Assembly: GCF_000619905.2 (NCBI RefSeq)
Contig: NZ_CP012371.1
Location: forward strand, 2,666,001 to 2,730,000
DNA: 64,000 nt
From: Nitrosospira briensis C-128
Lineage (GTDB): Bacteria; Pseudomonadota; Gammaproteobacteria; Burkholderiales; Nitrosomonadaceae
Direction of reading: 5' to 3'
Shown: positions 1 to 64,000 of the stretch, in pieces
Layout: the number at the start of each line of letters is the position of its first letter
How positions within the stretch are numbered: the stretch's first letter is position 1
Position numbers and translations under genes: made by a program
Notes under the pieces: generated by a model
The model's input: the letters and a program-made list of their open reading frames with translations, nothing else
Databases searched by the model: none
Told to the model about the DNA's origin: nothing

Positions 1-187
1 CGCCAGCAAGGATCGTGGTGAATCCCGCAAAAATGTCCTGCATTTTTTTGATCGACCCGCCCACCGAATCGAAGCTCTTGCCCATCTGCGAGGTGGCGTT
101 TTGCACCACTTTCGCAGCATTCGCCACGGCGGCATTCAGCCCGGCATCTTCCGCGCTGATACCGAGCGATACGTCTTTATCTGCCAT
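1..187 (-). CDS. phage tail tape measure protein, N-terminal fragment
   Basis: The leftmost leftward reading frame begins with ATG at 187 (MADKDVSLGISAEDAG) and runs off the window edge, so only about 62 residues are visible. The start is rich in Ala/Asn/Gln and reads as an amphipathic helix with NAAVANAAKVVQNATSQMG-type spacing, as in tape measure proteins. It lies directly after the tail assembly chaperone pair, which is the invariant position of the tape measure gene in siphophages. Function is inferred mainly from that position. Confidence 0.65.
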   Translation of the reverse strand, partial: MADKDVSLGISAEDAGLNAAVANAAKVVQNATSQMGKSFDSVGGSIKKMQDIFAGFTTILAG

Positions 188-190
188 GGA

Positions 191-430
191 TTATCCTTGT
201 GGAAACTGCTGCATCAGTTGCGCGATTTCTGCTTCGCTCATCTTTTTAGGTTTCGATTCGGGTTTGATGCCCAGGTACGCTGCAATCATGACGTGAACTG
301 GCGGGTGATCTTTCCAGTATTTGTTCAGAGCTTCCAGCCGGGGAATATCGACGTGATCCCGAACGTAGTCCCACGTCCACCCTGTGTTGGCGCAGACACG
401 TGAATACAGTTCAAACCAGTTTATTTCCCC
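191..430 (-). CDS. tail assembly chaperone, -1 frameshift extension (GT-type)
   Basis: An open frame of about 79 codons (GEINWFELYSRVCANTGWTW ... MQQFPQG, stop at 191-193) has no ATG, GTG or TTG that would give the full domain. It enters in the -1 frame relative to the preceding gene, exactly at that gene's GGG-AAA-TAA end. In siphophages such as lambda (G/GT) the tail chaperone is made this way, with the extension recruiting the tape measure protein, and the tape measure gene follows here at 187. The run GGGGAAATAA is not a canonical X-XXY-YYZ heptamer, so the exact slip site is inferred. An independent start at an internal ATG near 287 would give only a short peptide. Confidence 0.6.
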   Translation of the reverse strand, partial: GEINWFELYSRVCANTGWTWDYVRDHVDIPRLEALNKYWKDHPPVHVMIAAYLGIKPESKPKKMSEAEIAQLMQQFPQG

Positions 431-729
431 GGCAGGGCTTCCCCCGGTTCCAGCGCCTTTCGCTTGAGCCCGCCGACATCCATGATCGCTTCCATGACTT
501 CCTGCATGTCTCCGAGGTCAACCATCTCGGCTACCTTTGCCCGCGTCATCTCAGGATAGTTACGTGCCAGTGCCGAATGCAGGGCGTCGATCACGGTCCC
601 GACAGACTCGAGACTGGCGCCAACCTGAAACTTGCTGATTCGGTCTTGCATGAGCTCGATAGCGCCAAGGGAAAGCGGTGGCACGATGTAGACCGCCCCG
701 CCCAACTTCATTTTTATGCCATTGATCAT
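421..729 (-). CDS. tail assembly chaperone (gpG-like)
   Basis: This 102-residue protein (MINGIKMKLGGAVYIVPPL...) lies between the tail tube gene and the frameshift extension. Such proteins bind the tape measure protein during tail assembly. The sequence has the usual features of a phage tail assembly chaperone: a short N-terminal beta segment, then an acidic helical region ('SLESVGTVIDALHSAL', 'VAEMVDLGDMQEVMEAI'). It ends LPGK at a G/A-rich stop context where a -1 shift would fuse it to the next frame. Assignment rests on size, composition and order. Confidence 0.7.
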   Translation of the reverse strand: MINGIKMKLGGAVYIVPPLSLGAIELMQDRISKFQVGASLESVGTVIDALHSALARNYPEMTRAKVAEMVDLGDMQEVMEAIMDVGGLKRKALEPGEALPGK

Positions 730-732
730 GGT

Positions 733-1518
733 TTACTCCGACATCGAATAATCGAATATCCGACCTTGCGCATCCGCGAAACAGTCGAAGTCGATTTCCG
801 GGATTACGAAATCATCCAGTTTGGTAGCTACGGTGAGCTTTGAGGCGAGGCAAGAGTAGAACGTGTAGGTAACAGCCTTGCCTTCAAACGGCAGGAGAAT
901 GTCGGCGCGGAAGGTGGGCGCATAACCCATCGGCAAGTTTGCAACGGTGGATTTGGTTGCGGTGGTACTGGTGGCGGTATATCCATAATTGATGAATACC
1001 TTCAAGCCCAGGTCAGCCGCGGCAAACAGATAGACGCCAGCCGAAACCGTGTATTGCCCGGTTGCGGGAGTAGCTGTCACGCGCGTCATCGGCAAGCCGC
1101 CGGCAGTCACTACGCCCAGATCAGTTGCCCAGGTGCCGGTATCCGGGATCTTGATGGCCACGAGAGAATCAGCCGCGCCCGCCGTGATCGTGAATGGAGA
1201 GGCGGGAATGAGAATGCCGACTGAATCCTGCTTGATAGTCGCGATCCCTGCCGTGAGCGTTTGGCCGAAGAAAATGCTGTTCCACATAGCGCCGTTGACC
1301 TGTGCGTTTTTGACCTTGCCGGATATTTTGCCCTTGCCGCGCCCGGCCTTTACCGGAAACTGATTCTGGCCATACAGCAACTTGTTATCGAACGACATGT
1401 CGATGGAGATTTCCTGCGACAACCCGAACTGGATGGGCGAGGGGACAGCAACAGCCGCGCCAGTCGCGTCGATCAAGGGCGTGCCCCATAAGCTGCCGGC
1501 ACCGAAAATGGTTTGCAT
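733..1518 (-). CDS. major tail tube protein
   Basis: A 261-residue structural protein starting MQTIFGAGSLWGTPL, with ATG at 1518 and a GGAGCAAC ribosome site just upstream. It contains the pattern seen in tail tube proteins of this phage type: 'FGLSQEISIDMSFDNKLLYGQNQFPVKAGRGKGKISGK' near residues 30-65, a beta-rich middle and 'IPEIDFDCFADAQGRIFDYSMSE' at the C-terminus. It is placed between the tail terminator gene and the chaperones, as expected for the tube protein. No membrane segment or signal peptide is visible. Confidence 0.7.
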   Translation of the reverse strand: MQTIFGAGSLWGTPLIDATGAAVAVPSPIQFGLSQEISIDMSFDNKLLYGQNQFPVKAGRGKGKISGKVKNAQVNGAMWNSIFFGQTLTAGIATIKQDSVGILIPASPFTITAGAADSLVAIKIPDTGTWATDLGVVTAGGLPMTRVTATPATGQYTVSAGVYLFAAADLGLKVFINYGYTATSTTATKSTVANLPMGYAPTFRADILLPFEGKAVTYTFYSCLASKLTVATKLDDFVIPEIDFDCFADAQGRIFDYSMSE

Positions 1519-1530
1519 TTTGTTGCTCCT

Positions 1531-1953
1531 TTATTGGGTTAAATCAAAAACTTGAGTGGTGTATCTGATGTGATAGATAAACGTGGAGAACCCGGCCGTT
1601 TGATCCGCTTCGTGCGACTCCCACTTTGCCGGGCCCTGCAACGTTAGCGACGCCAGCCCGCCGAGGGTTGGATCGACCATGATCCGCGCATGAGCGGCAA
1701 CTATAATTGGATCGGCGAGTTGATCCGGTACGTCGCCCCGGGTGTAAACGTCGATCGCCACGGCTAGCGTGGCAATAGTTACCCCAGCAAACTGCTTCTC
1801 TGGAATATCCTCTTCCGGCCGCACTATGATTGCCGGCGATTCATCCCGCCCGATCGCTGTCACGCGTGAACGAAATACACTCGCTCCTGCCGGCGTTGTC
1901 CCTGTCAACAGGGTTACCAGTGCCGACAGAATTTGCTCACGCTTGCTTGGCAT
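1531..1953 (-). CDS. tail terminator / tail completion-like protein
   Basis: I chose the ATG at 1953 (MPSKREQILSALVTLLTG...), which gives 140 residues; the frame is open ten codons further upstream. Tail terminator proteins of siphophages start with exactly this kind of helix ('REQILSALVTLL') followed by 'VFRSRVTAIGRDESPAIIVRPEED' and a beta-sandwich. The gene sits between head-tail joining genes and the tail tube, matching a protein that caps the tail tube and binds the head. It overlaps the stop of the preceding small gene by 17 bases, suggesting translational coupling. Confidence 0.55.
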   Translation of the reverse strand: MPSKREQILSALVTLLTGTTPAGASVFRSRVTAIGRDESPAIIVRPEEDIPEKQFAGVTIATLAVAIDVYTRGDVPDQLADPIIVAAHARIMVDPTLGGLASLTLQGPAKWESHEADQTAGFSTFIYHIRYTTQVFDLTQ

Positions 1954-2104
1954 CAGCCTTTCCTGCCTTCTCCGGCGGCACAAGATCGATCCGAGATTTA
2001 TGCATTTCTGCCAGGTCAGCAGGTAACTCGATCAGCTCGCCACCTTCCAGCGTCTTGCCATCCATGAGAAAGTGTTCGCCATTCTTGATTCGGTATGTAT
2101 TCAT
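1937..2104 (-). CDS. small phage structural-module protein, 55 aa
   Basis: A short frame (MNTYRIKNGEHFLMDGKTLE ... EKAGKADAKQA) begins with ATG at 2104 and overlaps both neighbours: 4 bases with the head-tail joining gene and 17 bases with the tail terminator gene. It shares an architecture with the neighbouring 110-residue protein ('KYIVRDGFLVI...DGKIHDKTIIGGETIELDD'): a short beta hairpin followed by a charged tail ('GELIELPADLAEMHKSR'). Many tailed phages carry such small proteins of unknown role here. I cannot assign a function. Confidence 0.5.
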   Translation of the reverse strand: MNTYRIKNGEHFLMDGKTLEGGELIELPADLAEMHKSRIDLVPPEKAGKADAKQA

Positions 2105-2379
2105 TTTTGCAGCATCACCTTTGAAAAAACGCCGTCATCCTGTTTTTCCCCTACGCCTCTGGCGGTGTACTTCACGCCATCAACAGTGACGACATCATCT
2201 CGTTTGAATGAAACGACGCCGGTTGGGTAGGTGAGGGAATAGTCAGTTGAAATGGCATCGGCGCCGGAAAACGGCATGCTGTTGTCCGGCATGTCGAAGA
2301 TTGCGGAGAAGGGGACATTACCTTTCATGCACGGGACCGCGAAGTCCCCGAGGAAATCGGTAACGTCCTCCTGGAACAT
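2101..2379 (-). CDS. head-tail joining protein (gpFII-like)
   Basis: This 92-residue protein starts MFQEDVTDFLGDFAVPCMKG. The opening, and the 'GVVSFKRDDVVTVDGVKYTARGVGEKQDDGVFSKVML' region, resemble the FII-type head-tail connector fold, an all-beta protein that joins the filled head to the tail. It lies between capsid and tail genes, as gpFII does in lambda. The stop overlaps the next start (ATGA). Assignment rests on weak sequence resemblance and strong position. Confidence 0.6.
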   Translation of the reverse strand: MFQEDVTDFLGDFAVPCMKGNVPFSAIFDMPDNSMPFSGADAISTDYSLTYPTGVVSFKRDDVVTVDGVKYTARGVGEKQDDGVFSKVMLQK

Positions 2380-2382
2380 CGA

Positions 2383-2715
2383 TCAGGCCTCGGGCGCTTT
2401 GGGTTCAGCTGGAGCCGATTGCTGCGCTGGAGCTGATTGCTGCGTTGAAGCCGTCAGCGCCGCTACCAACTGCGCAACCAAATTTGCCTGACCCGACGCG
2501 GACATCGCCGTTACCTTCTTTTCCTGTTCGGCCTTGAATGCCGCGGCGCGCGCCCTTGGCTCGGCAAGCTCTAGTTTATGAAGATGAAGAGCGGCCACAT
2601 CGTCATCGAGCTCGATCGTTTCGCCGCCGATAATGGTTTTGTCGTGAATCTTGCCATCACTGCTTCTTACTTGCGTGATGACCAGGAAGCCATCGCGCAC
2701 AATATATTTCGCCAT
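2383..2715 (-). CDS. phage protein of the head-tail junction, unknown function
   Basis: A 110-residue protein (MAKYIVRDGFLVITQVRSSDG...) follows the major capsid gene. The N-terminal half is beta-rich ('GGETIELDDDVAALHLHKLELAEPRARA'), and the C-terminal third is Ala/Gln/Pro-rich with two short repeats of SAPAQQ/SAPAEPK. Small proteins with this N-terminal pattern often lie between capsid and connector genes in phages of Gram-negative hosts; no activity is established. The next gene starts four bases after its stop. Confidence 0.55.
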   Translation of the reverse strand: MAKYIVRDGFLVITQVRSSDGKIHDKTIIGGETIELDDDVAALHLHKLELAEPRARAAAFKAEQEKKVTAMSASGQANLVAQLVAALTASTQQSAPAQQSAPAEPKAPEA

Positions 2716-2789
2716 TTTTAATCCTTCAGAATTCGTGAATTGGAAACGGGCCTTTCGGCCCGCTTGTTATCGATACGGTATTGACCAGA

Positions 2790-4769
2790 TTAAGAAGTCA
2801 GGGTGTCGGAAATCACGGAGAAACTGGCCGCGTGACGCACGCCGATGTCGATAGATTGCAGTGCGCGGATCAGTACGCCGCCGGATTTGTAAACCGACGC
2901 ATCGTAAGGATTCGGAACAATCTCCAGAACCCCCCATTCGCCGATCAGCAGCTCATTCCAGGCGCCAAAGAAAACCTCGGAGCAGATGCCGGCGGCGGTG
3001 CCTTTAGTCAGATTGCCGCGCGCCTGGTTGGTGCGGGCAACGGGATAACCGTTGATCTCGCCTGGTGTTCCGGAACGCTGGCCAACCGCCGAGCCTGACC
3101 AAAGATATTGGCCGGTGGTGGATTTGAGTTTCTTGAGCGCGCCTACCGATTTTGCATTTGCCATGTACGCCAGAGACTCTTCGGGCGCATTCGCTGCCAT
3201 GACCGCCGTCTCAAGATCGATAAGTTGATCGATGGTCAAAGCCCCGCCATTGGTGCCGCCGATAACCGAACCGATGCCGGATACGTTGGCGATACCGAGA
3301 GGCTGCGCAGATGAACCGCTGCCGGACAAAGCGGCAAGATCGATGCCTAGCGCAAGCTGAGCGATCAGATCGGCCCGCACGATCATGTCGATATCGGGGG
3401 TCGACTGCATTAGCATGTTGCGGCTGATCTGGCTGAACGTGCCGATGGTTTTGAGTGTCAGGGAAATTTTGTCGAAAGTGGCTTCTGATTCCGTGGTGTT
3501 GGTGCCTTCCGATGTCCAGTAGGTTGAAGACGCACCGGTTTGACGCGGAATGTCAACATTGCCGACAAGTCCGGAGAGGACGGTGGCGCCCATTTGCATC
3601 ACGCGAGCCTTGTTGCGCAGGACTTCGATGAACGAACCCGCCAGGAGATCAGTGGCAACCAGGGCGCCGCCTGTTGCGGACGCGCCCGTCGAGTAGGCTG
3701 CACGCGCGGCAAAAGGTATGTTCGTCGGGATGAAGAAGCCGCGTTCGTTTTGAGGAACCCGGCCTAGGCGTTTGGCGATGGCGTTGGAAACCTCCAGCTC
3801 GAAACCTGCCTCTTTCCAGTTTTGGTTAAGTGAAGCATTCAAGGCGCGGATAACGGAGTACCCATCCTTTTCACGCTGGGTCATATCGGCATGCGCGCCT
3901 TGGCCGAGATCCACCGCTTGCTGGGTATTCCGTGCCTGCAAGATGTCCAGCACTGCTCCGCGCGCGACTTCAACGGTTGCACCCTTTTGGATCAAGCCAC
4001 GCTTCACTTCCGGATCGATCTTGTGCTGGTTGCAAAGACCGTCTATTTGAGCAATACGTGCCCGTTCAGCTTCGGCGCCGGTCTGACGTTCGCGATTTGC
4101 GTCAACGACTACCACGGCCGGCGCGCCGCCGGCTGAGCCGCCCGTGCCATCGCCGGCAGCGTCTTGCAATACTCTTTTACCTTTCATTGGAATTTCCTTC
4201 TTAATTTCGGCGGTCGCCGGTTTCGGTATGGATGTGATTTCCACATCCCGCTCTTCATCGCCAGCCCCACGCCCGACGCCGACAGTAGCGTCGGCGGGAA
4301 CAGTGACTAGTGAGATTTCGTACGGCTCCCAGTCGGTAGCCTTATAAATTTCTTTTTCGGTATCCTCCTCAAACTTGAATACCCGATACATGAAAGACAC
4401 GTTGCACAAGATGCCGTCATCGGCCTGCTGCATCGCCCAATCGCCGCGCTCATCTTTTCCAAAGCGAACGGTGGCGTAGCCTCGCCCGCTCCTGATCTCC
4501 ACGCTTTCAACGATCCCCAGGAGGTCATCGCGGTTGTGATTGAACAGGAGCGGCATGTTTGCCTGGCGGATGCCATCGATACGGACCGCGCCTTTTGCAT
4601 GGCTCAGGATTTCGGTTCCGTACCACATCTCTACCGGCTCTTCCGAACTGAACGACAATTCAACTGTTCGGGTCTCTTTGTTCGTCAGTGCCCGCGTACC
4701 ATCAACATTGAGGATCCGTGAGACGACACGAACTTGCGGCTTAAGTTTTGCCGGCCGTTCCTTGATCAT
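2790..4769 (-). CDS. prohead protease fused to HK97-type major capsid protein
   Basis: A 659-residue fusion. Residues ~25-175 form an S78-type prohead serine protease: 'ETRTVELSFSSEEPVEMWYG', 'MPLLFNHNRDDLLGIVESVEI' with the catalytic His in LFNHN, and 'YEISLVTVPADATVGVGR' with the active Ser in the EISLVTVPA motif. Residues ~190-310 are a charged, helical scaffold-like linker. Residues ~320-655 are the HK97 capsid fold ('GGALVATDLLAGSFIEVLRNKARVMQMGA', 'VDIPRQTGASSTYWTSEGTNTTES', 'SRNMLMQSTPDIDMIVRADL'). Fusion of protease, scaffold and coat is known in some phages; the protease would cut itself off during maturation. ATG at 4769 overlaps the portal stop by 4 bases. Confidence 0.9.
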   Translation of the reverse strand: MIKERPAKLKPQVRVVSRILNVDGTRALTNKETRTVELSFSSEEPVEMWYGTEILSHAKGAVRIDGIRQANMPLLFNHNRDDLLGIVESVEIRSGRGYATVRFGKDERGDWAMQQADDGILCNVSFMYRVFKFEEDTEKEIYKATDWEPYEISLVTVPADATVGVGRGAGDEERDVEITSIPKPATAEIKKEIPMKGKRVLQDAAGDGTGGSAGGAPAVVVVDANRERQTGAEAERARIAQIDGLCNQHKIDPEVKRGLIQKGATVEVARGAVLDILQARNTQQAVDLGQGAHADMTQREKDGYSVIRALNASLNQNWKEAGFELEVSNAIAKRLGRVPQNERGFFIPTNIPFAARAAYSTGASATGGALVATDLLAGSFIEVLRNKARVMQMGATVLSGLVGNVDIPRQTGASSTYWTSEGTNTTESEATFDKISLTLKTIGTFSQISRNMLMQSTPDIDMIVRADLIAQLALGIDLAALSGSGSSAQPLGIANVSGIGSVIGGTNGGALTIDQLIDLETAVMAANAPEESLAYMANAKSVGALKKLKSTTGQYLWSGSAVGQRSGTPGEINGYPVARTNQARGNLTKGTAAGICSEVFFGAWNELLIGEWGVLEIVPNPYDASVYKSGGVLIRALQSIDIGVRHAASFSVISDTLTS

Positions 4770-6382
4770 ATTTGCTCCAATAAAAAACCCGCCGAAGCGG
4801 GTAATTGTTTTTCTTCCTCTGCTCCATCTTTCGGAGCATCCTCGGCCGGAGGATCGACTGCGGTTGGCTGCGACTCTCCAGGTAAACTAACTTTGGCGGG
4901 ATCGGTATCGAAAGACAGGTCCAAATCAGACATCATGTCCAGCTCTTGACGCCTGGCTTTAAAAGTATCCTCGGCATCAACCCCTCCACCGGTTTGCGCC
5001 ACAACATCCGAAACCGTCATGAATCCGCTACGGACCGCTGTCTTGAAGGCATTCACTTCCTTGACCGGATCGATCCAGCCCCAGCCGCGCGGCTTGAAGC
5101 GCACTGCCTGGTACTTTTCTCTATCCTCGTAATAATCGGGAGGAATATTCAAATCCCCAGACATGACAGCCGCTTCCATCCACTCGCAATATATATTATG
5201 CATCACACCGCGGATTAGCCACCCTTGCAGGACTCGCCACAGATCCCGATCATCTAGCAGAGATAGGCGACTGCTGGAATAGTTGGATTGCGAGTAGTCG
5301 CGAGAAAGGGATTCGTAACTTACACCGATACCAGCAGCCATCTCGCGAAGCATGTAGCGCATGAAAGGCTCAAGCGCAGCATTCGGGCGGCTTGGATTGA
5401 AGCCCATAAAAGACTCACCTGGCAGCAACTGCTTGAATGTCCCAGGCTCGGCATCGATGACGCGCTGCCCATTGGCAAGATCATCCGCCGGCGCTTCGTC
5501 TGGCGTTGTAATAAACCCGACGATATTGGCAGACGCGCGCGCCGCGACAATCTCCGCCTCTGTGTAGCCGGCCATGTCGTGTATCTTTTTCAGAACAGCA
5601 TGGAACCATGGCACGCCCCGGCTTTGCGGCCAGCGGTCGATTATGAACGGATGGATGATGTCTTCCGCCGGCACGCGCAAAAACTTGGCCGGAACGAACG
5701 AAGCAAAGGTGTAGTCACCCGGGTGAACAGGGTGCAGCCAGTAAGCAATGGGCCTACCCCACTGATCCATTTCCACGCCCATGCGGATCGTGTTGCCGTT
5801 CGGCGCCTTCGCGGTTTGGAATTGATCCATCAAGCGGTCGGCCTCGATCACTTCCAGCGCGAAATGAGCTTTCCCGCCGCCGAACGGTTGCCTGATTTTA
5901 CGGATCAGCATTTCGCCGGCCTCTACCTGCTGGCCCATCAGCACACGAAGAATCTCCGTGAGCCCCAGCTTGCCAGCGACATGGCAGGTATTCGATAGAA
6001 TCCACTTTCCCCATGCGGCCTCGATCTGGGTATTGATGTCTTCTTGCAGCTTTCCTTGACTATTGACCACCTGGGCTTGCATGCCTATACCGTCGCCCAC
6101 CACGTTATTCTGTACGATGCGCACAGCGTTTTTAGCGTGGCCGTTGTCCCGCACCATCTGGCGCGACCTTGCGCGCAACGCCCTGAGACTGGTCAGTATC
6201 TCTGAATCTGCAGAGGTATTTAAAGCGGTCCAGTCAGATGTCAGCCGGGTAAATTGCGCCCCGGCGTATGAGCGTTGCGCCGGTTTGGCCGCTCGCGCTT
6301 TGGCTAGCGCCCGCTCTTTATTCCATTTCGCCAGGACCACGGATCCCTTCACAGCGACGTTCCGCTCGTCATACCAGCTCAT
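4766..6382 (-). CDS. phage portal protein, lambda gpB family
   Basis: A 538-residue portal protein that would form the dodecameric DNA channel of the head. Family signatures include 'RSRQMVRDNGHAKNAVRIVQNNVVGDGI' (~70-100), 'EAGEMLIRKIRQP', 'ALEVIEADRLMDQ', 'IIHPFIIDRWPQSRGVPWFHAVLKKIHDMAGYTEAEIVAARASAN' (~245-290) and 'GISYESLSRDYSQSNYSSSRLSLLDDRDLW'-like text near 365-395. Length is usual for the lambda-type portal family. It overlaps the connector gene upstream and the capsid gene downstream by 4 bases each, indicating a tightly coupled head operon. Confidence 0.92.
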   Translation of the reverse strand: MSWYDERNVAVKGSVVLAKWNKERALAKARAAKPAQRSYAGAQFTRLTSDWTALNTSADSEILTSLRALRARSRQMVRDNGHAKNAVRIVQNNVVGDGIGMQAQVVNSQGKLQEDINTQIEAAWGKWILSNTCHVAGKLGLTEILRVLMGQQVEAGEMLIRKIRQPFGGGKAHFALEVIEADRLMDQFQTAKAPNGNTIRMGVEMDQWGRPIAYWLHPVHPGDYTFASFVPAKFLRVPAEDIIHPFIIDRWPQSRGVPWFHAVLKKIHDMAGYTEAEIVAARASANIVGFITTPDEAPADDLANGQRVIDAEPGTFKQLLPGESFMGFNPSRPNAALEPFMRYMLREMAAGIGVSYESLSRDYSQSNYSSSRLSLLDDRDLWRVLQGWLIRGVMHNIYCEWMEAAVMSGDLNIPPDYYEDREKYQAVRFKPRGWGWIDPVKEVNAFKTAVRSGFMTVSDVVAQTGGGVDAEDTFKARRQELDMMSDLDLSFDTDPAKVSLPGESQPTAVDPPAEDAPKDGAEEEKQLPASAGFLLEQI

Positions 6383-6939
6383 CTGAACCTCGCGTATAGG
6401 TTCGATGGGTTGCCCAAGCCGTTGGCAATAGCCTTGCTGTGCTGCTCATTGCGCACGCGCAGTTTCCAGTAGCTGATAGCTGCTATGAGCTCAGCTGCCG
6501 TGTAGTATTTCGCGGAGCGCGAACCGATGGAGTATTCCCGTAACTTCTTCCCGCTCGCGTTTAGATTCGCCAGCGCGGACTCCGCATCTGCCAAGGCTTT
6601 CTCGGCCACGCTGCGCGAATCGTGCCCGACAGTTGCGAGTGACAGATCCGGCGTGATCGTAAGGGTGCCAGTCGCGGCAGTGACGCGCACACCTTCAGCC
6701 TTGACGCATGCCGCGAAAGTGTAACGTCCTGGCAGCAGGGTTCCGCTTTGCTCAAGCGTCAAGGTCGTTTTCCAACCTTGCCCATCGGTAACAGCAACAA
6801 GCGTCAAAGAGGCCGGGCCGCGCAATTCATAAATGAGCGAGTACCCGCTGCTGTCATAGCGGTTACCTCGCGCATCGGTGAATGCTCCGTCATTCCAGGA
6901 GGTTGAGTCGCCCTGCTGTAAAGCGTTAAATATATTCAT
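6379..6939 (-). CDS. head-tail connector-like protein (gpW-like C-terminus)
   Basis: This 186-residue protein has two parts. Residues 1-110 are beta-rich ('YSLIYELRGPASLTLVAVTDGQGWKTTLTLEQSGTLLPGRYTFAA'), like an Ig-type or carbohydrate-binding fold. Residues ~120-186 are helical ('EKALADAESALANLNA', 'YYTAAELIAAISYWKLRVRNEQ'), resembling the short gpW head completion protein that sits between terminase and portal in lambda. The position here is identical. The beta-rich N-terminal extension is not part of gpW and its role is unknown. Confidence 0.55.
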   Translation of the reverse strand: MNIFNALQQGDSTSWNDGAFTDARGNRYDSSGYSLIYELRGPASLTLVAVTDGQGWKTTLTLEQSGTLLPGRYTFAACVKAEGVRVTAATGTLTITPDLSLATVGHDSRSVAEKALADAESALANLNASGKKLREYSIGSRSAKYYTAAELIAAISYWKLRVRNEQHSKAIANGLGNPSNLYARFR

Positions 6940-6960
6940 TTACATTCCCGGTGTTCGACA

Positions 6961-6976
6961 GTGCAGACGTCTGCAC
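6961..6976. repeat. 16-bp perfect palindrome, copy 1 of 3
   Basis: GTGCAGACGTCTGCAC is its own reverse complement. It lies between the terminase large subunit stop and the connector gene start. Two identical copies occur at 19624 and 22669 and none in the non-prophage part of the window. It may be a binding site for the prophage ParB-like protein; that is inference. Confidence 0.8.
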
Positions 6977-6997
6977 CGATATCGCCCTGCTGTTCGT

Positions 6998-9019
6998 TTA
7001 CCAGCGCGACGCGCTATAGCTCTTCCTACCCGGATTGAACGGCGCAGGTTTTGGCTTGATTACGGGTTTTTCAGCCACAACAGGAACAGACGGCACATCA
7101 GGAACCGCGGCGGCTGCAGGTGTAGCGGGCTCGGTGAAAATATCCGCTTGGCGCACCTTCTGTTCCAGGTTCAGCCAATGTGATTCCTTGTACAAGTTCA
7201 GCTTCAGCGAGCGCGCCGCGTGCAGTGCATAGACCTCACAATCCAGCGCTTCATTACGCACGCCGGATTTCTTTTTCCAAACTTTTTTGTTCCGGATGGT
7301 GCGGTGCGGCACCTTGATCTCGCTGGTGAGCTGCTCCCAGTAATCTAGGCGGACCGTGTCATACCAGTGCATTCTGCCCGGTCCCGAACCGGTCAACTGC
7401 AACCTGCCTTCGAGCAGCAAATCTTTAGCACGCGATGTCCCAACTATGAACGGCTTAAGCCCATGCTTTGTGTGCTTGTGCTGGCGGTTGGTGTCCACCG
7501 ACGATTTGGGAGGAGCGAATATTTCGCGCCCATCGTCTGTTGAGGCGCCTTTTACCGCCATGTAGTTCTTGTTCAGGCGCCGGCGCACATAGCTATATAC
7601 AGGGTCCGAGGTAACACCATCTGACGAATCTATACTTACAGCGCGAATCATGAGCCTGGTGCCGCCGGCATGAACAAACTCGCGCGTGAGCAATGCATCA
7701 AGGTCAATCCAGGCGCCTTGCTCGGCGAGCCGGGTGTCGCCGTGGATCTCGCCCCAGTACAGCAGCCAGCTCTCTTCCCCTCGACCCCAAGCGCGTATAA
7801 CTACTGCCAGCCGATCATGCTGCACATCCACACCAGCGGTGAGTACCAGGCCGCCCCAGGGAACGACAAATTCTTCGTACTCTTCCGCGCGATCCTTCAG
7901 CACGTCTTCGGTAGGAAGGTCGCTCTGATATTCCCAGGATAAACCAAGGGAGGAGTTCCAGAACGCGATTAACGCGCCGATGTCACCCTGGGCCTCTTCG
8001 GCTTTTGCTGCGAGATATTTCTCAACGAGCCTGGTAAGTTTACTTTCAGCGAATGGCGAATAGAGTTCGTTGAGGTAGAAACCAGCCACGCCGCGAAATT
8101 CGGCAGTGGCCCGCCACTCGCCGTTGCGTACGCCACGATTTTTTTGTGCATCGTTCCACAGTGCCCCGCAATTTGGGCAAGCATAATATGCGGTTTCCGG
8201 CAGCGCATGCCCATACACAGAATGGCTGCGGGTTTCGTCACTGTGCCAGTGCACGTTCTCCCAGGCCAGCACATGCGACTCGTCGCATTCGTGGCACGGC
8301 ACGAAGTTTTTTCTCTGATCGCTTTCCAGCATTTCGGCAACGATGCTGGAGACACCCTTGATACTCGGCGTACCGCCTGCAATAACCTTTCGATCGTGAT
8401 ACGTTTTTCCCCGCTCCTCCAGGAGCTTGATCGAGTCGCCTTGACCCTTGATGTTCAAGTTGCAATCGTCGGGTTCCTCAACGATCATGATCTTTGCAGG
8501 CGTCGATTTCACCCCGCCGGTACTGTTCGACCCGATGAACTTGAGGAAGCCGCCGGGAAATTTTTTCCGGTTCTGTGTGTTATCGGCTGTGCGAGTCTTG
8601 GTCTGTACCAGGGCTGTCAGTACCGGCGTCGCTTCAACCATCGGGTTGAATTTTTCGACGTTGTAATCCTTTGCGTTCTGATCCCTGGGAAACATCACGA
8701 TAACCGGTGCCGGCGCGATGTGGATCGTGTACCCGATCAGGTTATTGATCACGCCATCGGTCCAGCCAACCTGCGCGGATTTTTGGCAAACCACTTTCCG
8801 CACCGTCCGATCATTGATGCACTCGAGGATCCCGCGCAGGTACGGCGTGATTGCCAGGCTGTACTTGCCCGGCAAGGCGCTATTCTCTGCTGAGATATAC
8901 CGGTACTTTTCCGCCCATTGCGCTACCGTTATTTTCGGCGGCGGCGCAAAGGTCCTGGTCACCCGCTTCAGCAGTGCCTTCAGCGGATTCGTATTCGGAG
9001 AGTTTGCGTAGTGCATCAT
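6998..9019 (-). CDS. terminase large subunit, GpA family
   Basis: This ~673-residue protein packages phage DNA: an N-terminal ATPase drives translocation and a C-terminal nuclease cuts genome ends. Family text includes 'PPPKITVAQWAEKYRYISAENSALPGKYSL' near the start, 'RKVVCQKSAQVGWTDGVINNLIGY' (the Q-motif/Walker A-like segment ~75-95), 'PAKIMIVEEPDDC' (Walker B-like), a zinc-binding CPNCG, and 'LTAGVDVQHDRLAVVIRAWGRGEESWLL' (nuclease Asp). Two ATGs at 9016 and 9019 compete; the open frame begins at a TTG at 9022. The gene overlaps the small subunit gene by 140 bases, more than is usual. Confidence 0.93.
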   Translation of the reverse strand: MMHYANSPNTNPLKALLKRVTRTFAPPPKITVAQWAEKYRYISAENSALPGKYSLAITPYLRGILECINDRTVRKVVCQKSAQVGWTDGVINNLIGYTIHIAPAPVIVMFPRDQNAKDYNVEKFNPMVEATPVLTALVQTKTRTADNTQNRKKFPGGFLKFIGSNSTGGVKSTPAKIMIVEEPDDCNLNIKGQGDSIKLLEERGKTYHDRKVIAGGTPSIKGVSSIVAEMLESDQRKNFVPCHECDESHVLAWENVHWHSDETRSHSVYGHALPETAYYACPNCGALWNDAQKNRGVRNGEWRATAEFRGVAGFYLNELYSPFAESKLTRLVEKYLAAKAEEAQGDIGALIAFWNSSLGLSWEYQSDLPTEDVLKDRAEEYEEFVVPWGGLVLTAGVDVQHDRLAVVIRAWGRGEESWLLYWGEIHGDTRLAEQGAWIDLDALLTREFVHAGGTRLMIRAVSIDSSDGVTSDPVYSYVRRRLNKNYMAVKGASTDDGREIFAPPKSSVDTNRQHKHTKHGLKPFIVGTSRAKDLLLEGRLQLTGSGPGRMHWYDTVRLDYWEQLTSEIKVPHRTIRNKKVWKKKSGVRNEALDCEVYALHAARSLKLNLYKESHWLNLEQKVRQADIFTEPATPAAAAVPDVPSVPVVAEKPVIKPKPAPFNPGRKSYSASRW

Positions 9020-9431
9020 CAAAAGTTTCCGCGATCAGGTCGCGCTTGGCATCCACACCATCCGTTACCTCTAAAAGATGAGCCAGGCGATCGGGCTGCG
9101 AGCGCAGAAAGGAGCGGGCGGATGCGACCATCGCATTCCACGCCGGCTCGATCTCACCCACAGGAATCAGCAGTCCGCGCTTCTCCGCGATCTCCAGTTC
9201 GACCTTGTCACCCTGCAGGCGGGATAGTCTGTCTTTCTGCGATTCCACCTGGAACTTGGCAACCTCCCGGGCGATCATCCAGGCGATTACTTGCTCAGTG
9301 TCGTACTGGTTCGACTCGCCACGCTCTCCGCTGTACACAACCGGCAGGCCGTCACGCTGCCAATCGGTCAACGTTCGCTCAGAAATGCCGACGATTTCTG
9401 AAAGAGCTGATTTATTTACTATCTTGCTCAA
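8880..9431 (-). CDS. terminase small subunit, Nu1-like
   Basis: A 183-residue protein that would recognise the packaging site. Residues ~8-55 form a winged helix-turn-helix ('ALSEIVGISERTLTDWQRDGLPVVYSG', 'YDTEQVIAWMIAREV'), followed by a charged helix ('DRLSRLQGDKVELEIAEKRGLLIPVGEIEPAWNAMVASAR') typical of Nu1. The start codon is a TTG at 9431; no in-frame ATG would keep the HTH intact. The long 3' overlap with the large subunit suggests translational coupling. Confidence 0.82.
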   Translation of the reverse strand: MSKIVNKSALSEIVGISERTLTDWQRDGLPVVYSGERGESNQYDTEQVIAWMIAREVAKFQVESQKDRLSRLQGDKVELEIAEKRGLLIPVGEIEPAWNAMVASARSFLRSQPDRLAHLLEVTDGVDAKRDLIAETFDDALRKLSEYESAEGTAEAGDQDLCAAAENNGSAMGGKVPVYLSRE

Positions 9432-9525
9432 GATGAGGTCAAAGGAAGGAAGTCAAGGGAACCCAAACATCTGCGCGTTTCTCGCGGTTCTCGCACCCGC
9501 TGTAGGAGGGCCTGGGAAGTACCTT

Positions 9526-10107
9526 TTACCTCTTGAGGCTGAGGTATCGCACCTCATGCTCGAAGATGCGCGGAAAGTTATCAATGATCTTCCTCTTCAG
9601 TGCTGCTTGAACTATGTCATTGACGAATGCTGCTGGTACGCTCGGGCCATACAGTTGCCTGATCGGTAGGCCGCTCCATACCCTCATGCCGTTCTTGACT
9701 CTCAGCTTGTGGCCTGCCCCGGTACGTACGAACACGCCCTTGTGACCGTTGGGCATGGTTGCAATGAATGCGCCCGCTATGATCTTGCGTCCATTCTTGA
9801 CATTGACTGATACGCCAGCCTTCACAGCACGGGCGCCATAGTCTATTAAGGGAACGACTGCGCTCCTGGCTCCTACCTTAGCCAGTCGGTCACCGGGACG
9901 TGCGCGACGAATGTACAACTGCTTCTTGATCACGTACACCTTCAAGCCATAACCCGCATCGCGTATGCTGCGTGACGTTTGAGTCTTCACTTGCGCCGCT
10001 ATCTTATTCAGCGCCCTGGGCACAGCCTTATCCATTACCTCTTTGGGTACGTTACCAAGCTTAGCTAAGGCCTTGCTTATATCAGCCTTCACGCTTACCT
10101 TGATCAT
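9526..10107 (-). CDS. minor tail protein Z-like (gpZ family)
   Basis: A 193-residue basic protein. The N-terminal 'ALAKLGNVPKEVMDKAVPRALNKIAAQVKTQTSRSIRDAGYGLKVYVIKKQLYIRRARPGDRLAKVGARS' matches the prophage minor tail protein Z family, in which paired helices precede a beta domain. In lambda gpZ acts in head-tail connection and DNA positioning. Here it lies upstream of the terminase gene rather than within the tail genes. The start overlaps the preceding gene (ATGA). Confidence 0.75.
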   Translation of the reverse strand: MIKVSVKADISKALAKLGNVPKEVMDKAVPRALNKIAAQVKTQTSRSIRDAGYGLKVYVIKKQLYIRRARPGDRLAKVGARSAVVPLIDYGARAVKAGVSVNVKNGRKIIAGAFIATMPNGHKGVFVRTGAGHKLRVKNGMRVWSGLPIRQLYGPSVPAAFVNDIVQAALKRKIIDNFPRIFEHEVRYLSLKR

Positions 10108-10403
10108 CGCTGCTTTACTATCACGCGGAAGCTTCTATCCTCGGTACGGGGCATGGTATTTGCGGTGACTATCCGGCACGACACCCAATAGGTTTGCCCA
10201 ACGTTTCCGCCTTTTAGCCACACCGTTGCGATCGAGTTGGTCACAGCCTCATCATGTTTTGTCAGGCCGGCGCCTACCGTCCATGTGGCAGCATTGATTG
10301 TGTCGCCATCAAGCCATGCGGACCAATCCACCGCGTAGTCGAGATCCGCATCCGGATCTTTGATGATGTAATCGCCGAGCGCGTCAGTCTCGAATCCCGT
10401 CAT
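10104..10403 (-). CDS. fibre-tail adaptor-like protein
   Basis: A 99-residue all-beta protein (MTGFETDALGDYIIKDPDADLDYAVDWSAWLDGDTINAATWTV...). The pattern 'DPDADLDYAVDWSAWL', then 'ATWTVGAGLT', then 'VGQTYWVSCRIVTA...DRSFRVIVK' is that of the small immunoglobulin-like adaptor proteins encoded beside tail fibres in many siphophages. It overlaps both neighbours by 4 bases, between the fibre and gpZ genes, consistent with a baseplate role. Confidence 0.65.
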   Translation of the reverse strand: MTGFETDALGDYIIKDPDADLDYAVDWSAWLDGDTINAATWTVGAGLTKHDEAVTNSIATVWLKGGNVGQTYWVSCRIVTANTMPRTEDRSFRVIVKQR

Positions 10404-13132
10404 GCTGATAGCGTCCTGTTTTCAGCCTCAACTTCGATAACCCTCAGCTCTCCAACTACAGCCATTGTTCGCCATGATGGCGTGGGTAATAAACCACTTG
10501 GCCTGAGTGATCCAGAGCTTGCTAAATTCGCTTGAATGCTCGATGCGGCAATCAGCATATGCTGCTGCACGATAGCTGATGCTGCCGCTACGTTATCCTG
10601 AACGCTTGCCGGACAAACCAACGCTTGCGCTTGCGAAACTACGACAGATGCGCTGATATTTGCCTGAGTCGAGGGCGAGGGCGCGAGATCATGAACAACT
10701 CCTGTCGTGATCGCGCCCACGCTTGCGGCATTCGCCTGCGTCGATCCCGCTTCGTTCAGGACATGCGCCTGGGAAATTGTGCCAGGCATGCCGATGTTTG
10801 CCTGAGTAGCAGCGGCTGCGACAAGGTTATGTTCTGCCCCTGCCGCAATTGCGCCTGTGCTGGCCACATTGGCTTGTACTGATCCCGCTGCGCTGAGCGC
10901 ATGAAGCTGGATAACAGCTCCGGTGATACCCGTATTAGCTTGAGCTAACCCATCCCCTATCAAATCAAGTTCAGCTTCTGTTGTCTTCAGCATCCAGACC
11001 GAAGCATCTTGAGCGGTTTCAGTTCGGGGCTGATCAACAATTACTACCGATTTAAGCGCGGGAACATAGCGCATCCGGCCAAGGATAGAAATCTGATAGT
11101 TCCCGATAGGCGTAGGGCCGGTGGGTACATGCTCGGTTGCGGCCCACGTAGTTGACGCCCAGCCTGTAACCGGACTCCATTCGGGTATTGCTACGGTGTA
11201 ATACGTGCCGGGGTTATCTTCCCAGCCTGTCCAGAGATAAAGTAAGTCGTCATGTTCCCCGTAAGCCGCGCCGAATGATCTGCTGGATATGTTCGTAGGA
11301 AGCGGAGTTCCATCTTCCAACCGAACAAGGCGGATAGGGGTATCGTAAGAATTCCAAACTGCCGTTGAGACATGCACCGCCGCAAGTTCAGTCGCTTTCG
11401 CCGGAGAGCCGATCCCGCTTAAATCTCCTAGCCCGCCACGATAGAACATGCCGCGCTTGCTGTCGAAAACACCCCAACTTTCGTAGAGAACCGAGTTCTG
11501 TGTTTGGGTAAGGTAGGAGAAGGTATCCCGTCCTCCAGCGCGAATATCCCCGAATTCATATCTGTACCAGTATGGAAAGCCGGAGGCGCTGTCCATCGTG
11601 AAGTAGCAAACGTCTTTGCCGCCTTCGTCAACGCAGACCGTAGCGCCATTAATATGGCTCAGACTGTCCAGGCTGTAACCGCCGTCTACCATGTCTATGC
11701 GGTTATACCAGGCGTTCGATCCGGCCTTTACGTTTGTCGTGTCCCAACCGGAGCCAGTTGCCCCGCCCACCTTGTTAGGGTCAGCCAGTGCCAGATCGAA
11801 ACACCACGGCCCTACAGCGCGGGAACCCGTTCCGACCTGCTCGCGGAATGCCTTGCCGCTGGAATATGCTGCGCCGCCGAATGTGCAGAACATCCTGTTA
11901 TTCGGCAAGTAAACATTATTACAATAAGTGTGAGAGGACTGGGGCGCATCTTTACCGAGTATGTAAGCGTCTACCGGATCTCCAGTGAGCGTGAATTTGC
12001 TCGGCAAACTCCCGCGCTTCCATTGCCCTGTTTGTCCATTCCAAATGTAAATCTCGTTACCGCCATAGTTCGCGTGGCCCCCGCCCCATACTATGAGGTT
12101 ACCTTTCTCGGTATCCCATGCAACGCTCGGCCACGCGTTCAGGATGGCAAAGTGCGACCAGTCGATATACCCTGGCGCGTCGTCGCTGCGCGGCATCGTG
12201 CAGTCGAGAAACGTGCTGGTGTTGACTTGAAGCCACTCCCCCTTCTGCACCGGCTTCAATAGACCGCGAAGTCGGCCATAAGGGTCCGTTGAGCCTACAC
12301 TGCAAGCGTTGACCTGAGTTGCATTGCCGCCAGTTAGCGTTTGTGTTCGGGTTATGCTTCCCGAAGAAACCAAATTCGATTGACTCGATGGTAATCCGAA
12401 CAAATTACCCGGCACTGAGATATACCCAACGCCGCTGGTATTTGCTTGTGTCGCGTTCGATCCCGTTAGAGTCTTTGGCGATGCAGTGAAAATAGCATTA
12501 GGGTCGGAAACAAGTCTTGCTATCTCAGCATCGCTAATTGCCTCAATGTAGGCTTGCGCAGTTATATGCTTGAATGGTTTTGTTGCATGTCCAGTGATAC
12601 TGAAATTCTGGTCCGGCCCCATCGCGCCAGCCTCTTTCCAGAAGTCACCAGAACCTATCAATGCTCCATCAAGAAAGAACTCGACCTTATTTTGTACTTC
12701 GGTATAACGAACCGTAATAGTGTGTAATGAGTTATCGGTTATGTCATAAGTCAAGTTTGAATATTTAGCGTAACCGGAATGCAGGTTCACGCAATACATA
12801 TACAGAACGCCAGGGGAGTAACTGGTTGTGCCTATTGCCCATCCATAACTAGCCCCGGCTACGCGCAGAAATTCCTGCGCGGCATCGTCTCGGAGAACGC
12901 CATACCAGTTATAGGTAAAATCTCCGGACACAAACGGGTCAACACCCGCTTCGACATACCTCCATGCCGTCCAGCTACCGCTAGGAACAATAGCAACGCC
13001 ACCCGCCGTGGTTTCGGTCGTGAGCGTAGAGCCGTCCGGGATCGAGCCTGTTAACAGCTCATTGATCCCTTCCGATCCGCGTAGAACGAACCCGGCTTTT
13101 GCTCCGAGCGGGTCGCTTAGATTGACCGGCAC
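10400..13132 (-). CDS. large tail fibre / receptor-binding protein (LamG-like plus beta-propeller-like)
   Basis: A 910-residue protein with a GTG start at 13132. Residues ~25-215 look like a concanavalin/LamG fold ('HTITVRYTEVQNKVEFFLDGALIGSGDF'). Residues ~220-285 hold two Ala/Asn/Thr-rich repeats ('LTGSNATQANTSGVG', 'LTGGNATQVNACSVG'). Residues ~300-720 resemble a galactose-oxidase-like or kelch propeller ('AWDTEKGNLIVWGGGHANYGGNEIYIWN', 'MFCTFGGAAYSSG', 'YGEHDDLLYLWTGWE'). Residues ~740-890 carry more repeats with the core STQAN. The protein is probably the host-recognition fibre, with the repeats as spacers. It is the largest protein of the late module. Confidence 0.7.
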   Translation of the reverse strand: MPVNLSDPLGAKAGFVLRGSEGINELLTGSIPDGSTLTTETTAGGVAIVPSGSWTAWRYVEAGVDPFVSGDFTYNWYGVLRDDAAQEFLRVAGASYGWAIGTTSYSPGVLYMYCVNLHSGYAKYSNLTYDITDNSLHTITVRYTEVQNKVEFFLDGALIGSGDFWKEAGAMGPDQNFSITGHATKPFKHITAQAYIEAISDAEIARLVSDPNAIFTASPKTLTGSNATQANTSGVGYISVPGNLFGLPSSQSNLVSSGSITRTQTLTGGNATQVNACSVGSTDPYGRLRGLLKPVQKGEWLQVNTSTFLDCTMPRSDDAPGYIDWSHFAILNAWPSVAWDTEKGNLIVWGGGHANYGGNEIYIWNGQTGQWKRGSLPSKFTLTGDPVDAYILGKDAPQSSHTYCNNVYLPNNRMFCTFGGAAYSSGKAFREQVGTGSRAVGPWCFDLALADPNKVGGATGSGWDTTNVKAGSNAWYNRIDMVDGGYSLDSLSHINGATVCVDEGGKDVCYFTMDSASGFPYWYRYEFGDIRAGGRDTFSYLTQTQNSVLYESWGVFDSKRGMFYRGGLGDLSGIGSPAKATELAAVHVSTAVWNSYDTPIRLVRLEDGTPLPTNISSRSFGAAYGEHDDLLYLWTGWEDNPGTYYTVAIPEWSPVTGWASTTWAATEHVPTGPTPIGNYQISILGRMRYVPALKSVVIVDQPRTETAQDASVWMLKTTEAELDLIGDGLAQANTGITGAVIQLHALSAAGSVQANVASTGAIAAGAEHNLVAAAATQANIGMPGTISQAHVLNEAGSTQANAASVGAITTGVVHDLAPSPSTQANISASVVVSQAQALVCPASVQDNVAAASAIVQQHMLIAASSIQANLASSGSLRPSGLLPTPSWRTMAVVGELRVIEVEAENRTLSA

Positions 13133-13516
13133 TTAGGCTGGTTGACCGCTGGTATAAGTCAGGCTCGGGAAATTTATCGTATTCCCGCTGGTAATCACCT
13201 GATCGCTGGTTTCGTCCGTTACCAGCAAAACCTTACTCACATTATCCGTAAAAGCAATGTGCAGATCCGGTGTTGCGCCTGAGTTGGCGAAAGCCGCTCC
13301 GCTCTTGGCTGAGACACTCAGCACACGCGCTGCGCCATCGGCGCCGGTCAGTGCATAATCGCCGGGGGCCATGGTGACTTCACAGATCGAGTTTCCGGTC
13401 ACGGTTGCGTACGAGTCACCGACAGCGAAAGCCTTGAGCAACAGCATGCGGATCGCACCATTTCTGATTGCATTGAGGCCACCATCCAGCACATCGGAAT
13501 GAGCATATTTAGACAT
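13133..13516 (-). CDS. small phage virion-associated protein, unknown
   Basis: I chose the ATG at 13516 (MSKYAHSDVLDGGLNAIRNGAIRMLLL), preceded by GGAG with good spacing; the upstream in-frame extension crosses a terminator hairpin and is unlikely. The 127-residue product is beta-rich ('YATVTGNSICEVTMAPGDYALTGADGAARVLSVSAKSG'). Small proteins with this opening are common beside tail fibres. It is the first gene of the late operon as seen here. Function unknown. Confidence 0.6.
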   Translation of the reverse strand: MSKYAHSDVLDGGLNAIRNGAIRMLLLKAFAVGDSYATVTGNSICEVTMAPGDYALTGADGAARVLSVSAKSGAAFANSGATPDLHIAFTDNVSKVLLVTDETSDQVITSGNTINFPSLTYTSGQPA

Positions 13517-13538
13517 TGATTCTCCAAATGACGGGCAT

Positions 13539-13569
13539 AAAAAAACCCGAAGGCGCGGGCCATTCGGGT
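13539..13569 (-). terminator. intrinsic terminator between regulator and late operon
   Basis: On the minus strand a stem ACCCGAA...TTCGGGT is followed by a run of seven U. It lies downstream of the regulator gene (13650-14069) and upstream of the late genes, where a late antiterminator would act if the phage uses Q-type control. Confidence 0.8.
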
Positions 13570-13649
13570 GCTGTGCTGCGTTTCTATATGATCTGGGCGG
13601 ACTTCTGAAAATCCGACACTTGACAGGATATACCGACAAAAATGGAAAA

Positions 13650-14069
13650 TCAAGCCAACTGCCTCAAATTTTTGACTGTCTCGCGATAGTTATTCCACTT
13701 CTCACGTTGGCGCGCGATCTCGGCCTTTAGCATCTCATGCCCACGAATGACACGTTGCTCATAGGTGCGCCAGTCAACGCCCTGCCCTGAACGGCGAGCA
13801 AACCAGGTCAACGGCCACCCCTCGTATTGCCAGAACAACGATACCGCCTGTTTGTACCGGGCGGGCAAAGCACTTAAAGCCTGGTCTATATCCCGAGCCT
13901 CGCCTGTCAGCAGAGGCACATTTGACTCGCCGTATGTATCGCCGCCAATGCCTGAGTAAATTGAGCTGATGGTGCGCCGTTCTTTGATGACACCCGCGTT
14001 GGTCAATGCCCAGTTGCGCATGCCGCGTATGAAATGTTCCGGCAGTTCGTTGTAGATTTTTTTACTCAC
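13650..14069 (-). CDS. putative late-gene regulator (antiterminator Q / sigma-like)
   Basis: A GTG at 14069 preceded by AGGAGG is the best start; longer frames begin inside that ribosome site. The 139-residue protein starts MSKKIYNELPEHFIRGMRNWALTNAG and contains a region-4-like helical part 'LSALPARYKQAVSLFWQYEGWPLTWFARRSGQGVDWRTYEQRVIRGHEMLKAEIARQ' (a helix-turn-helix near residues 65-120). Phage late regulators of the Q and ArpU/RinA types have this layout. Its position, immediately before a terminator and then the late operon, supports control of late transcription. Confidence 0.55.
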   Translation of the reverse strand: MSKKIYNELPEHFIRGMRNWALTNAGVIKERRTISSIYSGIGGDTYGESNVPLLTGEARDIDQALSALPARYKQAVSLFWQYEGWPLTWFARRSGQGVDWRTYEQRVIRGHEMLKAEIARQREKWNNYRETVKNLRQLA

Positions 14070-14070
14070 A

Positions 14071-14280
14071 CTACCTCCTTTCATCAAACCAGCGGCACCT
14101 ATGGCCTACAGTTGGCACGCCCGCTTGCAGCTTATTGCGCTCATCCATGCACATGGACCGACCCAGCACCTTGGCATGCTTGGTGCACAGCTTGCAGCCC
14201 AGGCGGTCAAGCTGCCGGGCTTCCAGCGTCTCGGCCGGGTCGCGGTAATACTTTGCAGGCAATGCATAGCTTCTATCCAT
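14071..14280 (-). CDS. small phage protein with Cys/His motif
   Basis: A 69-residue basic protein (MDRSYALPAKYYRDPAETLEARQLDRLGCKLCTKHAKVLGR...) with CxxC followed by further Cys/His residues (CKLCTKH, MCMDER, HRCRW), compatible with one zinc site. Related small proteins lie between replication and late-regulator genes in many prophages of Betaproteobacteria; their role is unknown. It overlaps the preceding gene by 8 bases. Confidence 0.6.
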   Translation of the reverse strand: MDRSYALPAKYYRDPAETLEARQLDRLGCKLCTKHAKVLGRSMCMDERNKLQAGVPTVGHRCRWFDERR

Positions 14281-14539
14281 TAGCCACCACCGCTACCTCA
14301 CGAATTCGATCTTCCATCGCTCTCACTTGCAGGGTGAATGCCCTTATCTCACCCGCTTTCTTTCCCAGGTCATTAGCCCAACATGCGATCAGCTCGGCAT
14401 CCCCGCTTTTCACCGCCCGGCCGATGCTCTCATCCGCCTCGGCAAGATCGATATCAGACCATCCGTCCGCTTCTTTCCACCACTTCCGGACCGCAATGTA
14501 ATCAGCACGAAGCTTTTCCTTGTCCTTTTCTTCTATCAC
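14273..14539 (-). CDS. hypothetical phage protein, 88 aa
   Basis: A GTG-initiated acidic helical protein (MIEEKDKEKLRADYIAVRKWWKEADGW...). It contains no cysteines beyond one and no recognised domain. It lies immediately downstream of the origin-like hexamer cluster and overlaps the next gene, so it is probably co-transcribed with the primase gene upstream. I cannot assign a function. Confidence 0.5.
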   Translation of the reverse strand: MIEEKDKEKLRADYIAVRKWWKEADGWSDIDLAEADESIGRAVKSGDAELIACWANDLGKKAGEIRAFTLQVRAMEDRIREVAVVANG

Positions 14540-14556
14540 CTCATCACCTTTATTTG

Positions 14557-14801
14557 GTTACGCGAAAATGGTTAGTTACGCCAGCGGTTACGCCTGAAAG
14601 CCCTGTAGTTACGTGGGTTACGCGGTTACGCGGTAGGTCTCAACTTTTGCGAAATTGTTGTTATTTACAGATTTACTGGATGAATAGAAAAACGCTCTCA
14701 CGTACGCGCGCATGCGAGTTTCCGCGTAACCCACGTAACTGCGCGGGTTTCCGGCGTAACCGAGCGCGTAACCGGGTGTCTTTTGGCGTAACCTGCGTAA
14801 C
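14557..14801. other. candidate phage replication origin: 6 + 6 hexamer array around AT-rich core
   Basis: GTTACG occurs at 14557, 14575, 14587, 14608, 14617 and 14625, and its complement CGTAAC at 14725, 14734, 14755, 14767, 14787 and 14796. The two clusters face each other across a spacer of about 94 bases with an AT-rich stretch (14641-14695). The array lies right after the primase/helicase gene, whose stop is at 14812. Opposed iteron clusters around an AT-rich unwinding region are typical of initiator-bound origins. Direct function is inferred. Confidence 0.65.
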
Positions 14802-14811
14802 TGCATGGGTT

Positions 14812-17109
14812 TCATAGCTGTTTTCCCTCGTTTTTGCCTAAAAATTCATCTAATGCCCGCTCGAAATGGGCTACTTCACGTGCTGCCCACTTGCCTTGCG
14901 TCATTTCCATCGGCGGCTGTTCAGTACCGGGTATCCACATCCGTTCGGCCTTCTTCCCGTTTTGCACATCATCCAGTTTTATGACTTTGTAGATGAGCAG
15001 GACAGGCTGATCCGCCCGCCTGCTGGATAACAGGTCCGATGTCTTGCGTACCATCTTGGTGAAATGCTCCTGCGTAGGAGGAAACCGCTCGCCTGTCAGG
15101 GCGCACCACCTCCTGAATGCCTGGTATAACTGACCGGCGGAACATACCTTCAGAGGGAGAGGGAGATAACCGTTCAGCCACTCGCGGACAAACCGCTCCG
15201 GAGGTTTTAGCCCGAGCTCGATCAGGTCTTTTTTAGCCCTGGTCATTGGCGGGATATCGAATTCCGTAAACCCCGTCAGGTCGAGCGACAGCAAGTGTCG
15301 ATAGAAAGCCTCGATGGCGCCAGCGCGCATTGCGTCTGCAACTCGCTGGTATAAATCGTCTGCCCGCATCTGCGGGGTGTAGACAACGAAGTAGCGGCGG
15401 TCGCCCTCTTCCAGCGCCAGGGGCTGATGCTCGTTGGAAAGGAAGACCACGTTCACGTGATTTGCCTCAGTCCTCAGCGGCATCATCTTGGTGTTAATCT
15501 GAATGGTCTCGCCGGTGATGAAGCCCTTGAGCTTGTTTTTATGGTGATAGAGCTCTTGGCGCGCAACCACTTCATCAGCGATCAGGAACAGCTTCTGTGA
15601 AGCCCAGTCGTTAAACTTGTCCTCAATCTGATCCTGGCCAACGACCAGCGCATAATCTCCATAAATCTTGGCTACGATCTCAAAGAACAGGTTCTTTCCC
15701 GCCCCTTGAGGACCGTGGAACACCAGCGCCGAGCGCATCTTTGTTCCAAGTCGCTGCAGGGGCAGCGCCAGCCATTTCAGCGTCCATGAGATTACTTCTT
15801 CGATTGCCAGTTCGGATTCCGCAGATTCCGCGCACAAGTGGCTGATCAGCTCGATAATTGCGGAACAGTCCCCTTTCTTCGCCTCCATCGGCAACCCGGC
15901 AAACAAATTGACAGCAGGCGGCTCGATTGCCCCGGAAGGGTCGAACACAAGTTGCTCCGGCATGATCATCCGGCGCTTGTCCGAATTCAGCCACATCTTG
16001 ACGTAATCGTTGCCGAAGGCCAGACGCATGGCATTTACCCGGATCAGCTTTCGCGCTTTCTCGTCATAGCAGGTATCTGTGCTATAGATCAGCGCAAAGT
16101 TGTCGATCAAGTCGTTATAGCGGTCCCAATTGATCGGCTGCTTATCCCGCTTATCCCCTCCCCCCTTTTCTGGGGGCTCGGGCGCTTTATCAGAGGGGGA
16201 GGGAGAGGATTTACCCTTGTCTTTAGGCACTGCGCGAAGTTTTGGAGGCCTCCAGCCGGCTTCCATGGCGCGTTTGAAGATAATTGCGCCAGTAATGCCG
16301 CCGGGCTTGAAGCTCTTCCAGTGAGATTGCAGCGTCTTGCCGCCGGGATATTTTGCGCTCTTTGCAGACCAGGATTCCCATACCGACAATCCGGCTTCAC
16401 CCAACTCGGCATGGATGGCCATGCCGAGTTGAATCCATTCATCGTATCCGCAAGTCGGGTTGACAAACGCCAGCGCAGACTCGACCTTGGCGCGCACATC
16501 AATATCCCCACTCGTTTCCACGGGAGGAGAGTTGACATGCTTGTTCTTGGCAGCATCGACTGTCTTTTGGAGGCGGGCGAGCGTCTTATCTGAAATCGGC
16601 GCCACCTCAGCCGGCGTGCCCGGGAAGCGTGCCCCGGTAACCGTAAAATACTGGCGGCCACAAAACACCTCAACACCAATATCGTTTGACTTGAACGTAT
16701 CGGAATCGCCGAAGACGATGATGTGCACCCCTTTTCGGGACGGCGAATACTCGGTATAGCTGGCGCAGGCCTGGATGATGTTGGTGGCGCGTTCCGAGAT
16801 CTCGCCTGTTTCTGTGTTGATAGCCCCATCGATATCGATACCGATCAAGCCATCGCCAGGGAGGAAGGCGAACCCGATGCCGGAAAACCGGCCAGATGAC
16901 AATGCCGTGCACGCCTCCTCGAAACTTGCCAGGGCTGCGCGGTCTTCCGGGCTGCCTTGCGTACCGTTTCGTCTTTCTCCGGAGAGGTAGTACGGCATCT
17001 TGCGCGGCTTTTTATCGCCTGGTTTCTGCTCAAAACGCCATGTCAGCCATTGCCGGCGTTCGCGCAATGCGGCCGGGACAGCGTACAGATCGGTGGCGGC
17101 ATCTGTCAT
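14812..17109 (-). CDS. phage replicative primase/helicase (PriCT-2 + D5/DUF5906-like ATPase)
   Basis: A 765-residue protein. The N-terminal ~190 residues resemble the primase-polymerase type found in phage and plasmid primases ('FSGIGFAFLPGDGLIGIDIDGAI', 'GVEVFCGRQYFTVTG'). Residues ~210-275 match a PriCT-2 domain ('YDEWIQLGMAIHAEL', 'GKTLQSHWKSF'). Residues ~430-650 are an SF3-type helicase with Walker A 'FHGPQGAGKN' (~466) and Walker B 'KLFLIADEV' (~508), then 'FLSNEHQPLALEEGDRRYFV'. It would open the origin and prime DNA synthesis. The adjoining hexamer array is its likely binding site. Confidence 0.88.
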   Translation of the reverse strand: MTDAATDLYAVPAALRERRQWLTWRFEQKPGDKKPRKMPYYLSGERRNGTQGSPEDRAALASFEEACTALSSGRFSGIGFAFLPGDGLIGIDIDGAINTETGEISERATNIIQACASYTEYSPSRKGVHIIVFGDSDTFKSNDIGVEVFCGRQYFTVTGARFPGTPAEVAPISDKTLARLQKTVDAAKNKHVNSPPVETSGDIDVRAKVESALAFVNPTCGYDEWIQLGMAIHAELGEAGLSVWESWSAKSAKYPGGKTLQSHWKSFKPGGITGAIIFKRAMEAGWRPPKLRAVPKDKGKSSPSPSDKAPEPPEKGGGDKRDKQPINWDRYNDLIDNFALIYSTDTCYDEKARKLIRVNAMRLAFGNDYVKMWLNSDKRRMIMPEQLVFDPSGAIEPPAVNLFAGLPMEAKKGDCSAIIELISHLCAESAESELAIEEVISWTLKWLALPLQRLGTKMRSALVFHGPQGAGKNLFFEIVAKIYGDYALVVGQDQIEDKFNDWASQKLFLIADEVVARQELYHHKNKLKGFITGETIQINTKMMPLRTEANHVNVVFLSNEHQPLALEEGDRRYFVVYTPQMRADDLYQRVADAMRAGAIEAFYRHLLSLDLTGFTEFDIPPMTRAKKDLIELGLKPPERFVREWLNGYLPLPLKVCSAGQLYQAFRRWCALTGERFPPTQEHFTKMVRKTSDLLSSRRADQPVLLIYKVIKLDDVQNGKKAERMWIPGTEQPPMEMTQGKWAAREVAHFERALDEFLGKNEGKQL

Positions 17110-17111
17110 AT

Positions 17112-17609
17112 TTACGCGCGCGGGGCGCGGCGGCGCTCGTGCACCCGCTTTTCGAGCTCGAGCAGACCTTGCACGGCCCGGCGAATCGCCAGCTCTATCT
17201 TTTCCTGCTCGGGAGGCGATATCCAGTTGTCGGAGAGCGCGGTTGAGATCGCGGCGGCCACCTCACCCTCTTCCGCCATCACCTTGCAGATCATCTGCAG
17301 CAGCTCGCCGTTGGAGACATGCTCGGCAGGCGGAAGCTTTACGGCAGCATACCCATGCCGCCAACAGAACGCCTGGATGGGAAGCCCGGCAGCTTCATCT
17401 TTTCCAGCTTCCTGCAAATTTTCGATGATCAATGAGACTTCTTCGAAGCCGGTGTAATCCGACTCGACACCGGGGCGCAGCTTGTTATAAAGCCTCGCGG
17501 CGGAAGGTAAATCTAACCGCTTGTATAGGGACTCGATCCCTCCTGGATACTTCCGGGCGGCCTTGTAAAGAGCATCGTGCTGATTGATGTCCGAATAGCG
17601 GTGAGTCAC
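17112..17609 (-). CDS. phage regulatory protein CII, CP76 family
   Basis: A 165-residue GTG-started protein: 'DALYKAARKYPGGIESLYKRLDLPSAARLYNKLRPG...YTGFEEVSLIIENLQEAG' is the signature of the CP76/CII family, which activates establishment of lysogeny. It lies between cro and the replication gene, as cII does in lambda. The stop is only 2 bases before the primase start. It would be read from the leftward early promoter beyond a tR1-like terminator at 17697-17723. Confidence 0.82.
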   Translation of the reverse strand: MTHRYSDINQHDALYKAARKYPGGIESLYKRLDLPSAARLYNKLRPGVESDYTGFEEVSLIIENLQEAGKDEAAGLPIQAFCWRHGYAAVKLPPAEHVSNGELLQMICKVMAEEGEVAAAISTALSDNWISPPEQEKIELAIRRAVQGLLELEKRVHERRRAPRA

Positions 17610-17654
17610 GTTAAAACCCCGCTTCGATTAACGTTTTTTTTGTCATTACGCGGG

Positions 17655-17673
17655 CGCATGATTCGATCATGCG
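17655..17673. promoter_or_regulatory. inverted repeat upstream of the CII-like gene
   Basis: CGCATGAT-tcg-ATCATGCG is a perfect 8-bp inverted repeat with a 3-base centre. It lies between the tR1-like terminator and the start of the CII-like gene, and could be an operator or a stem of the leader RNA. Function is unproven. Confidence 0.4.
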
Positions 17674-17696
17674 ATTTCGTGAAACCAGTGCTGAGC

Positions 17697-17723
17697 AAAG
17701 AAAAGCCCTCCCCGAAGGGAGGG
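17697..17723 (-). terminator. tR1-like intrinsic terminator between cro and cII
   Basis: On the minus strand the stem CCCTCCC-ttcg-GGGAGGG is followed by a U-rich stretch (gcuuuucuuugcu). It interrupts the leftward early operon between cro and the CII-like gene, the position of tR1 in lambda. Confidence 0.7.
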
Positions 17724-17834
17724 GGAACTGCACGGCCGAAGTGGGAGAGAAGGCCGGGCAGAACGGAAAAGGCGGGAATTCCAACGTGATAAGATTTGAT
17801 TTCCACATCAATCTCAACAACAAAAGGAATTCCC

Positions 17835-18047
17835 TTGAAACTCGATATAGACTCGAAAACTGTTTCAATCCCCTGCCCCCACTGCAGCAAGAAATTCGAC
17901 GAGAAGATCGGAAGGTTGAAGCAAGATCAGAAGCTTATTTGCCCCGCCTGCCACGAATCCTTCACTGTGGACGCTACAAAGCTCCGTGCCGGAATCGAGA
18001 AAACGCTGTACGATTTCAAGCGGCAGATCGGGAAGCTTGGCCGATAG
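17835..18047 (+). CDS. small zinc-ribbon phage protein
   Basis: I prefer the TTG at 17835, which has AAAGGA six bases upstream, over a TTG 13 codons further up. The 70-residue product carries 'IPCPHCSKKFDEK' and 'LICPACHESF', giving a CxxC...CxxC zinc ribbon in its first half, then a basic helix ('EKTLYDFKRQIGKLGR'). It would bind nucleic acid or protein. It overlaps an open frame on the opposite strand; both may not be real, but the spaced cysteines favour this one. Confidence 0.55.
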   Translation: MKLDIDSKTVSIPCPHCSKKFDEKIGRLKQDQKLICPACHESFTVDATKLRAGIEKTLYDFKRQIGKLGR

Positions 18048-18113
18048 TGAATCGAGCGCGGCAGTCAGTGCTGTTGCGTCACAATCGACCTCTAATCTCA
18101 ACAAAGGGATCAT
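17865..18113 (-). CDS. hypothetical early phage protein downstream of cro
   Basis: An 82-residue frame starts with ATG at 18113, overlapping the cro stop (ATGA), which argues for translation. The N-terminal part (MIPLLRLEVDCDATALTAALDSLSAKLPDLPLEIVQRFLDSG) looks like a folded alpha/beta protein. The C-terminal half is antisense to the zinc-ribbon gene and is less convincing. Unknown function. Confidence 0.4.
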   Translation of the reverse strand: MIPLLRLEVDCDATALTAALDSLSAKLPDLPLEIVQRFLDSGTELCSVHSEGFVAGGANKLLILLQPSDLLVEFLAAVGAGD

Positions 18114-18307
18114 GCTTCTGCCTTTGTTTGGTTGGGGGTGCTGAATACTTCGGGATGCGCTACCTTGATATACATAAGCCTGGCGTCCGGAATACCGTCC
18201 TCACGCCATCCGGAAACAGAGGGAGGTTTGATGTTGAATAAGCGCGCGACAGCATTCGTGCCACCGAGGGCATCAATAATTTGATTTGCAAATTCTGACT
18301 TATCCAT
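18110..18307 (-). CDS. Cro-like repressor
   Basis: A ~65-residue helix-turn-helix protein ('FANQIIDALGGTNAVARLFNIKPPSVSGWREDGIPDARLMYIKVAHPEVF'). This is the YdaS/Cro type, with recognition helix 'KPPSVSGWRE'. An upstream ATG at 18316 lies inside the TATAAT -10 box on this strand, so the ATG at 18307 is the better start, with almost no leader. It is divergent from the repressor gene across shared operators. Confidence 0.8.
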   Translation of the reverse strand: MDKSEFANQIIDALGGTNAVARLFNIKPPSVSGWREDGIPDARLMYIKVAHPEVFSTPNQTKAEA

Positions 18308-18313
18308 GGCTCT

Positions 18314-18360
18314 CATTATAAGGCATACCTAACATTAGGTGTCAAGGTATACCTAATAAT
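18314..18360. promoter_or_regulatory. divergent immunity promoters and operators
   Basis: The region holds ACCTAA-CA-TTAGGT (18327-18340) and AGGTATACCT (18345-18354), which share half-sites. Read leftward there is a TTGACA -35 followed by a TATAAT -10 (19-base spacing) with the operator between them, driving cro. Read rightward an AT-rich TAATAAT lies just before the repressor start, so the repressor message may be nearly leaderless. Confidence 0.75.
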
Positions 18361-18369
18361 AAAAACGAT

Positions 18370-18918
18370 ATGATTGCAAGTATGGAAAAATGGAACGACA
18401 GACTTGTTTACGCGCTCAAGGTGCGCAAGAAAACTCAGGCTGATCTGGTTAAAGTCACCGGAGCTAAAGCACCATCAGTTTACGAATGGGTGTCTGGTAT
18501 AACCAAGAACATGACAGCACCCAATGCAACAAAGGTATGTAATTTCCTGAGAATTAATGTTGACTGGCTTCTATATAAGAAAGGACCGAGCGGGCTTGAG
18601 GATGATACTGATAACGCGCCCGTGTTATTAACTACCGAACAGAAGCAAGTATTAAAGCTCCTCGAGAGGATGGAACTTAAGGCCAAAGAGAATTGGATAG
18701 CAAACGGCGAATTGCTTGTATCCGTTATGTCTGCTTCCGACGCTGTTGCTACGCCACAATCTAAGCCAATGGAATCACAACCAGAGCGCCGCCTGGCAAC
18801 TGAAGACCGGAGGAAGACCGATTTAGGTTTTGACCCAGAACGCAGGCATCTATACGGCGCACCGAATTTCCCGGAAAAGAAACAGACGTATACGGACCGA
18901 AGGAGGGGAAAAAAATGA
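18370..18918 (+). CDS. prophage CI-like repressor without peptidase domain
   Basis: The 182-residue protein begins MIASMEKWNDRLVYALKVRKKTQADLVKVTGAKAPSVYEWVSG, a clear XRE helix-turn-helix (~residues 10-65), followed by 'NVDWLLYKKGPSG'. The C-terminal ~110 residues are low-complexity and charged ('PERRLATEDRRKTDLGFDPERRHLYG'). No S24/LexA-like Ser-Lys catalytic segment is visible, so RecA-stimulated self-cleavage is not expected. The likely operators are at 18314-18360 and 20388-20442. An internal ATG at 18382 is an alternative start. Confidence 0.8.
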   Translation: MIASMEKWNDRLVYALKVRKKTQADLVKVTGAKAPSVYEWVSGITKNMTAPNATKVCNFLRINVDWLLYKKGPSGLEDDTDNAPVLLTTEQKQVLKLLERMELKAKENWIANGELLVSVMSASDAVATPQSKPMESQPERRLATEDRRKTDLGFDPERRHLYGAPNFPEKKQTYTDRRRGKK

Positions 18919-19157
18919 AGCCGCCTTTTACACTAATGCAACGACCGATATCGCACGACACCGCCGAGGCTGCTCTGACGATAGCCGGGGATGCGCAACA
19001 AGGCGACTCCATAGGCATGGCAGCCGTCGTAATGTACCTGAAGCCGGAACCTCACTTCATCGCTTTTGTCACCGACGAGGCCGAGCGCAACCCCATCTTC
19101 ACCACCGGCATGCTCGCGTCTCTAAGCTACCAGCTCATGCGGAAGGCGAATGAATAA
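18915..19157 (+). CDS. hypothetical phage protein, 80 aa
   Basis: Starts with ATG overlapping the repressor stop (AATGA) after a GGAGGGG ribosome site, so it is translationally coupled to the repressor. MKPPFTLMQRPISHDTAEAALTIAGDAQQG... shows alternating hydrophobic residues and no recognised motif. Expression from the repressor operon implies a role in the lysogen. Confidence 0.55.
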   Translation: MKPPFTLMQRPISHDTAEAALTIAGDAQQGDSIGMAAVVMYLKPEPHFIAFVTDEAERNPIFTTGMLASLSYQLMRKANE

Positions 19158-19205
19158 CAGCAGTGATACAATCCAGTCGATCAAAACTCAACCATAAGGA
19201 AAGCA

Positions 19206-19619
19206 ATGAAAGTTGTTGTAATCGTCGCAATGGCGTTAGCGTTATCTGCCTGCGCGACGGTAGGAAAGGAAATATCACCGAATCAGCTATCTCAGTTCAA
19301 GGAAGGGATAACCACGCAAGATGAGGTTCTAACTGCGCTTGGAACGCCAACATCAAGCACAACTACAACGGATAGCACGGTTATCGTTTACTCTTTTGCG
19401 CATGTCCAAGCGCGCCCAGCAACGTTCATTCCGATCTTTGGTATGTTTCTTGGGGGGACAGATACGCGCTCATCGGCCGTTGCCTTTCGATTTGGGCCAG
19501 ATGGAAAACTGGTAAAGATGGCGCGCACAGATATGAGGAGCGGCGCCGGAACAGGCTTTGCTTCCGGCAAATATCAGAAACCGGATTACTCCCTGCCACA
19601 AGAGGCTGTTACTGAGTAA
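19206..19619 (+). CDS. BamE/SmpA-like outer-membrane lipoprotein (lysogenic conversion candidate)
   Basis: A 137-residue lipoprotein with signal MKVVVIVAMALALSAC, lipobox LSAC. The mature part 'LSQFKEGITTQDEVLTALGTPTSSTT' matches the first helical pair of the SmpA/OmlA/BamE fold, with the canonical 'G-x-T-x-x-E-V-x-x-x-L-G-x-P' pattern. Preceded by AAGGAAAG. It lies in the repressor-side region, so it is probably expressed in the lysogen as a cargo gene rather than a virion gene. Confidence 0.7.
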   Translation: MKVVVIVAMALALSACATVGKEISPNQLSQFKEGITTQDEVLTALGTPTSSTTTTDSTVIVYSFAHVQARPATFIPIFGMFLGGTDTRSSAVAFRFGPDGKLVKMARTDMRSGAGTGFASGKYQKPDYSLPQEAVTE

Positions 19620-19623
19620 TTTA

Positions 19624-19639
19624 GTGCAGACGTCTGCAC
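19624..19639. repeat. 16-bp perfect palindrome, copy 2 of 3
   Basis: GTGCAGACGTCTGCAC, 5 bases after the lipoprotein stop. It shares the flanking bases TTA with copy 3 inside the parB-like gene. No U-run follows it, so it is not a simple terminator. Confidence 0.8.
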
Positions 19640-19707
19640 AAGCCTCCTGCTCACCTGTTCCCCAACTAGGGAAAAGTAACGCTTCCCCACCCCCACCTGG
19701 GGGAATT

Positions 19708-20109
19708 CTATTGGTGCCGTGCAGCCTCTATCCCAGCCTTGGCCAAGAAAGCCGAGCGCGACTCACCGGATCGTTTCGCGCCTTCGTCAATAACCCTCAA
19801 TACCCGCTTCGGTAGAGTTATGTTGACGCGCTCCACCTTGTCATCGAGCTGCGATAAATCGACACTTACCATTGCCCAGATCCAGCCGTCAAACTCAGGA
19901 TTTTTCCTGTGTTCTTCAATGGGGAGCGGTTTGGGAAAAGCCCGGCCTTCATCCAGATAGGTTTCCAGGTGAAGCAATACCGCTTCATGCGCATTCGTTA
20001 TGGCCTCGTCCACCGTATCGCCCGCTGAAAAGCAACCGGGCAAATCGGGCACCACCACGCCGCATGAGTGTGACTCATCCCCCATTTCAATCGCTATCGG
20101 ATAACGCAT
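19708..20109 (-). CDS. hicB: HicB-type antitoxin
   Basis: A 133-residue antitoxin: the N-terminal partial RNase H-like fold 'MRYPIAIEM...CGVVVPDLPGCFSAGDTVDEAITNAHEAVLLHLETYLDEG' (residues 1-60) is the HicB signature. The C-terminal 'RVNITLPKRVLRVIDEGAKRSGESRSAFLAKAGIEAA' is a ribbon-helix-helix DNA-binding domain. It follows hicA with a 9-base gap. It would neutralise HicA and repress the operon through the palindrome at 20296-20314. Confidence 0.9.
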   Translation of the reverse strand: MRYPIAIEMGDESHSCGVVVPDLPGCFSAGDTVDEAITNAHEAVLLHLETYLDEGRAFPKPLPIEEHRKNPEFDGWIWAMVSVDLSQLDDKVERVNITLPKRVLRVIDEGAKRSGESRSAFLAKAGIEAARHQ

Positions 20110-20118
20110 AACTCCTCC

Positions 20119-20295
20119 TCACTTTAATCCCGCCTGTTTCAAAATCGCATTCACCAAACCAACTCCCAAATCCTTTTTAGGGTGCGGCACTGTCACCGTT
20201 CTGCCGTCTTTCTTCATCTGATGATGGCTGCCCTTGATACGGTCTATCTCGAAACCGTTGTCTTTTAAGAGCTGCATGAGTTGTTTGCTGTTCAT
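20119..20295 (-). CDS. hicA: HicA-type mRNA interferase toxin
   Basis: A 58-residue toxin from ATG at 20295: MNSKQLMQLLKDNGFEIDRIKGSHHQMKKDGRTVTVPHPKKDLGVGLVNAILKQAGL. It is the double-stranded RNA-binding fold with the catalytic His in 'GSHHQ', cleaving mRNA in target cells. Upstream in-frame codons lie in the operator palindrome and are not used. Toxin-first order with HicB downstream is usual. Inside a prophage it may act as a stability or anti-phage module. Confidence 0.9.
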   Translation of the reverse strand: MNSKQLMQLLKDNGFEIDRIKGSHHQMKKDGRTVTVPHPKKDLGVGLVNAILKQAGLK

Positions 20296-20314
20296 AGTGT
20301 GTATTATACACACT
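20296..20314. promoter_or_regulatory. hicAB operator
   Basis: AGTGTGTAT-t-ATACACACT is a perfect 9-bp inverted repeat abutting the hicA start codon. This is where a ribbon-helix-helix HicB would bind for autoregulation. Confidence 0.65.
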
Positions 20315-20387
20315 TAATAAGAATAGTCAACTATTTAGCTTACCACTGTCACCGCCAACATTAGCAGCTGTGATCATTGCATCAAAT

Positions 20388-20442
20388 AATAAGGCATACC
20401 TAATGATTGTTCTTGACAATGATATTAGGTATGCCTTATTCT
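20388..20442. promoter_or_regulatory. second repressor-controlled promoter with nested 53-bp palindrome
   Basis: Arms AATAAGGCATACCTAAT (20388-20404) and its exact complement (20424-20440) enclose a 19-base centre that itself contains ATTGT-tcttg-ACAAT. A TTGACA -35 (20413-20418) and a TATTCT -10 (20437-20442) point right. The operator half-sites match those at 18314-18360, so the same repressor should silence the rightward operon from 20777 to the integrase. A weaker leftward promoter toward hicA is possible. Confidence 0.7.
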
Positions 20443-20776
20443 GAACTCATCCACTGACCAAGATAAGAATTTCCCGTACTGGGTAAGCCCCGGGTGAGGT
20501 CAGGGGATAGGTCGACGATCCCGGTAAGCGCATTCAAACGAAAGTGTTTACCAGGACTGGATGACTTCGAAGGCATTCAAGATGGTCCTCAAAAATGTCG
20601 AGTAATGCCCGAGTTTGCGACTAACAGCATGACTTACGCCGGATGGAAAGAATCCGGCACGTTTAAAACCCTCTGGCTCGAGATACGAATTTCCTTACGG
20701 CCGATTATGTACGCCTTCCTCGTCCGGCCAGGGTGAGAGCCAGAGGTCCCGAATAAACGAATCAGGAGAGAGACAG
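20443..20776 (+). ncRNA. structured 5' leader of the rightward operon
   Basis: There is no convincing gene in this stretch. It holds a perfect hairpin GCCGGAT-ggaaaga-ATCCGGC (20638-20658) and a 10-bp inverted repeat CCTCTGGCTC (20670-20679) / GAGCCAGAGG (20737-20746). The transcript from the 20.4-kb promoter would begin here. It could be a leader for antitermination or attenuation. A GTG-started 80-codon frame (20494-20736) looks non-coding. Confidence 0.4.
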
Positions 20777-20992
20777 ATGGCTGGAACAGCACCCGTGGCA
20801 CATACCACGGAAAACGAAATCAAGTTTTTGAACGAACTCGGCATGTTCACCGGCATTGCCGAGACGAAAGAAACCCTGCTTGAAGGGTATATCGCCGGCG
20901 CAATGCAACGCAGCGACTGGGGAGCGATGGATCGCACCAAAGTGCTTCATCACGCCAGAACCCTGCACGCCCAACAAGTCCGTCCCACATAA
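20777..20992 (+). CDS. hypothetical phage protein, 71 aa
   Basis: ATG at 20777 with CAGGAGAG upstream. MAGTAPVAHTTENEIKFLNELGMFTGIAETKETLLEGYIAGAMQRSDWGAMDRTKVLHHARTLHAQQ... is helical and soluble, with 'W' and 'R' conserved-looking positions but no known motif. It is the first gene of the repressor-controlled rightward operon. Unknown role. Confidence 0.6.
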   Translation: MAGTAPVAHTTENEIKFLNELGMFTGIAETKETLLEGYIAGAMQRSDWGAMDRTKVLHHARTLHAQQVRPT

Positions 20993-21009
20993 AAACGGGG
21001 GAAAGCGAA

Positions 21010-21258
21010 ATGCCTGCTATGAAGCTCGCCCCTAACCAGCGCGTAGTCATCACCCGCCCCGCCGTCATCCCGGCCATGCAAGGCCGCAGCGGTGTAGTCG
21101 AGGCCGTACTCGCCCCCGCTGCCTTGGTGGACGCCAGCCGAGGCGAGGCCGCAATTATCCGCATGGAGACCCCGGCGAACCTGCCCGGGCTGCATTTCCA
21201 CTTTCTCATTTTCTACGCGGCCGAGTGCAGCCCGCTCGACCACGCGACCCCGCTTTAA
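21010..21258 (+). CDS. hypothetical phage protein, 82 aa
   Basis: ATG at 21010 with GGGGGAAAG upstream. The sequence 'NQRVVITRPAVIPAMQGRSGVVEAVLAPAALVDASRGEAAIIRMETPANLPGLHFHFLIFYAAEC' is beta-rich, resembling small SH3-like barrels. It is co-directional with its neighbours with short gaps. Function not known. Confidence 0.55.
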   Translation: MPAMKLAPNQRVVITRPAVIPAMQGRSGVVEAVLAPAALVDASRGEAAIIRMETPANLPGLHFHFLIFYAAECSPLDHATPL

Positions 21259-21275
21259 CCCCCAATGGAGACCAA

Positions 21276-21617
21276 ATGAAACTTTTCCCCAAACAGCGCC
21301 CAGTTTACAGAGTGCAGAAAGCACTGAAACGGCTCAGCCGTGAAAAATGGATTTGCGGGGGAGAGATAAATGATATGTGCATGAAGCTATCAAAACTAGC
21401 GGCGCCAGTCGGGTGGGGAAATGTTGCGTCACATGCGATGCGGTACGACTGCGTGTTTGTTGGAATGTGGAATGGAGAGCCCCCGGCACGGCGTGGCATC
21501 GATCCGTATTACCCAGAGATGCTAAGGGCTTTGAAGGGCAGAAATACAAAAAGCGACGCGAGTACAGAGTTGTTGATCTTAGAAATTAAACTTAGGAGTA
21601 AAAATCATGCCGGGTGA
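21276..21617 (+). CDS. hypothetical phage protein, 113 aa
   Basis: I chose ATG at 21276 (MKLFPKQRPVYRVQKALKRLSREKWICGGEINDM...), which follows ATGGAGACC; an upstream in-frame start lies inside the previous gene. The product is basic, with a possible winged-helix-like order ('RVQKALKRLSREKWICGGEINDMCMKLSKLAAPVGWGNVASHAMR'). No enzyme motif. It overlaps the next gene by 11 bases. Confidence 0.55.
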   Translation: MKLFPKQRPVYRVQKALKRLSREKWICGGEINDMCMKLSKLAAPVGWGNVASHAMRYDCVFVGMWNGEPPARRGIDPYYPEMLRALKGRNTKSDASTELLILEIKLRSKNHAG

Positions 21618-21903
21618 AATAACAAAAGTTCAGACGATTGAAACGTTCGGAGACGTTCGACGGTTTATTTTGGAGACAGTAGTCGCGCTGCGCGATGGTG
21701 ATTTAGACATATCACGCGGCATGGCGATTGCTGCAAATATGAAGGTGCTGAATGACAACATTCAAGTCGAAATTAATGCGGCGAAACTTTCCATCGCGAC
21801 AGATGGAAGGGCGCATCAGTTTGGTCGGGTAGTAAAGATGGGACGGCGACTGATTAGCGACAACACTGACGCGGAGACATCAGTCGAAGGAGCCCAGTCA
21901 TGA
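21607..21903 (+). CDS. hypothetical phage protein, 98 aa
   Basis: MPGEITKVQTIETFGDVRRFILETVVALRDGDLDISRGMAIAANMKVLNDNIQVEINAAKLSIAT... is a helical protein. The core 'RRFILETVVALRDGDLDISRGMAIAANMKVLNDNIQVEI' is reminiscent of small phage proteins of unknown role that precede ParB-like genes. AGGAGTAAAA is just upstream. The stop overlaps the ParB-like start by 4 bases (ATGA). Confidence 0.6.
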   Translation: MPGEITKVQTIETFGDVRRFILETVVALRDGDLDISRGMAIAANMKVLNDNIQVEINAAKLSIATDGRAHQFGRVVKMGRRLISDNTDAETSVEGAQS

Positions 21904-23777
21904 TCCAGCAATTCATCAACTCGCCGGATCTCGCCCACCAGGCAGTGCTGCCCCTGGATAAGATCGAGCGTTCTATCACTAATCCCCGCAAGCGGTTCGA
22001 GGGGAGCATGATCACCGAGCTCGCGGCCAGTATTGGAAAGGTCGGCGTGCTGCAACCGATCCTCGTCCGGCCCCACCCGGTCCGCGATGACAAATACGAA
22101 ATCGTTGCCGGCGAGTGCCGCTACCGTGGGGCGATGATGGCCGGGCTTGAAACCATCCCCGCTATCATCCGCGACCTCACAGACTTGGAAGCGCTCGAGC
22201 TGCAAGTGCTGGAAAACCTGCATCGCAACGACCTGCATCCGTTGGAAGAAGCCGAAGGCTTCCAGCAGCTGCTTGACGCCAACGGCTACACAGTTGAGAT
22301 CCTGGCAAGCAAACTCGGCAAAAGCAAAGCGACAGTCTATGCCAGCCTCAAGCTGTGCGCGCTGTGCCCGGCCGGCCGCGAGGCTTTCTACGACGGCAAG
22401 CTGACTGCCAGCACTGCGCTGCTCGTTGCGAGGATCCCTGGCGCAAAGCTGCAGGCGACTGCCCTCAAGGAAATTACCAAGCCCGGCTATAGCAATGCCC
22501 TCCCGTCCTATCGGGATGCCGTGAATATGATTCGCACCCGATACACGCTGGATCTCGAGCGCGCCATCTTCGACATCGACGATGCTAACCTGGTCGAAGC
22601 GGCTGGCGACTGTCAATCGTGCGAAAAACGCTCCGGCAATTGCCGTGAAATCTATTCGGACATTGTTAGTGCAGACGTCTGCACGGATCCGGATTGCTAC
22701 GCCGAAAAGCGCCAGGCGCACATCGACCGGTTGCGGCAGGACCCCAACACCATCACGGGTGACGCCGCGAGAGAAATCATACCCACCGGCGAGTATTACA
22801 TCGAAGACGAGAACTTTGCTCACCGCCACGACTACCGTGTCAGAGAGATTGCAGCCCTCCTGGGCGACGATCTACCCACCCGCACGCTCCTGCTCAAGGA
22901 CACCCCGGCTACGCTGGTAGACCTCGCTGCGGCACAGCAGCTCATCAAGGAAAGAGGGCTTGAAATCCCCGCCGAAGATGATACCCCGGCACGTTTAAGC
23001 CCGTATCAGATCGAGCAGCGAGCTCGTGAGCTGATTCAAAAGGTCGAAGTCGAGCGCCGCATGCGCCTGTTCGCAGCCCTCCATCAACGGCTGGGTGATG
23101 CTGCAGTGCGTGAAAAAGCCCTCATAGTCGTAATCCCGATGATGATTACCGCATTCTGGGATCAGCTTCCCCTGACCGAAACAGAAAGGCTTTTTGCTGC
23201 TCGCGGAGAAGAGGATTGGCTATCGAATAACGATGAGAAAGGCACCCTGTATGAAGAGGCTTTCCGTGACAAGAGCCCCAGGGAGCTATCCCAGCTCTTG
23301 CTGGAATTGTTCGCCGCAAACGCCGATAACTATGTACTAGATGTCCCACGGTGCTATGGATCTGATAACGAAATCAACTACGCGCCCAATAATTTCTACA
23401 CCATCCTGCGCGCAGTTGGCATCGATCCGGACGCACCGCTAACCCCCGAAACCGACGAAACGCCTACCGACCCCACGCCTACCGACCCCACGTCGGCTGC
23501 GCATGCGGCGGAAGAGATCGCGCGCGAGGAAAACCCGGCGGACGAAACGCAGCCCGGCGCGCAGCCCGCTGCGCAGGCGGACGAACCAGCGGCCGAAGCG
23601 CAACCCGAGGCAACCCCAATCGAGGCGGCGGAATCCGCTGCGCAGGCGGACGAACCAGCGGCCGAAACGCAACCCGATGCAACCCCAATCCAGGCGGCGG
23701 AAAAGCCCGCCGCGAAAAAGCGTGGACGGCCTAGAAAACAGCCCGTTGAAACCCCCGTTGCGGCGGTGGCGCCATGA
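21900..23777 (+). CDS. ParB/RepB-like DNA-binding protein with AT-hook tail
   Basis: A 625-residue protein. Residues ~15-115 are a ParB N-terminal nuclease/CTPase-like domain ('DKIERSITNPRKRFEGSMITELAASIGKVGVLQPILVRPHP', 'YEIVAGECRYRGAMMAG', 'LQVLENLHRNDLHPLEEAEGFQQLLD'). Residues ~120-180 are a KorB-type helix-turn-helix ('ILASKLGKSKATVYASLKLCALCP'). A cysteine-rich segment (~238-275, 'GDCQSCEKRSGNCREIYSDI...DVCTDPDCYAEK') could bind zinc. The last ~100 residues are Ala/Pro/Glu-rich with a 23-residue tandem repeat and end KKRGRPRKQP, an AT-hook. Phage ParB-like proteins may act in replication, transcription or partition; the role here is open. The 16-bp palindrome lies within its coding sequence. 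Confidence 0.8.
   Translation: MIQQFINSPDLAHQAVLPLDKIERSITNPRKRFEGSMITELAASIGKVGVLQPILVRPHPVRDDKYEIVAGECRYRGAMMAGLETIPAIIRDLTDLEALELQVLENLHRNDLHPLEEAEGFQQLLDANGYTVEILASKLGKSKATVYASLKLCALCPAGREAFYDGKLTASTALLVARIPGAKLQATALKEITKPGYSNALPSYRDAVNMIRTRYTLDLERAIFDIDDANLVEAAGDCQSCEKRSGNCREIYSDIVSADVCTDPDCYAEKRQAHIDRLRQDPNTITGDAAREIIPTGEYYIEDENFAHRHDYRVREIAALLGDDLPTRTLLLKDTPATLVDLAAAQQLIKERGLEIPAEDDTPARLSPYQIEQRARELIQKVEVERRMRLFAALHQRLGDAAVREKALIVVIPMMITAFWDQLPLTETERLFAARGEEDWLSNNDEKGTLYEEAFRDKSPRELSQLLLELFAANADNYVLDVPRCYGSDNEINYAPNNFYTILRAVGIDPDAPLTPETDETPTDPTPTDPTSAAHAAEEIAREENPADETQPGAQPAAQADEPAAEAQPEATPIEAAESAAQADEPAAETQPDATPIQAAEKPAAKKRGRPRKQPVETPVAAVAP
22669..22684. repeat. 16-bp perfect palindrome, copy 3 of 3, inside the parB-like gene
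   Basis: GTGCAGACGTCTGCAC falls within codons for VSADVCT in the cysteine-rich segment of the ParB-like protein. Chromosomal parS sites are also 16-bp palindromes and often lie in or near parB, which makes this a candidate cognate site. Confidence 0.75.
23568..23705 (+). repeat. 69-bp tandem repeat, two units, in parB-like gene
   Basis: Units 23568-23636 and 23637-23705 encode two 23-residue repeats starting AAQADEPAAE and containing TPI and EAAE-type text. They form part of an acidic spacer before the AT-hook. Unit sequence differs at only a few positions, suggesting recent duplication. Confidence 0.8.
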
Positions 23778-24352
23778 AAATTATCGGACTTTCCGGCCCC
23801 GCCGGATCCGGCAAAGGCAGCGTGGCCAGAGCGCTGTGCGAAACCCAGGGCTTTGTAGAGCTTGCCTTTGCCGATCCGATAAGAGCTATGGTGGCGGCCG
23901 CGTTTGGGCTTGATGACAGCTATTTCACGGACCGGGCAAAAAAAGAAGCCGTCGTGATCCGAATCGGCAAATCCCCCCGCGAGCTCATGCAAAGCGCCGG
24001 CGACTGGCTGCGCGAACTCGACCCCGACATGCTCCTGATCCTGCTGCAGCCAAGACTTGCCAGGATCCTCAAATCTCCCCCGTCGCTGTACATCACCGGC
24101 ATCGTCATCAGTGACGTCCGCAAAGAAAACGAGGCGCACTACATCCGCGAAATGGGCGATCTCTGGCACATCCACCGCACCACGCTGGCCTACACCGGCT
24201 TGGCCAGCAACACCAGGCTGCACAACACCGAAGCCGGCGTCGAGTGGAAACCCGGCGATGGCCTCATTGCCAACGCTGGCAGCATCGATGACCTGTACGA
24301 CAACGTCAACGCACTCTTTGAGGAGACATCATGCAAAGACAGCACAAACTGA
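23774..24352 (+). CDS. phage deoxynucleoside monophosphate kinase
   Basis: A 192-residue P-loop kinase: Walker A 'GLSGPAGSGKGSVAR' (residues ~5-19), 'VELAFADPIRAMVAAAFGL', 'SPRELMQSAGDWLRELDPDMLL' and 'IVISDVRKENEAHYIREMGDLWHIHR', the arrangement found in T4 gp1-type dNMP kinases. It would phosphorylate dNMPs for phage DNA synthesis in the cytoplasm. It overlaps the ParB-like stop by 4 bases and the following small membrane gene by 22 bases. Confidence 0.78.
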   Translation: MKIIGLSGPAGSGKGSVARALCETQGFVELAFADPIRAMVAAAFGLDDSYFTDRAKKEAVVIRIGKSPRELMQSAGDWLRELDPDMLLILLQPRLARILKSPPSLYITGIVISDVRKENEAHYIREMGDLWHIHRTTLAYTGLASNTRLHNTEAGVEWKPGDGLIANAGSIDDLYDNVNALFEETSCKDSTN

Positions 24353-24606
24353 TCAATCCCGACAATCCTTTTGCCGCATGGGCAATCATGATCATCGCAC
24401 TGATCCTGTTTTTCTCGTTGCTGAGCTGGATCCGTGATCGCGAAATGGATCCGGAAAATTTAATCCGCTGCCCGCGTCCAGGCCCGGGCCAGCAGCTGAT
24501 CGGCCGTGGCCATATGGAAACAGACGGCCAGCCCGGCGAGCTGATGTGTACCTACTCAACTGCGCCCATAGGCCAGCAGGTCACGCTGGCCAGCTCAAAA
24601 CTGTAG
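24331..24606 (+). CDS. small membrane protein
   Basis: A 91-residue protein with one strong transmembrane helix at residues ~15-33 ('FAAWAIMIIALILFFSLLSWI') followed by a soluble part with two cysteines (RCPRPGPG, LMCTYSTAP). GGAGACATC precedes the start. It may be an inner-membrane accessory protein of the operon; it has only one predicted helix and no lysis motif is evident. Confidence 0.55.
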   Translation: MQRQHKLINPDNPFAAWAIMIIALILFFSLLSWIRDREMDPENLIRCPRPGPGQQLIGRGHMETDGQPGELMCTYSTAPIGQQVTLASSKL

Positions 24607-24624
24607 CCTACGGAGAGTGCAATT

Positions 24625-25095
24625 ATGAGCGAATCAACTCAGATAGTCCGGAAGCAAAAGCGCGGCGAACCTCTCCCACCCTACTCGACGGCGCACTTGC
24701 TGATGCATGTGCCTGTAGATGCTCCAGCCTATTTTTCACCCCAACAGTTCGGCGAAAAGAGTCAACTGTTTAACCGAAACCGCCAGCTCATTAAAAAAAT
24801 GCTTGGGCAGTTTGCGACAAACAGGGAGATCGGTGACGCGGTTGGATTACCCGAAAGGTATATAGAAAGGTACTTGTCGTTGTCATATGACATGACTGAT
24901 CTATGCAAAGCCCGGCGCGCAAACACGTGCGTCAAAGCCTCGAGCGCAATATCTCGTCTGTCCAAGGACAGGTTTCGTGAGAAAAAAAACGAGATATTGC
25001 TGGCACTAAAAACAGATGGGATAAAAAAGGTCGCAAAGCAGTTCGGTTTTGCGACCTTGACATTAAAACGCTTTTTGGACGAGGAACCGAAATGA
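24625..25095 (+). CDS. hypothetical phage protein with helix-turn-helix-like C-terminus
   Basis: A 156-residue basic protein. The middle 'LIKKMLGQFATNREIGDAVGLPERYIERYLSLSYDMTDLCKARR' and the C-terminal 'EILLALKTDGIKKVAKQFGFATLTLKRFLDEE' both have helix-turn-helix spacing, so it is probably DNA-binding. A GGAGAGTG site precedes its ATG. Its stop overlaps the next start by 4 bases. No specific family recognised. Confidence 0.6.
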   Translation: MSESTQIVRKQKRGEPLPPYSTAHLLMHVPVDAPAYFSPQQFGEKSQLFNRNRQLIKKMLGQFATNREIGDAVGLPERYIERYLSLSYDMTDLCKARRANTCVKASSAISRLSKDRFREKKNEILLALKTDGIKKVAKQFGFATLTLKRFLDEEPK

Positions 25096-25982
25096 ACAAG
25101 CCAACAACTCAGCACTCATTACGCCGCACATCACCGAAGGGCGGACCCTTCATTGGTCGCTGCGTCCTGTGCGGTCAAGAAAATTTGCAGATCTCGGCAA
25201 TGAACGATCTTTGCCCCAACCCATCGGGTGTTTCTGCGGGTGACGCGCTGGTAGAGGCAATACAGGAGTCTGCCGCCCCGACACCGCCAGACCATGTTAA
25301 TGCCGCCGTAAAAATGGTTGCTCCGCCAGAGGTTGTGATGGAGCTCATCGGTGAGCGCGACAACGCGGAAAATTGGGCGGACAAGTTGGCTAATGCGATA
25401 GCGGACCGCTTGGGTGTAGATATCGGAGAACACAGCAACGCAAATAATCCGTGGCAGGAGGCCCTGGATTACTGCGAAGCGCCGGCGCCAGCGGTTGATC
25501 CGCTACCTATGATCTTGCACTGCCCCTTGTGCCGCACTCAGCACATCGATCAGCCTGAAGAGGGATGGGATAACCCGCCGCACCGTTCGCACAAATGCCA
25601 GTCTTGCGGCTATATCTGGCGCCCCGCTGATGTAGCGACGGTTGGTGTACCAACTATCCAAACCAGGGGTGAACGCGACAGTAAGGCACCGCCAGCGCCA
25701 GAGGTTGAGCCTGCCGCATGGGCTGCGCACGATGCTCAAGATGGATTCATCTTCATCAATGAATTTCGCGATCTGGTCAACGAGCACATCAACGACGCAA
25801 TAGCAGATGGGAACTGCAATTTACCTTGCAGACTAGTCCCGCTCTACGCTCACCCAAAAACAGACGGCCTAATTAAGGCGGCGGAGGAAATATGTGCCTG
25901 GGAAGGTTACACGCTGTTGTGGCCGAAAATTGAAAAACTCCGTGCTGAACTGGATAAGAAATCTCAAAAGTTTGGCGAATGA
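25092..25982 (+). CDS. zinc-finger-rich phage protein, possibly Lar/anti-restriction type
   Basis: A 296-residue mosaic protein. It has CxxC pairs at residues ~25-28 (CVLCGQE) and ~150-180 ('LHCPLCRTQHID', 'HKCQSCGYIWRP'), the latter a rubredoxin-like ribbon seen in Lar-type restriction-alleviation proteins. The C-terminal 'RLVPLYAHPKT...' segment is common in phage proteins of unknown role (the 'PLYA' motif). It may combine several short phage modules. Function is uncertain. Confidence 0.55.
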   Translation: MNKPTTQHSLRRTSPKGGPFIGRCVLCGQENLQISAMNDLCPNPSGVSAGDALVEAIQESAAPTPPDHVNAAVKMVAPPEVVMELIGERDNAENWADKLANAIADRLGVDIGEHSNANNPWQEALDYCEAPAPAVDPLPMILHCPLCRTQHIDQPEEGWDNPPHRSHKCQSCGYIWRPADVATVGVPTIQTRGERDSKAPPAPEVEPAAWAAHDAQDGFIFINEFRDLVNEHINDAIADGNCNLPCRLVPLYAHPKTDGLIKAAEEICAWEGYTLLWPKIEKLRAELDKKSQKFGE

Positions 25983-26245
25983 CAGCCCTCATAATCTTCG
26001 CGGCCACCTTCGTCGTCGTATTCGCCCTGGGCTTCCAGTCGCTCAATGTCAACCAGGGCCACCACAAAGCCGCGTTTATAAACAGTTTGATCATTGGCGC
26101 AAGCAACCTCGTCATCCTCAAAATGATCCCCGCCAGTAGCTCATTGCTGGAGATTGCCGCGTACCTGATGGGCGGCCCATTTGGCATTGTGGCGAGCATG
26201 TGGGTGCATCGGCGCACGCTTGGAAAGAATGGGAGGAAACCCTGA
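25979..26245 (+). CDS. membrane protein, phage holin-like or accessory
   Basis: An 88-residue protein with helices at ~2-21 ('ALIIFAATFVVVFALGFQSL'), ~33-50 ('AFINSLIIGASNLVILKM') and ~58-75 ('LLEIAAYLMGGPFGIVASMWV'), then a basic tail 'HRRTLGKNGRKP'. Three helices and a positive C-terminus resemble small holins, but no endolysin gene is adjacent, so lysis is not supported. The stop overlaps the DUF4224 gene start (TGATG). Confidence 0.55.
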   Translation: MTALIIFAATFVVVFALGFQSLNVNQGHHKAAFINSLIIGASNLVILKMIPASSSLLEIAAYLMGGPFGIVASMWVHRRTLGKNGRKP

Positions 26246-26478
26246 TGTTCTTGACCCCCGAAGAGGTTACAGTGCTGACAGGCATCGCACGCGGCCGCGA
26301 TGGCAAGACACGTGAGCAGCTTCAGGTAGCGCAGCTCCGGGATATGGGGATAGCTTTCCGTGTAAACGCGAAAGGCCGCCCCATAACAACGTGGGCAGCG
26401 GTGAATGGTGTAGAAGAAAAGGTGCCAGCCCCGCTAGTGTGGCAGTCAAATATTCTAAAATTGACAAAAACAGCGTAG
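26245..26478 (+). CDS. DUF4224-type protein next to integrase
   Basis: From ATG at 26245 the 77-residue product begins MFLTPEEVTVLTGIARGRDGKTREQLQVAQLRDMGIAFRVNAKGRPITTWAAV. This is the DUF4224 layout, a short protein regularly encoded immediately before phage tyrosine integrases, probably excisionase-like or an accessory. The integrase begins 9 bases after its stop. Confidence 0.75.
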   Translation: MFLTPEEVTVLTGIARGRDGKTREQLQVAQLRDMGIAFRVNAKGRPITTWAAVNGVEEKVPAPLVWQSNILKLTKTA

Positions 26479-26487
26479 ATTAAACGA

Positions 26488-27537
26488 ATGGGAAGGCGTC
26501 CAACAGTCAACAGCAATTTACCCGCCGGGATGCGTGCCAGGAGGCGAGGGGAGATCACGTATTATTATTACGATACGGGCGGCAAGCCCCGCAAAGAGAT
26601 CGCGCTGGGGACTGACTATCCGATGGCTGTCAAGAAATGGTCTGAGCTGGAGATCAGCGCAAGTCCGCGACATCTGCAGCTGATCACTCTTAAATATGCG
26701 AGCGACCAATATCTGTTGTCCAAAGAATTTACGGCTAAGGCACCGCAGACTCAGGCGGACTACCTAAAGCAGCTCAAGCCCATCATGCAGTTTTTTAACG
26801 ATCCGCCGGCGGCGCTGAGTGCGATCAAACCAGTGAATGTGCAGCAGTACATGAACTGGCGAGGGAAGACAGCCCCGGTCCGCGCAAACCGGGAGCGTGC
26901 GCTGATTTCGGTGATATGGAATTTCTCCAGGCGTACGGGCTTCACGGATCTGCCTAACCCCTGCATTGGTGTTAAGGGTTTCACCGAGGACGGACGGGAC
27001 ATTTATGTTGAGGACATGGTTTTCGAGGCCGTCTGGAACGCTGCAGATATCCCGCTGCGCGATGCGCTGGATCTCGCTTACTTAACCGGCCAACGGCCGG
27101 CCGATGTCCTGAAAATGAGGGAGACCGATATCAGGGAAGGAATGCTGCTGATCGATCAGAACAAGGGCCGCAAGAAGCTACGTATGAATATAACTGGCCA
27201 ACTGGAAGAGCTGCTGCGGCGAATCAGCGAACGCAAGCGGCAGTTCTCGGTGAGAAGCCTGGCGCTGATCTGCAACGAACGGGGAGCGAAGCTGGGCCGT
27301 GACGCGATGCGCTACCGCTTCGATGCGGCCAGGTTAAAAGCGATCAACAGTAATCCTAAACTTGCGAATGCAATTGCCGAGTATCAAGTTCGGGATTTGC
27401 GGGCAAAGGCGGGGACCGACAAGGCTGATACAGGTGACCTGGTACAAGCGCAAAAGCAGCTCGGCCATAGTTCCGTCACGATGACGGAGCATTATGTCCG
27501 CGCAAGGGCAGGCGAGAAAGTGGAACCGACGAAATGA
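26488..27537 (+). CDS. int: tyrosine integrase of the prophage
   Basis: A 349-residue recombinase. The core-binding domain spans ~65-150, with 'VQQYMNWR...RANRERALISVIWNFSRRTGF'. Catalytic residues are R203 ('TGQRPADVLKM'), R305 ('VRDLRAKAGT'), H327 ('QLGHSSVTMTEHYVR') and Y336. The first residue of the His-x-x-Arg box is Arg 302, a variation that also occurs in this integrase subfamily. The gene lies 120 bases before the tRNA 3' fragment where the prophage ends, so it recombines at that attachment site. Confidence 0.93.
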   Translation: MGRRPTVNSNLPAGMRARRRGEITYYYYDTGGKPRKEIALGTDYPMAVKKWSELEISASPRHLQLITLKYASDQYLLSKEFTAKAPQTQADYLKQLKPIMQFFNDPPAALSAIKPVNVQQYMNWRGKTAPVRANRERALISVIWNFSRRTGFTDLPNPCIGVKGFTEDGRDIYVEDMVFEAVWNAADIPLRDALDLAYLTGQRPADVLKMRETDIREGMLLIDQNKGRKKLRMNITGQLEELLRRISERKRQFSVRSLALICNERGAKLGRDAMRYRFDAARLKAINSNPKLANAIAEYQVRDLRAKAGTDKADTGDLVQAQKQLGHSSVTMTEHYVRARAGEKVEPTK

Positions 27538-27658
27538 CCAATTTATGCATTCTGATTTCCGCAAAAACTCGGAAACCTAATAACCATGCGGGGTTATAAA
27601 TCAATTTTTGCGGAAACCAATTTCAACTAAGTTATTGTTTTATCGGAAATATGCTGTA

Positions 27659-27705
27659 GACTCATAATCCCTTGGTCGCTGGTTCGAGTCCAGCCAGACC
27701 CACCA
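27659..27705 (+). other. prophage attachment site (attR): 3' part of a CAU-anticodon tRNA
   Basis: From the anticodon loop CTCATAA onward the sequence is tRNA-like: a TCCCT stem half, variable loop, T arm GCTGG-TTCGAGT-CCAGC, and an acceptor end CAGACCC-ACCA. The bases upstream do not pair with the anticodon stem, so the 5' half is missing. The anticodon is CAU; tRNA-Met and tRNA-Ile2 both fit, with the T-arm text closer to Ile2. The intact tRNA is expected at the left prophage boundary outside the window. Confidence 0.82.
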
Positions 27706-27713
27706 TAAATTGA

Positions 27714-27750
27714 GGAGTATATGCGCGGGCGCGTGTACTCCTTATTTTTT
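27714..27750 (+). terminator. intrinsic terminator after the tRNA end
   Basis: A 12-bp stem GGAGTATATGCG...CGCGTGTACTCC with two G-U pairs is followed by TTATTTTTT. It follows the tRNA 3' end by 8 bases and is probably the tRNA gene's own terminator. Confidence 0.8.
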
Positions 27751-27832
27751 AAAAATGTGTGTGAAAGAATTTCACCTCATGTAAAACATACTTAACTTTT
27801 TGACTGGCTATAGCAGGGTTTGATCGTTAGAA

Positions 27833-28318
27833 TTAACCATATTTCTCGCGCCACGCTTTCTTCCAGGAAGCGTAGTCTGGATGCGCTTCGGCCTGCTGCT
27901 ATTTCTGGTAAAAAATAACCGCACTTTTCGCTTTAGCTGGATCTCCGGTACCTTTCTCCTTCAAAGCGTAGTCCTTGGTCCTGTCATATTTAACGACACC
28001 CTTGAAATTTGCATATCGCCGTGCTCGGGTATATCCCATCTGCAAGAATTTTCTTGCAAGATCAGCGCCAACAAAATCCCGGACTTTTAGGTAGCTTTCA
28101 AACATCTCATAAAGAACCGTGCTGCTGGTAATTGCTATTTCCGGCGTTCTAAACTGCCAGTGGGGAGTTAATTCGCTTTTGTAGGGCTCGCTCAGCACAC
28201 CCTGCTCGCCTTTGCCCACCTTATATTTTTCGGACTCCTTCCGATAATCGATATCTGGTTTCCAGGGATAGCTTTCCTTATCAAAATCCAAATAAGATGG
28301 CTTGCGATGTTTTGTCAC
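27833..28318 (-). pseudogene. DUF4385 protein interrupted by an in-frame TAG
   Basis: The frame begins with GTG at 28318 (VTKHRKPSYLDFDKE...) and has the clear DUF4385 core 'KYKVGKGEQGVLSEPYKSELTPHWQFRTPEIA...DFVGADLARKFLQMGYTRARRYAN'. A TAG at 27899-27901 stops it after 'SAVIFYQK', but the same frame continues for 21 more codons (QQAEAHPDYASWKKAWREKYG) to TAA at 27833. The extension is the expected C-terminus of the family, where a Trp normally follows IFY.K. So a TGG-to-TAG change is likely. The 139-residue truncated product may still fold. Family function unknown. Confidence 0.8.
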
Positions 28319-28374
28319 AATCTCTCTGGAACTCTGGAATTGCCCTGTCTGTACTCGAACTGAAGGATGATCAT

Positions 28375-28689
28375 TCAGACTGGCTTTCGAAATAAGTGGC
28401 GGGCTTCAAGAAGCGGTTTGGGATCGCCGCCCTGGCGTGCAATCCCCGCTGTCTCTCTATACTGCTTTGCCAGCGATTTAGCCTGCCGAGGATACATCGG
28501 TTCCTGCGCCTTTAATCTTTCGTCATTTTCCTTTCGTATCGTCTTACCATTTTTCTCGTTATTAGCTTGTGGAGATGCCTTCTTAGCCTTTTCCTCGACC
28601 TACGCCAAACCTGTGACTCCTTCTGTGGCTGCATGTGTCAAATCCGAAGTTCCGGCGCCAATTGTAATTGTCAAAGACGAAGATAAAGG
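28375..28689 (-). pseudogene. unknown gene remnant with in-frame TAG
   Basis: On the minus strand an open stretch runs LTITIGAGTSDLTHAATEG... up to TAG at 28600-28602, then continues VEEKAKKASPQANNEKNGKT...KQYRETAGIARQGGDPKPLLEARHLFRKPV to TGA at 28375. The charged, coherent composition on both sides suggests one former gene. No start codon with a good ribosome site is seen, and the family is not recognised. Confidence 0.35.
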
Positions 28690-29087
28690 TCAAGTCTTGT
28701 TTCTTGTCAATTGTTGTTGTTTCACAATGCGACTCACCCGGGGGTAAGGTAGTCTGAAAGGATCCCAGATTTCCTTCAGACTGTAACCATCGCTGGCGTA
28801 AGCATCGAGATCGCTTCGCCTCGTCCATGTGCCTCGGCGATCTGGGTCAACAGTTTCGGTGGTCGCTGGGCGGCAGGTATTTCTTGTTGGGAAGCATCTG
28901 AATCGAGAGTGCGCTGCAGGCCCGTCACAAATTCATCAGAACCCAGAAAAATCCGGTTCTTCAATTTCTCCCACGGTCTCGGCTGATTTCGCCCGTCTGC
29001 TACAAAATCTATGTAACGCCATATGGCCTCGCTACGATGCTCGGAAAAGGTATGTTGAAAGACTATCACAGCTATGGCAGATAACAA
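28690..29087 (-). pseudogene. C-terminal remnant of a REP-associated tyrosine transposase (RAYT)
   Basis: The frame from 29087 reads 'IWRYIDFVADGRNQPRPWEKLKNRIFLGSDEFVTGLQ...EIPAAQRPP', text typical of the C-terminal half of Y1-type RAYT transposases. A frameshift near 28806 is followed in another frame by 'AYASDGYSLKEIWDPFRLPYPRVSRIVK', the usual C-terminal helix-turn-helix. The N-terminal catalytic HUH and Tyr parts are missing, so it is inactive. Confidence 0.7.
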
Positions 29088-29202
29088 GACCGGACCCCCA
29101 AATCTCCCTGGTATCAGGAGATGTTGAATTGTGGCCGCCTCTATTTCAAAAAAGCTTTTACCCAGCCCATCTATAAAACTACTTTTTTACAATAGTTTAT
29201 TA

Positions 29203-30394
29203 TTGACAAAATACGTTATCAATAATGGAATAGGGCATCTGAGCACACCCGATCTTCCAGTTTCGCTGCCTCCGTCCAGCCGGTTGCTGAGCACCGCAGA
29301 CTTCCATCGCCTGACTGATGTTCCGCTGGCGATCGAATGGTTTGCCAACATCGACAATCCGTAGACACGACGTACCTATCGAAATGCGTTTGAGGATTTC
29401 ATGAAGTTCACTGGCATCGAGCGGCCGGATGAGTTTCGGGAAATTTCCCGCGCTCATATTATTGCCTGGCGGGATGATTTGAAATACCGGGAGCTGAGCG
29501 GCACGACCATCCGGCATCGTCTGGCCGCGCTGTCCTCATTGTTCGAATATTTGTGCAACAAAAATGCCGTGACCCATAATCCGGTCAAAGGCATCAAGCG
29601 ACCTTCAGTAGAGGGATATCAGGGCAAGACCCCGGCAATCGGTAATCACTAGCCCGCATTTCTCACACCCCGATTGCTCTGGGTTCTCCATGGAATAATT
29701 CGGTCTGTCAGTCGGCTTGTTGCAGGCTTGGTCAAAGCGGGTGGCGACTCGATAGGCTTATTTTCGGGCGCAAGGGAGGCAAAGCGCACGTGTACCGGCA
29801 AGTCTGATGTGCCGAGGGGCTTTCGGGGCGATGCAGTGTCTCGCAGCATCGCGCGATCGTTCATTGGGCGGGATGTGACGCTCAGGATCAGCCGGGGTGC
29901 AGGCGCGCCTGAGCCAGGCACCATTCGTGTTGATGAGGATGGCTGCTGGCCATGGCAATGCGGATGCGGCGCACGCTCGTGCGCACTTGCGCACCGATCT
30001 TCAGGCGCAGGCTGGCGCAAGTGGCGTTGGCCAAGTGCGGTGCCGTGCAGGCCGATGCGGCGCAGCGAGTCCAGCATGACATAGGCCAATGAAGCGAACC
30101 ATAGCCGCAACTGGTTGGTCCGCATGGTCGCGGTGGAAGTACGGTCGGCGAACAGATCAAGCTGGCACCCCTTGATACGGTTCTCCATCTCGCCGCGGGC
30201 GCAGTAATGCGCTAGGATTCAAGATCGGAGCGCATGCGCTACGCGCGACCGCGGCAACCAATGCACCCGATCATCAGGCGGATATTGCAAAGGTACAGGA
30301 ATGGCTGGGACATGCGAATATTGCCACGACTCGGATTTATGATCACCGCAAGACACGGCCGGAGGATAGTCCTACATTCAAGGTAAGTTACTAA
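29203..30394 (+). pseudogene. degraded tyrosine recombinase (XerD/phage-integrase type)
   Basis: The N-terminal part (LPVSLPPSSRLLSTADFHRLTDVPLAIEWFANIDNP) is stopped by TAG at 29362-29364. It then continues in frame 'TRRTYRNAFEDFMKFTGIERPDEFREISRAHIIAWRDDL...SLFEYLCNKNAVTHNPVKGIKRP', a SAM-like core-binding domain. After 29652 the gene is interrupted by an IS1380 remnant. The C-terminal catalytic end resumes at about 30212: 'KIGAHALRATAATN', 'VQEWLGHANIATTRIYDHRKTRPEDSPTFKVSY'. The middle with the first catalytic Arg is lost. The true start is not clear. Confidence 0.75.
29655..30215 (-). mobile_element. IS1380-family transposase remnant
   Basis: On the minus strand 'LAHYCARGEMENRIKGCQLDLFADRTSTATMRTNQLRLWFASLAYVMLDSLRRIGL' is the C-terminal signature of IS1380 transposases. 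A frameshift follows, then 'LANATCASLRLKIGAQVRTSVRRIRIAMAS' in another frame. The N-terminal two thirds and one terminal repeat are absent. It splits the recombinase pseudogene. Confidence 0.75.
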
Positions 30395-30603
30395 AGAGAG
30401 AGACAGCATCTAATTTCGAAATGATATTTTAGGGAGGCACAGGTGGCCGTCCCGTGAGAATTGCCCTAAACGATCACTCTAAAAATTCAGCGAAGATCTG
30501 CTTAAAAACTTAGGCCTGGTCAAAATAAATAAGAGCCAAGCGTTCAGGACTCATCTAAAATAATTTTAAATATTCGCAACGTAATTGCGTGATGGAGAAC
30601 GGT

Positions 30604-31038
30604 ATGAAATTAGAATCTTGGCTTTGGATAATTGTATTATTTGCGACCACCAAGCTGGTCCATGCAAACTGCGACAATACTGCGCTACATCAAACAAGCA
30701 TACCGGATACGTTATTGATTTTATCAAAGTCGGTAATGAGTAATCCATTGGTGGTGCCTTGTGAATCTTTAACTACTATATTAAATAAGCTCATGAGTCG
30801 GGAAAAAACAGGAGGTCGGAAACTAGAAAACGACAAGCCCCTGGACCAACAAAAAGCGAAAGGGAATCTACAAGAAGCGTTAAACAATCCGGAAACCCGA
30901 GCTAGGATCGACAAAATAGCGGATAAGGTAACGAATGAGAATGAGCGGCTCATTTATGAGGCTGCGATTCTCGATGAAGATGGCTATTACGATGCGCGTG
31001 AACTGAAAATTCAACAATTGAAACAAAAATTATACTAA
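30604..31038 (+). CDS. small exported protein upstream of M48 peptidase
   Basis: I chose ATG at 30604 because GGAGAACGG precedes it. The 144-residue product has a signal peptide MKLESWLWIIVLFATTKLVHA, then 'NCDNTALHQTSIPDTLLILSKSVMSNPLVVPCESLTTILNKLM' with two cysteines that could form a disulfide. A charged helical C-terminal half follows (KLENDKPLDQQKAKGNLQEALNNPETRARIDKI). It is probably periplasmic. The M48 peptidase starts 25 bases after its stop, so the two are likely co-expressed. Not recognised otherwise. Confidence 0.6.
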   Translation: MKLESWLWIIVLFATTKLVHANCDNTALHQTSIPDTLLILSKSVMSNPLVVPCESLTTILNKLMSREKTGGRKLENDKPLDQQKAKGNLQEALNNPETRARIDKIADKVTNENERLIYEAAILDEDGYYDARELKIQQLKQKLY

Positions 31039-31063
31039 TTTTGATTATAACCATTCAGAGGAA

Positions 31064-32266
31064 ATGATGGGCATATTGTCACCAACCACGGCAAGGCATT
31101 TCCTTTGGATCATGCTGATAACTATAGCTTCAGCGTCCAATGCGAATGAAGAGGCTTTACTAGAGCTGCTCATGCGCCATCAAATGAAACAGCAAGAAAA
31201 TCTAGACGAGGAGGATGAAGATACAAGAGACGAAGATAATGCAGTTAATTTCAAAATAAAAGATATTGCTTCACATGCCTTAGTAGTTTTCGATAGGAAT
31301 TGCACACAAGTTGTGCAGCCGTTTAAGCTCACCGATAATTTTGATGTTCTCCACGGTTATGTGATGAACCAAACTATTGGAGAGGTTAAAGATATAGGAG
31401 TCAATGTGCTTACCGGATTGTTGGGAGGGCAACGGCCCAAAATGGATGTTCTTAAACCAATCAAGAAAAATATTCCTAAATCGCTCCAGCGTGCAGCGCA
31501 ACAGTTAAATTGGTTACCCATGACAGTTGAGATAATGTACGGAGAACGTTTACATAAGCAGGAAGACAATATACTGGCAAGAGAACATAAGCTCGGCCAG
31601 AAATATTATCCCATCGCGGATAAGATGCTGGAGGAAATTCTTTCCACAGTAAATCAAAAGCACGATTACGAATTCAAATTGTTCATTCTAAAAAATAGTG
31701 GAGGAAATGCAATTGCCCGGCCTGGTGGTTTTCTATACATCGATCAAGGCCTGATCGATGACCCAAATCGTCATCCAAAGGCATATTTCGCACTCGCGCA
31801 CGAATTGGCTCACGTATTACAGCGTCATGAAACAAAAGAGCTGCAGAGCATGATAATTGACTCGATTCCGGATAAGGAGCTGTGGAAAGTAGTATCCAGA
31901 GTGAAATATAATCCTGAAATTATATTTGATTACCTTAAGGTAAGGAAAGATCGGTTTACCGCTCATCACGTGGATCAGGAATTGCAATCCGACTCTTGCG
32001 CAGTAAAACTGCTTGATCGTGTGTTTGTGGACGATAATAAGCTGACTAATTCAATTCAGGTATTTCTGAAAGATTTGGAAGACTTACCCGTCGCAAACTT
32101 AAAAAAGGTTGCCTCAGTAGATACCACACCTTCCTGGGGGAAAACAGCAAATGTTCTCGTTGAGCTTGTTGACATGCCTCTTATGCGCCATCCCACTACC
32201 ATGCAACGCACAGATAATCTGAAAGCTATGTATGGCGAGGTTAAAAAAAGATTAGCACGCGAATAA
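31064..32266 (+). CDS. exported M48-family metallopeptidase
   Basis: A 400-residue protein with signal peptide (MMGILSPTTARHFLWIMLITIASASNA) and an acidic linker (~50-60). The peptidase core is 'AIARPGGFLYIDQGLI...HPKAYFALAHELAHVLQRHE' with HELAH (His ~246 and ~250) as zinc ligands and catalytic Glu; the third ligand Glu lies in 'DQELQSDSCAVKLL' (~306). This is the BepA/Oma1-like periplasmic type that clips misassembled outer-membrane proteins. The N-terminal ~200 residues are not typical and may bind its partner. RBS GAGGAAATG. Confidence 0.82.
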   Translation: MMGILSPTTARHFLWIMLITIASASNANEEALLELLMRHQMKQQENLDEEDEDTRDEDNAVNFKIKDIASHALVVFDRNCTQVVQPFKLTDNFDVLHGYVMNQTIGEVKDIGVNVLTGLLGGQRPKMDVLKPIKKNIPKSLQRAAQQLNWLPMTVEIMYGERLHKQEDNILAREHKLGQKYYPIADKMLEEILSTVNQKHDYEFKLFILKNSGGNAIARPGGFLYIDQGLIDDPNRHPKAYFALAHELAHVLQRHETKELQSMIIDSIPDKELWKVVSRVKYNPEIIFDYLKVRKDRFTAHHVDQELQSDSCAVKLLDRVFVDDNKLTNSIQVFLKDLEDLPVANLKKVASVDTTPSWGKTANVLVELVDMPLMRHPTTMQRTDNLKAMYGEVKKRLARE

Positions 32267-32343
32267 TAGATGGGGTATAGGTGTATTGCGTTGGTACTTT
32301 GCAGGATTTCACAGTTGATAGTCAGAGGGTGACTTCATAGCAA

Positions 32344-32378
32344 AATCCCGCAAGAAGATTTCTATTTCTTACGGGATT
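32344..32378. terminator. bidirectional terminator between M48 and membrane-protein genes
   Basis: AATCCCG-c-AAGAA ... TTCTT-a-CGGGATT forms a long stem between the convergent genes ending at 32266 and 32404. It has short T/A runs on both sides. Confidence 0.6.
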
Positions 32379-32403
32379 CTCAGTTGAGAAAGCTTGCAAT
32401 TAT

Positions 32404-33192
32404 TTACCTCTGGTTAGTGATTTTACCATCGACAATGAGGGGATTCATGATGTTTGGAAATAATCGTGTTTCCAGAAGCGAGCCAGGGGCAACCAAAACT
32501 AATGTTTTTCCATCCTTCAGCTCGATATCGACATTATTAGTGAAGGTAAAAATCCAGAAAAAATCTCTTTTTATCTGAGCAGCCAAAATATGCTGGGGCA
32601 AATAGGTCTGAATGGATGGAAATATAACGCCATTAAAAATGACGATTCGATTTCCTTTGTTGCCCACCGTCCTAATTAGCTGGATTCGAGTGCGAGCCCC
32701 TGGAATAAGCAAGTATAAGCAGTTACCCGCTGCTGCAAATGCGATGATGCCCAATATGGCAGATATGGTACTTAGATTTTCTTTTTGGATATAGTCAAAA
32801 CTCGTAGTGTTTGTAAATAGACTTGCGGAGAACGTCAACAGAAATAGAAACCAAGAACGACTGTACGAATAAAAGGGACGTGTACTGACAAATTCGATAG
32901 TCTCTGTCTTCTGTGGCCGAAGAAGATGTGATTGTATCGATACCCCTGCAATAATCGCGAGAACCACTAGAGCTATTATCCAGCCGATATGAATTGATAA
33001 TTGCAGAGAATATATCGTGTTGACGATAAGTTCCAGCGCTTGAAAAGCGGGATGTCCATGGATTCCTGCCCAATAAGGTTTTATCAAAATAATGATGATT
33101 AATCCCGTCTGAATAAACCAAAGCATAAAAGCCAGCGTATCGGTCCAGTCCTTAAAAATTTGTATTCTTTTCATTGTTTTTTGATCCGTCAT
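32404..33192 (-). CDS. membrane protein, unknown function
   Basis: A 262-residue protein with four predicted transmembrane helices: ~18-38 (TLAFMLWFIQTGLIIIILI), ~65-85 (GWIIALVVLAIIAGVSI), ~110-130 (SRSWFLFLLTFSASLF) and ~143-160 (TISAILGIIAFAAAGNCLYLL). The C-terminal ~95 residues are soluble and beta-rich ('GNRIVIFNGVIFPSIQTYLPQHILAAQIKRDFFWIFTFTNNVDIELKDGKTLVLVAPGSLLE'). AT-rich codon use differs from the core genes. No family recognised. Confidence 0.6.
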   Translation of the reverse strand: MTDQKTMKRIQIFKDWTDTLAFMLWFIQTGLIIIILIKPYWAGIHGHPAFQALELIVNTIYSLQLSIHIGWIIALVVLAIIAGVSIQSHLLRPQKTETIEFVSTRPFYSYSRSWFLFLLTFSASLFTNTTSFDYIQKENLSTISAILGIIAFAAAGNCLYLLIPGARTRIQLIRTVGNKGNRIVIFNGVIFPSIQTYLPQHILAAQIKRDFFWIFTFTNNVDIELKDGKTLVLVAPGSLLETRLFPNIMNPLIVDGKITNQR

Positions 33193-33457
33193 TATCTATT
33201 CTCCCCGAAATAATTTATTGAATTCGTATTATGTTAAGCAATCTATTTAATTAAGAATCCACGATTGGAAATGGGTACCTATCACTTGGATATTTAATTT
33301 GGAAAGCTTCCCGCATCAGCTAATATATTCAAGAGATTTGCGTTTTGCGGAACAAGATCTCCCAGAAGACAAATATTAAAAAAATTCATCATTGGTTTGA
33401 GAGACCTTGTATTCCTATATTAGTGAGTTGCCGATAATCGTTTTTTCCTCCCGAGCG

Positions 33458-33703
33458 TTAATCACCATCACTGCCCCCGTCAAAGCCGCCATTATCAGGA
33501 CTAGCACTTTCATGCCCAGTGGGTGAATTATCCAAATGGGAAGGTTGGGAATCATGTGCTTCAGGATGCGTTTCAGGAGCCTGTGCATGAGAATTTTCCG
33601 AAGGGGCATGCGTGTTATCAGCTTCTGGTCCTTGTGTCTCCGTGGGTGATAAAAGGTCATATGCAAAATCTATAATTTCTAGCAAAACCAATAACTTGCC
33701 CAT
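33458..33703 (-). CDS. small acidic protein
   Basis: ATG at 33703 with AGGAG upstream. The 81-residue product begins MGKLLVLLEIIDFAYDLLSP and continues in a His/Glu/Asp/Ser-rich low-complexity tail ending NGGFDGGSDGD. An overlapping frame in a different register (33415-33666) has no ribosome site and is rejected. Unknown function; found only near the accessory island genes. Confidence 0.45.
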   Translation of the reverse strand: MGKLLVLLEIIDFAYDLLSPTETQGPEADNTHAPSENSHAQAPETHPEAHDSQPSHLDNSPTGHESASPDNGGFDGGSDGD

Positions 33704-34026
33704 GATATATTTCTCCTAAAAAGGTTATTAAATAAAAAACTCATCACCAAGGGGACATTTAATTGCTTCGTAATACATCCGCTCTTACTTCAACATTTGA
33801 AAGCGTGTAAATTGCAATGGCTTTCAATATAAGAAACGTTGTAAAAAAGAATTCATCAGGTTAACTAGTAGAAATCGTTTTTAGATATGCAAAATATATT
33901 TACGGATGATCAAATCATTTGATTTCTGAGGCAGGCAGATGCGTAAAACCCTCATTTAAGAGACGAAAAGTAAAACCTTCTGTCAGGAGGTTTGTGCGCA
34001 ATTAACTGGTCAATGGATAACCATTT
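33704..34026. other. gene-free AT-rich stretch
   Basis: No open frame with a ribosome site or recognisable motif is seen on either strand. The base composition is AT-rich. It separates the small acidic gene from the IS remnants. Confidence 0.5.
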
Positions 34027-34173
34027 GGGGTTTTGACGGTCGTCGTTAACTGGAGACGTGAGAGCCCGGTATTAGAAATGGGATTTCGGTTAACCGGCAA
34101 CAGCGTGGCCGAGGCACTCAGCCGGGTTGGCAAGACGATTCGCCTGCCAGCATGCATCACGGTGGACAACGTA
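34027..34173 (+). pseudogene. IS3-family OrfB fragment (outer element)
   Basis: Reading rightward, 'VVVNWRRESPVLEMGFRLTGNSVAEALSRVGKTIRLPACITVDN' is the middle of an IS3-type integrase-domain transposase (around the second catalytic Asp). The frame then dissolves before the conserved continuation. The C-terminal end of an OrfB of the same type reappears at 36277-36468, beyond the inserted elements. Confidence 0.65.
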
Positions 34174-34378
34174 CTAAATGCAAGAGGTGAAAAGCCGATA
34201 GGCAAAAGCATCCGCCACCCGGGTCCTTTTTGCGCCCGGGAAATGACAAGAACCACAACAAACAACCACAACAAACAACCGACCAGCGGTATTCCGCATT
34301 ACAGGGACCGTAAGCTTCCCCCTTTGGTAGACAAGCAAAAAGTAGAACTTTCTGGCAGGATTTTGCCTGGAGGTTCAA

Positions 34379-34642
34379 ATGAAGAAATCGCGATTTACGG
34401 AAAGCCAGATTGTTGGGATATTGAAGGAAGCGGACAGTGGTGTTGCGGTCAACGAGATTTGGCGCAAGCATGGAATCAGTTCGGCGACCTACTATAAATG
34501 GAAAGCTAAGTATGGCGGGCTCGAGGTTTCCGAGTTGGTGCGGGTGAAAGAGCTGGAAGCGGAGAACAGCCAGCTCAAGCGCATGTATGCGAATCTTGCG
34601 CTGGAGAATGAAGCGATCAAGGCGGTATTAAAAAAGCTGTAG
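34379..34642 (+). CDS. IS3-family OrfA
   Basis: The 87-residue protein 'MKKSRFTESQIVGILKEADSGVAVNEIWRKHGISSATYYKWKAKYGGLEVSELVRVKELEAENSQLKRMYANLALENEAIKAVLKKL' has an intact HTH and leucine zipper. GGAGGTTC lies just upstream. The OrfB that should follow is cut at 34727 by the inserted IS, so transposition is not possible from this copy. Confidence 0.88.
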   Translation: MKKSRFTESQIVGILKEADSGVAVNEIWRKHGISSATYYKWKAKYGGLEVSELVRVKELEAENSQLKRMYANLALENEAIKAVLKKL

Positions 34643-34789
34643 CGCCGTCCGAGCGCCGGGATATGGTTTCACGTTTGGCGCAGGATCAGAGGCTGTCCAT
34701 CAGACGATCCTGCCAGTTGGTGAACCTAGAAGTGGTTCCGTTTGTTTGAACAACACCTTGAATATTTTAAGTGGAATCTCTGCTGATTC

Positions 34790-35625
34790 TCACGCTGCCA
34801 GTTCGACCGTCGGCAGCATCACGGCATAAGCCTCATCAGGCGTTTTCTTGCCCAGGCTCGCATGTGGCCTGGATCGGTTGTACCAATCCATGTATTGCAT
34901 AATTGATGCTCTGGCTTCTGCGATCGAGTCATAGGCATGTAAATACACCCGCTCGTATTTCACCGATTTCCACAGGCGCTCGACGAACACATTGTCCCTC
35001 CAGGCTCCGCGCCCGTCCATGCTGAGGTTACAGCCCTGTTCCCTGACGGCCTGCACGAACTCATGCGCGGTGAATTGGCTGCCTTGATCGGTATTCACGA
35101 TCTCCGGCTTGCCATGGCGATGGAACGCCTCTTGCAGCACATCGACGGCATGGCAGGCTTCCAGCGTGATCGCTACCTTTGCGGCTAATACCCGGCGCGA
35201 GGCCCAATCCACGACGGCGGTAAGGTAGATAATTCTTTGGCCATTGGAATATAGGTCGAATCGAGCGCCCAGACCTGGTTGGCCCGGTTGATGGCGAGGC
35301 TGCGCAACAGGTAAGGATAAATTTCATGGCCGGGGTGCCTCTTGCTGGTTCCAGGCTTTCTCTTTCTATATAGCGCCTCAATGCCCATACGCTTCATCAA
35401 CGTGCCAACATGCTTGCGTCCAACATCGAGCCCTTCCCGATTGAGTTGGTCGCGCAGCATGCGCGCGCCCATGAACGGATGTTCCAGGTGCAATTCGTCA
35501 ATGCGGCGCATGAGCGCCAGATCCACGGCGCTGACTGGTTTGGGCAGATAATACACGCTGCCCCGGCTGTTGCCGGCCAACCGGGCCCGACGGCTGATCG
35601 GAAGTGCGTGGTGGACGTCTATCAT
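34790..35625 (-). pseudogene. IS3-family OrfB of copy A, frameshifted
   Basis: The N-terminal part (35185-35625: MIDVHHALPISRRARLAGNSRGSVYYLPKP...) and the C-terminal part (34790-35212: 'VDWASRRVLAAKVAITLEACHAVD', 'VNTDQGSQFTAHEF', 'WRDNVFVERLWKSVKYERVYLHAYDS') lie in different frames. Compared with copy B, one base is missing around 35232 within the 'MAKGFVYL' codons. The DDE residues are otherwise present (D in NTDQGSQF, E in VFVERLW). Confidence 0.85.
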
Positions 35626-35927
35626 CGCTTTGCGCTCAGCAATCCCACCGAGGTTCGCGCACCTTCTAAAAAATCATTCTCCAGCGTCAGTTGCCCAATC
35701 TTGGCGTGCAACACCTTCAAATCAACCGGTGGCTCCGCCGCAGTGCCGCCTCCGCCAAACACGTCGACCGCCCGTTCGTTCAGTTGCCGTTTCCACTCGG
35801 TAATCTGGTTGGGATGAACTTCAAACCGCTGTGCCAGTTCGGCCAGCGTCTTGTCACCAGCCAGCGCTGCCAGTGCCACTTTGGCTTTGAACGCCGCTGA
35901 GTGCGTCCGTCTTGCTCTTTTTGCCAT
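35622..35927 (-). CDS. IS3-family OrfA of copy A
   Basis: From ATG at 35927 the 101-residue product is [49 protein letters not shown]..., an intact IS3-type helix-turn-helix OrfA with the '[16 protein letters not shown]' coiled coil. It overlaps the OrfB start by 4 bases, as needed for the usual -1 frameshift fusion. Confidence 0.88.
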   Translation of the reverse strand: MAKRARRTHSAAFKAKVALAALAGDKTLAELAQRFEVHPNQITEWKRQLNERAVDVFGGGGTAAEPPVDLKVLHAKIGQLTLENDFLEGARTSVGLLSAKR

Positions 35928-36276
35928 TTCTCTGCTCCATATCAAAGCCCCGCAGGGACCATCAAAAGGTAGCAGATTTTCCACTTATAGACTTGTTCAG
36001 ATTCTTGGGGCCACTTCTACCTGCGCAAGATCCTGCGCCGCTTGGCGCTTTTGTGTGCCAGTTTTCGGGTCAGTCTCAATCAACTGCTGGCAAGCAAAAT
36101 ACCAAACTTACAATTGACTGGCTGAAAAAGGAGTTTTTCAGGGACGACTACAAAGCTATAACGAAGAACGCCCCCATGACGCGCTGGGAAGCCTGCCCCC
36201 GGCACTGTTCCGCGAGCGATTGCTCTCAGGGATGAATTCTACTTCTGAACTGTCTACTTGACGGGGAAGCTTACGA

Positions 36277-36468
36277 TTCAATGGCCGGCTGCGCGATGAA
36301 TGTCTGAATACTCACGAATTCGAATCCCTGGAGCAGGCAAAGCGTATCATCGAAGCATGGCGGCGCGACTATAATGATCACAGGCCCCACGGTTCGCTTG
36401 GAAAACTGACCCCAAACGAATACGTTAAATCCAACCAGGTCAGATTGCCAGAAGCGGCCAGATTCTAG
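36277..36468 (+). pseudogene. IS3-family OrfB C-terminal fragment (outer element)
   Basis: 'FNGRLRDECLNTHEFESLEQAKRIIEAWRRDYNDHRPHGSLGKLTPNEYVKSNQV' is the C-terminal end of an IS3-type OrfB, stop at 36466-36468. It begins directly at the end of the middle element and continues the outer element whose middle is at 34027-34173. The bases after it (GGGGGGACGTCA) look like the outer IS end. Confidence 0.75.
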
Positions 36469-36497
36469 TTTTGAATCCCAGCAAAATTGGGGGGACG

Positions 36498-39400
36498 TCA
36501 CAACCAATTACCCATTAAGATAAAAGGTGCCCAAAAGAAAGGGTGGGCATAGGGTTTTGCAGGATCTGGCACATATATAGGTGCGCTTGTAATATTGACT
36601 CTAGTCTCTGCTTTTCGGGGTATGTGTGAAAAAGTTGGAAGCGGGTGCTTGCCATATATCAGTGTCAATTGTGCTTCACGTAGCGCATTGGCCTTATTGA
36701 ATCCTTTTTCCTGCCGCAAATGATAAAGTGCTTGCATAAAAATCGCTGTGCTTCGATCAGCCACTTTCCAAAGTGTGGCCAGTACACTTTTGGCACCCTG
36801 CCGTTGCGCTAAAGCGCCAAAACCTTCTATTTCATCCCCACTTCCGTCCTGAGCACCACCAAGCCCAGTCTCACAAGCCGAAAGCGTCATCATATCTATC
36901 GAATCAAATTTCCATCCGCCAGATCGTAGTTCATCCAATGAGAGTTGTTTTCCGTCACCGAGTAATAAGAAGGACTTTGATACCGTTCCTGGAATAAAAA
37001 CGAAGTGGCTGGCAATATGTAATATAGGATAATCCTGCTCTAGCACATTTCGTAGGCGTGCTTCGGTAAATTCTTTATCCAAATATATTTTACCCGGCAA
37101 TACACCATCTATGGTTTTCCTAACACCGACATAGATTATGCCATCCAACTCCTGCCTAACTGCCGGCAATATTTTAAATAAGCCAGTGGCTTGCGTGATG
37201 CCGAATCCAGCTGCTCTCCATCGAGTCGAAGGCTTATCACGTAGTTTCGCCTTCGCAAGCTCACTATACATTACCACCGGATAACGCTCGGTAAGATAAG
37301 CCTTGCCATCATGCAAGGCACTTATAGGCAGATAACGCAAGCTATCGTCTAGCGATAGCATGAGCATCTGGGCATTGGCTCGCTCCAAATCCTGCGCTAT
37401 CGGGGCAATCAATAATTGATACAATGCTTGTGCCAGCGGACGCGGATCGAGAGCAGGATTTTCTATTATTCGCCCGAACTCTGCTATTTTTCGATTGAGT
37501 TCTTTTTCTTGAATTTTTGTGTTTCTTGCAAATTGCATCTGAGGTGTAGTCAGAATTATACGGATATGTGTATCAGTAACCAGATACTGAAGCAACACAA
37601 CACCATTTCCCAGCGATGTCAGCAACTCGCGAAGCTGACTAGGAATTTGTTTGTCTATCGCCATCCGCACCTGTTTTTTTGCTGTTTCCAATTGTTTTGG
37701 GACAGCATTATGTAAGGACACCATGTTCTTTGCTTGTGCGGCCAGCTGTTGCTTGATTCGTTTGCGTTGTTGCTCTATTTGGGATGTAAGTCCAGGCTCA
37801 ATTTTTTTATTCAATGTATTAAGTTGGTCAACCAATATAGCGCTCTCATTTCCAAGTTTTTCGATGTGTTCCGCGATTAACTTCTCGGTCTGATTGTAAC
37901 TAATGCGCGTACTGCGAGGATCTGCTTTGATATCACGCTGAATGAAGTCAAAATACTCATCTTCCTTAAGTATAGACAGTACTTCCTGGGCTTCAGTTAA
38001 TCTTCCTGCTACGATCAACAGATCGGCCAGTTGTTTATATACTTCCTTGTTCTTGCTCAATAGAGATTTCTGAAGAACCATGTCTAACCCTAGGGACTGG
38101 CCTCGTATGGTTTGCATGGTATTAACCGCTGCTTTTAGATAGAAAATCGCCGCAGCAGAATCGCCATGTTTAGCATAAAAGTATCCAATATCTCTTTGTA
38201 CTAACTTTAACGTTTCAGGTACGCGCGCGGACTGGGCGGAATAATAAGCACGGCGATATAACGGCATAGCTTTATCATATTCGCCAAGGCTATCGTACAG
38301 TGCCGCCAGATTGTTTAAACTGGCAGCGGTCTCGGGGTGCTCTGGGCCAAGCACCTTTTCCCGGATAGCAAGGGCGTGCTGAAGTAGTGGCAATGCCCTA
38401 TCGTATTCATCAAGAGTGTTGTATAAGACCGCCAGATTATTGAGACTGCTAGCCGTATCAGTGTGCTCTGGGCCAAGCACCTTTTCCCGAATAGCAAGGG
38501 CGCGTTGCAGTAGTGGCAATGCCCTGTCGTATTCATCAAGAGTGTTGTATAAGACTGCCAAGTTATTGAGACTGCTAGCGGTGTCGGTGTGTTCTGGGCC
38601 GAGAGCCTTTTCTCGAATGACTAATGCGCGCTGATATAACGGCATCGCCTTATGATATTCGCCAAGTATTCTGTAAAGCGCAGCCAAATTATTAAGGCTG
38701 CCCGCCGTATCAACATGATTTAATCCAAGAAATTTTTCCCGGATTGCAAGAGCGCGCTCATATAAAGGTAGCGCTTTATCGTATGCACTCAGCTTTTGAT
38801 TCAATACTGCCAAAATATCCATGCTGTTGGCTGTATCAATATGTTCTGAGCCAAGAATTTCTTCCCGGATTTTCAATGCTCGCTGATATAGCGGCATGGC
38901 TTTATCATATTCGCCAAGGGTGTCATACAGTGCCGCCAGATTATTCAAGCTAGTAGCGGTCTCGATGTGCTTCGGGCCGAGGGCTTTTTCTCGGACCTCC
39001 AATGCTCGCTGATATAGCGGCATTGCTTTATCATATTCGCCAAGGGTGTCATACAGTGCCGCCAGATTATTCAAGCTAGTAGCGGTCTCGGTGTGCTCCG
39101 GGCCGAGGGCTTTTTCTCGGACCTCCAAGGCCCGTTGATATAACGGCATGGCCTTATCATATTCGCCAAGGGTGCCGTATAGTGCCGCTAAGCTATTCAA
39201 GCTAGTGGCTGTCGCAGTGTGCCCTGAGCCTAGCACCTTTTCCCGGATCGCTAGGGCGCGCTGGTACAATGGCAACGCTTTATCGTATTGATCGATCGAT
39301 CGATATAACACAGCCAAGTTGTTGAGGCTGCTAGCGGTTTCAATATGTTCTGGTCCGAGAGCCTTTTCTCGTATCTCTAGAGCGCGCTGGTACAATGGCA

Positions 39401-40055
39401 ACGCTTTATCGTTTTCTCCCAAGGTTTGATATAACACCGCGAGGTTATTTAGGCTCTGGGCAGTATCAGAATGCTCTGGCCCCAAGACCTTTTCCCGAAT
39501 TGCTAGAGCTCGTTGATACAACGGCAACGCTTTATCGTATTGATCGATCGTTCGGAATAACACCCCTAGGTTATTTAGGCTCTGGGCAGTATCAGAATGC
39601 TCTGGCCCCAAGACCTTTTCCCGAATCGCTAGAGCTCGTTGATACAACGGCAACGCTTTATCGTATTGATCAATCGTTGCATACAAGCTTGCTAGGCCAT
39701 TTAGACTAGTCGCCGTGTCGGGATGTTCTGAGCCAAGTATTTTTTCTCGAATTGTAAGAGAACGCTGATATAGTGGCAGCGCCCTATCGTATTGATCGAT
39801 GGCTTGATACAACTTGGCTAGGCTATTCAGAGTTCGCGCGGTCTCTGCGTGCTCCAGACCGATAGTCTCTTCCTGAAGTGCAAGAATGCGCTGATACAGA
39901 GGTAGCGCCTCTTCATACTTACTTTGCTGGTATAACGCCAAAGCCTGTTGGTTTAATTGGGTAGCGTCGTCTTTTGCGCCAGAATATGCGCTGGCAGGAG
40001 AAAGGCTCATCATTAGAAGTAATGTGATGATGGGACCACGCACTATATGTTTCAT
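36498..40055 (-). CDS. exported TPR-CHAT caspase-like protease, 1185 aa
   Basis: A signal peptide (MKHIVRGPIITLLLMMSLSPASA) is followed by about fourteen 42-residue kinesin-light-chain-type TPR repeats (~30-620; core 'YDKALPLYQRALAIREKVLG', 'SLNNLAVLY'), then a helical segment (~640-860) and a CHAT domain (~890-1170). The caspase-like dyad is intact: His in 'LHIASHFVF' (~1013) and Cys in 'TLSACETGLGG' (~1058). CHAT proteases cut partner proteins when the TPR sensor is triggered. Export to the periplasm or cell surface is implied. It is the last gene of a leftward cluster with a sigma factor and membrane proteins. The target is unknown. Confidence 0.9.
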   Translation of the reverse strand: MKHIVRGPIITLLLMMSLSPASAYSGAKDDATQLNQQALALYQQSKYEEALPLYQRILALQEETIGLEHAETARTLNSLAKLYQAIDQYDRALPLYQRSLTIREKILGSEHPDTATSLNGLASLYATIDQYDKALPLYQRALAIREKVLGPEHSDTAQSLNNLGVLFRTIDQYDKALPLYQRALAIREKVLGPEHSDTAQSLNNLAVLYQTLGENDKALPLYQRALEIREKALGPEHIETASSLNNLAVLYRSIDQYDKALPLYQRALAIREKVLGSGHTATATSLNSLAALYGTLGEYDKAMPLYQRALEVREKALGPEHTETATSLNNLAALYDTLGEYDKAMPLYQRALEVREKALGPKHIETATSLNNLAALYDTLGEYDKAMPLYQRALKIREEILGSEHIDTANSMDILAVLNQKLSAYDKALPLYERALAIREKFLGLNHVDTAGSLNNLAALYRILGEYHKAMPLYQRALVIREKALGPEHTDTASSLNNLAVLYNTLDEYDRALPLLQRALAIREKVLGPEHTDTASSLNNLAVLYNTLDEYDRALPLLQHALAIREKVLGPEHPETAASLNNLAALYDSLGEYDKAMPLYRRAYYSAQSARVPETLKLVQRDIGYFYAKHGDSAAAIFYLKAAVNTMQTIRGQSLGLDMVLQKSLLSKNKEVYKQLADLLIVAGRLTEAQEVLSILKEDEYFDFIQRDIKADPRSTRISYNQTEKLIAEHIEKLGNESAILVDQLNTLNKKIEPGLTSQIEQQRKRIKQQLAAQAKNMVSLHNAVPKQLETAKKQVRMAIDKQIPSQLRELLTSLGNGVVLLQYLVTDTHIRIILTTPQMQFARNTKIQEKELNRKIAEFGRIIENPALDPRPLAQALYQLLIAPIAQDLERANAQMLMLSLDDSLRYLPISALHDGKAYLTERYPVVMYSELAKAKLRDKPSTRWRAAGFGITQATGLFKILPAVRQELDGIIYVGVRKTIDGVLPGKIYLDKEFTEARLRNVLEQDYPILHIASHFVFIPGTVSKSFLLLGDGKQLSLDELRSGGWKFDSIDMMTLSACETGLGGAQDGSGDEIEGFGALAQRQGAKSVLATLWKVADRSTAIFMQALYHLRQEKGFNKANALREAQLTLIYGKHPLPTFSHIPRKAETRVNITSAPIYVPDPAKPYAHPFFWAPFILMGNWL

Positions 40056-40318
40056 TTCTTATTATCAATTAGACACAATCATAGATAAAATCTCTTTCGC
40101 CGGATAAAGTGAAAAAGACAATGTGGTGAAGATTCTTCCAGCAGACGTCCCGACATGGTGATTGGATGAAGAGTTTGCTAATCTAAAATGATAGTCTTAA
40201 GACAAGGCCGAATATCGCAATATCTTCGGATGGTTGTAATACAAAATATCTCGAAGATCCGTTTAAGCGGAGCTTCTCGACTTCATGTTGCAATCCATGT
40301 TTGGATATCGTTATTTCG

Positions 40319-40915
40319 TTACGGTTTGGTCATTGGCCGAATATTCAGATTCAAGCTCATTTCTATCGGTGGCTTAATGTGATTGTTCTTCAGAAAGGTT
40401 TCCACCTCTTCTTTCCTTGGGTCTATGCCTTCAATCTTGAGTGAAATTTCATCCCCTATGCGCTCGACTTGATAGTTGATGCGGAGCCGATCTAATTCGG
40501 AAGTAAGATGTGTCAAATGTTTTTCCGGATCCACCGCCAACACAATTTGCATATCACCCAAACCACGTATGGCTTCTGCCTCATTTTGCAGTGGATCTTG
40601 ATGTAGATGAGTAAGATATACCAAGCCTACGCTCAGCATCACGGATGCAGCTACAGCAAACCGAACAAAACGCTTGTTGAGATTTGAGTATCGACCTGTT
40701 TCAATTAAGCCTTCACGGCGCAAACGAAACATGAGTTGTTCGTAATGTGCCGCGTCAGCTTTGGGAATTTCCGCTGCTATTTGCTCGTTACGTGCTTTCA
40801 AAGCTTTGCGCAACGCCAAAGCTTCACGATTGATCTCTGGATCTGCAGCGGGATCAGGGTTGCCTGCTAACGCAGCAAACCACTGTTCATCTTGTATGTT
40901 AGGAGGTTGTGTCAT
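40319..40915 (-). CDS. single-span membrane protein, anti-sigma-like
   Basis: I chose ATG at 40915 (MTQPPNIQDEQWFAALAGNPDPAADPEINREALALRKALKARNEQ), which overlaps the sigma-factor stop. The first ~100 residues are cytoplasmic and charged, one helix lies at ~107-123 ('FVRFAVAASVMLSVGLVYL'), and the rest is a small alpha/beta domain ('GDMQIVLAVDPEKHLTHLTSELDRLRINYQVERIGDEISLKIEGI'). Adjacent sigma gene and topology suggest an anti-sigma or signal partner, but no zinc-finger anti-sigma motif is seen. A 263-base gap separates it from the TPR-CHAT gene. Confidence 0.6.
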   Translation of the reverse strand: MTQPPNIQDEQWFAALAGNPDPAADPEINREALALRKALKARNEQIAAEIPKADAAHYEQLMFRLRREGLIETGRYSNLNKRFVRFAVAASVMLSVGLVYLTHLHQDPLQNEAEAIRGLGDMQIVLAVDPEKHLTHLTSELDRLRINYQVERIGDEISLKIEGIDPRKEEVETFLKNNHIKPPIEMSLNLNIRPMTKP

Positions 40916-41706
40916 GAGGATAATAATCCCTTGCAATGAATTATAAATGGTTCGAATTTTTTTCTGCACTGGCTCAGATATTCCCGGGTAGCCGAAAGGG
41001 TTCGACCAATTTTGATGCTAATTTCTTTGTCACTCACCCCATCCATCTTCATTTCGAGAACATGGACGCGTAGAGGATGCTCCCTGCTAAACGCCTCAAG
41101 TCCCGCGCAGACGCAATCAGCAACGGCTCTGGGGTTGTTGGATATCACGAATGCTCCTTTCTCAACTTCATGGTCATCGTTTTCGTTATCTCTCACATTC
41201 TCTATATCCCGTTCATACATTGTTTTTTGCGAAGGATCTTTTTCATTGCGGCAATGCGGCTCGATCTCACAGTCAAGATTCTTTGTTACTTCGTCGAGTT
41301 TCTCCGCATCGGAAGGCAGATCTGCAGCATCGTTTTCGGTGGATTCCCTACCGCGGGACTCATCCTTCGATTGATAACCGGAAAAAAAATTCTCCTGTTC
41401 TTCATGTTCACGCAACGCGTCTTTATAACGAGAATGTTTACGAAAATGATCAATTAGACAATTCCGGGCTATCCGCCAAATCCAGGCTTTAGCTTTTTCC
41501 TCCCCTGAAAAATTTGTTGCGCCTCTAACAATATTCACAACTGTCTCTTGAAGCACGTCCCATGCTTCCTCTATAGAAACGCGTCCGCGTTTAATAAAAA
41601 AAGAAAGCATGTGTTGTGCATGGTTGTCGTAAAGGGCCTTGCATCCTGCTTGTGTTTCTTTGCCGCCGCTACGAATTAATCTTATTATTTCTTCTTCAGT
41701 TATCAT
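40912..41706 (-). CDS. ECF-type sigma factor with long linker
   Basis: A 264-residue protein: region 2 at ~20-95 ('KALYDNHAQHMLSFFIKRGRVSIEEAWDVLQETVVNIVRGA', 'KAWIWRIARNCLIDHFRKH') and region 4 at ~205-255 ('REHPLRVHVLEMKMDGVSDKEISIKIGRTLSATREYLSQCRKKFEPF'). The ~100 residues between are acidic and Asn-rich, much longer than in ordinary ECF factors. It overlaps the downstream membrane-protein gene by 4 bases and follows the DUF4407 gene by 42 bases. It is probably the transcriptional switch of the cluster. Confidence 0.85.
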   Translation of the reverse strand: MITEEEIIRLIRSGGKETQAGCKALYDNHAQHMLSFFIKRGRVSIEEAWDVLQETVVNIVRGATNFSGEEKAKAWIWRIARNCLIDHFRKHSRYKDALREHEEQENFFSGYQSKDESRGRESTENDAADLPSDAEKLDEVTKNLDCEIEPHCRNEKDPSQKTMYERDIENVRDNENDDHEVEKGAFVISNNPRAVADCVCAGLEAFSREHPLRVHVLEMKMDGVSDKEISIKIGRTLSATREYLSQCRKKFEPFIIHCKGLLSS

Positions 41707-41748
41707 TCCCAGGTCCGCTCCTTTCTTGCCCAGATTGCATATTCCTTC

Positions 41749-42696
41749 CTAAACCGTAGAGCTTACACTATTTGAGTAAATGTTTTTAAGGAGCTTTCTG
41801 GCATTGGCAGTTGGAGATGTTTCTGCATCCTTGAGGCGCTCGGCATTATGCCGGATTACATCCTCACGAAGTTTTTCGATCTGATCATCAACGGTTTCCC
41901 CGAAAAACAATTTGGTCAACACAACCATAAGCTCAAAAAATAAGATTAGCGCAAAGCATAGTAACCATACAATCAGAGCAGCGTTATTGTTCGATACGTA
42001 GCTATGCAAGGCTTTTAAACGCGTAAGCAATCCTTCTTCTTCAAAAGTAGAAGTTAAAGAATTTGCCAATTCCTGAGTCTTATCTTTATAAATTTCTTCG
42101 AGCTTATGCTGCGCATCAATATAGTCTTGGCGGAAGACTTCGGCTTGCCGAGACAGTTCACGGGATCTTGGTCCAAGGATGGGGATTCCACTACCACACT
42201 TGCCATTAGCTTCACAATTGGCTTCTTCTTGCTTGTCTAACCAGCCAATTCTCGCCTTATCCAAAATTTCCTTCTGAGAAGAAGCTAACCTTTCATATTT
42301 AGCACTTATATCGATTCTTTTATCTCTAAGCAGTTGCTGCGTTATATCTTTGTTGAATATAACCAAGTCAACCATGCCAGAACCTAAAGTAGCAATTATT
42401 ACACCGATCAATATGCGGCTAAAATTCACATACCAGACCTTAGGTGCGACCAGAATTAGCCGCTCAACCAGGTAAATCAATCCTGCCCAAAAAAGTGTAA
42501 TCAATGCAGAGGTCACCATTCCCAACTCGAATATCATGGAGGCTATTGCGTAGCTGGATACCGCCCAGATTGTTACGGGGATATGGAGGGCAATGGCAAA
42601 TGCTTTCATGCGCCTAACGGTGGCAGGTTGCCACAACTTTACTATTGCCGGTTCTTCACCGACGACATAACACATATACCTTGTAGCAAAATTCAT
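41749..42696 (-). CDS. DUF4407 membrane protein
   Basis: I chose ATG at 42696 because AAGGAGCC precedes it; the in-frame upstream codons are not needed. The 315-residue product has transmembrane helices at ~30-52, ~57-80, ~88-110 and ~250-275, with a long coiled-coil segment between (~120-245: 'KDITQQLLRDKRIDISAKYERLASSQKEILDKAR', 'EVFRQDYIDAQHKLEEIYKDKTQEL'). This is the DUF4407 layout, of unknown function, perhaps a mechanosensor or signalling protein. It lies in the cluster just before the sigma factor gene. Confidence 0.78.
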   Translation of the reverse strand: MNFATRYMCYVVGEEPAIVKLWQPATVRRMKAFAIALHIPVTIWAVSSYAIASMIFELGMVTSALITLFWAGLIYLVERLILVAPKVWYVNFSRILIGVIIATLGSGMVDLVIFNKDITQQLLRDKRIDISAKYERLASSQKEILDKARIGWLDKQEEANCEANGKCGSGIPILGPRSRELSRQAEVFRQDYIDAQHKLEEIYKDKTQELANSLTSTFEEEGLLTRLKALHSYVSNNNAALIVWLLCFALILFFELMVVLTKLFFGETVDDQIEKLREDVIRHNAERLKDAETSPTANARKLLKNIYSNSVSSTV

Positions 42697-42715
42697 GATT
42701 TGGCTCCTTCTTAAG

Positions 42716-43327
42716 CTAATATTTTGGAAGAGTGGTTGCGCGTAACCCATCGTGAAAGCCCATTTGATACCGATTTAGGGATCCCAGTACCCAGCCGGTG
42801 CCCTTTGCAGCTTTTTCGGATTGCTCCCTCAAGTCTATTATGTCCTTCCCCATACGCTCTTGGGCTAACCTCAGTCGATTGCTCAGACGAGGATCGACTC
42901 CTTCAATTTCTATGAGTTGATCTTGTAACTTATATATATTTGCGTCTTTTTGTTCCATAAGTGCCATGAGAGTAATCTCAAATTTTGCGATGATTAAAGT
43001 TCTCCCAAGCTCCAATGCTGCATGCGACTTAAGCGTCGCGCCATCGTGACGGCCGACGGCGTGGTAGTCCACGTTAAAGAAAGCAACTAACTCGGGCGCA
43101 TTTATTAATCCATCGCTTCTTTCATAATTTGCTTCTGTATTTAAAATCTGCGCGGTGTTATAGTCACCTATGACAGATGCAGGTAAGTGAGCCACCTCCC
43201 CTACGGATGGGCTGTTTAGCTCTACTCTGCTGGTCTGCCCTTGTGGGGATGTAGGGGAATTCTCACTGGGGGGAGTACTAAATATCGAATGAAGCGACTT
43301 CCATGAAAATAATTGGTGCAATTTCAT
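42716..43327 (-). CDS. unknown protein, first gene of the CHAT cluster
   Basis: A 203-residue protein (MKLHQLFSWKSLHSIFSTPPSENSPTSPQG...) with GGAGGGAATT upstream of its ATG. The first ~50 residues are Ser/Pro-rich and disordered. The rest is helical ('KSHAALELGRTLIIAKFEITLMALMEQKDANIYKLQDQLIEIEGV', 'LSNRLRLAQERMGKDIIDLREQSEKAAKGTGWVLGS'), with no signal peptide. It ends 20 bases before the DUF4407 start. Probably a cytoplasmic partner of that membrane protein. Confidence 0.55.
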   Translation of the reverse strand: MKLHQLFSWKSLHSIFSTPPSENSPTSPQGQTSRVELNSPSVGEVAHLPASVIGDYNTAQILNTEANYERSDGLINAPELVAFFNVDYHAVGRHDGATLKSHAALELGRTLIIAKFEITLMALMEQKDANIYKLQDQLIEIEGVDPRLSNRLRLAQERMGKDIIDLREQSEKAAKGTGWVLGSLNRYQMGFHDGLRATTLPKY

Positions 43328-43514
43328 AATTCCCTCCGTTTTAGATTATCGGTCTACAGAAATCTCTGCCTTACGTAGAAATAGACGAGGCGATCCGAAT
43401 TATGTCAGGATTATTTATAAGATATTGATTAATAAGACGATTGCAAACTGACCTGAGCATACAAACCCCAGTGTTGTATGCAGAAAATAAGGAATTGATA
43501 CGCTGGCTGGCCTT

Positions 43515-43688
43515 CTAGCCAAGCCTTTGTAGTTTGTGCACCATCCGTTCACGTGCGGCAAGCAAGGCGGACAGTTCCACGGGATGGGTAGTCATCCCTT
43601 TGAAGTTGCGTTGGTATTCCTGGTCAATATCGCGCAGTGTCGGAAACAGGACTTCATGAACGGGGCGGTTGTGACTGGCTAGGTAGAC
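43515..43688 (-). pseudogene. C-terminal remnant of an unknown gene
   Basis: A minus-strand frame ends 'SHNRPVHEVLFPTLRDIDQE...MTTHPVELSALLAARERMVHKLQRLG' with TAG at 43515-43517. It is cut at 43688 by the end of IS copy B, so only about 57 residues remain. Not recognised. Confidence 0.45.
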
Positions 43689-43750
43689 AGAAGTGGTCCC
43701 GATTGTTTGAACAACGACCGGAGTATTTTAAGTGGAATCTCTGCTGATTT

Positions 43751-44565
43751 TCACGCTGCCAGTTCGACCGTCGGCAGCATCACGGCATAAGCTTCATCAG
43801 GTGTTTTCTTGCCCAGACTCGAATGTGGTCTGGATCGGTTGTACCAATCCATGTATTGCATAATTGATGATCTGGCTTCGGTGACCGAGTCATAGGCATG
43901 TAAATACACCCGCTCGTATTTCACCGATTTCCACAGGCGCTCGACGAACACTTTATCTCTCCAGGCCCCGCGCCCATCCATGCTGGGTTTGCACCCCTGT
44001 TCCTTGACCGCCTGCAAGAATTCATGGGTGGTGAACTGCCTGCCTTGGTCGGTGTTCACAATTTCCGGCCTACCGTGGCGGCTGAATGCTTCTTGCAACA
44101 CATCGACTGCATGGCAGGCCTCCAGCGTGATCGCTACCTTTGCTGCCAATACACGCCGTGAGGCCCAATCCACGACGGCGGTAAGGTAGACGAAGCCTTT
44201 GGCCATCGGAATGTAGGTCGTGTCCAGTGCCCAAACCTGGTTGGCCCGATTGATGGCAAGGCCCCGCAGCAGGATAAAGGGTGCTTCTTGCTGGTGCCCG
44301 GCTTTCTGTATAGCGCCTCTATGCCCATGCGTTTCATCAACGTGCCGACGTGCTTGCGTCCAACATCGTACTCCGCCCGATTAAGCTGGTCACGCAGCAT
44401 CCGTGCACTCATGAAGGGATTCTCCAGGTGCAATTCGTCAATGCGGCACATGAGCGCCAGATCGGCAGGGCTGACAGGTCTGGGTAGATAGTACACGCTG
44501 CCCCGGCTGATGCCGGTCAGTTGGGCCTGACGACTGATTGAAAGTGCGTGGTTGCCGTCTATCAT
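43751..44565 (-). pseudogene. IS3-family OrfB of copy B, frameshifted
   Basis: The N-terminal part (44134-44565) loses frame near 'EALYRKPGTSKKHPLSCC', where about 20 bases present in copy A are missing (around 44265-44315). The remainder (43751-44206: MAKGFVYLTAVVDWASRRV...) is intact. So copies A and B carry different inactivating changes. Confidence 0.85.
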
Positions 44566-44864
44566 CGCTTTGCGCTCAGCAATCCCAGCTTGGTGAGCGC
44601 ACTTTCTAAAAAATCATTCTCCAGCGTCAGCTGCCCAATCTTGGCATGCAATACCTTCAGATCAACCGGCGGCTCAGCCACAGCGGTCCCACCAAATACG
44701 TCGGCCGCTCGCTCGCTGAGTTGCCGTTTCCACTCGGTAATCTGGTTGGGATGCACTTCAAACCGCTGTGCCAGTTCAGCCAGCGTCTTATCGCCAGCTA
44801 GCGCTGCCAGTGCCACTTTGGCTTTGAACACCGCTGAATGGGTTCGTCTCGATCTTTTTGCCAT
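44562..44864 (-). CDS. IS3-family OrfA of copy B
   Basis: ATG at 44864 gives a ~100-residue OrfA ([59 protein letters not shown]...), nearly identical to that of copy A, with an intact helix-turn-helix and coiled coil. An upstream in-frame start lies in the terminal repeat region and is not used. Confidence 0.85.
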
Positions 44865-44956
44865 TTTCTCTGCTCCATGTCGAAGCCCCGCAGGGACCAT
44901 CAAAAGGTAGCAGATTTTCCACTTATGGATTTGTTCAAACTCTTGGGGCCACTTCT

Positions 44957-45748
44957 GTCGTGGCGCTGTTGCGCATGAATCCTCTTGGCAATCTCCAATA
45001 ACCGCTTGAGTCCAGGGTGTTCCTGTCCCGCTTCTGTCTGTTGCAACCCCACCTTGCGCTCGATGTCGCGAATCACCCGCCCCAGGTAGGTCCTGAGCCG
45101 CTTCTGTTCCCGTTTCGCGCGCCGCATCTGCCGGGCATGGGCATAGCGCCCATTCATCATGAGCGCGCGTTTCGATACCCGCTCGTAGCTTTGACGCAGG
45201 TCAATTCCCCTCTGTTTCGCCAGCCGTACCAATGCACCTCTGGCCTTGTGGTACAGCCTGGCGTCGGTCGGGAAGGCAATCGCCTTGTCCTGAACCGTGG
45301 TGTCGACGTTGACGATTGCAACGGATGCCCTGGATACTGTCTTGGTGTTGAGCCCCGCCACTACCGTGAGGCCCAGCATGAATTCGCAACCTTCTTTTCC
45401 TATGCGCTCACGAAACCGTGTCATCTGGCTGGGGTTGATCGGGATCTCGTGACGAAAGTATTCTTCTCCGCAAAGGTATTGCCAGTAGGGATTCTCTACC
45501 CAACGTGCCACCACGGTTTCATCCGATTCGTTGAAGGTGTGTTTGAGGTAGTGCAGTCCAACCATCAACCGGATCGGGATGCCGGGATGGCCTTCCTCTG
45601 AATACAGGGCACCAAAGTGATCTTCCACTACCGTCCAGTCTATCTTCCCACCCAGCCGGTACAGCGCATGGCGCTGATCCAGTATCTGCTCCAGCCGCAT
45701 CCGGAAAAGATCATCACAACCACTGCGTTCTTGCTTCTTTGGCTTCAT
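44957..45748 (-). pseudogene. IS5-family transposase, 3' end replaced by IS copy B
   Basis: MKPKKQERSGCDDLFRMRLEQILDQRHALYRLGGKIDW... is an IS5-type transposase with the N-terminal DUF772 domain ('IRLMVGLHYLKHTFNESDETVVARWVENPYWQYLCG') and the first catalytic Asp in 'VNVDTTVQDKAI'. The frame reads from 45748 to the IS copy B junction at 44957, then into IS sequence, and lacks the C-terminal DDE Glu. Inactive. Confidence 0.85.
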
Positions 45749-46180
45749 CTCAATTCACCAGAAATCAGGGGGTAACAACCTGATTCTGGCAAATCCCACG
45801 CCTTTTTAATACCCAAAACGTCAATATTTGTGCGGGTTTGGAAGGTATTTCAGGAGCGACTAGTTACAGTTACTGGCTGAAGACTTCAGTTTCTGCAATG
45901 GTGAGCATAGATACGCAATACGGCGCCCCCGTACCATGTCAAATTAAATGGTAGAGGTTTGGGGATAATCAGGCGTTTCCAGCAACCGGATTGATACCGG
46001 CGTATTTGAGCGATACTTTATATATCCTCCCCTGAGCGAAACCTCCAGCCTTCCTTGCATTTTTCAGAATCTTGGCTATCGTTAATATAGCTGACCATGC
46101 AATTTCGATGCGCAAACCTGGTGACAGCTTGCGTTGGGCCGCAGCGTTTCGAGGAACGGGTCTTTCTAGAGGAGGCGAAG
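45749..46180. other. intergenic region between IS remnants and core chromosome
   Basis: No gene is apparent. The left part (45749-45830) is probably the terminal region of the IS5 element. The right part holds the promoter and leader of the HAF-repeat lipoprotein. No terminator or RNA gene is evident. Confidence 0.5.
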
Positions 46181-47074
46181 ATGAAAAACAAATTAATCGT
46201 CTGGATCGCTGGATTCGGATTGGTAAGCGGAATTGCCGGTTGCTCCAGTATACCCACTGTCTTTACCGATATTGACGTTCCGGGGGCTGTATCCACTCAT
46301 CCGCGTGGCATAAACAACGCCAGCTCGGCGGGGTCCGCCTCCATTGTTGGGTACTATGTCGATAAAGCAGGAAATATCAATGGGTTCCAGCGAGATCTTC
46401 AAACCAGTTTTGTCACGCTTGTCGTTGACGGAGCCATTGAGGTTAAAGCTTTCGACATTAATAATTCCGGCCCCGGCGAGATTGTGGGCACCGTTCGCGA
46501 CGCATTCGGGCAGCGCGCGTTTCTGTTGGATGGCGGCGTTATATCCTTTCCCGGTAATCCCCCGATTCCCACTGCCTATGGCATTAACGATGGCGGGCTC
46601 ATAGTCGGCACCTTCTCGGACATGGCGGGCAGGAATTACGGCTTTACCTTTCCGCCCGGCCCCAGCGGTCCCATCAGCGTATTCAACGACCTGTCGACGC
46701 AAACCTTCGGCATTAACAACACGCGAAGAATGGTAGGAACCCTACAGGAGGCCACCGGTGAATTCAACGCTTTTTATTTGTCGGGACCTGACATTGCGAG
46801 CGCCGAGCGCATCGTTATCCCAGGCGCTACCAGAAGCGATGCTTACGGCATCAACGATGCCGATGCGCCGGATGAGGTCAGGCACGTTGGAACCTATACC
46901 AAGGACGGGATCGACCGGGGATTTATATTTACGGAAGCGCGCGGCGTGGAAACATTTAACGTTCCGCGAGCAAAGCATACACGCGCGTTTGGCATCAATG
47001 ACGCTGGAGAGATCGTAGGGGAATATGTTGACTCCTTCGATCACACGCATGGTTTTCTAGGAACCTTTCGCTGA
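46181..47074 (+). CDS. HAF-repeat lipoprotein
   Basis: ATG at 46181 follows GGAGG; 28 further in-frame upstream codons are not needed. The 297-residue product has a lipobox (MKNKLIVWIAGFGLVSGIAGC) and at least six repeats of about 40-45 residues with the core '(A/F)xGINDxGxIVGxY/F' ('AFDINNSGPGEIVGT', 'AYGINDGGLIVGT', 'TFGINNTRRMVGT', 'AYGINDADAPDE', 'AFGINDAGEIVGEY'), the HAF type of extracellular repeats that form a beta-propeller. Function unknown; likely outer membrane or cell surface. Confidence 0.8.
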   Translation: MKNKLIVWIAGFGLVSGIAGCSSIPTVFTDIDVPGAVSTHPRGINNASSAGSASIVGYYVDKAGNINGFQRDLQTSFVTLVVDGAIEVKAFDINNSGPGEIVGTVRDAFGQRAFLLDGGVISFPGNPPIPTAYGINDGGLIVGTFSDMAGRNYGFTFPPGPSGPISVFNDLSTQTFGINNTRRMVGTLQEATGEFNAFYLSGPDIASAERIVIPGATRSDAYGINDADAPDEVRHVGTYTKDGIDRGFIFTEARGVETFNVPRAKHTRAFGINDAGEIVGEYVDSFDHTHGFLGTFR

Positions 47075-47194
47075 TCGAAACCATTCTTGGCTGCAGCTCT
47101 TTTTGGACTGTGTAGTGGCGTGGCGTGAGAAGCTTCGAGCCGATGCGTAGCAGTACGGTTTGAAGCTATTTCGTTCCTGCCGTCGCCGTCGGCA

Positions 47195-48586
47195 TTATTC
47201 CTGACGTCCGGAGGTAACGCCGGTCTTTTCGCTGCTGTTGAATATTGCCGGGTTTGGCTTGCCATTGACCGTCAGGAAACCTGCCAGCCCTTTCTCCATG
47301 CGCGACAGCGCGTGGTCGACCAGTATGTATTGACCCGGATAATCCACCTTGAACTCTACTATGGTGGCGCCGCCAGGCGGGACAAGCGTGGTTTGTACGT
47401 CGGTTAGCCGCGGACTGGTCAGCGAGGCATGGTCATATACTTTATCGAACACCTCTCCGATGACGTGAAAACTCGAGGTTAGATTGGGACCACCCACGCC
47501 GAAGTATATTCGCACGTTTTCGCCCACGTTGGCTTTCATTCTGTACGTTTTCGTGAGCGCATCCATGGTTCCATTGAACATAAGGTGACCCGGATTCTCG
47601 GCGAGAAGTTTTTCGAGCGAAAACTCATGCAAGCCTGGGGCGCCATGCCGTTGCGCGGTGTAGAGCTCGCCCTGCATTACGTAGAATTCCCTGTCAACCT
47701 CCGGCATACCGCCTTCCGGTTCAACCAGAATCATTCCATACATGCCATTTGCGATGTGCTGAGCGACCATGGGAGTCGCACAATGATAAACGAATAGTCC
47801 CGGGTGCAGTGCCTTGAAAGTGAAGCTCTTGTGCTGACCAGGCGCAACCTGGGTGACTGTTGCGCCTCCGCCCGGACCCGTAACCGCGTGAAAATCTATC
47901 GAATGGATATGGGCGCTGTCTTTTGCATTGCGCAGCTTGACAGTAACTGTGTCGCCCATCCTTATGCGCACAAATGGGCCCGGCACCTTGTTGTTGAAGG
48001 TCCAGTATTTATAGGTGCTGCCATCCGAGAGGCGACCCTCGATCTCGGTGGATTCGAGATCCAGCATCACGTGTTTTGGCCCGCGGTTACCGACAGGTTC
48101 GCCTACCGCATGGGGATCCTGTGCAACATCTATTGCATTGCTTTTTGCCTGCTCCTCCGGGGTACCCACGATGAGTTGGCCAAACATTCCGGCGGCCTTA
48201 TGGCCAGGCAGCGTGCAGAGGTATTCAAACTTGCCGGTGCGCGTTGCACGGAATACTATCGTAGTGGCTGCGCTTTTTGCCGTGATATTGCCGGACTTCA
48301 CACTGAACTCGGGAATGGCGATGTCGTGAACGGCGCCGTCGCCATTGATCAGGTTGATCTGGACAACCGCGCCTTCGGGTACTTTCAGATCTGGGTTGAT
48401 CTTGCTCGAAATGGCATCGGTTTCACCGATAAAGACCAGTTTGCCGTCCGCGATGTCGGTGCGCAAGGTAAAGGTAACATCGGGCGTGTAAGTAACGGCA
48501 TCGCCATGATTGTGTTCGGCGGCAAACGATATCGAGCTGAAGCTCGATATATAAACCGTCGCCAACAGAAAAATCAGTGCCCGCAT
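47195..48586 (-). CDS. nirK: copper nitrite reductase with extra N-terminal cupredoxin domain
   Basis: A 463-residue periplasmic enzyme (signal MRALIFLLATVYISSFSSISFA) reducing nitrite to nitric oxide. Type-1 copper ligands are H228, C269, H277 and M282 ('HSIDFH', 'FVYHCATPMVAQHIANGM'). Type-2 ligands are H233, H268 and H374 ('SSFHVIGEV'), with catalytic D231 and H334. An N-terminal cupredoxin domain (~30-140) has its own type-1 set, H87, C124, H129 and M134 ('EYLCTLPGHKAAGM'). This architecture resembles the Hyphomicrobium enzyme. In ammonia oxidisers NirK aids nitrite/NO handling. It stands alone, with no multicopper oxidase operon beside it, unlike N. europaea. Confidence 0.92.
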   Translation of the reverse strand: MRALIFLLATVYISSFSSISFAAEHNHGDAVTYTPDVTFTLRTDIADGKLVFIGETDAISSKINPDLKVPEGAVVQINLINGDGAVHDIAIPEFSVKSGNITAKSAATTIVFRATRTGKFEYLCTLPGHKAAGMFGQLIVGTPEEQAKSNAIDVAQDPHAVGEPVGNRGPKHVMLDLESTEIEGRLSDGSTYKYWTFNNKVPGPFVRIRMGDTVTVKLRNAKDSAHIHSIDFHAVTGPGGGATVTQVAPGQHKSFTFKALHPGLFVYHCATPMVAQHIANGMYGMILVEPEGGMPEVDREFYVMQGELYTAQRHGAPGLHEFSLEKLLAENPGHLMFNGTMDALTKTYRMKANVGENVRIYFGVGGPNLTSSFHVIGEVFDKVYDHASLTSPRLTDVQTTLVPPGGATIVEFKVDYPGQYILVDHALSRMEKGLAGFLTVNGKPNPAIFNSSEKTGVTSGRQE

Positions 48587-48793
48587 GCTTTCTCTTTTGA
48601 CAAGTTAGACATTATGGCAGTACCCGTACTGTGGGATGCTTCCATGAAGCTTGCCTTCCTGATAAGAATACCTGCTTTAATCAGAACTGTATATCCGTCC
48701 GGTATGTCAAATGGCATGAGTAATTGATCATGTGCTATCGGATGTTTTGCCCGGACCTGTGAATTCCCTGGATTTTGATCACCTGGATACGAT

Positions 48794-49576
48794 ATGGTCA
48801 AGCTGATTTCGGCAGGCGCAACTGACATCGGACTGTTACGCAACAATAATGAGGATGCCTACCTGGTCATGCCTGAAGCCGGGCTTTTTGCAATCTCGGA
48901 CGGGATGGGCGGCGCGGCGGCGGGTGAGATTGCCAGTCGTTATTTTATTGAAACGGCGCAGGCTGTTTTTCGCAGCCGTGCTTCTTCATTCAGTGAAACA
49001 AACCATGAACTTGCCCGAAAAGTCTTCAGGTGTTCAAATGAACGGATATTCGAACATACCGCACAGTATCCAGATGACGAAGGGATGGGATGTACCGGCG
49101 ATCTTCTGGTGTTTGATGGGGACAGGTATGTTATCGGTCACGTCGGAGACAGCAGGATCTACTTGCTGAGGGATGGCATCTTGCGGCAGTTGACCAAAGA
49201 CCACTCCTTGGTGCAGCGCCTGGTGGACAGTGGAACACTGATGCCGGAGGAAGCGAAACATCACCCGCGGAAAAATATCATCCTGCAAGCGCTTGGGATA
49301 GATCCATCGGTGTCGTTCGATATTCTGGAAGGTGCGGGATTCAGCCATGACATTTTTTTGCTATGTACGGATGGGCTAACGGATATGGTCGCGGATTCAG
49401 CGATCCAGGAGATCCTGCTTTCCTCGATATCGATCCAGCACAAGGTCAAAGAGCTGATCGCGGCGGCTATTGCTGCAGGGGGAAGAGATAATGTCACGGT
49501 AATACTATGTGAAGTAAATATCGATCAGGATTCAGCGGATTCATCCATTAAGCAAGACGGCAATCACGCCGATTGA
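48794..49576 (+). CDS. PP2C-family serine/threonine phosphatase
   Basis: The 260-residue protein has the PP2C metal-binding motifs: 'GLLRNNNEDAYL', 'FAISDGMGGAAAGE', 'GCTGDLLVFDGDRYVIGHVGDSRIYLLRDG', 'LLCTDGLTDMV' and 'GGRDNVTVILCEV'. It is the Stp1-type cytosolic phosphatase of bacterial Ser/Thr signalling; no partner kinase gene is in the window. Start ATG at 48794. Confidence 0.9.
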   Translation: MVKLISAGATDIGLLRNNNEDAYLVMPEAGLFAISDGMGGAAAGEIASRYFIETAQAVFRSRASSFSETNHELARKVFRCSNERIFEHTAQYPDDEGMGCTGDLLVFDGDRYVIGHVGDSRIYLLRDGILRQLTKDHSLVQRLVDSGTLMPEEAKHHPRKNIILQALGIDPSVSFDILEGAGFSHDIFLLCTDGLTDMVADSAIQEILLSSISIQHKVKELIAAAIAAGGRDNVTVILCEVNIDQDSADSSIKQDGNHAD

Positions 49577-49725
49577 TGATTTTGGCATATAGCCGGACAA
49601 TTCGATAGGGATAACCCTGTGAGAAGTTCGGTATTCGTGTTAGCTCATTCGAAACTGCTGCCTTCTTCATGCAACGTCGCTAAACGAATAGGATATACTT
49701 GGTTTTCCGCGTTACTGGAGAGGCC

Positions 49726-50925
49726 ATGAAAATCCATGAATACCAGGCTAAACAGATTTTGCGGGAATTTGGCGTTAGCACGCCCCCGGGAATCGGTTGT
49801 GTTAGTGTTGAGGAAGCGGTCGAGGCTGCCAGAAAGCTGGGTGGTGGCGTGTGGGCGGTTAAAGCACAGATTCACGCCGGCGGGCGTGGCAAGGGGGGGG
49901 GCGTAAAAGTAGTCAGGTCGCTTGATGAGGTAAAGCAGTTCGCTGAAAAAATACTGGGTATGACGCTGGTTACGCATCAGACCGGCCCGCGCGGCCAGGT
50001 TGTCCGGCGTCTTCTGGTAGAGCAGGGGATTGATACCCGAAGAGAGTTTTATATCGGCCTGGTGGTTGATCGAAGTAGCCGGTGCGTGTGCCTGATGGCC
50101 AGTTCCGAAGGGGGAATGGATATCGAGGAGGTCGCGGCCAGGAACCCGGAAAAGATTCACAAGGTGTTGATCGATCCGATCATCGGGCTAACCGCCCAGG
50201 AGGCTGGCGACATTGCCGGCAAGATCGGGATCGCGGAAACAGCAGTGGAAGAAGCACGGGTTCTTTTACAGAGCTTGTACCAGGCCTATGACAGCACGGA
50301 CGCCTCATTGGTCGAAATCAACCCGTTGATTCTTACCGCCGAGGATCATATCGTCGCGCTCGACGCGAAAATGAGTTTCGACGACAACGCGCTCTTCCGC
50401 CACCCTGATATTGCTGGCCTGCGGGATCTGGACGAGGAAGACCCGGCGGAGATTGAGGCATCCCAGCATGGTCTCTCCTATATCTCCCTGGACGGCAACA
50501 TCGGTTGCCTGGTTAACGGCGCGGGTCTGGCGATGGCAACCATGGATATCATCAAGCTCTACGGCGGAAATCCGGCCAACTTTCTGGATGTCGGCGGGGG
50601 TGCTACTGCCGAAAAGGTGGCGGAAGCATTCAAGCTGATGTTATGCAACCCCAAGCTGCAAGCCATACTCGTAAACATATTTGGTGGCATCATGAAGTGC
50701 GACGTGATCGCGGAAGGTGTGGTGGCGGCGGCGCGGGAGCTGAAGCTGAACGTTCCGCTGGTGGTGCGCCTCGAAGGAACCAATGTGGATCTGGGCAAAA
50801 AAATCCTGAGTGAATCCGGACTGCGGATAATTTCCGCAGGAAATATGGCGGACGCTGCGGAGAAGGCTGTCATGGCCGCACAGTCGACGGCGCCGGCAAC
50901 AGAATTTGCAACAAAAGGGGTGTAG
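49726..50925 (+). CDS. sucC: succinate-CoA ligase beta subunit
   Basis: From ATG at 49726 (GGAGAGG upstream) 399 residues. ATP-grasp domain: '[17 protein letters not shown]', '[22 protein letters not shown]', '[12 protein letters not shown]', '[29 protein letters not shown]', then the ligase domain '[21 protein letters not shown]', '[18 protein letters not shown]', '[18 protein letters not shown]'. It makes succinate plus ATP (or GTP) from succinyl-CoA in the TCA cycle. sucD follows one base after the stop. Confidence 0.93.
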
Positions 50926-50926
50926 T

Positions 50927-51805
50927 ATGGCTATCCTCATCGACCGCCATACCCGTGTCATGACTCAGGGTATTACCGGTAAAACCGGGCAGTTTCATAC
51001 TCGCATGTGCCGGGGTTATGCCTACGGAAAAAATTGTTTTGTCGCGGGCGTGAATCCGAAGAAAGCAGGCGAGGATTTTGAAGGCATTCCAGTTTTTGCT
51101 ACCGTCCGGGAAGCAAAACAGGCAACCGGCGCGACGGTTTCCGTTATTTACGTGCCACCGCCATTCGCCGCCGCCGCTATTGACGAGGCCGTGGATGCGG
51201 AGCTGGACCTGGTAATCTGCATTACAGAAGGTATTCCGGTCCGCGACATGCTGCGTACCTGCCACAAGATGAAGGGGCGGAAAACCCGGCTGATCGGCCC
51301 CAACTGTCCGGGCATTATCACCCCCGGCGAAATCAAGATTGGCATTATGCCGGGTTACATCCATAAGCAAGGACGCGTGGGCGTGGTATCGCGTTCCGGC
51401 ACGCTCACTTATGAAGCTGTGGCGCAACTGATGGAGCAGGGATTGGGCCAGTCCACCTGTATCGGCATTGGCGGTGACCCGGTGAATGGGCTGAAGCACC
51501 TTGATGTAATGAAATTGTTCAATGACGACGATGACACCGATGCGGTTTTGATGGTGGGTGAGATCGGCGGCTCCGATGAGGAAGATTGCGCCCGTTGGGC
51601 CAAGGAGCATATGAAGAAACCATTGGTGGGCTTTATTGCAGGTGTTACCGCGCCGCAAGGCAAGCGCATGGGGCATGCCGGCGCGGTCATCTCCGGTGGT
51701 AAGGGCACAGCACAGGAAAAGCTCGCCCTCATGGAAGAGTGCGGGATTAAAGTAACGCGAAATCCTGCCGAGATGGGCAAGTTGCTCAAATCAGTGTTGC
51801 GATGA
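50927..51805 (+). CDS. sucD: succinate-CoA ligase alpha subunit
   Basis: 292 residues. The Rossmann CoA-binding part has '[12 protein letters not shown]', '[38 protein letters not shown]', '[15 protein letters not shown]' and '[17 protein letters not shown]'. The catalytic phospho-histidine lies near residue 249 in '[18 protein letters not shown]'. It partners SucC. Eight bases after the stop begins the MITE-like element. Confidence 0.94.
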
Positions 51806-51812
51806 TATATAA

Positions 51813-51969
51813 CCCGGATGTTTCATAAACGCGCGCCCTTGCTGGTCTTTTGTTTCGTATGAAAATTTCGTTCAGTCGGGCGTATGAATAACTACGCTAC
51901 TCTTTCACAAAATTTCCCTACAAAACAAAATCCTGCGCAATCATCACGCAAATTTATGAAATATCCGGG
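51813..51969. repeat. MITE-like element, copy 1 (157 bp)
   Basis: Begins CCCGGATGTTTCATAAA and ends with TTTATGAAATATCCGGG, an imperfect inverted repeat. The interior is closely similar to 57146-57314 except for a few substitutions and 4 extra bases in copy 2. It carries no open frame. It sits between sucD and the CobD-like gene. Confidence 0.85.
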
Positions 51970-52009
51970 ATAAGAACGGAGTAGCAGGAACCTGTATGAT
52001 TTTTTCGCA

Positions 52010-52921
52010 ATGACCTTTTTCTCCTTGATCTCCGCTTTCCTGCTGGACCAGTGGCGTCCAGGCAGCGATCGCAATCGTTTCGTTTTGCTCTTTCTCTCCT
52101 ATGCGGATTGGCTGGAGCAATATTTCAATACCGGTGCGCGCCGCCACGGCATAGCGGCCTGGATCGCCGCAATGACGCCGGTACTGATACTCTGGGGTTG
52201 GGTCTACTATTTATTGCATGGCCTTAACCCCTTGCTGGCGTGGGCGTGGAATGTAATTACGCTTTATCTCACCATGGGATTTCGCCAGTTCAGCTATTCA
52301 TTCACCGAAATCAAGGATGCGCTCAAAAATGGGGATTTGCTCCTCGCTCGCAAGTTACTGAAGGAACTGCATGGAGTCAAAGCGGACAAGCTCGATAGCC
52401 AGGAAATCGCGCGGGTTACCATCGAGAGGGGGCTTGTCTATTCGCACCGTTATGTATTTGGGATTATTGTTTGCTTTGCCGTCCTGCCGGGACCGCTGGG
52501 CCCGGTGTTGTATCGCCTGGCGGAATTATTGGATGAACGTTGGAGCGACCGCCCGGATGCTTTTGGGGATTTTGCCGCAAAAGCATTCCAGATAATCGAT
52601 TGGCTCCCGGCAAGGTTGACTGCGTTGAGCTTCGCCATTGCAGGTAATTTTGAGGATGCGGTTTATTGCTGGCGTGCGCAGGCGGCATCATGGGTAGACC
52701 AAAACCAGGGCATCATCCTCGCCAGTGGCGCGGGTGCCCTTGGGGTTTGCCTGGGTGATCCGTCGGAAGAAGCCGGTGGTACACATTATCGTCCCGAACT
52801 GGGTGTAGGCGAAGAAGCCGATGTGGATTTTCTGCAAAGTACGGTAGGCCTGGTCTGGCGTACCCTGGTGTTGTGGCTTCTGCTGCTTCTGATGCTCGAT
52901 ATTGCCGGTTGGGCAGGGTAA
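52010..52921 (+). CDS. CobD/AmpE-like membrane protein
   Basis: A 303-residue membrane protein resembling the CobD/CbiB-like or AmpE-like family found beside housekeeping genes in Betaproteobacteria ('FFSLISAFLLDQWRP', 'WLEQYFNTGARRHGIAAWIAAMTPVLILWGWVYYLL', 'WAWNVITLYLTMGFRQFSYSFTEIKDALKNGDLLLARKLL', 'IGVEEADVDFL'-type end). Helices at ~48-65, ~73-92, ~150-168 and ~283-300. True CobD function (adenosylcobinamide phosphate synthesis) is not established for this subgroup. Confidence 0.7.
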   Translation: MTFFSLISAFLLDQWRPGSDRNRFVLLFLSYADWLEQYFNTGARRHGIAAWIAAMTPVLILWGWVYYLLHGLNPLLAWAWNVITLYLTMGFRQFSYSFTEIKDALKNGDLLLARKLLKELHGVKADKLDSQEIARVTIERGLVYSHRYVFGIIVCFAVLPGPLGPVLYRLAELLDERWSDRPDAFGDFAAKAFQIIDWLPARLTALSFAIAGNFEDAVYCWRAQAASWVDQNQGIILASGAGALGVCLGDPSEEAGGTHYRPELGVGEEADVDFLQSTVGLVWRTLVLWLLLLLMLDIAGWAG

Positions 52922-53026
52922 GAAAAAAGAGCCGATTGCCAGATTGCAGAAGCAGTATTAAAAACAACATTGCTGATGCATTGAAGTAATGCCGAACCAA
53001 TTCTTAAGCCAATTTCCGAGGTTTTC

Positions 53027-54550
53027 ATGACGAATCCGTTATTAATTGCCCGTTCTGACCATGCGATTGGGCTGCTACCCAACTTCGCCAATCGGCATGG
53101 GCTGATTACCGGCGCGACCGGCACCGGCAAAACCGTCACCCTGCAGGTGTTGGCCGAGCGATTCTCGTCAATCGGGGTGCCGGTATTCATGGCTGATGTC
53201 AAAGGAGACCTGGCGGGCCTTTCCGCTCCAGGCGAAGGTTCGCCCAAACTGAGGGAACGGCTTTCGCATCTCCAACTTGATGAGCCGCAATGGAAGGCAT
53301 GCCCGGTTACATTCTGGGACATCTACGGAAAAGCAGGCCATCCCGTCCGTACAACGATTTCAGATATGGGGCCGTTGTTGCTTGGGCGGCTATTGAACCT
53401 GAACGACACGCAGCAGGGCGTGCTGACAATGGTGTTCAAGATAGCGGATGACAACGGACTGCTACTGCTTGACATAAAGGATCTGCGCGCGATGCTGCAA
53501 TTCATCGGCACAAACGCGAAGAATTTCACCGTCCAGTATGGCAACGTTTCAGCGGCCTCGATAGGGTCTATTCAGCGTGCATTGCTGGAGATCGAGCAAC
53601 AAGGAGGAGATAACTTCTTCGGCGAGCCGATGCTCGACATCAGTGACCTGATACAAACCGACAGCAATGGGCGTGGCACGATCAATATTCTTGCCGCCGA
53701 AAAGCTGATGAACTCGCCCAAGTTGTATTCCACTTTTTTACTGTGGATATTATCGGAGCTGTTCGAGCACCTTCCCGAAGTTGGCGATGAAGGGAAGCCG
53801 AAGCTGGTGTTTTTCTTCGACGAGGCCCATTTATTGTTTAGCGAAGCGCCCAGGGCATTGCTGGAGAAAATTGAGCAGGTGGTGAGATTGATACGCTCCA
53901 AGGGAGTAGGGGTATATTTTATCACGCAGAGTCCGCTGGATATCCCCGAAAGCGTTTTAGGCCAGCTTGGCAATCGAGTGCAGCATGCATTGCGCGCGTT
54001 TACCCCGAGAGACCAGAAGACCGTCAGGTCCGCAGCCCAAACCATGCGTGCCAATCCTGATTTTGATACCGAAAGGGTAATCACCGAGCTTGCTGTCGGC
54101 GAAGCTTTGGTGTCGTTTCTGGACGAGAAGGGCCGTCCCACCATGGTTGAGCGTGCGTTTATTTTGCCGCCGGCATCGAGAATAGGCCCCATTACCGATG
54201 CGGAGCGTGCGGCCATCATCAGGTCGTCGGTTATTTTCGGTCATTACGAACAGATAGTGGATCGCGAATCGGCATACGAGATTATCAGGAGCCGTACAGC
54301 CATAAAACAGCATGCCGAGAGTGAGGCAGATCCACAGCCGGCCAGGACGGGCTCAACGGATGCCGGCGGAGGCGTGATGGATATGCTGGGCGATATGCTG
54401 CTCGGCAAGACAGGTCCGCGCGGGGGCCGTCACCCCGGCATTCTCGATACGCTTGCCAAAAGCGCAGCTCGCTCTGCGGGTTCGCAGGTCGGCCGCGAGA
54501 TCTTTCGAGGCGTTTTGGGTGGTATCTTCGGGGGCGGGCGCAGGCGTTGA
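53027..54550 (+). CDS. HerA/DUF853-type ATPase (YjgR-like)
   Basis: A 507-residue P-loop ATPase: Walker A '[14 protein letters not shown]' (~27-40), '[22 protein letters not shown]', Walker B '[17 protein letters not shown]' (~263-279), sensor '[39 protein letters not shown]' (~295-332) and a Gly-rich C-terminus '[14 protein letters not shown]'. This is the DUF853 family (E. coli YjgR), HerA-like, of unconfirmed role. GAGGTTTTC precedes the ATG. Confidence 0.9.
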
Positions 54551-54738
54551 CGATTACAACCGTATCCTGAACCGCCAAAAGCAGGTCGGTTTTGGCATGG
54601 CGTAGTCCGGCAGGTTGCTTGGTACAAAGACTGCCCGAGATACGAACGAGCAGGAATGCAGGATTCTGTCGTTTCCCTGATGCTATCTTTAGCCTGGGAG
54701 GGATGATCCTATCTCTGTCAATTAAAGGGGAGCGGACG

Positions 54739-55014
54739 ATGCGTTTGATCGTGGCGGTTTTTCTGGTTACCGCATTCGCAGGCTGTGCGGCCACGGGACA
54801 GGGCGAGCGCCCGCCGGGACCCATGCCTGCGACCACGCGGCCCGTCTATAACCTCACGGGTTACTCGCCAGCTTTCAAGGACGGCTATATCGATGGCTGC
54901 GAGACTGCAAAAAAAACGCGTTTCGGATTCAAGAACAAAAGCCGGTTTGCAGTCGATACCCAATATAAATTGGGTTGGAACGACGGTTTTAGCATTTGCG
55001 GCGGCCGACGATAG
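54739..55014 (+). CDS. small lipoprotein
   Basis: ATG at 54739 (GGGGAGCGG upstream) gives 91 residues: MRLIVAVFLVTAFAGCAATGQGERPPG, lipobox FAGC. The mature part 'YSPAFKDGYIDGCETAKKTRFGFKNKSRFAVDTQYKLGWNDGFSIC' has the 'GY.DGC...YK.GW.DGF..C' pattern seen in small proteobacterial envelope lipoproteins. Role unknown. Confidence 0.65.
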   Translation: MRLIVAVFLVTAFAGCAATGQGERPPGPMPATTRPVYNLTGYSPAFKDGYIDGCETAKKTRFGFKNKSRFAVDTQYKLGWNDGFSICGGRR

Positions 55015-55102
55015 AGTCGGATGCCGCGAAATTGCCAGCAATCCGTACCCCGGTAACGCGATCGATGTGGCTGGGATATAATAGCGTTTTTTGCCGCTAT
55101 CA

Positions 55103-56242
55103 ATGAGACGTTTACTTCCTCTATTGCTGTGCGTGTTGGCCTTACCTGCTACGGCACAGCAAGCTCAGCTTTCCACGGCCCCGCAGGCCTTATCGGTGGC
55201 TGCCAAATCCTATATTCTCACCGATTTTCAAAGCGGGCAGACTTTGTTCGGTCAGAATGTTCACGAACGTGTCGAGCCCGCGTCGCTTACAAAGCTGATG
55301 ACAGCCTATGTGGTTTTCTCCGCGCTCCACCAGAAACGCATCACTCTGACGCAGAGCGTGGCAGTGTCGGAGCAAGCCTGGCGCACGCAGGGTTCCCGCA
55401 TGTTTATCGAACCCAGCAGGACGGTAACGGTTGATGAATTAATGCGCGGCGTGATCGTTCAATCCGGCAACGATGCCTGCATAGCGTTGGCCGAAGCTGT
55501 CTCGGGCTCAGAGAGTGCCTTCGTACAGATAATGAACAAGGAGGCGAGCCGTTTGGGCATGAAAAATACCCGGTTCGCCAATTCAACCGGTTTGCCGCAT
55601 TCCGAGCATTACAGCACGGCTTATGATCTCTCCCTGCTGGCGGCTGCCATGATCAGGGATTTTCCTGAATACTATCCGCTTTATTCCCTGCGTGAATATA
55701 CGTACAACAAAATCACTCAAGCTAATCGTAATCGTCTGCTGTGGCTTGATCCCAACGTGGACGGACTGAAAACCGGACATACTGAAGCTGCGGGCTATTG
55801 CCTTATTACGTCAGCCAGGCGTGGCGAGCGGCGGCTGATTTCGGTAGTGATGGGAACGGCCTCCGATAGTGCGCGCGCCATGGAAAGCCAGCGTATGTTG
55901 AATCATGGCTTCCAGTTCTACGATACCGTCCGGCTGTATCCGAAGGAGAAGGAAGTGATTGCCATCCAGTTGTGGAAAGGTGCGCAGGACAAACTCAGGA
56001 CAGGTTTCGGGTATGATGTTTATTTCACGCTCCCCAGATATCAGGCCGATAAGCTGAAAGCCAGGGTGGAATATAAACAGCCTCTGGTTGCTCCCATCAC
56101 TGCAGGACAAAAAGTGGGCAGGGCGAAATTTACGCTCGATGGCAAACCCGTAGCTGAACATCCGCTGGTGGCGTTGGAAACGGTGAATTCCGCGAATATT
56201 TTTGGCCGCGCCTGGGATAGTATGCGGTTGATCTTTAATTAG
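55103..56242 (+). CDS. dacC: D-alanyl-D-alanine carboxypeptidase, PBP5/6 type
   Basis: ATG at 55103 gives a 379-residue exported enzyme (signal MRRLLPLLLCVLALPATAQQA). Catalytic motifs are SxxK 'EPASLTKLM' (S61, K64), SxN 'VQSGNDACIA' and KTG 'DGLKTGHTEAAGYCL'. The PBP5 C-terminal beta domain follows, ending in an amphipathic helix-like 'NIFGRAWDSMRLIFN' that binds the membrane. It trims pentapeptides of peptidoglycan. The transaminase gene follows, a common pairing around D-amino-acid supply. Confidence 0.9.
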   Translation: MRRLLPLLLCVLALPATAQQAQLSTAPQALSVAAKSYILTDFQSGQTLFGQNVHERVEPASLTKLMTAYVVFSALHQKRITLTQSVAVSEQAWRTQGSRMFIEPSRTVTVDELMRGVIVQSGNDACIALAEAVSGSESAFVQIMNKEASRLGMKNTRFANSTGLPHSEHYSTAYDLSLLAAAMIRDFPEYYPLYSLREYTYNKITQANRNRLLWLDPNVDGLKTGHTEAAGYCLITSARRGERRLISVVMGTASDSARAMESQRMLNHGFQFYDTVRLYPKEKEVIAIQLWKGAQDKLRTGFGYDVYFTLPRYQADKLKARVEYKQPLVAPITAGQKVGRAKFTLDGKPVAEHPLVALETVNSANIFGRAWDSMRLIFN

Positions 56243-56289
56243 CGTTGGACGAGTGCGCTCCGCAGCAGATTTTACGAACAAGGCTCATC

Positions 56290-57165
56290 ATGATTTATCT
56301 GAACGGTGATTTCATGCCTATCGAGGAAGCCCGTGTTCCTGTGCTGGACAGGGGCTTCATTTTTGGCGACGGTGTATATGAAGTAATTCCTGTCTATTCT
56401 CGCAAAGCTTTTCGCCTGGCCGAGCATCTGCTCCGCTTGCAGCACAGCCTTGATGGGATTCGGCTGCAAAACCCGCATTCGGACAGCGAATGGAGCAGCT
56501 TGCTGGAGCAAATCATCGCTGGCAATGAACATGACGATCAATATCTCTACTTGCATGTTACGCGCGGTGTCGCGAGGCGGGATCATGCTTTTCCAAAAGG
56601 GGTGGCGCCCACCGTGTTCATCATGAGTAATCCATTGCTGGCGCCACCGGCGGAATTGCTCGCTGCCGGCGTTGCCGCTATCACAGCCAATGACAACCGA
56701 TGGTTACGTTGTGACATCAAGGCGATTTCACTGTTACCCAACGTGTTGCTGCGCCAAATGGCGGTGGATGCGGGTGCAATGGAAACAGTGCTGTTGCGGG
56801 AAGGCTTTATGACGGAGGGGGCGGCCAGCAACATCTTTGTGGCAAAAAATGGTGTTCTGCTGGCTCCGCCGAAAAATCATCTCATGCTGCCGGGCATTAC
56901 TTATGACGTCGTACTTGAGCTGGTGGCGGCCGAAAAAATTCCGTATGAAGTGCGAGCAATTTCTGAATATGAAGTACGTACCGCCCAGGAACTTTTGCTT
57001 ACCTCCTCGACTAAAGAAATCATGCCGATCACCCGCCTCGACGGTAAACCGGTGGGCGAGGGAAAACCGGGCGCGATGTTCGCATTACTGTACCGGCTCT
57101 ACCAGCGCTATAAGCACAATGTGATGCGAGGCAATCTTCCAACATCTAGCCCGGATGTTTCATAA
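56290..57165 (+). CDS. dat: D-amino-acid transaminase
   Basis: ATG at 56290 gives 291 residues of fold-type IV PLP transaminase: 'MIYLNGDFMPIEEARVPVLDRGFIFGDGVYEVIPV', PLP-binding Lys near 144 in 'LRCDIKAISLLPNVLL', and 'MTEGAASNIFVAKNGVLLAPP'. It makes D-Glu or D-Ala for the cell wall, consistent with the adjoining carboxypeptidase. The last residues (SSPDVS) and the stop lie within the MITE-like element beginning at 57146. Confidence 0.87.
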   Translation: MIYLNGDFMPIEEARVPVLDRGFIFGDGVYEVIPVYSRKAFRLAEHLLRLQHSLDGIRLQNPHSDSEWSSLLEQIIAGNEHDDQYLYLHVTRGVARRDHAFPKGVAPTVFIMSNPLLAPPAELLAAGVAAITANDNRWLRCDIKAISLLPNVLLRQMAVDAGAMETVLLREGFMTEGAASNIFVAKNGVLLAPPKNHLMLPGITYDVVLELVAAEKIPYEVRAISEYEVRTAQELLLTSSTKEIMPITRLDGKPVGEGKPGAMFALLYRLYQRYKHNVMRGNLPTSSPDVS

Positions 57166-57314
57166 ATTGACGCGCGCCCTCGCTGGTCTTTTATTTCGTA
57201 TGAAAATTTCGTTCAGTCGGGCGTATGAATAACTACGCCACTCTTTCACAAAATTCCCCTACAAAACAAAATCCTGCGCAATCATCACGCAAATTTATGA
57301 AACATCCCGGCTAG
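57146..57314. repeat. MITE-like element, copy 2 (169 bp)
   Basis: Ends CTAGCCCGGATGTTTCATAAA-like and TTTATGAAACATCCCGGCTAG form a ~20-bp inverted repeat with one mismatch. It supplies the last codons and TAA of the transaminase gene and ends 13 bases before the YbeD gene. See copy 1 at 51813-51969. Confidence 0.85.
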
Positions 57315-57327
57315 AAAGCCGCAACCT

Positions 57328-57648
57328 ATGAGCGCGTCCGAGCAAACCACGCTAATCGAATACCCTTGTGATTTTCCCATTAAAATCATAGGGCGCGTCG
57401 GGTCTTTGCCGGGTTCCCTATCCGGCGCGGCATCGCTGGAACATGGCCGGCAGGAGTTTACTCAGGCAGTACTGATGATCGTAAAATGCCACGCGCCCGA
57501 TTATGATGAGGCGAATCTGGAGGTCAGGATCAGCAAGAAAAATACCTATCTGAGCCTCACCTGCACGATACGTGCCGTTTCCCGCGAACAACTGGATGCG
57601 CTATATCGGGAACTGTGCGATCATCCGTCGGTATTAATGGTACTTTAA
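57328..57648 (+). CDS. ybeD: YbeD/DUF493 family protein
   Basis: A 106-residue protein: 'TLIEYPCDFPIKIIGRVGS...FTQAVLMIVKCHAPDYDEANLEVRISKKNTYLSLTCTIRAVSREQLDALYRELCDHPSVLMVL' is the DUF493 (YbeD) fold, a small alpha/beta regulator-like domain. In many proteobacteria it lies beside lipB-lipA, as here, within the lipoate cluster. No catalytic residues. Confidence 0.88.
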   Translation: MSASEQTTLIEYPCDFPIKIIGRVGSLPGSLSGAASLEHGRQEFTQAVLMIVKCHAPDYDEANLEVRISKKNTYLSLTCTIRAVSREQLDALYRELCDHPSVLMVL

Positions 57649-57689
57649 CGAGGCCGCGCGTTCTGGAAACCCCGAATACTTTTTCGAGC

Positions 57690-58364
57690 ATGCTTCCCCC
57701 ACGGCTTGAACCGGGAAGCTCAAACATTAAAATCAGATATGCCGGCCTGACGGATTACCTTTCCACCTGGCAAGCGATGAAGGACTTTACCGGTTCTCGC
57801 ACGAAAAATACGCCTGATGAAATCTGGTTGCTGCAACACCCGCCGATTTACACTCAGGGTGTGGCAGGTAAGCCGGAACACCTGCTGCATAACGACGGTA
57901 TTCTCGTCATTCGGACAGATCGCGGCGGCCAGATCACCTACCATGGTCCTGGTCAAATTGTCGCCTACCTGCTGCTGGATATGCGTCGCCTCAAACTTGG
58001 CGTGCGCGAACTGGTCAGGAAAATCGAAAGTGCGGTGGTGGACTTGCTATGGGACTATCGCATAGACGCAGTAGGGTGCGCGGATGCGCCCGGCGTGTAT
58101 GTGGATGGCGCAAAAATCGCAGCGTTGGGGCTGAAAATAAAAAATGGTTGTTGTTATCACGGACTATCTCTCAACGTCGACATGGACCTGGTTCCATTTG
58201 CGGCGATCAATCCGTGCGGTTATTCGGGATTACGGGTAACTCAAACCAGAGACCTTGGCGTAACCGATGGATTGGAAATCCTGTGCGGGAAGCTCGCCGA
58301 AAAATTACAGGCCAGACTCGCAGGGATGGAGAATTCGATATTTCAGGCACAAGCCAATGCGTGA
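57690..58364 (+). CDS. lipB: octanoyl-[acyl carrier protein]:protein N-octanoyltransferase
   Basis: I used ATG at 57690 (MLPPRLEPGSSNIKIRYAG); further upstream codons overlap ybeD. The 224-residue enzyme moves octanoate from ACP to lipoyl domains. Motifs: 'DEIWLLQHPPIYTQGVAGKPEH', 'RTDRGGQITYHGPGQIVAYLLLDMRR', 'PGVYVDGAKIAALGLKI' (catalytic Lys) and 'AAINPCGYSGLRVTQ' (catalytic Cys). Co-directional with lipA downstream. Confidence 0.92.
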   Translation: MLPPRLEPGSSNIKIRYAGLTDYLSTWQAMKDFTGSRTKNTPDEIWLLQHPPIYTQGVAGKPEHLLHNDGILVIRTDRGGQITYHGPGQIVAYLLLDMRRLKLGVRELVRKIESAVVDLLWDYRIDAVGCADAPGVYVDGAKIAALGLKIKNGCCYHGLSLNVDMDLVPFAAINPCGYSGLRVTQTRDLGVTDGLEILCGKLAEKLQARLAGMENSIFQAQANA

Positions 58365-58526
58365 CGATAGATGCGGAAAATGTTCGTGCAGCATTTGATT
58401 ACACGCAAGAAAGTAATTGATAGCGCCGGAATCCGGAGGCGGAACGCATATCGGAAACCTGCAGTGGATATCCGCCGGATGTGCGTTTTTTATATACCCC
58501 ACCAAGAGGAATAATTCGTTTTACCC

Positions 58527-59471
58527 ATGACAACCGAAACTCGCCAGAAAGGTGCGGCCAAGACCGCGCGTAATCCCGTCAAAATTCTGCCGCAATCCGC
58601 CGACGAGGTGTTGCGTAAACCCTCATGGATACGGGTACGTTCGTCCAATAGTCAGGAGTTCTACGAGGTTAAACGTATCCTGCGGGAACAGAAACTGCAT
58701 ACCGTATGCGAAGAAGCTTCCTGCCCCAACATCGGCGAGTGTTTCGGCAAAGGCACTGCGACATTCATGATCCTGGGTGACCTCTGTACTCGCCGTTGCC
58801 CGTTCTGCGATGTGGCGCACGGTAAGCCGCTGGCACCGGATGCGCAGGAGCCTCTACACCTGGCGCAATCCATCGCCGCCATGAAGCTGAAATACGTCGT
58901 CATCACCAGCGTCGATCGCGATGATCTGCGTGATGGTGGCGCTCAGCATTTTGTAGATTGCATACGTGAGGTCAGGGCCCATTCGCCGCGGACAAAAATA
59001 GAAATCCTCGTACCGGACTTTCGCGGTCGGTTGGAAGTTGCCCTGGAAAAATTGTTTGCCTGTCCTCCGGACGTGTTGAATCATAATCTGGAAACTGTTC
59101 CGCGGCTCTATCGGCAGTGCCGCCCGGGCGCCGATTACGCACATTCGCTCAAATTACTGAAAGACTTCAAGGTGAATTTTCCGGATATTCCGACAAAATC
59201 CGGCTTGATGCTGGGTTTGGGGGAAACCGACGACGAGATTCTTGAGGTAATGCGCAATTTACGCGAACACGATGTCGAGATGCTCACCATCGGCCAATAT
59301 CTGCAACCCAGCATTGGACATTTACCTGTATTACGCTACGTGCCGCCGGAAGGATTCAAGGAATTGGAACGCGCCGCCCTTGAAATGGGTTTCAGCAATG
59401 CGGCGTGCGGCCCCATGGTACGCTCCAGCTACCATGCCGACCAGCAGGCGCATGAAGCCGGTATCCGATAA
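58527..59471 (+). CDS. lipA: lipoyl synthase
   Basis: A 314-residue radical SAM enzyme inserting sulfur into octanoyl groups. It has both iron-sulfur motifs: CxxxxCxxxxxC in '[12 protein letters not shown]' and the radical-SAM CxxxCxxC in 'CTRRCPFC'. '[18 protein letters not shown]', 'LVPDFRG', '[14 protein letters not shown]' and the C-terminal '[12 protein letters not shown]' also match. Works with LipB just upstream. Confidence 0.95.
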
Positions 59472-59569
59472 CCGATAACCGATAATCGATAATTCCACGG
59501 TGTTTTTTTGTAAACGACCAGGATACTTTACGGCCAGCAAGTAGCGCGCACCCAACAGGAGTTGCCCAA

Positions 59570-60250
59570 ATGCGTACCATCACTGTATTTATTATCTGGC
59601 TTGTCGTTTTTATTCCCGCCTGTGCTACGGGAAGCGGTCCCGTTTCCGATGAAGATACGACGGGTGCGCTGAAGCAAGCACTCACTCAGGGTGCGGATGT
59701 GGCAGTGGACAAGCTCGGGGTAGCGGATGGGTTTCTCAATAACCCCAAGGTTAAAATACCGCTGCCCGGGGCGCTGCAGAAAGTGGAGGGCATCATGCGC
59801 ACTCTGGGCATGAGTAAATATGCCGACGGCTTGATCGTGACAATGAATCATGCGGCGGAGACAGCAGCAGCCGAAGCCAGGCCGCTGCTGATGGACGCGG
59901 TGCAAAAGATGTCCGTGAAAGATGCCAGAGCCATATTGACTGGTGGCGACGACGCGGCAACACAGTATTTTCGTACAACGACTTCAGACGCGTTGTCTCA
60001 AAAATTTTTGCCGATCGTAAAAAATGCAACGGATCAGGTAGGATTGATCAAGAAATACAATGAATTCGCGGGAAAGGGCGCGAAATTGGGTTTGATTGGG
60101 GAAAAGGACGCGAATATTGAAAACTACGTTACACAAAAAACGCTGGACGGGCTCTATCTGATGATGGCCGAGGAGGAACGCGCCATCCGCAACGACCCGA
60201 TGGGCCAGGGCAGTAAGTTACTCCAGCGAGTGTTTGGGTCGCTGAAATAA
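59570..60250 (+). CDS. DUF4197 lipoprotein
   Basis: A 226-residue protein with a lipoprotein-like signal (MRTITVFIIWLVVFIPAC, lipobox PAC). The mature region 'GALKQALTQGADVAVDKLG...FLNNPKVKIPLPGALQKVEGIMRTLGMSKYADGLIVTMNHAAETAAAEARPLLMDAVQKMSVKDARAILTGGDDAATQYFRTTTSDALSQKFLPIV' is the DUF4197 family, helical periplasmic proteins of unknown role. AGGAGTTG precedes the start. Confidence 0.88.
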   Translation: MRTITVFIIWLVVFIPACATGSGPVSDEDTTGALKQALTQGADVAVDKLGVADGFLNNPKVKIPLPGALQKVEGIMRTLGMSKYADGLIVTMNHAAETAAAEARPLLMDAVQKMSVKDARAILTGGDDAATQYFRTTTSDALSQKFLPIVKNATDQVGLIKKYNEFAGKGAKLGLIGEKDANIENYVTQKTLDGLYLMMAEEERAIRNDPMGQGSKLLQRVFGSLK

Positions 60251-60336
60251 TTCAGCCTTGTAGAAGATTACCGAAAATTATTTTAAAAAAATCTTCTGCG
60301 TTTCAAATCCGCCAAGCTTTTTCGACGTCCAGGTTT

Positions 60337-60978
60337 TCAGGACGTCACGATATTCTTTTCCTCCGGCAGTTCCTTGACAAGCCAGCCAAGTAGATCCCCG
60401 ATCAGCTTATCGCTCGCTTCCGTTAACGCCCGCACTGCGCCTGCGGCATTGAGTGTGAGTGCCACCTGCTCGATATGGAAACTACGTTGCGCCGCCAGCG
60501 AACGCGTATCACGGTTGATGAGGCTGGCGCGCAATTTTACCACCGCCCGGCTTTGGTCGGCGGTGTCGAATACCTGGGTAAATTCTTCGAGTTCCACGCG
60601 CAAAATATAATCCGTCTGCACGTTATCGGCGGTGCTCATCACTCCGCCATCGCTGATCCCGGCAATTCGACTCCTGATCCACTGGGTGAGCAATGTTGCG
60701 GGAGGGGAAGCCCAACGGTTGCTGGCGTAGACATAAGCTTGCGCTGGATCATGATATGCCAGACGATAATGAATCGCTGTGCTGTCCAGCCAGGCTGGCG
60801 CTGCCGCTTCCGCCACCAGCAGACTTGCCTGTAGCCGTACATTGCTCGATGCGTCGGCATTATTGGCTGGAATCGTAAACTGTTGCAAGCCGAAATCATA
60901 TATCGCCGTGGGTGCTTGCGTCCGAGGTGCGACGCATCCGGTGAGCGTTACTATTGCCAGAACCAGGATTTTTTTCAT
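60337..60978 (-). CDS. ABC-type transport auxiliary lipoprotein of the Mla-type operon
   Basis: From ATG at 60978, one base after the MCE gene's stop, 213 residues with signal MKKILVLAIVTLTGC (lipobox LTGC). The mature domain 'YDFGLQQF...VRLQASLLVAEAAAPAWLDSTAIHYRLAYHDPAQAYVYASNRWASPPATLLTQWIRSRI' is the PqiC/auxiliary lipoprotein fold. It is the last gene of the mlaEFD operon and probably joins the periplasmic lipid pathway. Confidence 0.87.
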   Translation of the reverse strand: MKKILVLAIVTLTGCVAPRTQAPTAIYDFGLQQFTIPANNADASSNVRLQASLLVAEAAAPAWLDSTAIHYRLAYHDPAQAYVYASNRWASPPATLLTQWIRSRIAGISDGGVMSTADNVQTDYILRVELEEFTQVFDTADQSRAVVKLRASLINRDTRSLAAQRSFHIEQVALTLNAAGAVRALTEASDKLIGDLLGWLVKELPEEKNIVTS

Positions 60979-60979
60979 T

Positions 60980-61885
60980 TTAATTTCCCCCAGGAGATAC
61001 GAAACCATCTTCTCCCGGACCGGGAGGTGGCGGCGATCTGCCAAACAGAAGACTCCCGGGTTGCTCTTCCAGTTGCAGAAGAACGCGATCCACGTTGCGG
61101 GAGTTACGCGTGATTCCTTCAGCCACGCCATGCAGTTTATGCATGGTGCCGGTAAGCTCGCCGGCCGTTTGAGAAAGGCTGTCGATAGCCCCCCCCTGCT
61201 GATTCAATTTGGTTGTGATCTGGTTAAGCCCGATTACCAGTTGGTCAGTATGATTCAGTACGGAGCTTGCATCGGCGGCCAACCCCGGCAATTTCCTGAC
61301 TCCGGGTTCCAGTTGCGTGATGAGGTGGCGCATCTGGCCGGTCGCCCCCTCTGTATTTTCCAGTATGCGTGTAAACCGCGCCCGGTTCTGATCGTCAAAA
61401 ACGAGATTCAGACGCTCTACCAGCCCGTTGGCATTGCTGAGCAGACGTTGCGCGGAAGTGGTTATGCTATCCAGCTCGGAGGGGCGAAAGGGAATCTGTG
61501 CCAGATTGTCCGAATCGGTTTTCAGCCTCTCCGCTTCGCCGCCTTCGTCATTCAATTGCACAAACGCAAGGCCTGTCAGTCCCTGATAGCCAAGCTGCGC
61601 GTATGCGTTTTTGGTCAGCGGGAGATCCTTGTCCACGGCAATACGGATAAGAATGGTATGGGAATCTTTTGGGTCCAGACGGATATCCTCCACTTTGCCC
61701 ACAGTCAATCCACGGTAACGTACCGTTGCCTGGGAGTTGAGCCCGGTAATGGGAAACGCCGATACCAGCAAGTATTTATCACGCGTCAGTGTGTCGCCAC
61801 TTAACCACATGGCCACGGCGGCTATGGCTGCACCCAGAAAAATTACGAATAAACCCGCCACAAGGGCATGGGCACGGTTTTCCAT
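60980..61885 (-). CDS. MCE-family substrate-binding protein (MlaD-like)
   Basis: A 301-residue protein: one N-terminal transmembrane helix ('HALVAGLFVIFLGAAIAAVAMWL'), then the MCE domain (~40-115: 'YLLVSAFPITGLNSQATVRYRGLTVGKVEDIRLDP...LPLTKNAYAQLGYQGLTGLAFVQL'). A helical C-terminal region and a Pro/Gly-rich tail follow. It carries lipid between membranes. The gene is in the order permease-ATPase-MCE-lipoprotein. Confidence 0.9.
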   Translation of the reverse strand: MENRAHALVAGLFVIFLGAAIAAVAMWLSGDTLTRDKYLLVSAFPITGLNSQATVRYRGLTVGKVEDIRLDPKDSHTILIRIAVDKDLPLTKNAYAQLGYQGLTGLAFVQLNDEGGEAERLKTDSDNLAQIPFRPSELDSITTSAQRLLSNANGLVERLNLVFDDQNRARFTRILENTEGATGQMRHLITQLEPGVRKLPGLAADASSVLNHTDQLVIGLNQITTKLNQQGGAIDSLSQTAGELTGTMHKLHGVAEGITRNSRNVDRVLLQLEEQPGSLLFGRSPPPPGPGEDGFVSPGGN

Positions 61886-61894
61886 AATAATCCC

Positions 61895-62680
61895 CTATAA
61901 ATTATTGCGATTATTTTCCAGTATCTTCTTGCCACGCTCACCGCAGAAAAATTTTGTAATAAATGGGTGTCTCGTATTGACTACTTCCCGAAGCGTTCCA
62001 AGCGCTACCATGCGCTGTTCATCCAGGGCCGCCACGCGGTCGGAAAGGGCAACCAGCGTTTCCACATCATGCGTTGCCATGACGATGGTCAGCGTCAATT
62101 CGGTACGCAACGTCTGGATCAGCTTGACGAAACCATCGCTCAGCTCAGGGTCAAGTCCCGCGGTAGGCTCGTCCAGAAACAGCAATTCGGGATCCAGTGC
62201 CATGGCCCGTGCCAGCGCGATGCGTTTGATCATGCCGCCGGAAAGCTCGGCAGGCATTCTGATCGCATGTTTTGTGTCGATTTCCACCATTTTAAGTTTG
62301 AGCATAACCAGGTTACGTATCATGTCCTCGTCAAGTGTCCGCAGCTCGCGCATGGGCAATGCAATATTGTCATATACCGATAATGCGCTGAATAAGGCGC
62401 CTTTCTGAAACAATACCCCGCAGCGGTTGCGCATATATTGCAGCTGTTCGTGCCGTCGACCATGCACGGGCTCGCCAAAAATCCTGACTGTACCTTGCGC
62501 GGGTGTTTCCAGGCCCAGCATCTGTCGTATCAAAGCGGTTTTGCCGCTGCCGGAGCCGCCAACCAGTGTAAGGACCTCGCCGCGACGTACGCACAGGTTA
62601 ATGTTTTCATGCACTACATGCGTGCCGAAACGGGTATACAGTCCTTCAACCGCGATAACGTAGTTTCCATTCGTCATCAA
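61895..62680 (-). CDS. ABC transporter ATPase (MlaF-like)
   Basis: 261 residues with Walker A 'LVGGSGSGKTALIR', 'LFQKGALFSALSVYDNIALPMRE', signature 'ELSGGMIKRIALARAMALDPELLFLDEPTAGLDP' and H-loop 'MATHDVETL'. Ends with a longer C-terminal part ('LREVVNTRHPFITKFFCGERGKK'). It energises the lipid transporter together with the MlaE-like permease, whose stop is 8 bases upstream. Confidence 0.92.
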   Translation of the reverse strand: MMTNGNYVIAVEGLYTRFGTHVVHENINLCVRRGEVLTLVGGSGSGKTALIRQMLGLETPAQGTVRIFGEPVHGRRHEQLQYMRNRCGVLFQKGALFSALSVYDNIALPMRELRTLDEDMIRNLVMLKLKMVEIDTKHAIRMPAELSGGMIKRIALARAMALDPELLFLDEPTAGLDPELSDGFVKLIQTLRTELTLTIVMATHDVETLVALSDRVAALDEQRMVALGTLREVVNTRHPFITKFFCGERGKKILENNRNNL

Positions 62681-62688
62681 TTATCGCC

Positions 62689-63825
62689 TTACCCTATTCC
62701 AACATTGGAAAAAACGACAGCAAAAATCGCATCGATAATAATAACAACGGTAATCGACGTGACGACTGAATTCGTCGTTCCTTCGCCGAGGCTTTCCGTA
62801 TTGGATTTGATTCTCAGGCCGAAATGACAGGAGATCAGCGCGATCGCCATGCCGCACACAACGCCTTTGCCCAGCCCCAGCCACAAATTGGCAATGGCCA
62901 CCACATCAGGAAGCTTGCTTAAGAAAAACTGATAGCCAAGCCCTAGCTGAATCTCGGCAGCCACCATTCCCCCTATCAAAGCGATGGCGCTCGTCCATAA
63001 CACTACGAGTGGCATCGCGATACCCAGTGCCATGACTTTGGGCAGCACCAGGCGCAGACTGTGAGGTATACCCATCACAGTCAGCGCATCAAGCTCCTCG
63101 GTAACCCTCATGACACCCAGTTGCGCGGTCATGGATGAACCGGAGCGTCCTGCGACCAATATTGCGGCCAGCACCGGGCCGAGCTCGCGAACGATGCTGA
63201 TGCCAAGAATATTGATGATGAATATGTCCGCGCCAAACATCTGCAATTGTTTGGAAGAAAGATAGCTCAGCACGATACCGATGAGAAATCCTACCAGCGC
63301 GGTGATACCCAACGCCTGGGCGCCGGTGCGATACAGGTTCGCGGATATTTCACGCCAGGGGATCCGTGCAGGATGGCGGGTGAGGTAAATCGCGTCCAGC
63401 AATAATCGGCCGGATAGAATGATGAGGCCGGTCAAATGCTCCCACAGCAGAAAAACTGCATTTCCGAGGACTGTGATCGGCCACAGTAAATCGCGCGGCA
63501 CAGGCGCGGGCGGGGCGGGTATTTTTTCCAGTCGATCAAAAAGTCTTTCATGCTCGCGCCGCAACCGCAAATGCCGAGGGCGTCGATTGCCCCAGGCTCG
63601 CCACAGCAGAACCGCACCTGCGTCATCCATTTGCCGGACTCCGGTGAGGTCCCAGCGTAGCTCCGGATCGGCTGCTTCATTGTCAAGTTCGGCGGATAGC
63701 GGCTGCAGCCATTTTCCAAGGGCCGTCAGAGTGCAGTTCCCCGTGAGCATTAAACGCGGCGCGCCATCCTCACCGGTTACGCGGCGCAATACTATCGATG
63801 AATTGCTGCCCTCATTCTCCGGCAT
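62689..63825 (-). CDS. MlaE-like permease with N-terminal STAS-like domain
   Basis: A 378-residue protein. Residues ~10-105 are a STAS-like domain ('APRLMLTGNCTLTALGKWLQPL', 'RWDLTGVRQMDDAGAVLLWRAWG'). The permease follows (~130-375): 'ILSGRLLLDAIYLTRHPARIPWREISANLYRTGAQALGITALVGFLIGIVLSY', 'FIINILGISIVRELGPVLAAILVAGRSGSSMTAQLGVMRVTEELDALTVMG', a conserved MlaE motif. In many bacteria STAS and permease are separate (MlaB, MlaE); here they are one protein. Confidence 0.9.
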   Translation of the reverse strand: MPENEGSNSSIVLRRVTGEDGAPRLMLTGNCTLTALGKWLQPLSAELDNEAADPELRWDLTGVRQMDDAGAVLLWRAWGNRRPRHLRLRREHERLFDRLEKIPAPPAPVPRDLLWPITVLGNAVFLLWEHLTGLIILSGRLLLDAIYLTRHPARIPWREISANLYRTGAQALGITALVGFLIGIVLSYLSSKQLQMFGADIFIINILGISIVRELGPVLAAILVAGRSGSSMTAQLGVMRVTEELDALTVMGIPHSLRLVLPKVMALGIAMPLVVLWTSAIALIGGMVAAEIQLGLGYQFFLSKLPDVVAIANLWLGLGKGVVCGMAIALISCHFGLRIKSNTESLGEGTTNSVVTSITVVIIIDAIFAVVFSNVGIG

Positions 63826-63933
63826 GGTGACTGTCCTTGGACAATGCTAATGATAGAATATCGGGCTTGCGCAGCCCTGCTTATTGTTTTCTATTCTAGC
63901 CCTTTGTAAAAGCAAAGCGAATCGTTCGTCTGC

Positions 63934-64000
63934 ATGAATCCGTTATCTGAACTGTGCGGAACTGTGCGAGTTAGCGTCAGTAAAATATTCGAGGTTTTCA
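63934..64000 (+). CDS. start of an unidentified gene at the window edge
   Basis: A frame starting with ATG at 63934 (MNPLSELCGTVRVSVSKIFEVF) runs rightward off the window, divergent from the mla operon. Too short to identify; no ribosome site of note upstream. Confidence 0.3.
   Translation, partial: MNPLSELCGTVRVSVSKIFEVF

Follow-up and report, generated by a model that had tools for sequence, protein, structure and literature searches.

Why should an ECF sigma factor share a locus with an exported-looking protease of the CHAT family? The question is raised by five minus-strand open reading frames (ORFs) at positions 36498-43327 of a 64,000-nucleotide stretch of the Nitrosospira briensis C-128 genome (contig NZ_CP012371.1, positions 2,666,001 to 2,730,000; hereafter the window). 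An earlier note, made from the sequence alone, had described them as five leftward genes with short gaps. All five ORFs were found where expected, and Pfam matches were obtained for DUF4407 (102.6 bits, cut-off 31.3), the sigma factor (Sigma70_r2, 39.6 bits, cut-off 24) and CHAT (PF12770, 199.8 bits, cut-off 24), the last accompanied by many TPR models. The unit that recurs in other genomes consists of three of these genes, encoding the ECF sigma factor, a single-span anti-sigma-like protein and the exported-looking TPR-CHAT protein. We propose, with a probability of about 0.45, that they form a three-part extracytoplasmic switch, in which a periplasmic TPR-CHAT protease would cut the anti-sigma and free the ECF sigma.

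Table 1 Features of the locus (coordinates in the window).
Feature	Position	Strand	Remark
IS3-like copy, left flank	34728..36018	-	
Exported-looking TPR-CHAT protease, 1185 aa (core)	36498..40055	-	
CHAT (caspase-fold) domain, residues 873-1183	36507..37439	-	
Codon of catalytic-type Cys1061	36873..36875	-	
Codon of catalytic-type His1017	37005..37007	-	
Signal-peptide-like N-terminus, about residues 1-23	39987..40055	-	heuristic
Single-span anti-sigma-like protein, 198 aa from ATG at 40915 (core)	40319..40915	-	
Codon of Arg117 (AIR-G motif), juxtamembrane; candidate cleavage site	40565..40567	-	inferred
Transmembrane segment of anti-sigma-like protein, residues 83-101 of 198	40613..40669	-	
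ECF sigma factor, 264 aa, sigma2 and sigma4 with unusually long linker (core)	40912..41706	-	
DUF4407 membrane protein, 333 aa; neighbour outside conserved core	41749..42750	-	
203-aa protein, no known family; neighbour outside conserved core	42716..43327	-	
IS3-like copy, right flank	43689..44956	-	86% identical to left copy

Genes and setting of the locus

The sigma factor has the ECF layout, with sigma2 and sigma4 and without sigma3. No Pfam sigma4 model was reached in the window protein itself, and TIGR02937 covers residues 22-250 at 41.9 bits, just below its cut-off of 42.9; a profile built from the window sigma together with four relatives aligns with complete ECF sigma factors in the PDB across both regions. 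The linker of about 100 residues pointed out earlier was confirmed and accounts for the greater length of this protein compared to four relatives (184-202 aa); among 13 relatives compared, a longish linker was also seen in L217. The window sigma is an outlier, sharing 34-36% with its two closest systems, which share 52% between themselves, whereas the adjacent anti-sigma shares 48-56% with the same two. Thus, rewiring or decay may have affected how sigma and anti-sigma pair in this genome. The sigma may also fall into an already published ECF group.

The neighbouring protein has a single predicted transmembrane segment, and its gene overlaps the sigma gene as claimed before; however, the overlap is 58 bp only with the alternative GTG start given by the ORF tool (position 40969, 216 aa) and 4 bp (ATGA, with the sigma stop) from the ATG. 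Known Pfam anti-sigma families stayed below cut-off in the window protein (best DUF3379, 16.2 bits, cut-off 33.2), and nothing in Pfam exceeded its cut-off in six further members of the family. AlphaFold predicts three helices followed by the transmembrane segment (mean pLDDT 66.8); for the outer domain, Foldseek found nothing in the PDB at E 0.001, Z values reached at most 7.3, and there was no sequence match. The topology of this protein and its binding to the sigma factor as an anti-sigma are putative.

Judged by sequence, the third core protein is a member of the CHAT peptidase family (PF12770) and a putative protease. Its His1017/Cys1061 dyad is intact, as had been read from the sequence, and all 43 CHAT domains in the alignment retain the catalytic-type His and Cys. 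Both visual inspection and a home-made rule mark the N-terminus as signal-peptide-like, in line with the signal peptide assigned earlier. Such an N-terminus does not set this TPR-CHAT protein apart: 38 of 43 CHAT ORFs passed the same rule, as did 31 of 91 control ORFs. Exported-looking TPR-CHAT proteins were recurrent across the genomes sampled, and to our knowledge most of them lack a known substrate. The first two sets comprised 34 other CHAT stretches, not drawn at random, and the sigma profile matched in only 5 of them; exported CHAT proteins thus appear to act mostly without a linked sigma. The profile also matched in 5 of 20 stretches, hand-picked mainly by frame length from the listed part of a longer set.

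The short gaps described earlier apply to the upstream part of the cluster, in which the ORFs of the 203-aa and DUF4407 proteins overlap by 35 bp, 42 bp separate the DUF4407 and sigma genes, and the sigma and anti-sigma genes overlap. A gap of 263 bp separates the anti-sigma gene from the CHAT gene, so the description is weakest immediately ahead of the protease, whose gene may have its own promoter. Upstream stretches were inspected by eye and no promoter motif is claimed; sigma70-like sites occurred at chance level and terminator-like sites below chance. The flanking IS elements, earlier held to fit horizontal spread, are IS3-like copies in the same orientation on both sides, but they are only 86% identical, which rules out one recent composite transposon. 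An accessory nature of the cluster is supported by the sigma, which was not found in 22 further genomes of this genus. The GC content of the five genes is 0.42-0.46, compared to about 0.50-0.60 at 1-30 kb and 44-64 kb of the window. Neither array-like repeats nor Rfam families were found at 28-50 kb. PADLOC matched the CHAT protein to TPR models and, weakly, to others, and gave nothing for six other proteins examined; PHROGs gave one sigma match and otherwise weak matches. Plasmid records held no match to the anti-sigma, DUF4407 or 203-aa proteins or to the cluster DNA. The sigma matched three plasmid records (one inspected, annotated without CHAT) and the CHAT protein 141, with no annotated sigma gene in the three contexts inspected, in annotation known to be incomplete.

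A recurring pair and its caspase-fold neighbours

The same order of sigma, anti-sigma and TPR-CHAT genes is found in two other genomes. In G441, each gap holds one extra ORF (two in total); in G754, the anti-sigma and TPR ORFs share 4 bp and the protease gene is split, apparently by a frameshift. The conserved order looked for in other genomes was thus recovered for the three-gene core but not for all five genes. Neither the DUF4407 nor the 203-aa gene was found in any of the 15 other loci of the anti-sigma family, and a conserved five-gene cassette is therefore rejected; L072 and L216 are uninformative on this point, since the contig end cuts off their upstream side. In a search of 150 genomes of the order, the DUF4407 protein of the window had a match in its own genome only, and among 185 of the class the Pfam model exceeded its cut-off only there, with 18 others below. 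That all five genes nevertheless work as one system, as their shared strand, the 35-bp overlap and the 42-bp gap up to sigma might suggest, is very unlikely in view of the 15 other loci and of G754, where sigma is preceded by an unrelated gene on the opposite strand.

The anti-sigma family was followed through 16 loci, i.e. 18 that matched the anti-sigma profiles or entered via the sigma, minus L218 (G797; no adjacent sigma, a false match by eye) and L180 (G223; its similar N-terminus is joined to an outer part that looks FGE-like by eye, and the locus has an ECF sigma but neither a CHAT nor a caspase match); L219, a decayed locus without sigma, was kept. In 13 of the 16, a gene for a CHAT protein or C14 caspase is close by, as same-strand neighbour in 10 loci plus one decayed locus, and the three loci without one are all contigs of less than 4.4 kb. 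By comparison, none of 20 generic ECF control loci of the class, hand-picked and thus non-random from higher-scoring sigma matches, has such a gene nearby (Fisher p about 2e-7, for phylogenetically non-independent loci; 13/18 and about 1.6e-6 if L218 and L180 are counted). CHAT or C14 is present elsewhere in 7 of the 20 control genomes. In G543, a CHAT gene shares the contig of the control sigma at a distance of about 22 kb; in G403, one adjoins a different ECF sigma. As the CHAT and caspase profiles had been built partly from the case loci, a Pfam check was added. A first scan of genome contigs gave no matches; a second gave, among the matches listed, mostly generic ECF loci and served as second control set. 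Could the window genes still be chance neighbours collected between IS elements? The flanking copies, the low GC and the sigma missing from 22 genomes of the genus would fit, but the recurrence (the core in G441 and G754; 13/16 against 0/20) contradicts this reading, which we consider barely credible.

The earlier idea of a constant cassette in changing surroundings applies to the pair, which is kept as flanks differ, but not to the protease, as CHAT and C14 swap beside the same pair. Both are caspase-fold, and their N-termini are mostly exported-looking by eye. The eight linked C14s all carry Asp-x-Cys and keep the His and Cys motifs. The nearest peptidase is divergent in L074 and on the opposite strand in L217, and the pair adjoins a trypsin-like protease (Pfam) in L212 and a PDZ-like lipoprotein (by eye) in L071.

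A hydrophobic-Arg-[GDSA] motif is found just outside the transmembrane segment in 11 of 15 anti-sigma proteins (L219 is absent from this set), and the first 25 residues of L091, L178, L179 and L217 hold none. Excluding L091 and L178 with their long linkers (n = 13), the 11 occurrences compare to a mean of 2.4 in shuffled sequences (0 of 20,000 shuffles as high); a stricter form occurs in 8 of 13 (21 of 20,000 as high). The motif was chosen after looking at the sequences, and the shuffles ignore relatedness. AlphaFold places it in a strand, at low confidence. Metacaspases cleave after Arg or Lys, according to the part of PMC13304501 available to us. The conserved juxtamembrane Arg is a candidate cleavage site.

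A possible switch outside the cytoplasm

The window CHAT domain is modelled as a caspase fold. VIA-align gave DdvA as best match (Z 17.3, rmsd 4.6 over 232 residues) and Z 15.5 for Csx29, while Foldseek ranked TPR-CHAT/Csx29 first and DdvA third. The PDB entries of DdvA (8rot/8rw5) are titled transmembrane anti-sigma; DdvS and DdvA are the ECF sigma and its transmembrane anti-sigma partner in Myxococcus xanthus. A natural fusion is found in L281, in which one protein directly behind an ECF sigma combines zf-HC2 (anti-sigma zinc finger), a transmembrane segment and CHAT.

With the gene content, the recurrence of the pair with CHAT or C14, the intact dyad, the modelled caspase fold, the predicted single transmembrane segment and the recurrent Arg motif as direct observations, we infer signal direction, cleavage and its site, trigger and autoregulation as follows. 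The ECF sigma would be held at the inner membrane by the single-span anti-sigma, with the helical N-terminus of the latter inside and a small alpha/beta domain outside. The separately exported periplasmic TPR-CHAT protein would sense some signal via its TPR repeats and, once triggered, cleave the anti-sigma in its outer juxtamembrane part, probably behind the conserved Arg. Further proteolysis would then release the sigma to transcribe its own operon and perhaps others. ECF sigma factors often control their own operon. In this reading, a periplasmic caspase-fold protease would control the anti-sigma, probably by cutting it, and envelope sensing by the cluster is plausible. More tentatively, bacteria may employ exported caspase-fold proteases, either TPR-CHAT or metacaspase-like C14 and interchangeable with each other, as site-1 enzymes dedicated to a new membrane anti-sigma family. 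They would cut it after the conserved juxtamembrane Arg, and the system would be a periplasmic, split counterpart of DdvA and Csx29-Csx30.

But, does the protease act within the switch at all? It might instead be the output: DegS/RseP-type proteolysis would free the sigma, which transcribes a protease acting on envelope or foreign proteins. In several loci the protease gene is downstream and co-oriented, autoregulation is common among ECF sigmas (available part of PMC10028731), and the trypsin-like protease of L212 and the PDZ-like lipoprotein of L071 offer possible site-1 functions. However, the like-for-like swap of CHAT and C14, the L281 fusion and the DdvA match favour a role within the switch, and we regard a pure output as possible but rather doubtful. 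Alternatively, TPR-CHAT could be a non-proteolytic periplasmic sensor that binds the outer domain of the anti-sigma, as CHAT may do in the fused DdvA. The fold of DdvA, titled an anti-sigma, and the L281 fusion are consistent with this; the His and Cys retained in all aligned CHAT domains and in the eight linked C14s make it unlikely. A switch operated by cleavage, our preferred reading, suggests that some bacteria may switch genes on with a caspase-like enzyme outside the cytoplasm. For TPR-CHAT, the recurrent pairing with one anti-sigma family points to a concrete candidate substrate and cleavage site, and to a sigma-dependent reporter as readout.

Comparison with known systems

The site-1 enzymes of the RseA-DegS-RseP and RsiW pathways are not known to be caspase-fold. 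Like our proposal, both pathways involve a membrane anti-sigma that is first cut on its outer side (partly after the available text of PMC10028731). EACC2-caspase neighbourhoods bring together a caspase, a TPR protein and an ECF sigma as in the window, but there the caspase carries EACC2 and variable domains, the TPR protein is DUF1822, and the part of PMC8195603 at hand does not mention an anti-sigma. ECF54 sigma factors have CHAT, subtilase or carboxypeptidase in their genetic context, with proteolytic control proposed; unlike the window, they are described as being without anti-sigma factor (both from the accessible part of PMC8999054).

DdvA, a transmembrane anti-sigma, resembles the window through the fold that it carries, the best VIA-align match of the window CHAT domain; in the window, an ECF sigma adjoins a single-span protein that would be its inhibitor. 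In DdvA, however, the CHAT fold lies within the anti-sigma chain, whereas the window has separate anti-sigma and TPR-CHAT genes and its anti-sigma a small outer domain of its own. The Csx29 system of CRISPR type III-E is not known to involve export. Membership of the window in this type is rejected on model scores far under their cut-offs (NCBIfam Csx29, 14.8 bits, cut-off 300; III-E sigma, 39.6 bits, cut-off 100); array-like repeats were not seen at 28-50 kb. Type III-E (Csx29-Csx30-CASP-sigma) likewise combines TPR-CHAT, sigma inhibitor and ECF-like sigma in one locus, but is RNA-guided; Csx29 cleaves the sigma inhibitor Csx30, and this proteolysis lifts the inhibition (PMC10028731, in the part available). 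If our proposal is true, control of sigma factors by caspase-fold proteins would form a broader class that includes Csx29-Csx30 and DdvA.

A three-gene core within the cluster

The five leftward ORFs described in the earlier note are present in the window, with Pfam support for DUF4407, ECF sigma region 2 and TPR plus CHAT; no Pfam model scored above the cut-off for the 203-aa protein or the anti-sigma-like protein. For the anti-sigma ORF, the most likely start is the ATG at 40915, which gives a 4-bp overlap with the sigma stop. The window's own genome contains one CHAT match and, by Pfam search, no C14 match. Low-GC sequence carrying the cluster forms an island that adjoins a prophage-like stretch.

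Sigma relatives matching in both halves were initially found in four genomes (G443, G441, G225 and G285), each followed by an anti-sigma relative, with one intervening ORF in G441 alone. The order in G441 is sigma, 150-aa ORF, anti-sigma, 142-aa ORF and exported-looking TPR-CHAT; G754 has sigma, anti-sigma, TPR ORF and CHAT ORF, the last two apparently a single frameshifted gene. The cluster, claimed as a five-gene system, is real but smaller, comprising the three genes whose order recurs in G441 and G754. The finding is also wider than claimed, as the anti-sigma family occurs with exchangeable caspase-fold proteases: a C14 caspase follows sigma and anti-sigma in G225 (then a TPR protein truncated at the contig end) and in two copies in G016, and G640 carries TPR-CHAT, C14, sigma and anti-sigma on one strand. 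The family is rare, since its alignment profile matched 7/369 class and 9/389 order genomes, counts that include the own genome and false hits. The window sigma had no match in the 22 other genomes of the genus.

The tree of 43 CHAT domains places window, G441 and G754 in one clade (support 100/99), which G640 and G800 join at moderate support (85/91); the anti-sigma tree also unites the first three (95/99). The sigma tree does not join the window with G441 and G754 (34-36% identity, versus 52% between those two). Divergence of the window sigma gene from its relatives far exceeds that of its two adjoining genes, and the gene has a long linker insertion. These features point to a sigma that has been replaced or is changing fast in this genome; replacement or rewiring is possible.

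Coordinates of features in the window and in fetched loci (L numbers)
Locus	Position	Strand	Feature
Window	2790-27537		Prophage-like genes (capsid, terminase large subunit, VapE-like primase), then ParB and integrase
Window	31064-33192		M48 metallopeptidase gene, then convergent multi-span membrane protein without Pfam family
Window	36498-40055	-	TPR-CHAT protease
Window	40912-41706	-	ECF sigma
L089	3413-10361		Exported-looking TPR-CHAT gene near a different ECF sigma
L091 (Methylobacillus)	1-2212		Sigma/anti-sigma pair with papain-like exported protein (by eye) immediately upstream
L180	7078-8933		ECF sigma, then protein with similar N-terminus, TM and formylglycine-generating enzyme-like outer domain (by eye)
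L191	7927-12648		Exported-looking TPR-CHAT gene near a different ECF sigma
L194	4633-9240		Exported-looking TPR-CHAT gene near a different ECF sigma
L281	4421-7896		ECF sigma, then single zf-HC2/TM/CHAT chain

Linkage of caspase-fold proteases to the anti-sigma family

A CHAT or C14 gene lay within the fetched stretch at 13 of the 16 family loci. It was the same-strand neighbour of the sigma/anti-sigma pair in ten (window, L072, L073, L178, L211-L216) and likewise in the decayed locus L219; the nearest such gene was divergent from sigma in L074 and about 3 kb off on the opposite strand in L217. The three loci lacking one (L071, L091, L179) are each a whole contig of 3.2-4.4 kb. A CHAT/C14 gene was missing from all 20 generic ECF loci of the class, and also from all 79 generic loci (mean 17 kb) among the matches listed in a contig scan. 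Pfam searches of the same genomes agreed: CHAT or C14 occurred somewhere in 7/20 control genomes, at the closest some 22 kb away from the control sigma within one contig. The case loci are interrelated, so the p value serves only as a guide.

Conversely, the sigma profile matched five of 34 CHAT stretches from the first two fetches, L072 aside (L178, L194, L191, L089, L075), the window's anti-sigma family being present only in L178. The single-span protein near the CHAT gene in L194, L191 and L089 is also different, making these separate sigma-CHAT associations. On the short contig L091, the papain-like gene stands in place of CHAT or C14. The outer part of the window-type anti-sigma may be exchangeable (compare L180).

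Protease fold and a candidate cleavage site

His and Cys are kept in 43/43 aligned CHAT domains. With the AlphaFold model of the window domain (moderate quality, mean pLDDT 62), the top VIA-align match was DdvA, titled a transmembrane anti-sigma factor (Z 17.3 and 16.9), followed by Csx29/TPR-CHAT (up to 15.5), a SAVED-CHAT protein (14.8) and separases (up to 12.7). Foldseek placed TPR-CHAT (E 2e-6) and Csx29 ahead, with DdvA third (E 4e-5). The link to DdvA is one of fold, because the CHAT sequence profile found one TPR-CHAT chain (E 0.007) and one match judged spurious.

We infer that a periplasmic caspase-fold protease controls the membrane anti-sigma, probably by cutting it. A hydrophobic-Arg-G/D/S/A pattern lies just outside the TM in 11/15 anti-sigma proteins. 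In the tested set it occurred in 11/13 (shuffled mean 2.4; 0/20,000 shuffles as high) and a stricter form in 8/13 (21/20,000), for a pattern picked after inspection in sequences that are related and not independent. Judged from sequence, the juxtamembrane Arg is a candidate cleavage site. In an alignment of 11 CHAT domains, an Asp at Cys+39 never varies, and in separase a comparable Asp shapes the Arg pocket; all eight linked C14 proteins have an Asp two residues ahead of Cys, as metacaspases do. Metacaspases cleave after Arg or Lys, according to excerpts of PMC13304501. Csx29 cleaves Csx30 within a loop, between residues 427 and 429, which speaks against simply transferring an Arg site; the excerpts of PMC10028731 that report this make no mention of Arg at the cut position.

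Gene fusion and known ECF-CHAT associations

CHAT was carried by 61/116 genomes from the class of a Myxococcales record, and the sigma profile matched 5 of 20 stretches hand-picked from these among the matches listed (L264, L265, L268, L280, L281). In L281, a single chain unites zf-HC2 (38.7 bits) with CHAT (61 bits) and has a TM near residue 155. It immediately follows an ORF with a sigma-profile match (35.5 bits), whose end falls at roughly the in-frame Met of the fused chain. Fusions of this kind count as classical evidence that the joined parts share a pathway. L265, read by eye, has an ECF sigma and, divergent from it, a lipoprotein-like CHAT protein; after the sigma comes a protein with Cys motifs and a single hydrophobic span.

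The split module, with anti-sigma and protease as separate genes beside an ECF sigma, was absent from the excerpts of PMC10028731, PMC8999054, PMC10907252, PMC13304501 and PMC8195603, and no description was found in the partly accessible literature on CHAT/metacaspase with ECF, sigma, anti-sigma or Csx30, a search that lay outside key classification papers. ECF-CHAT links as such are already known (ECF54, CASP-sigma). The ECF sigma of L281 with its fused zf-HC2/TM/CHAT protein has a DdvA-like architecture.
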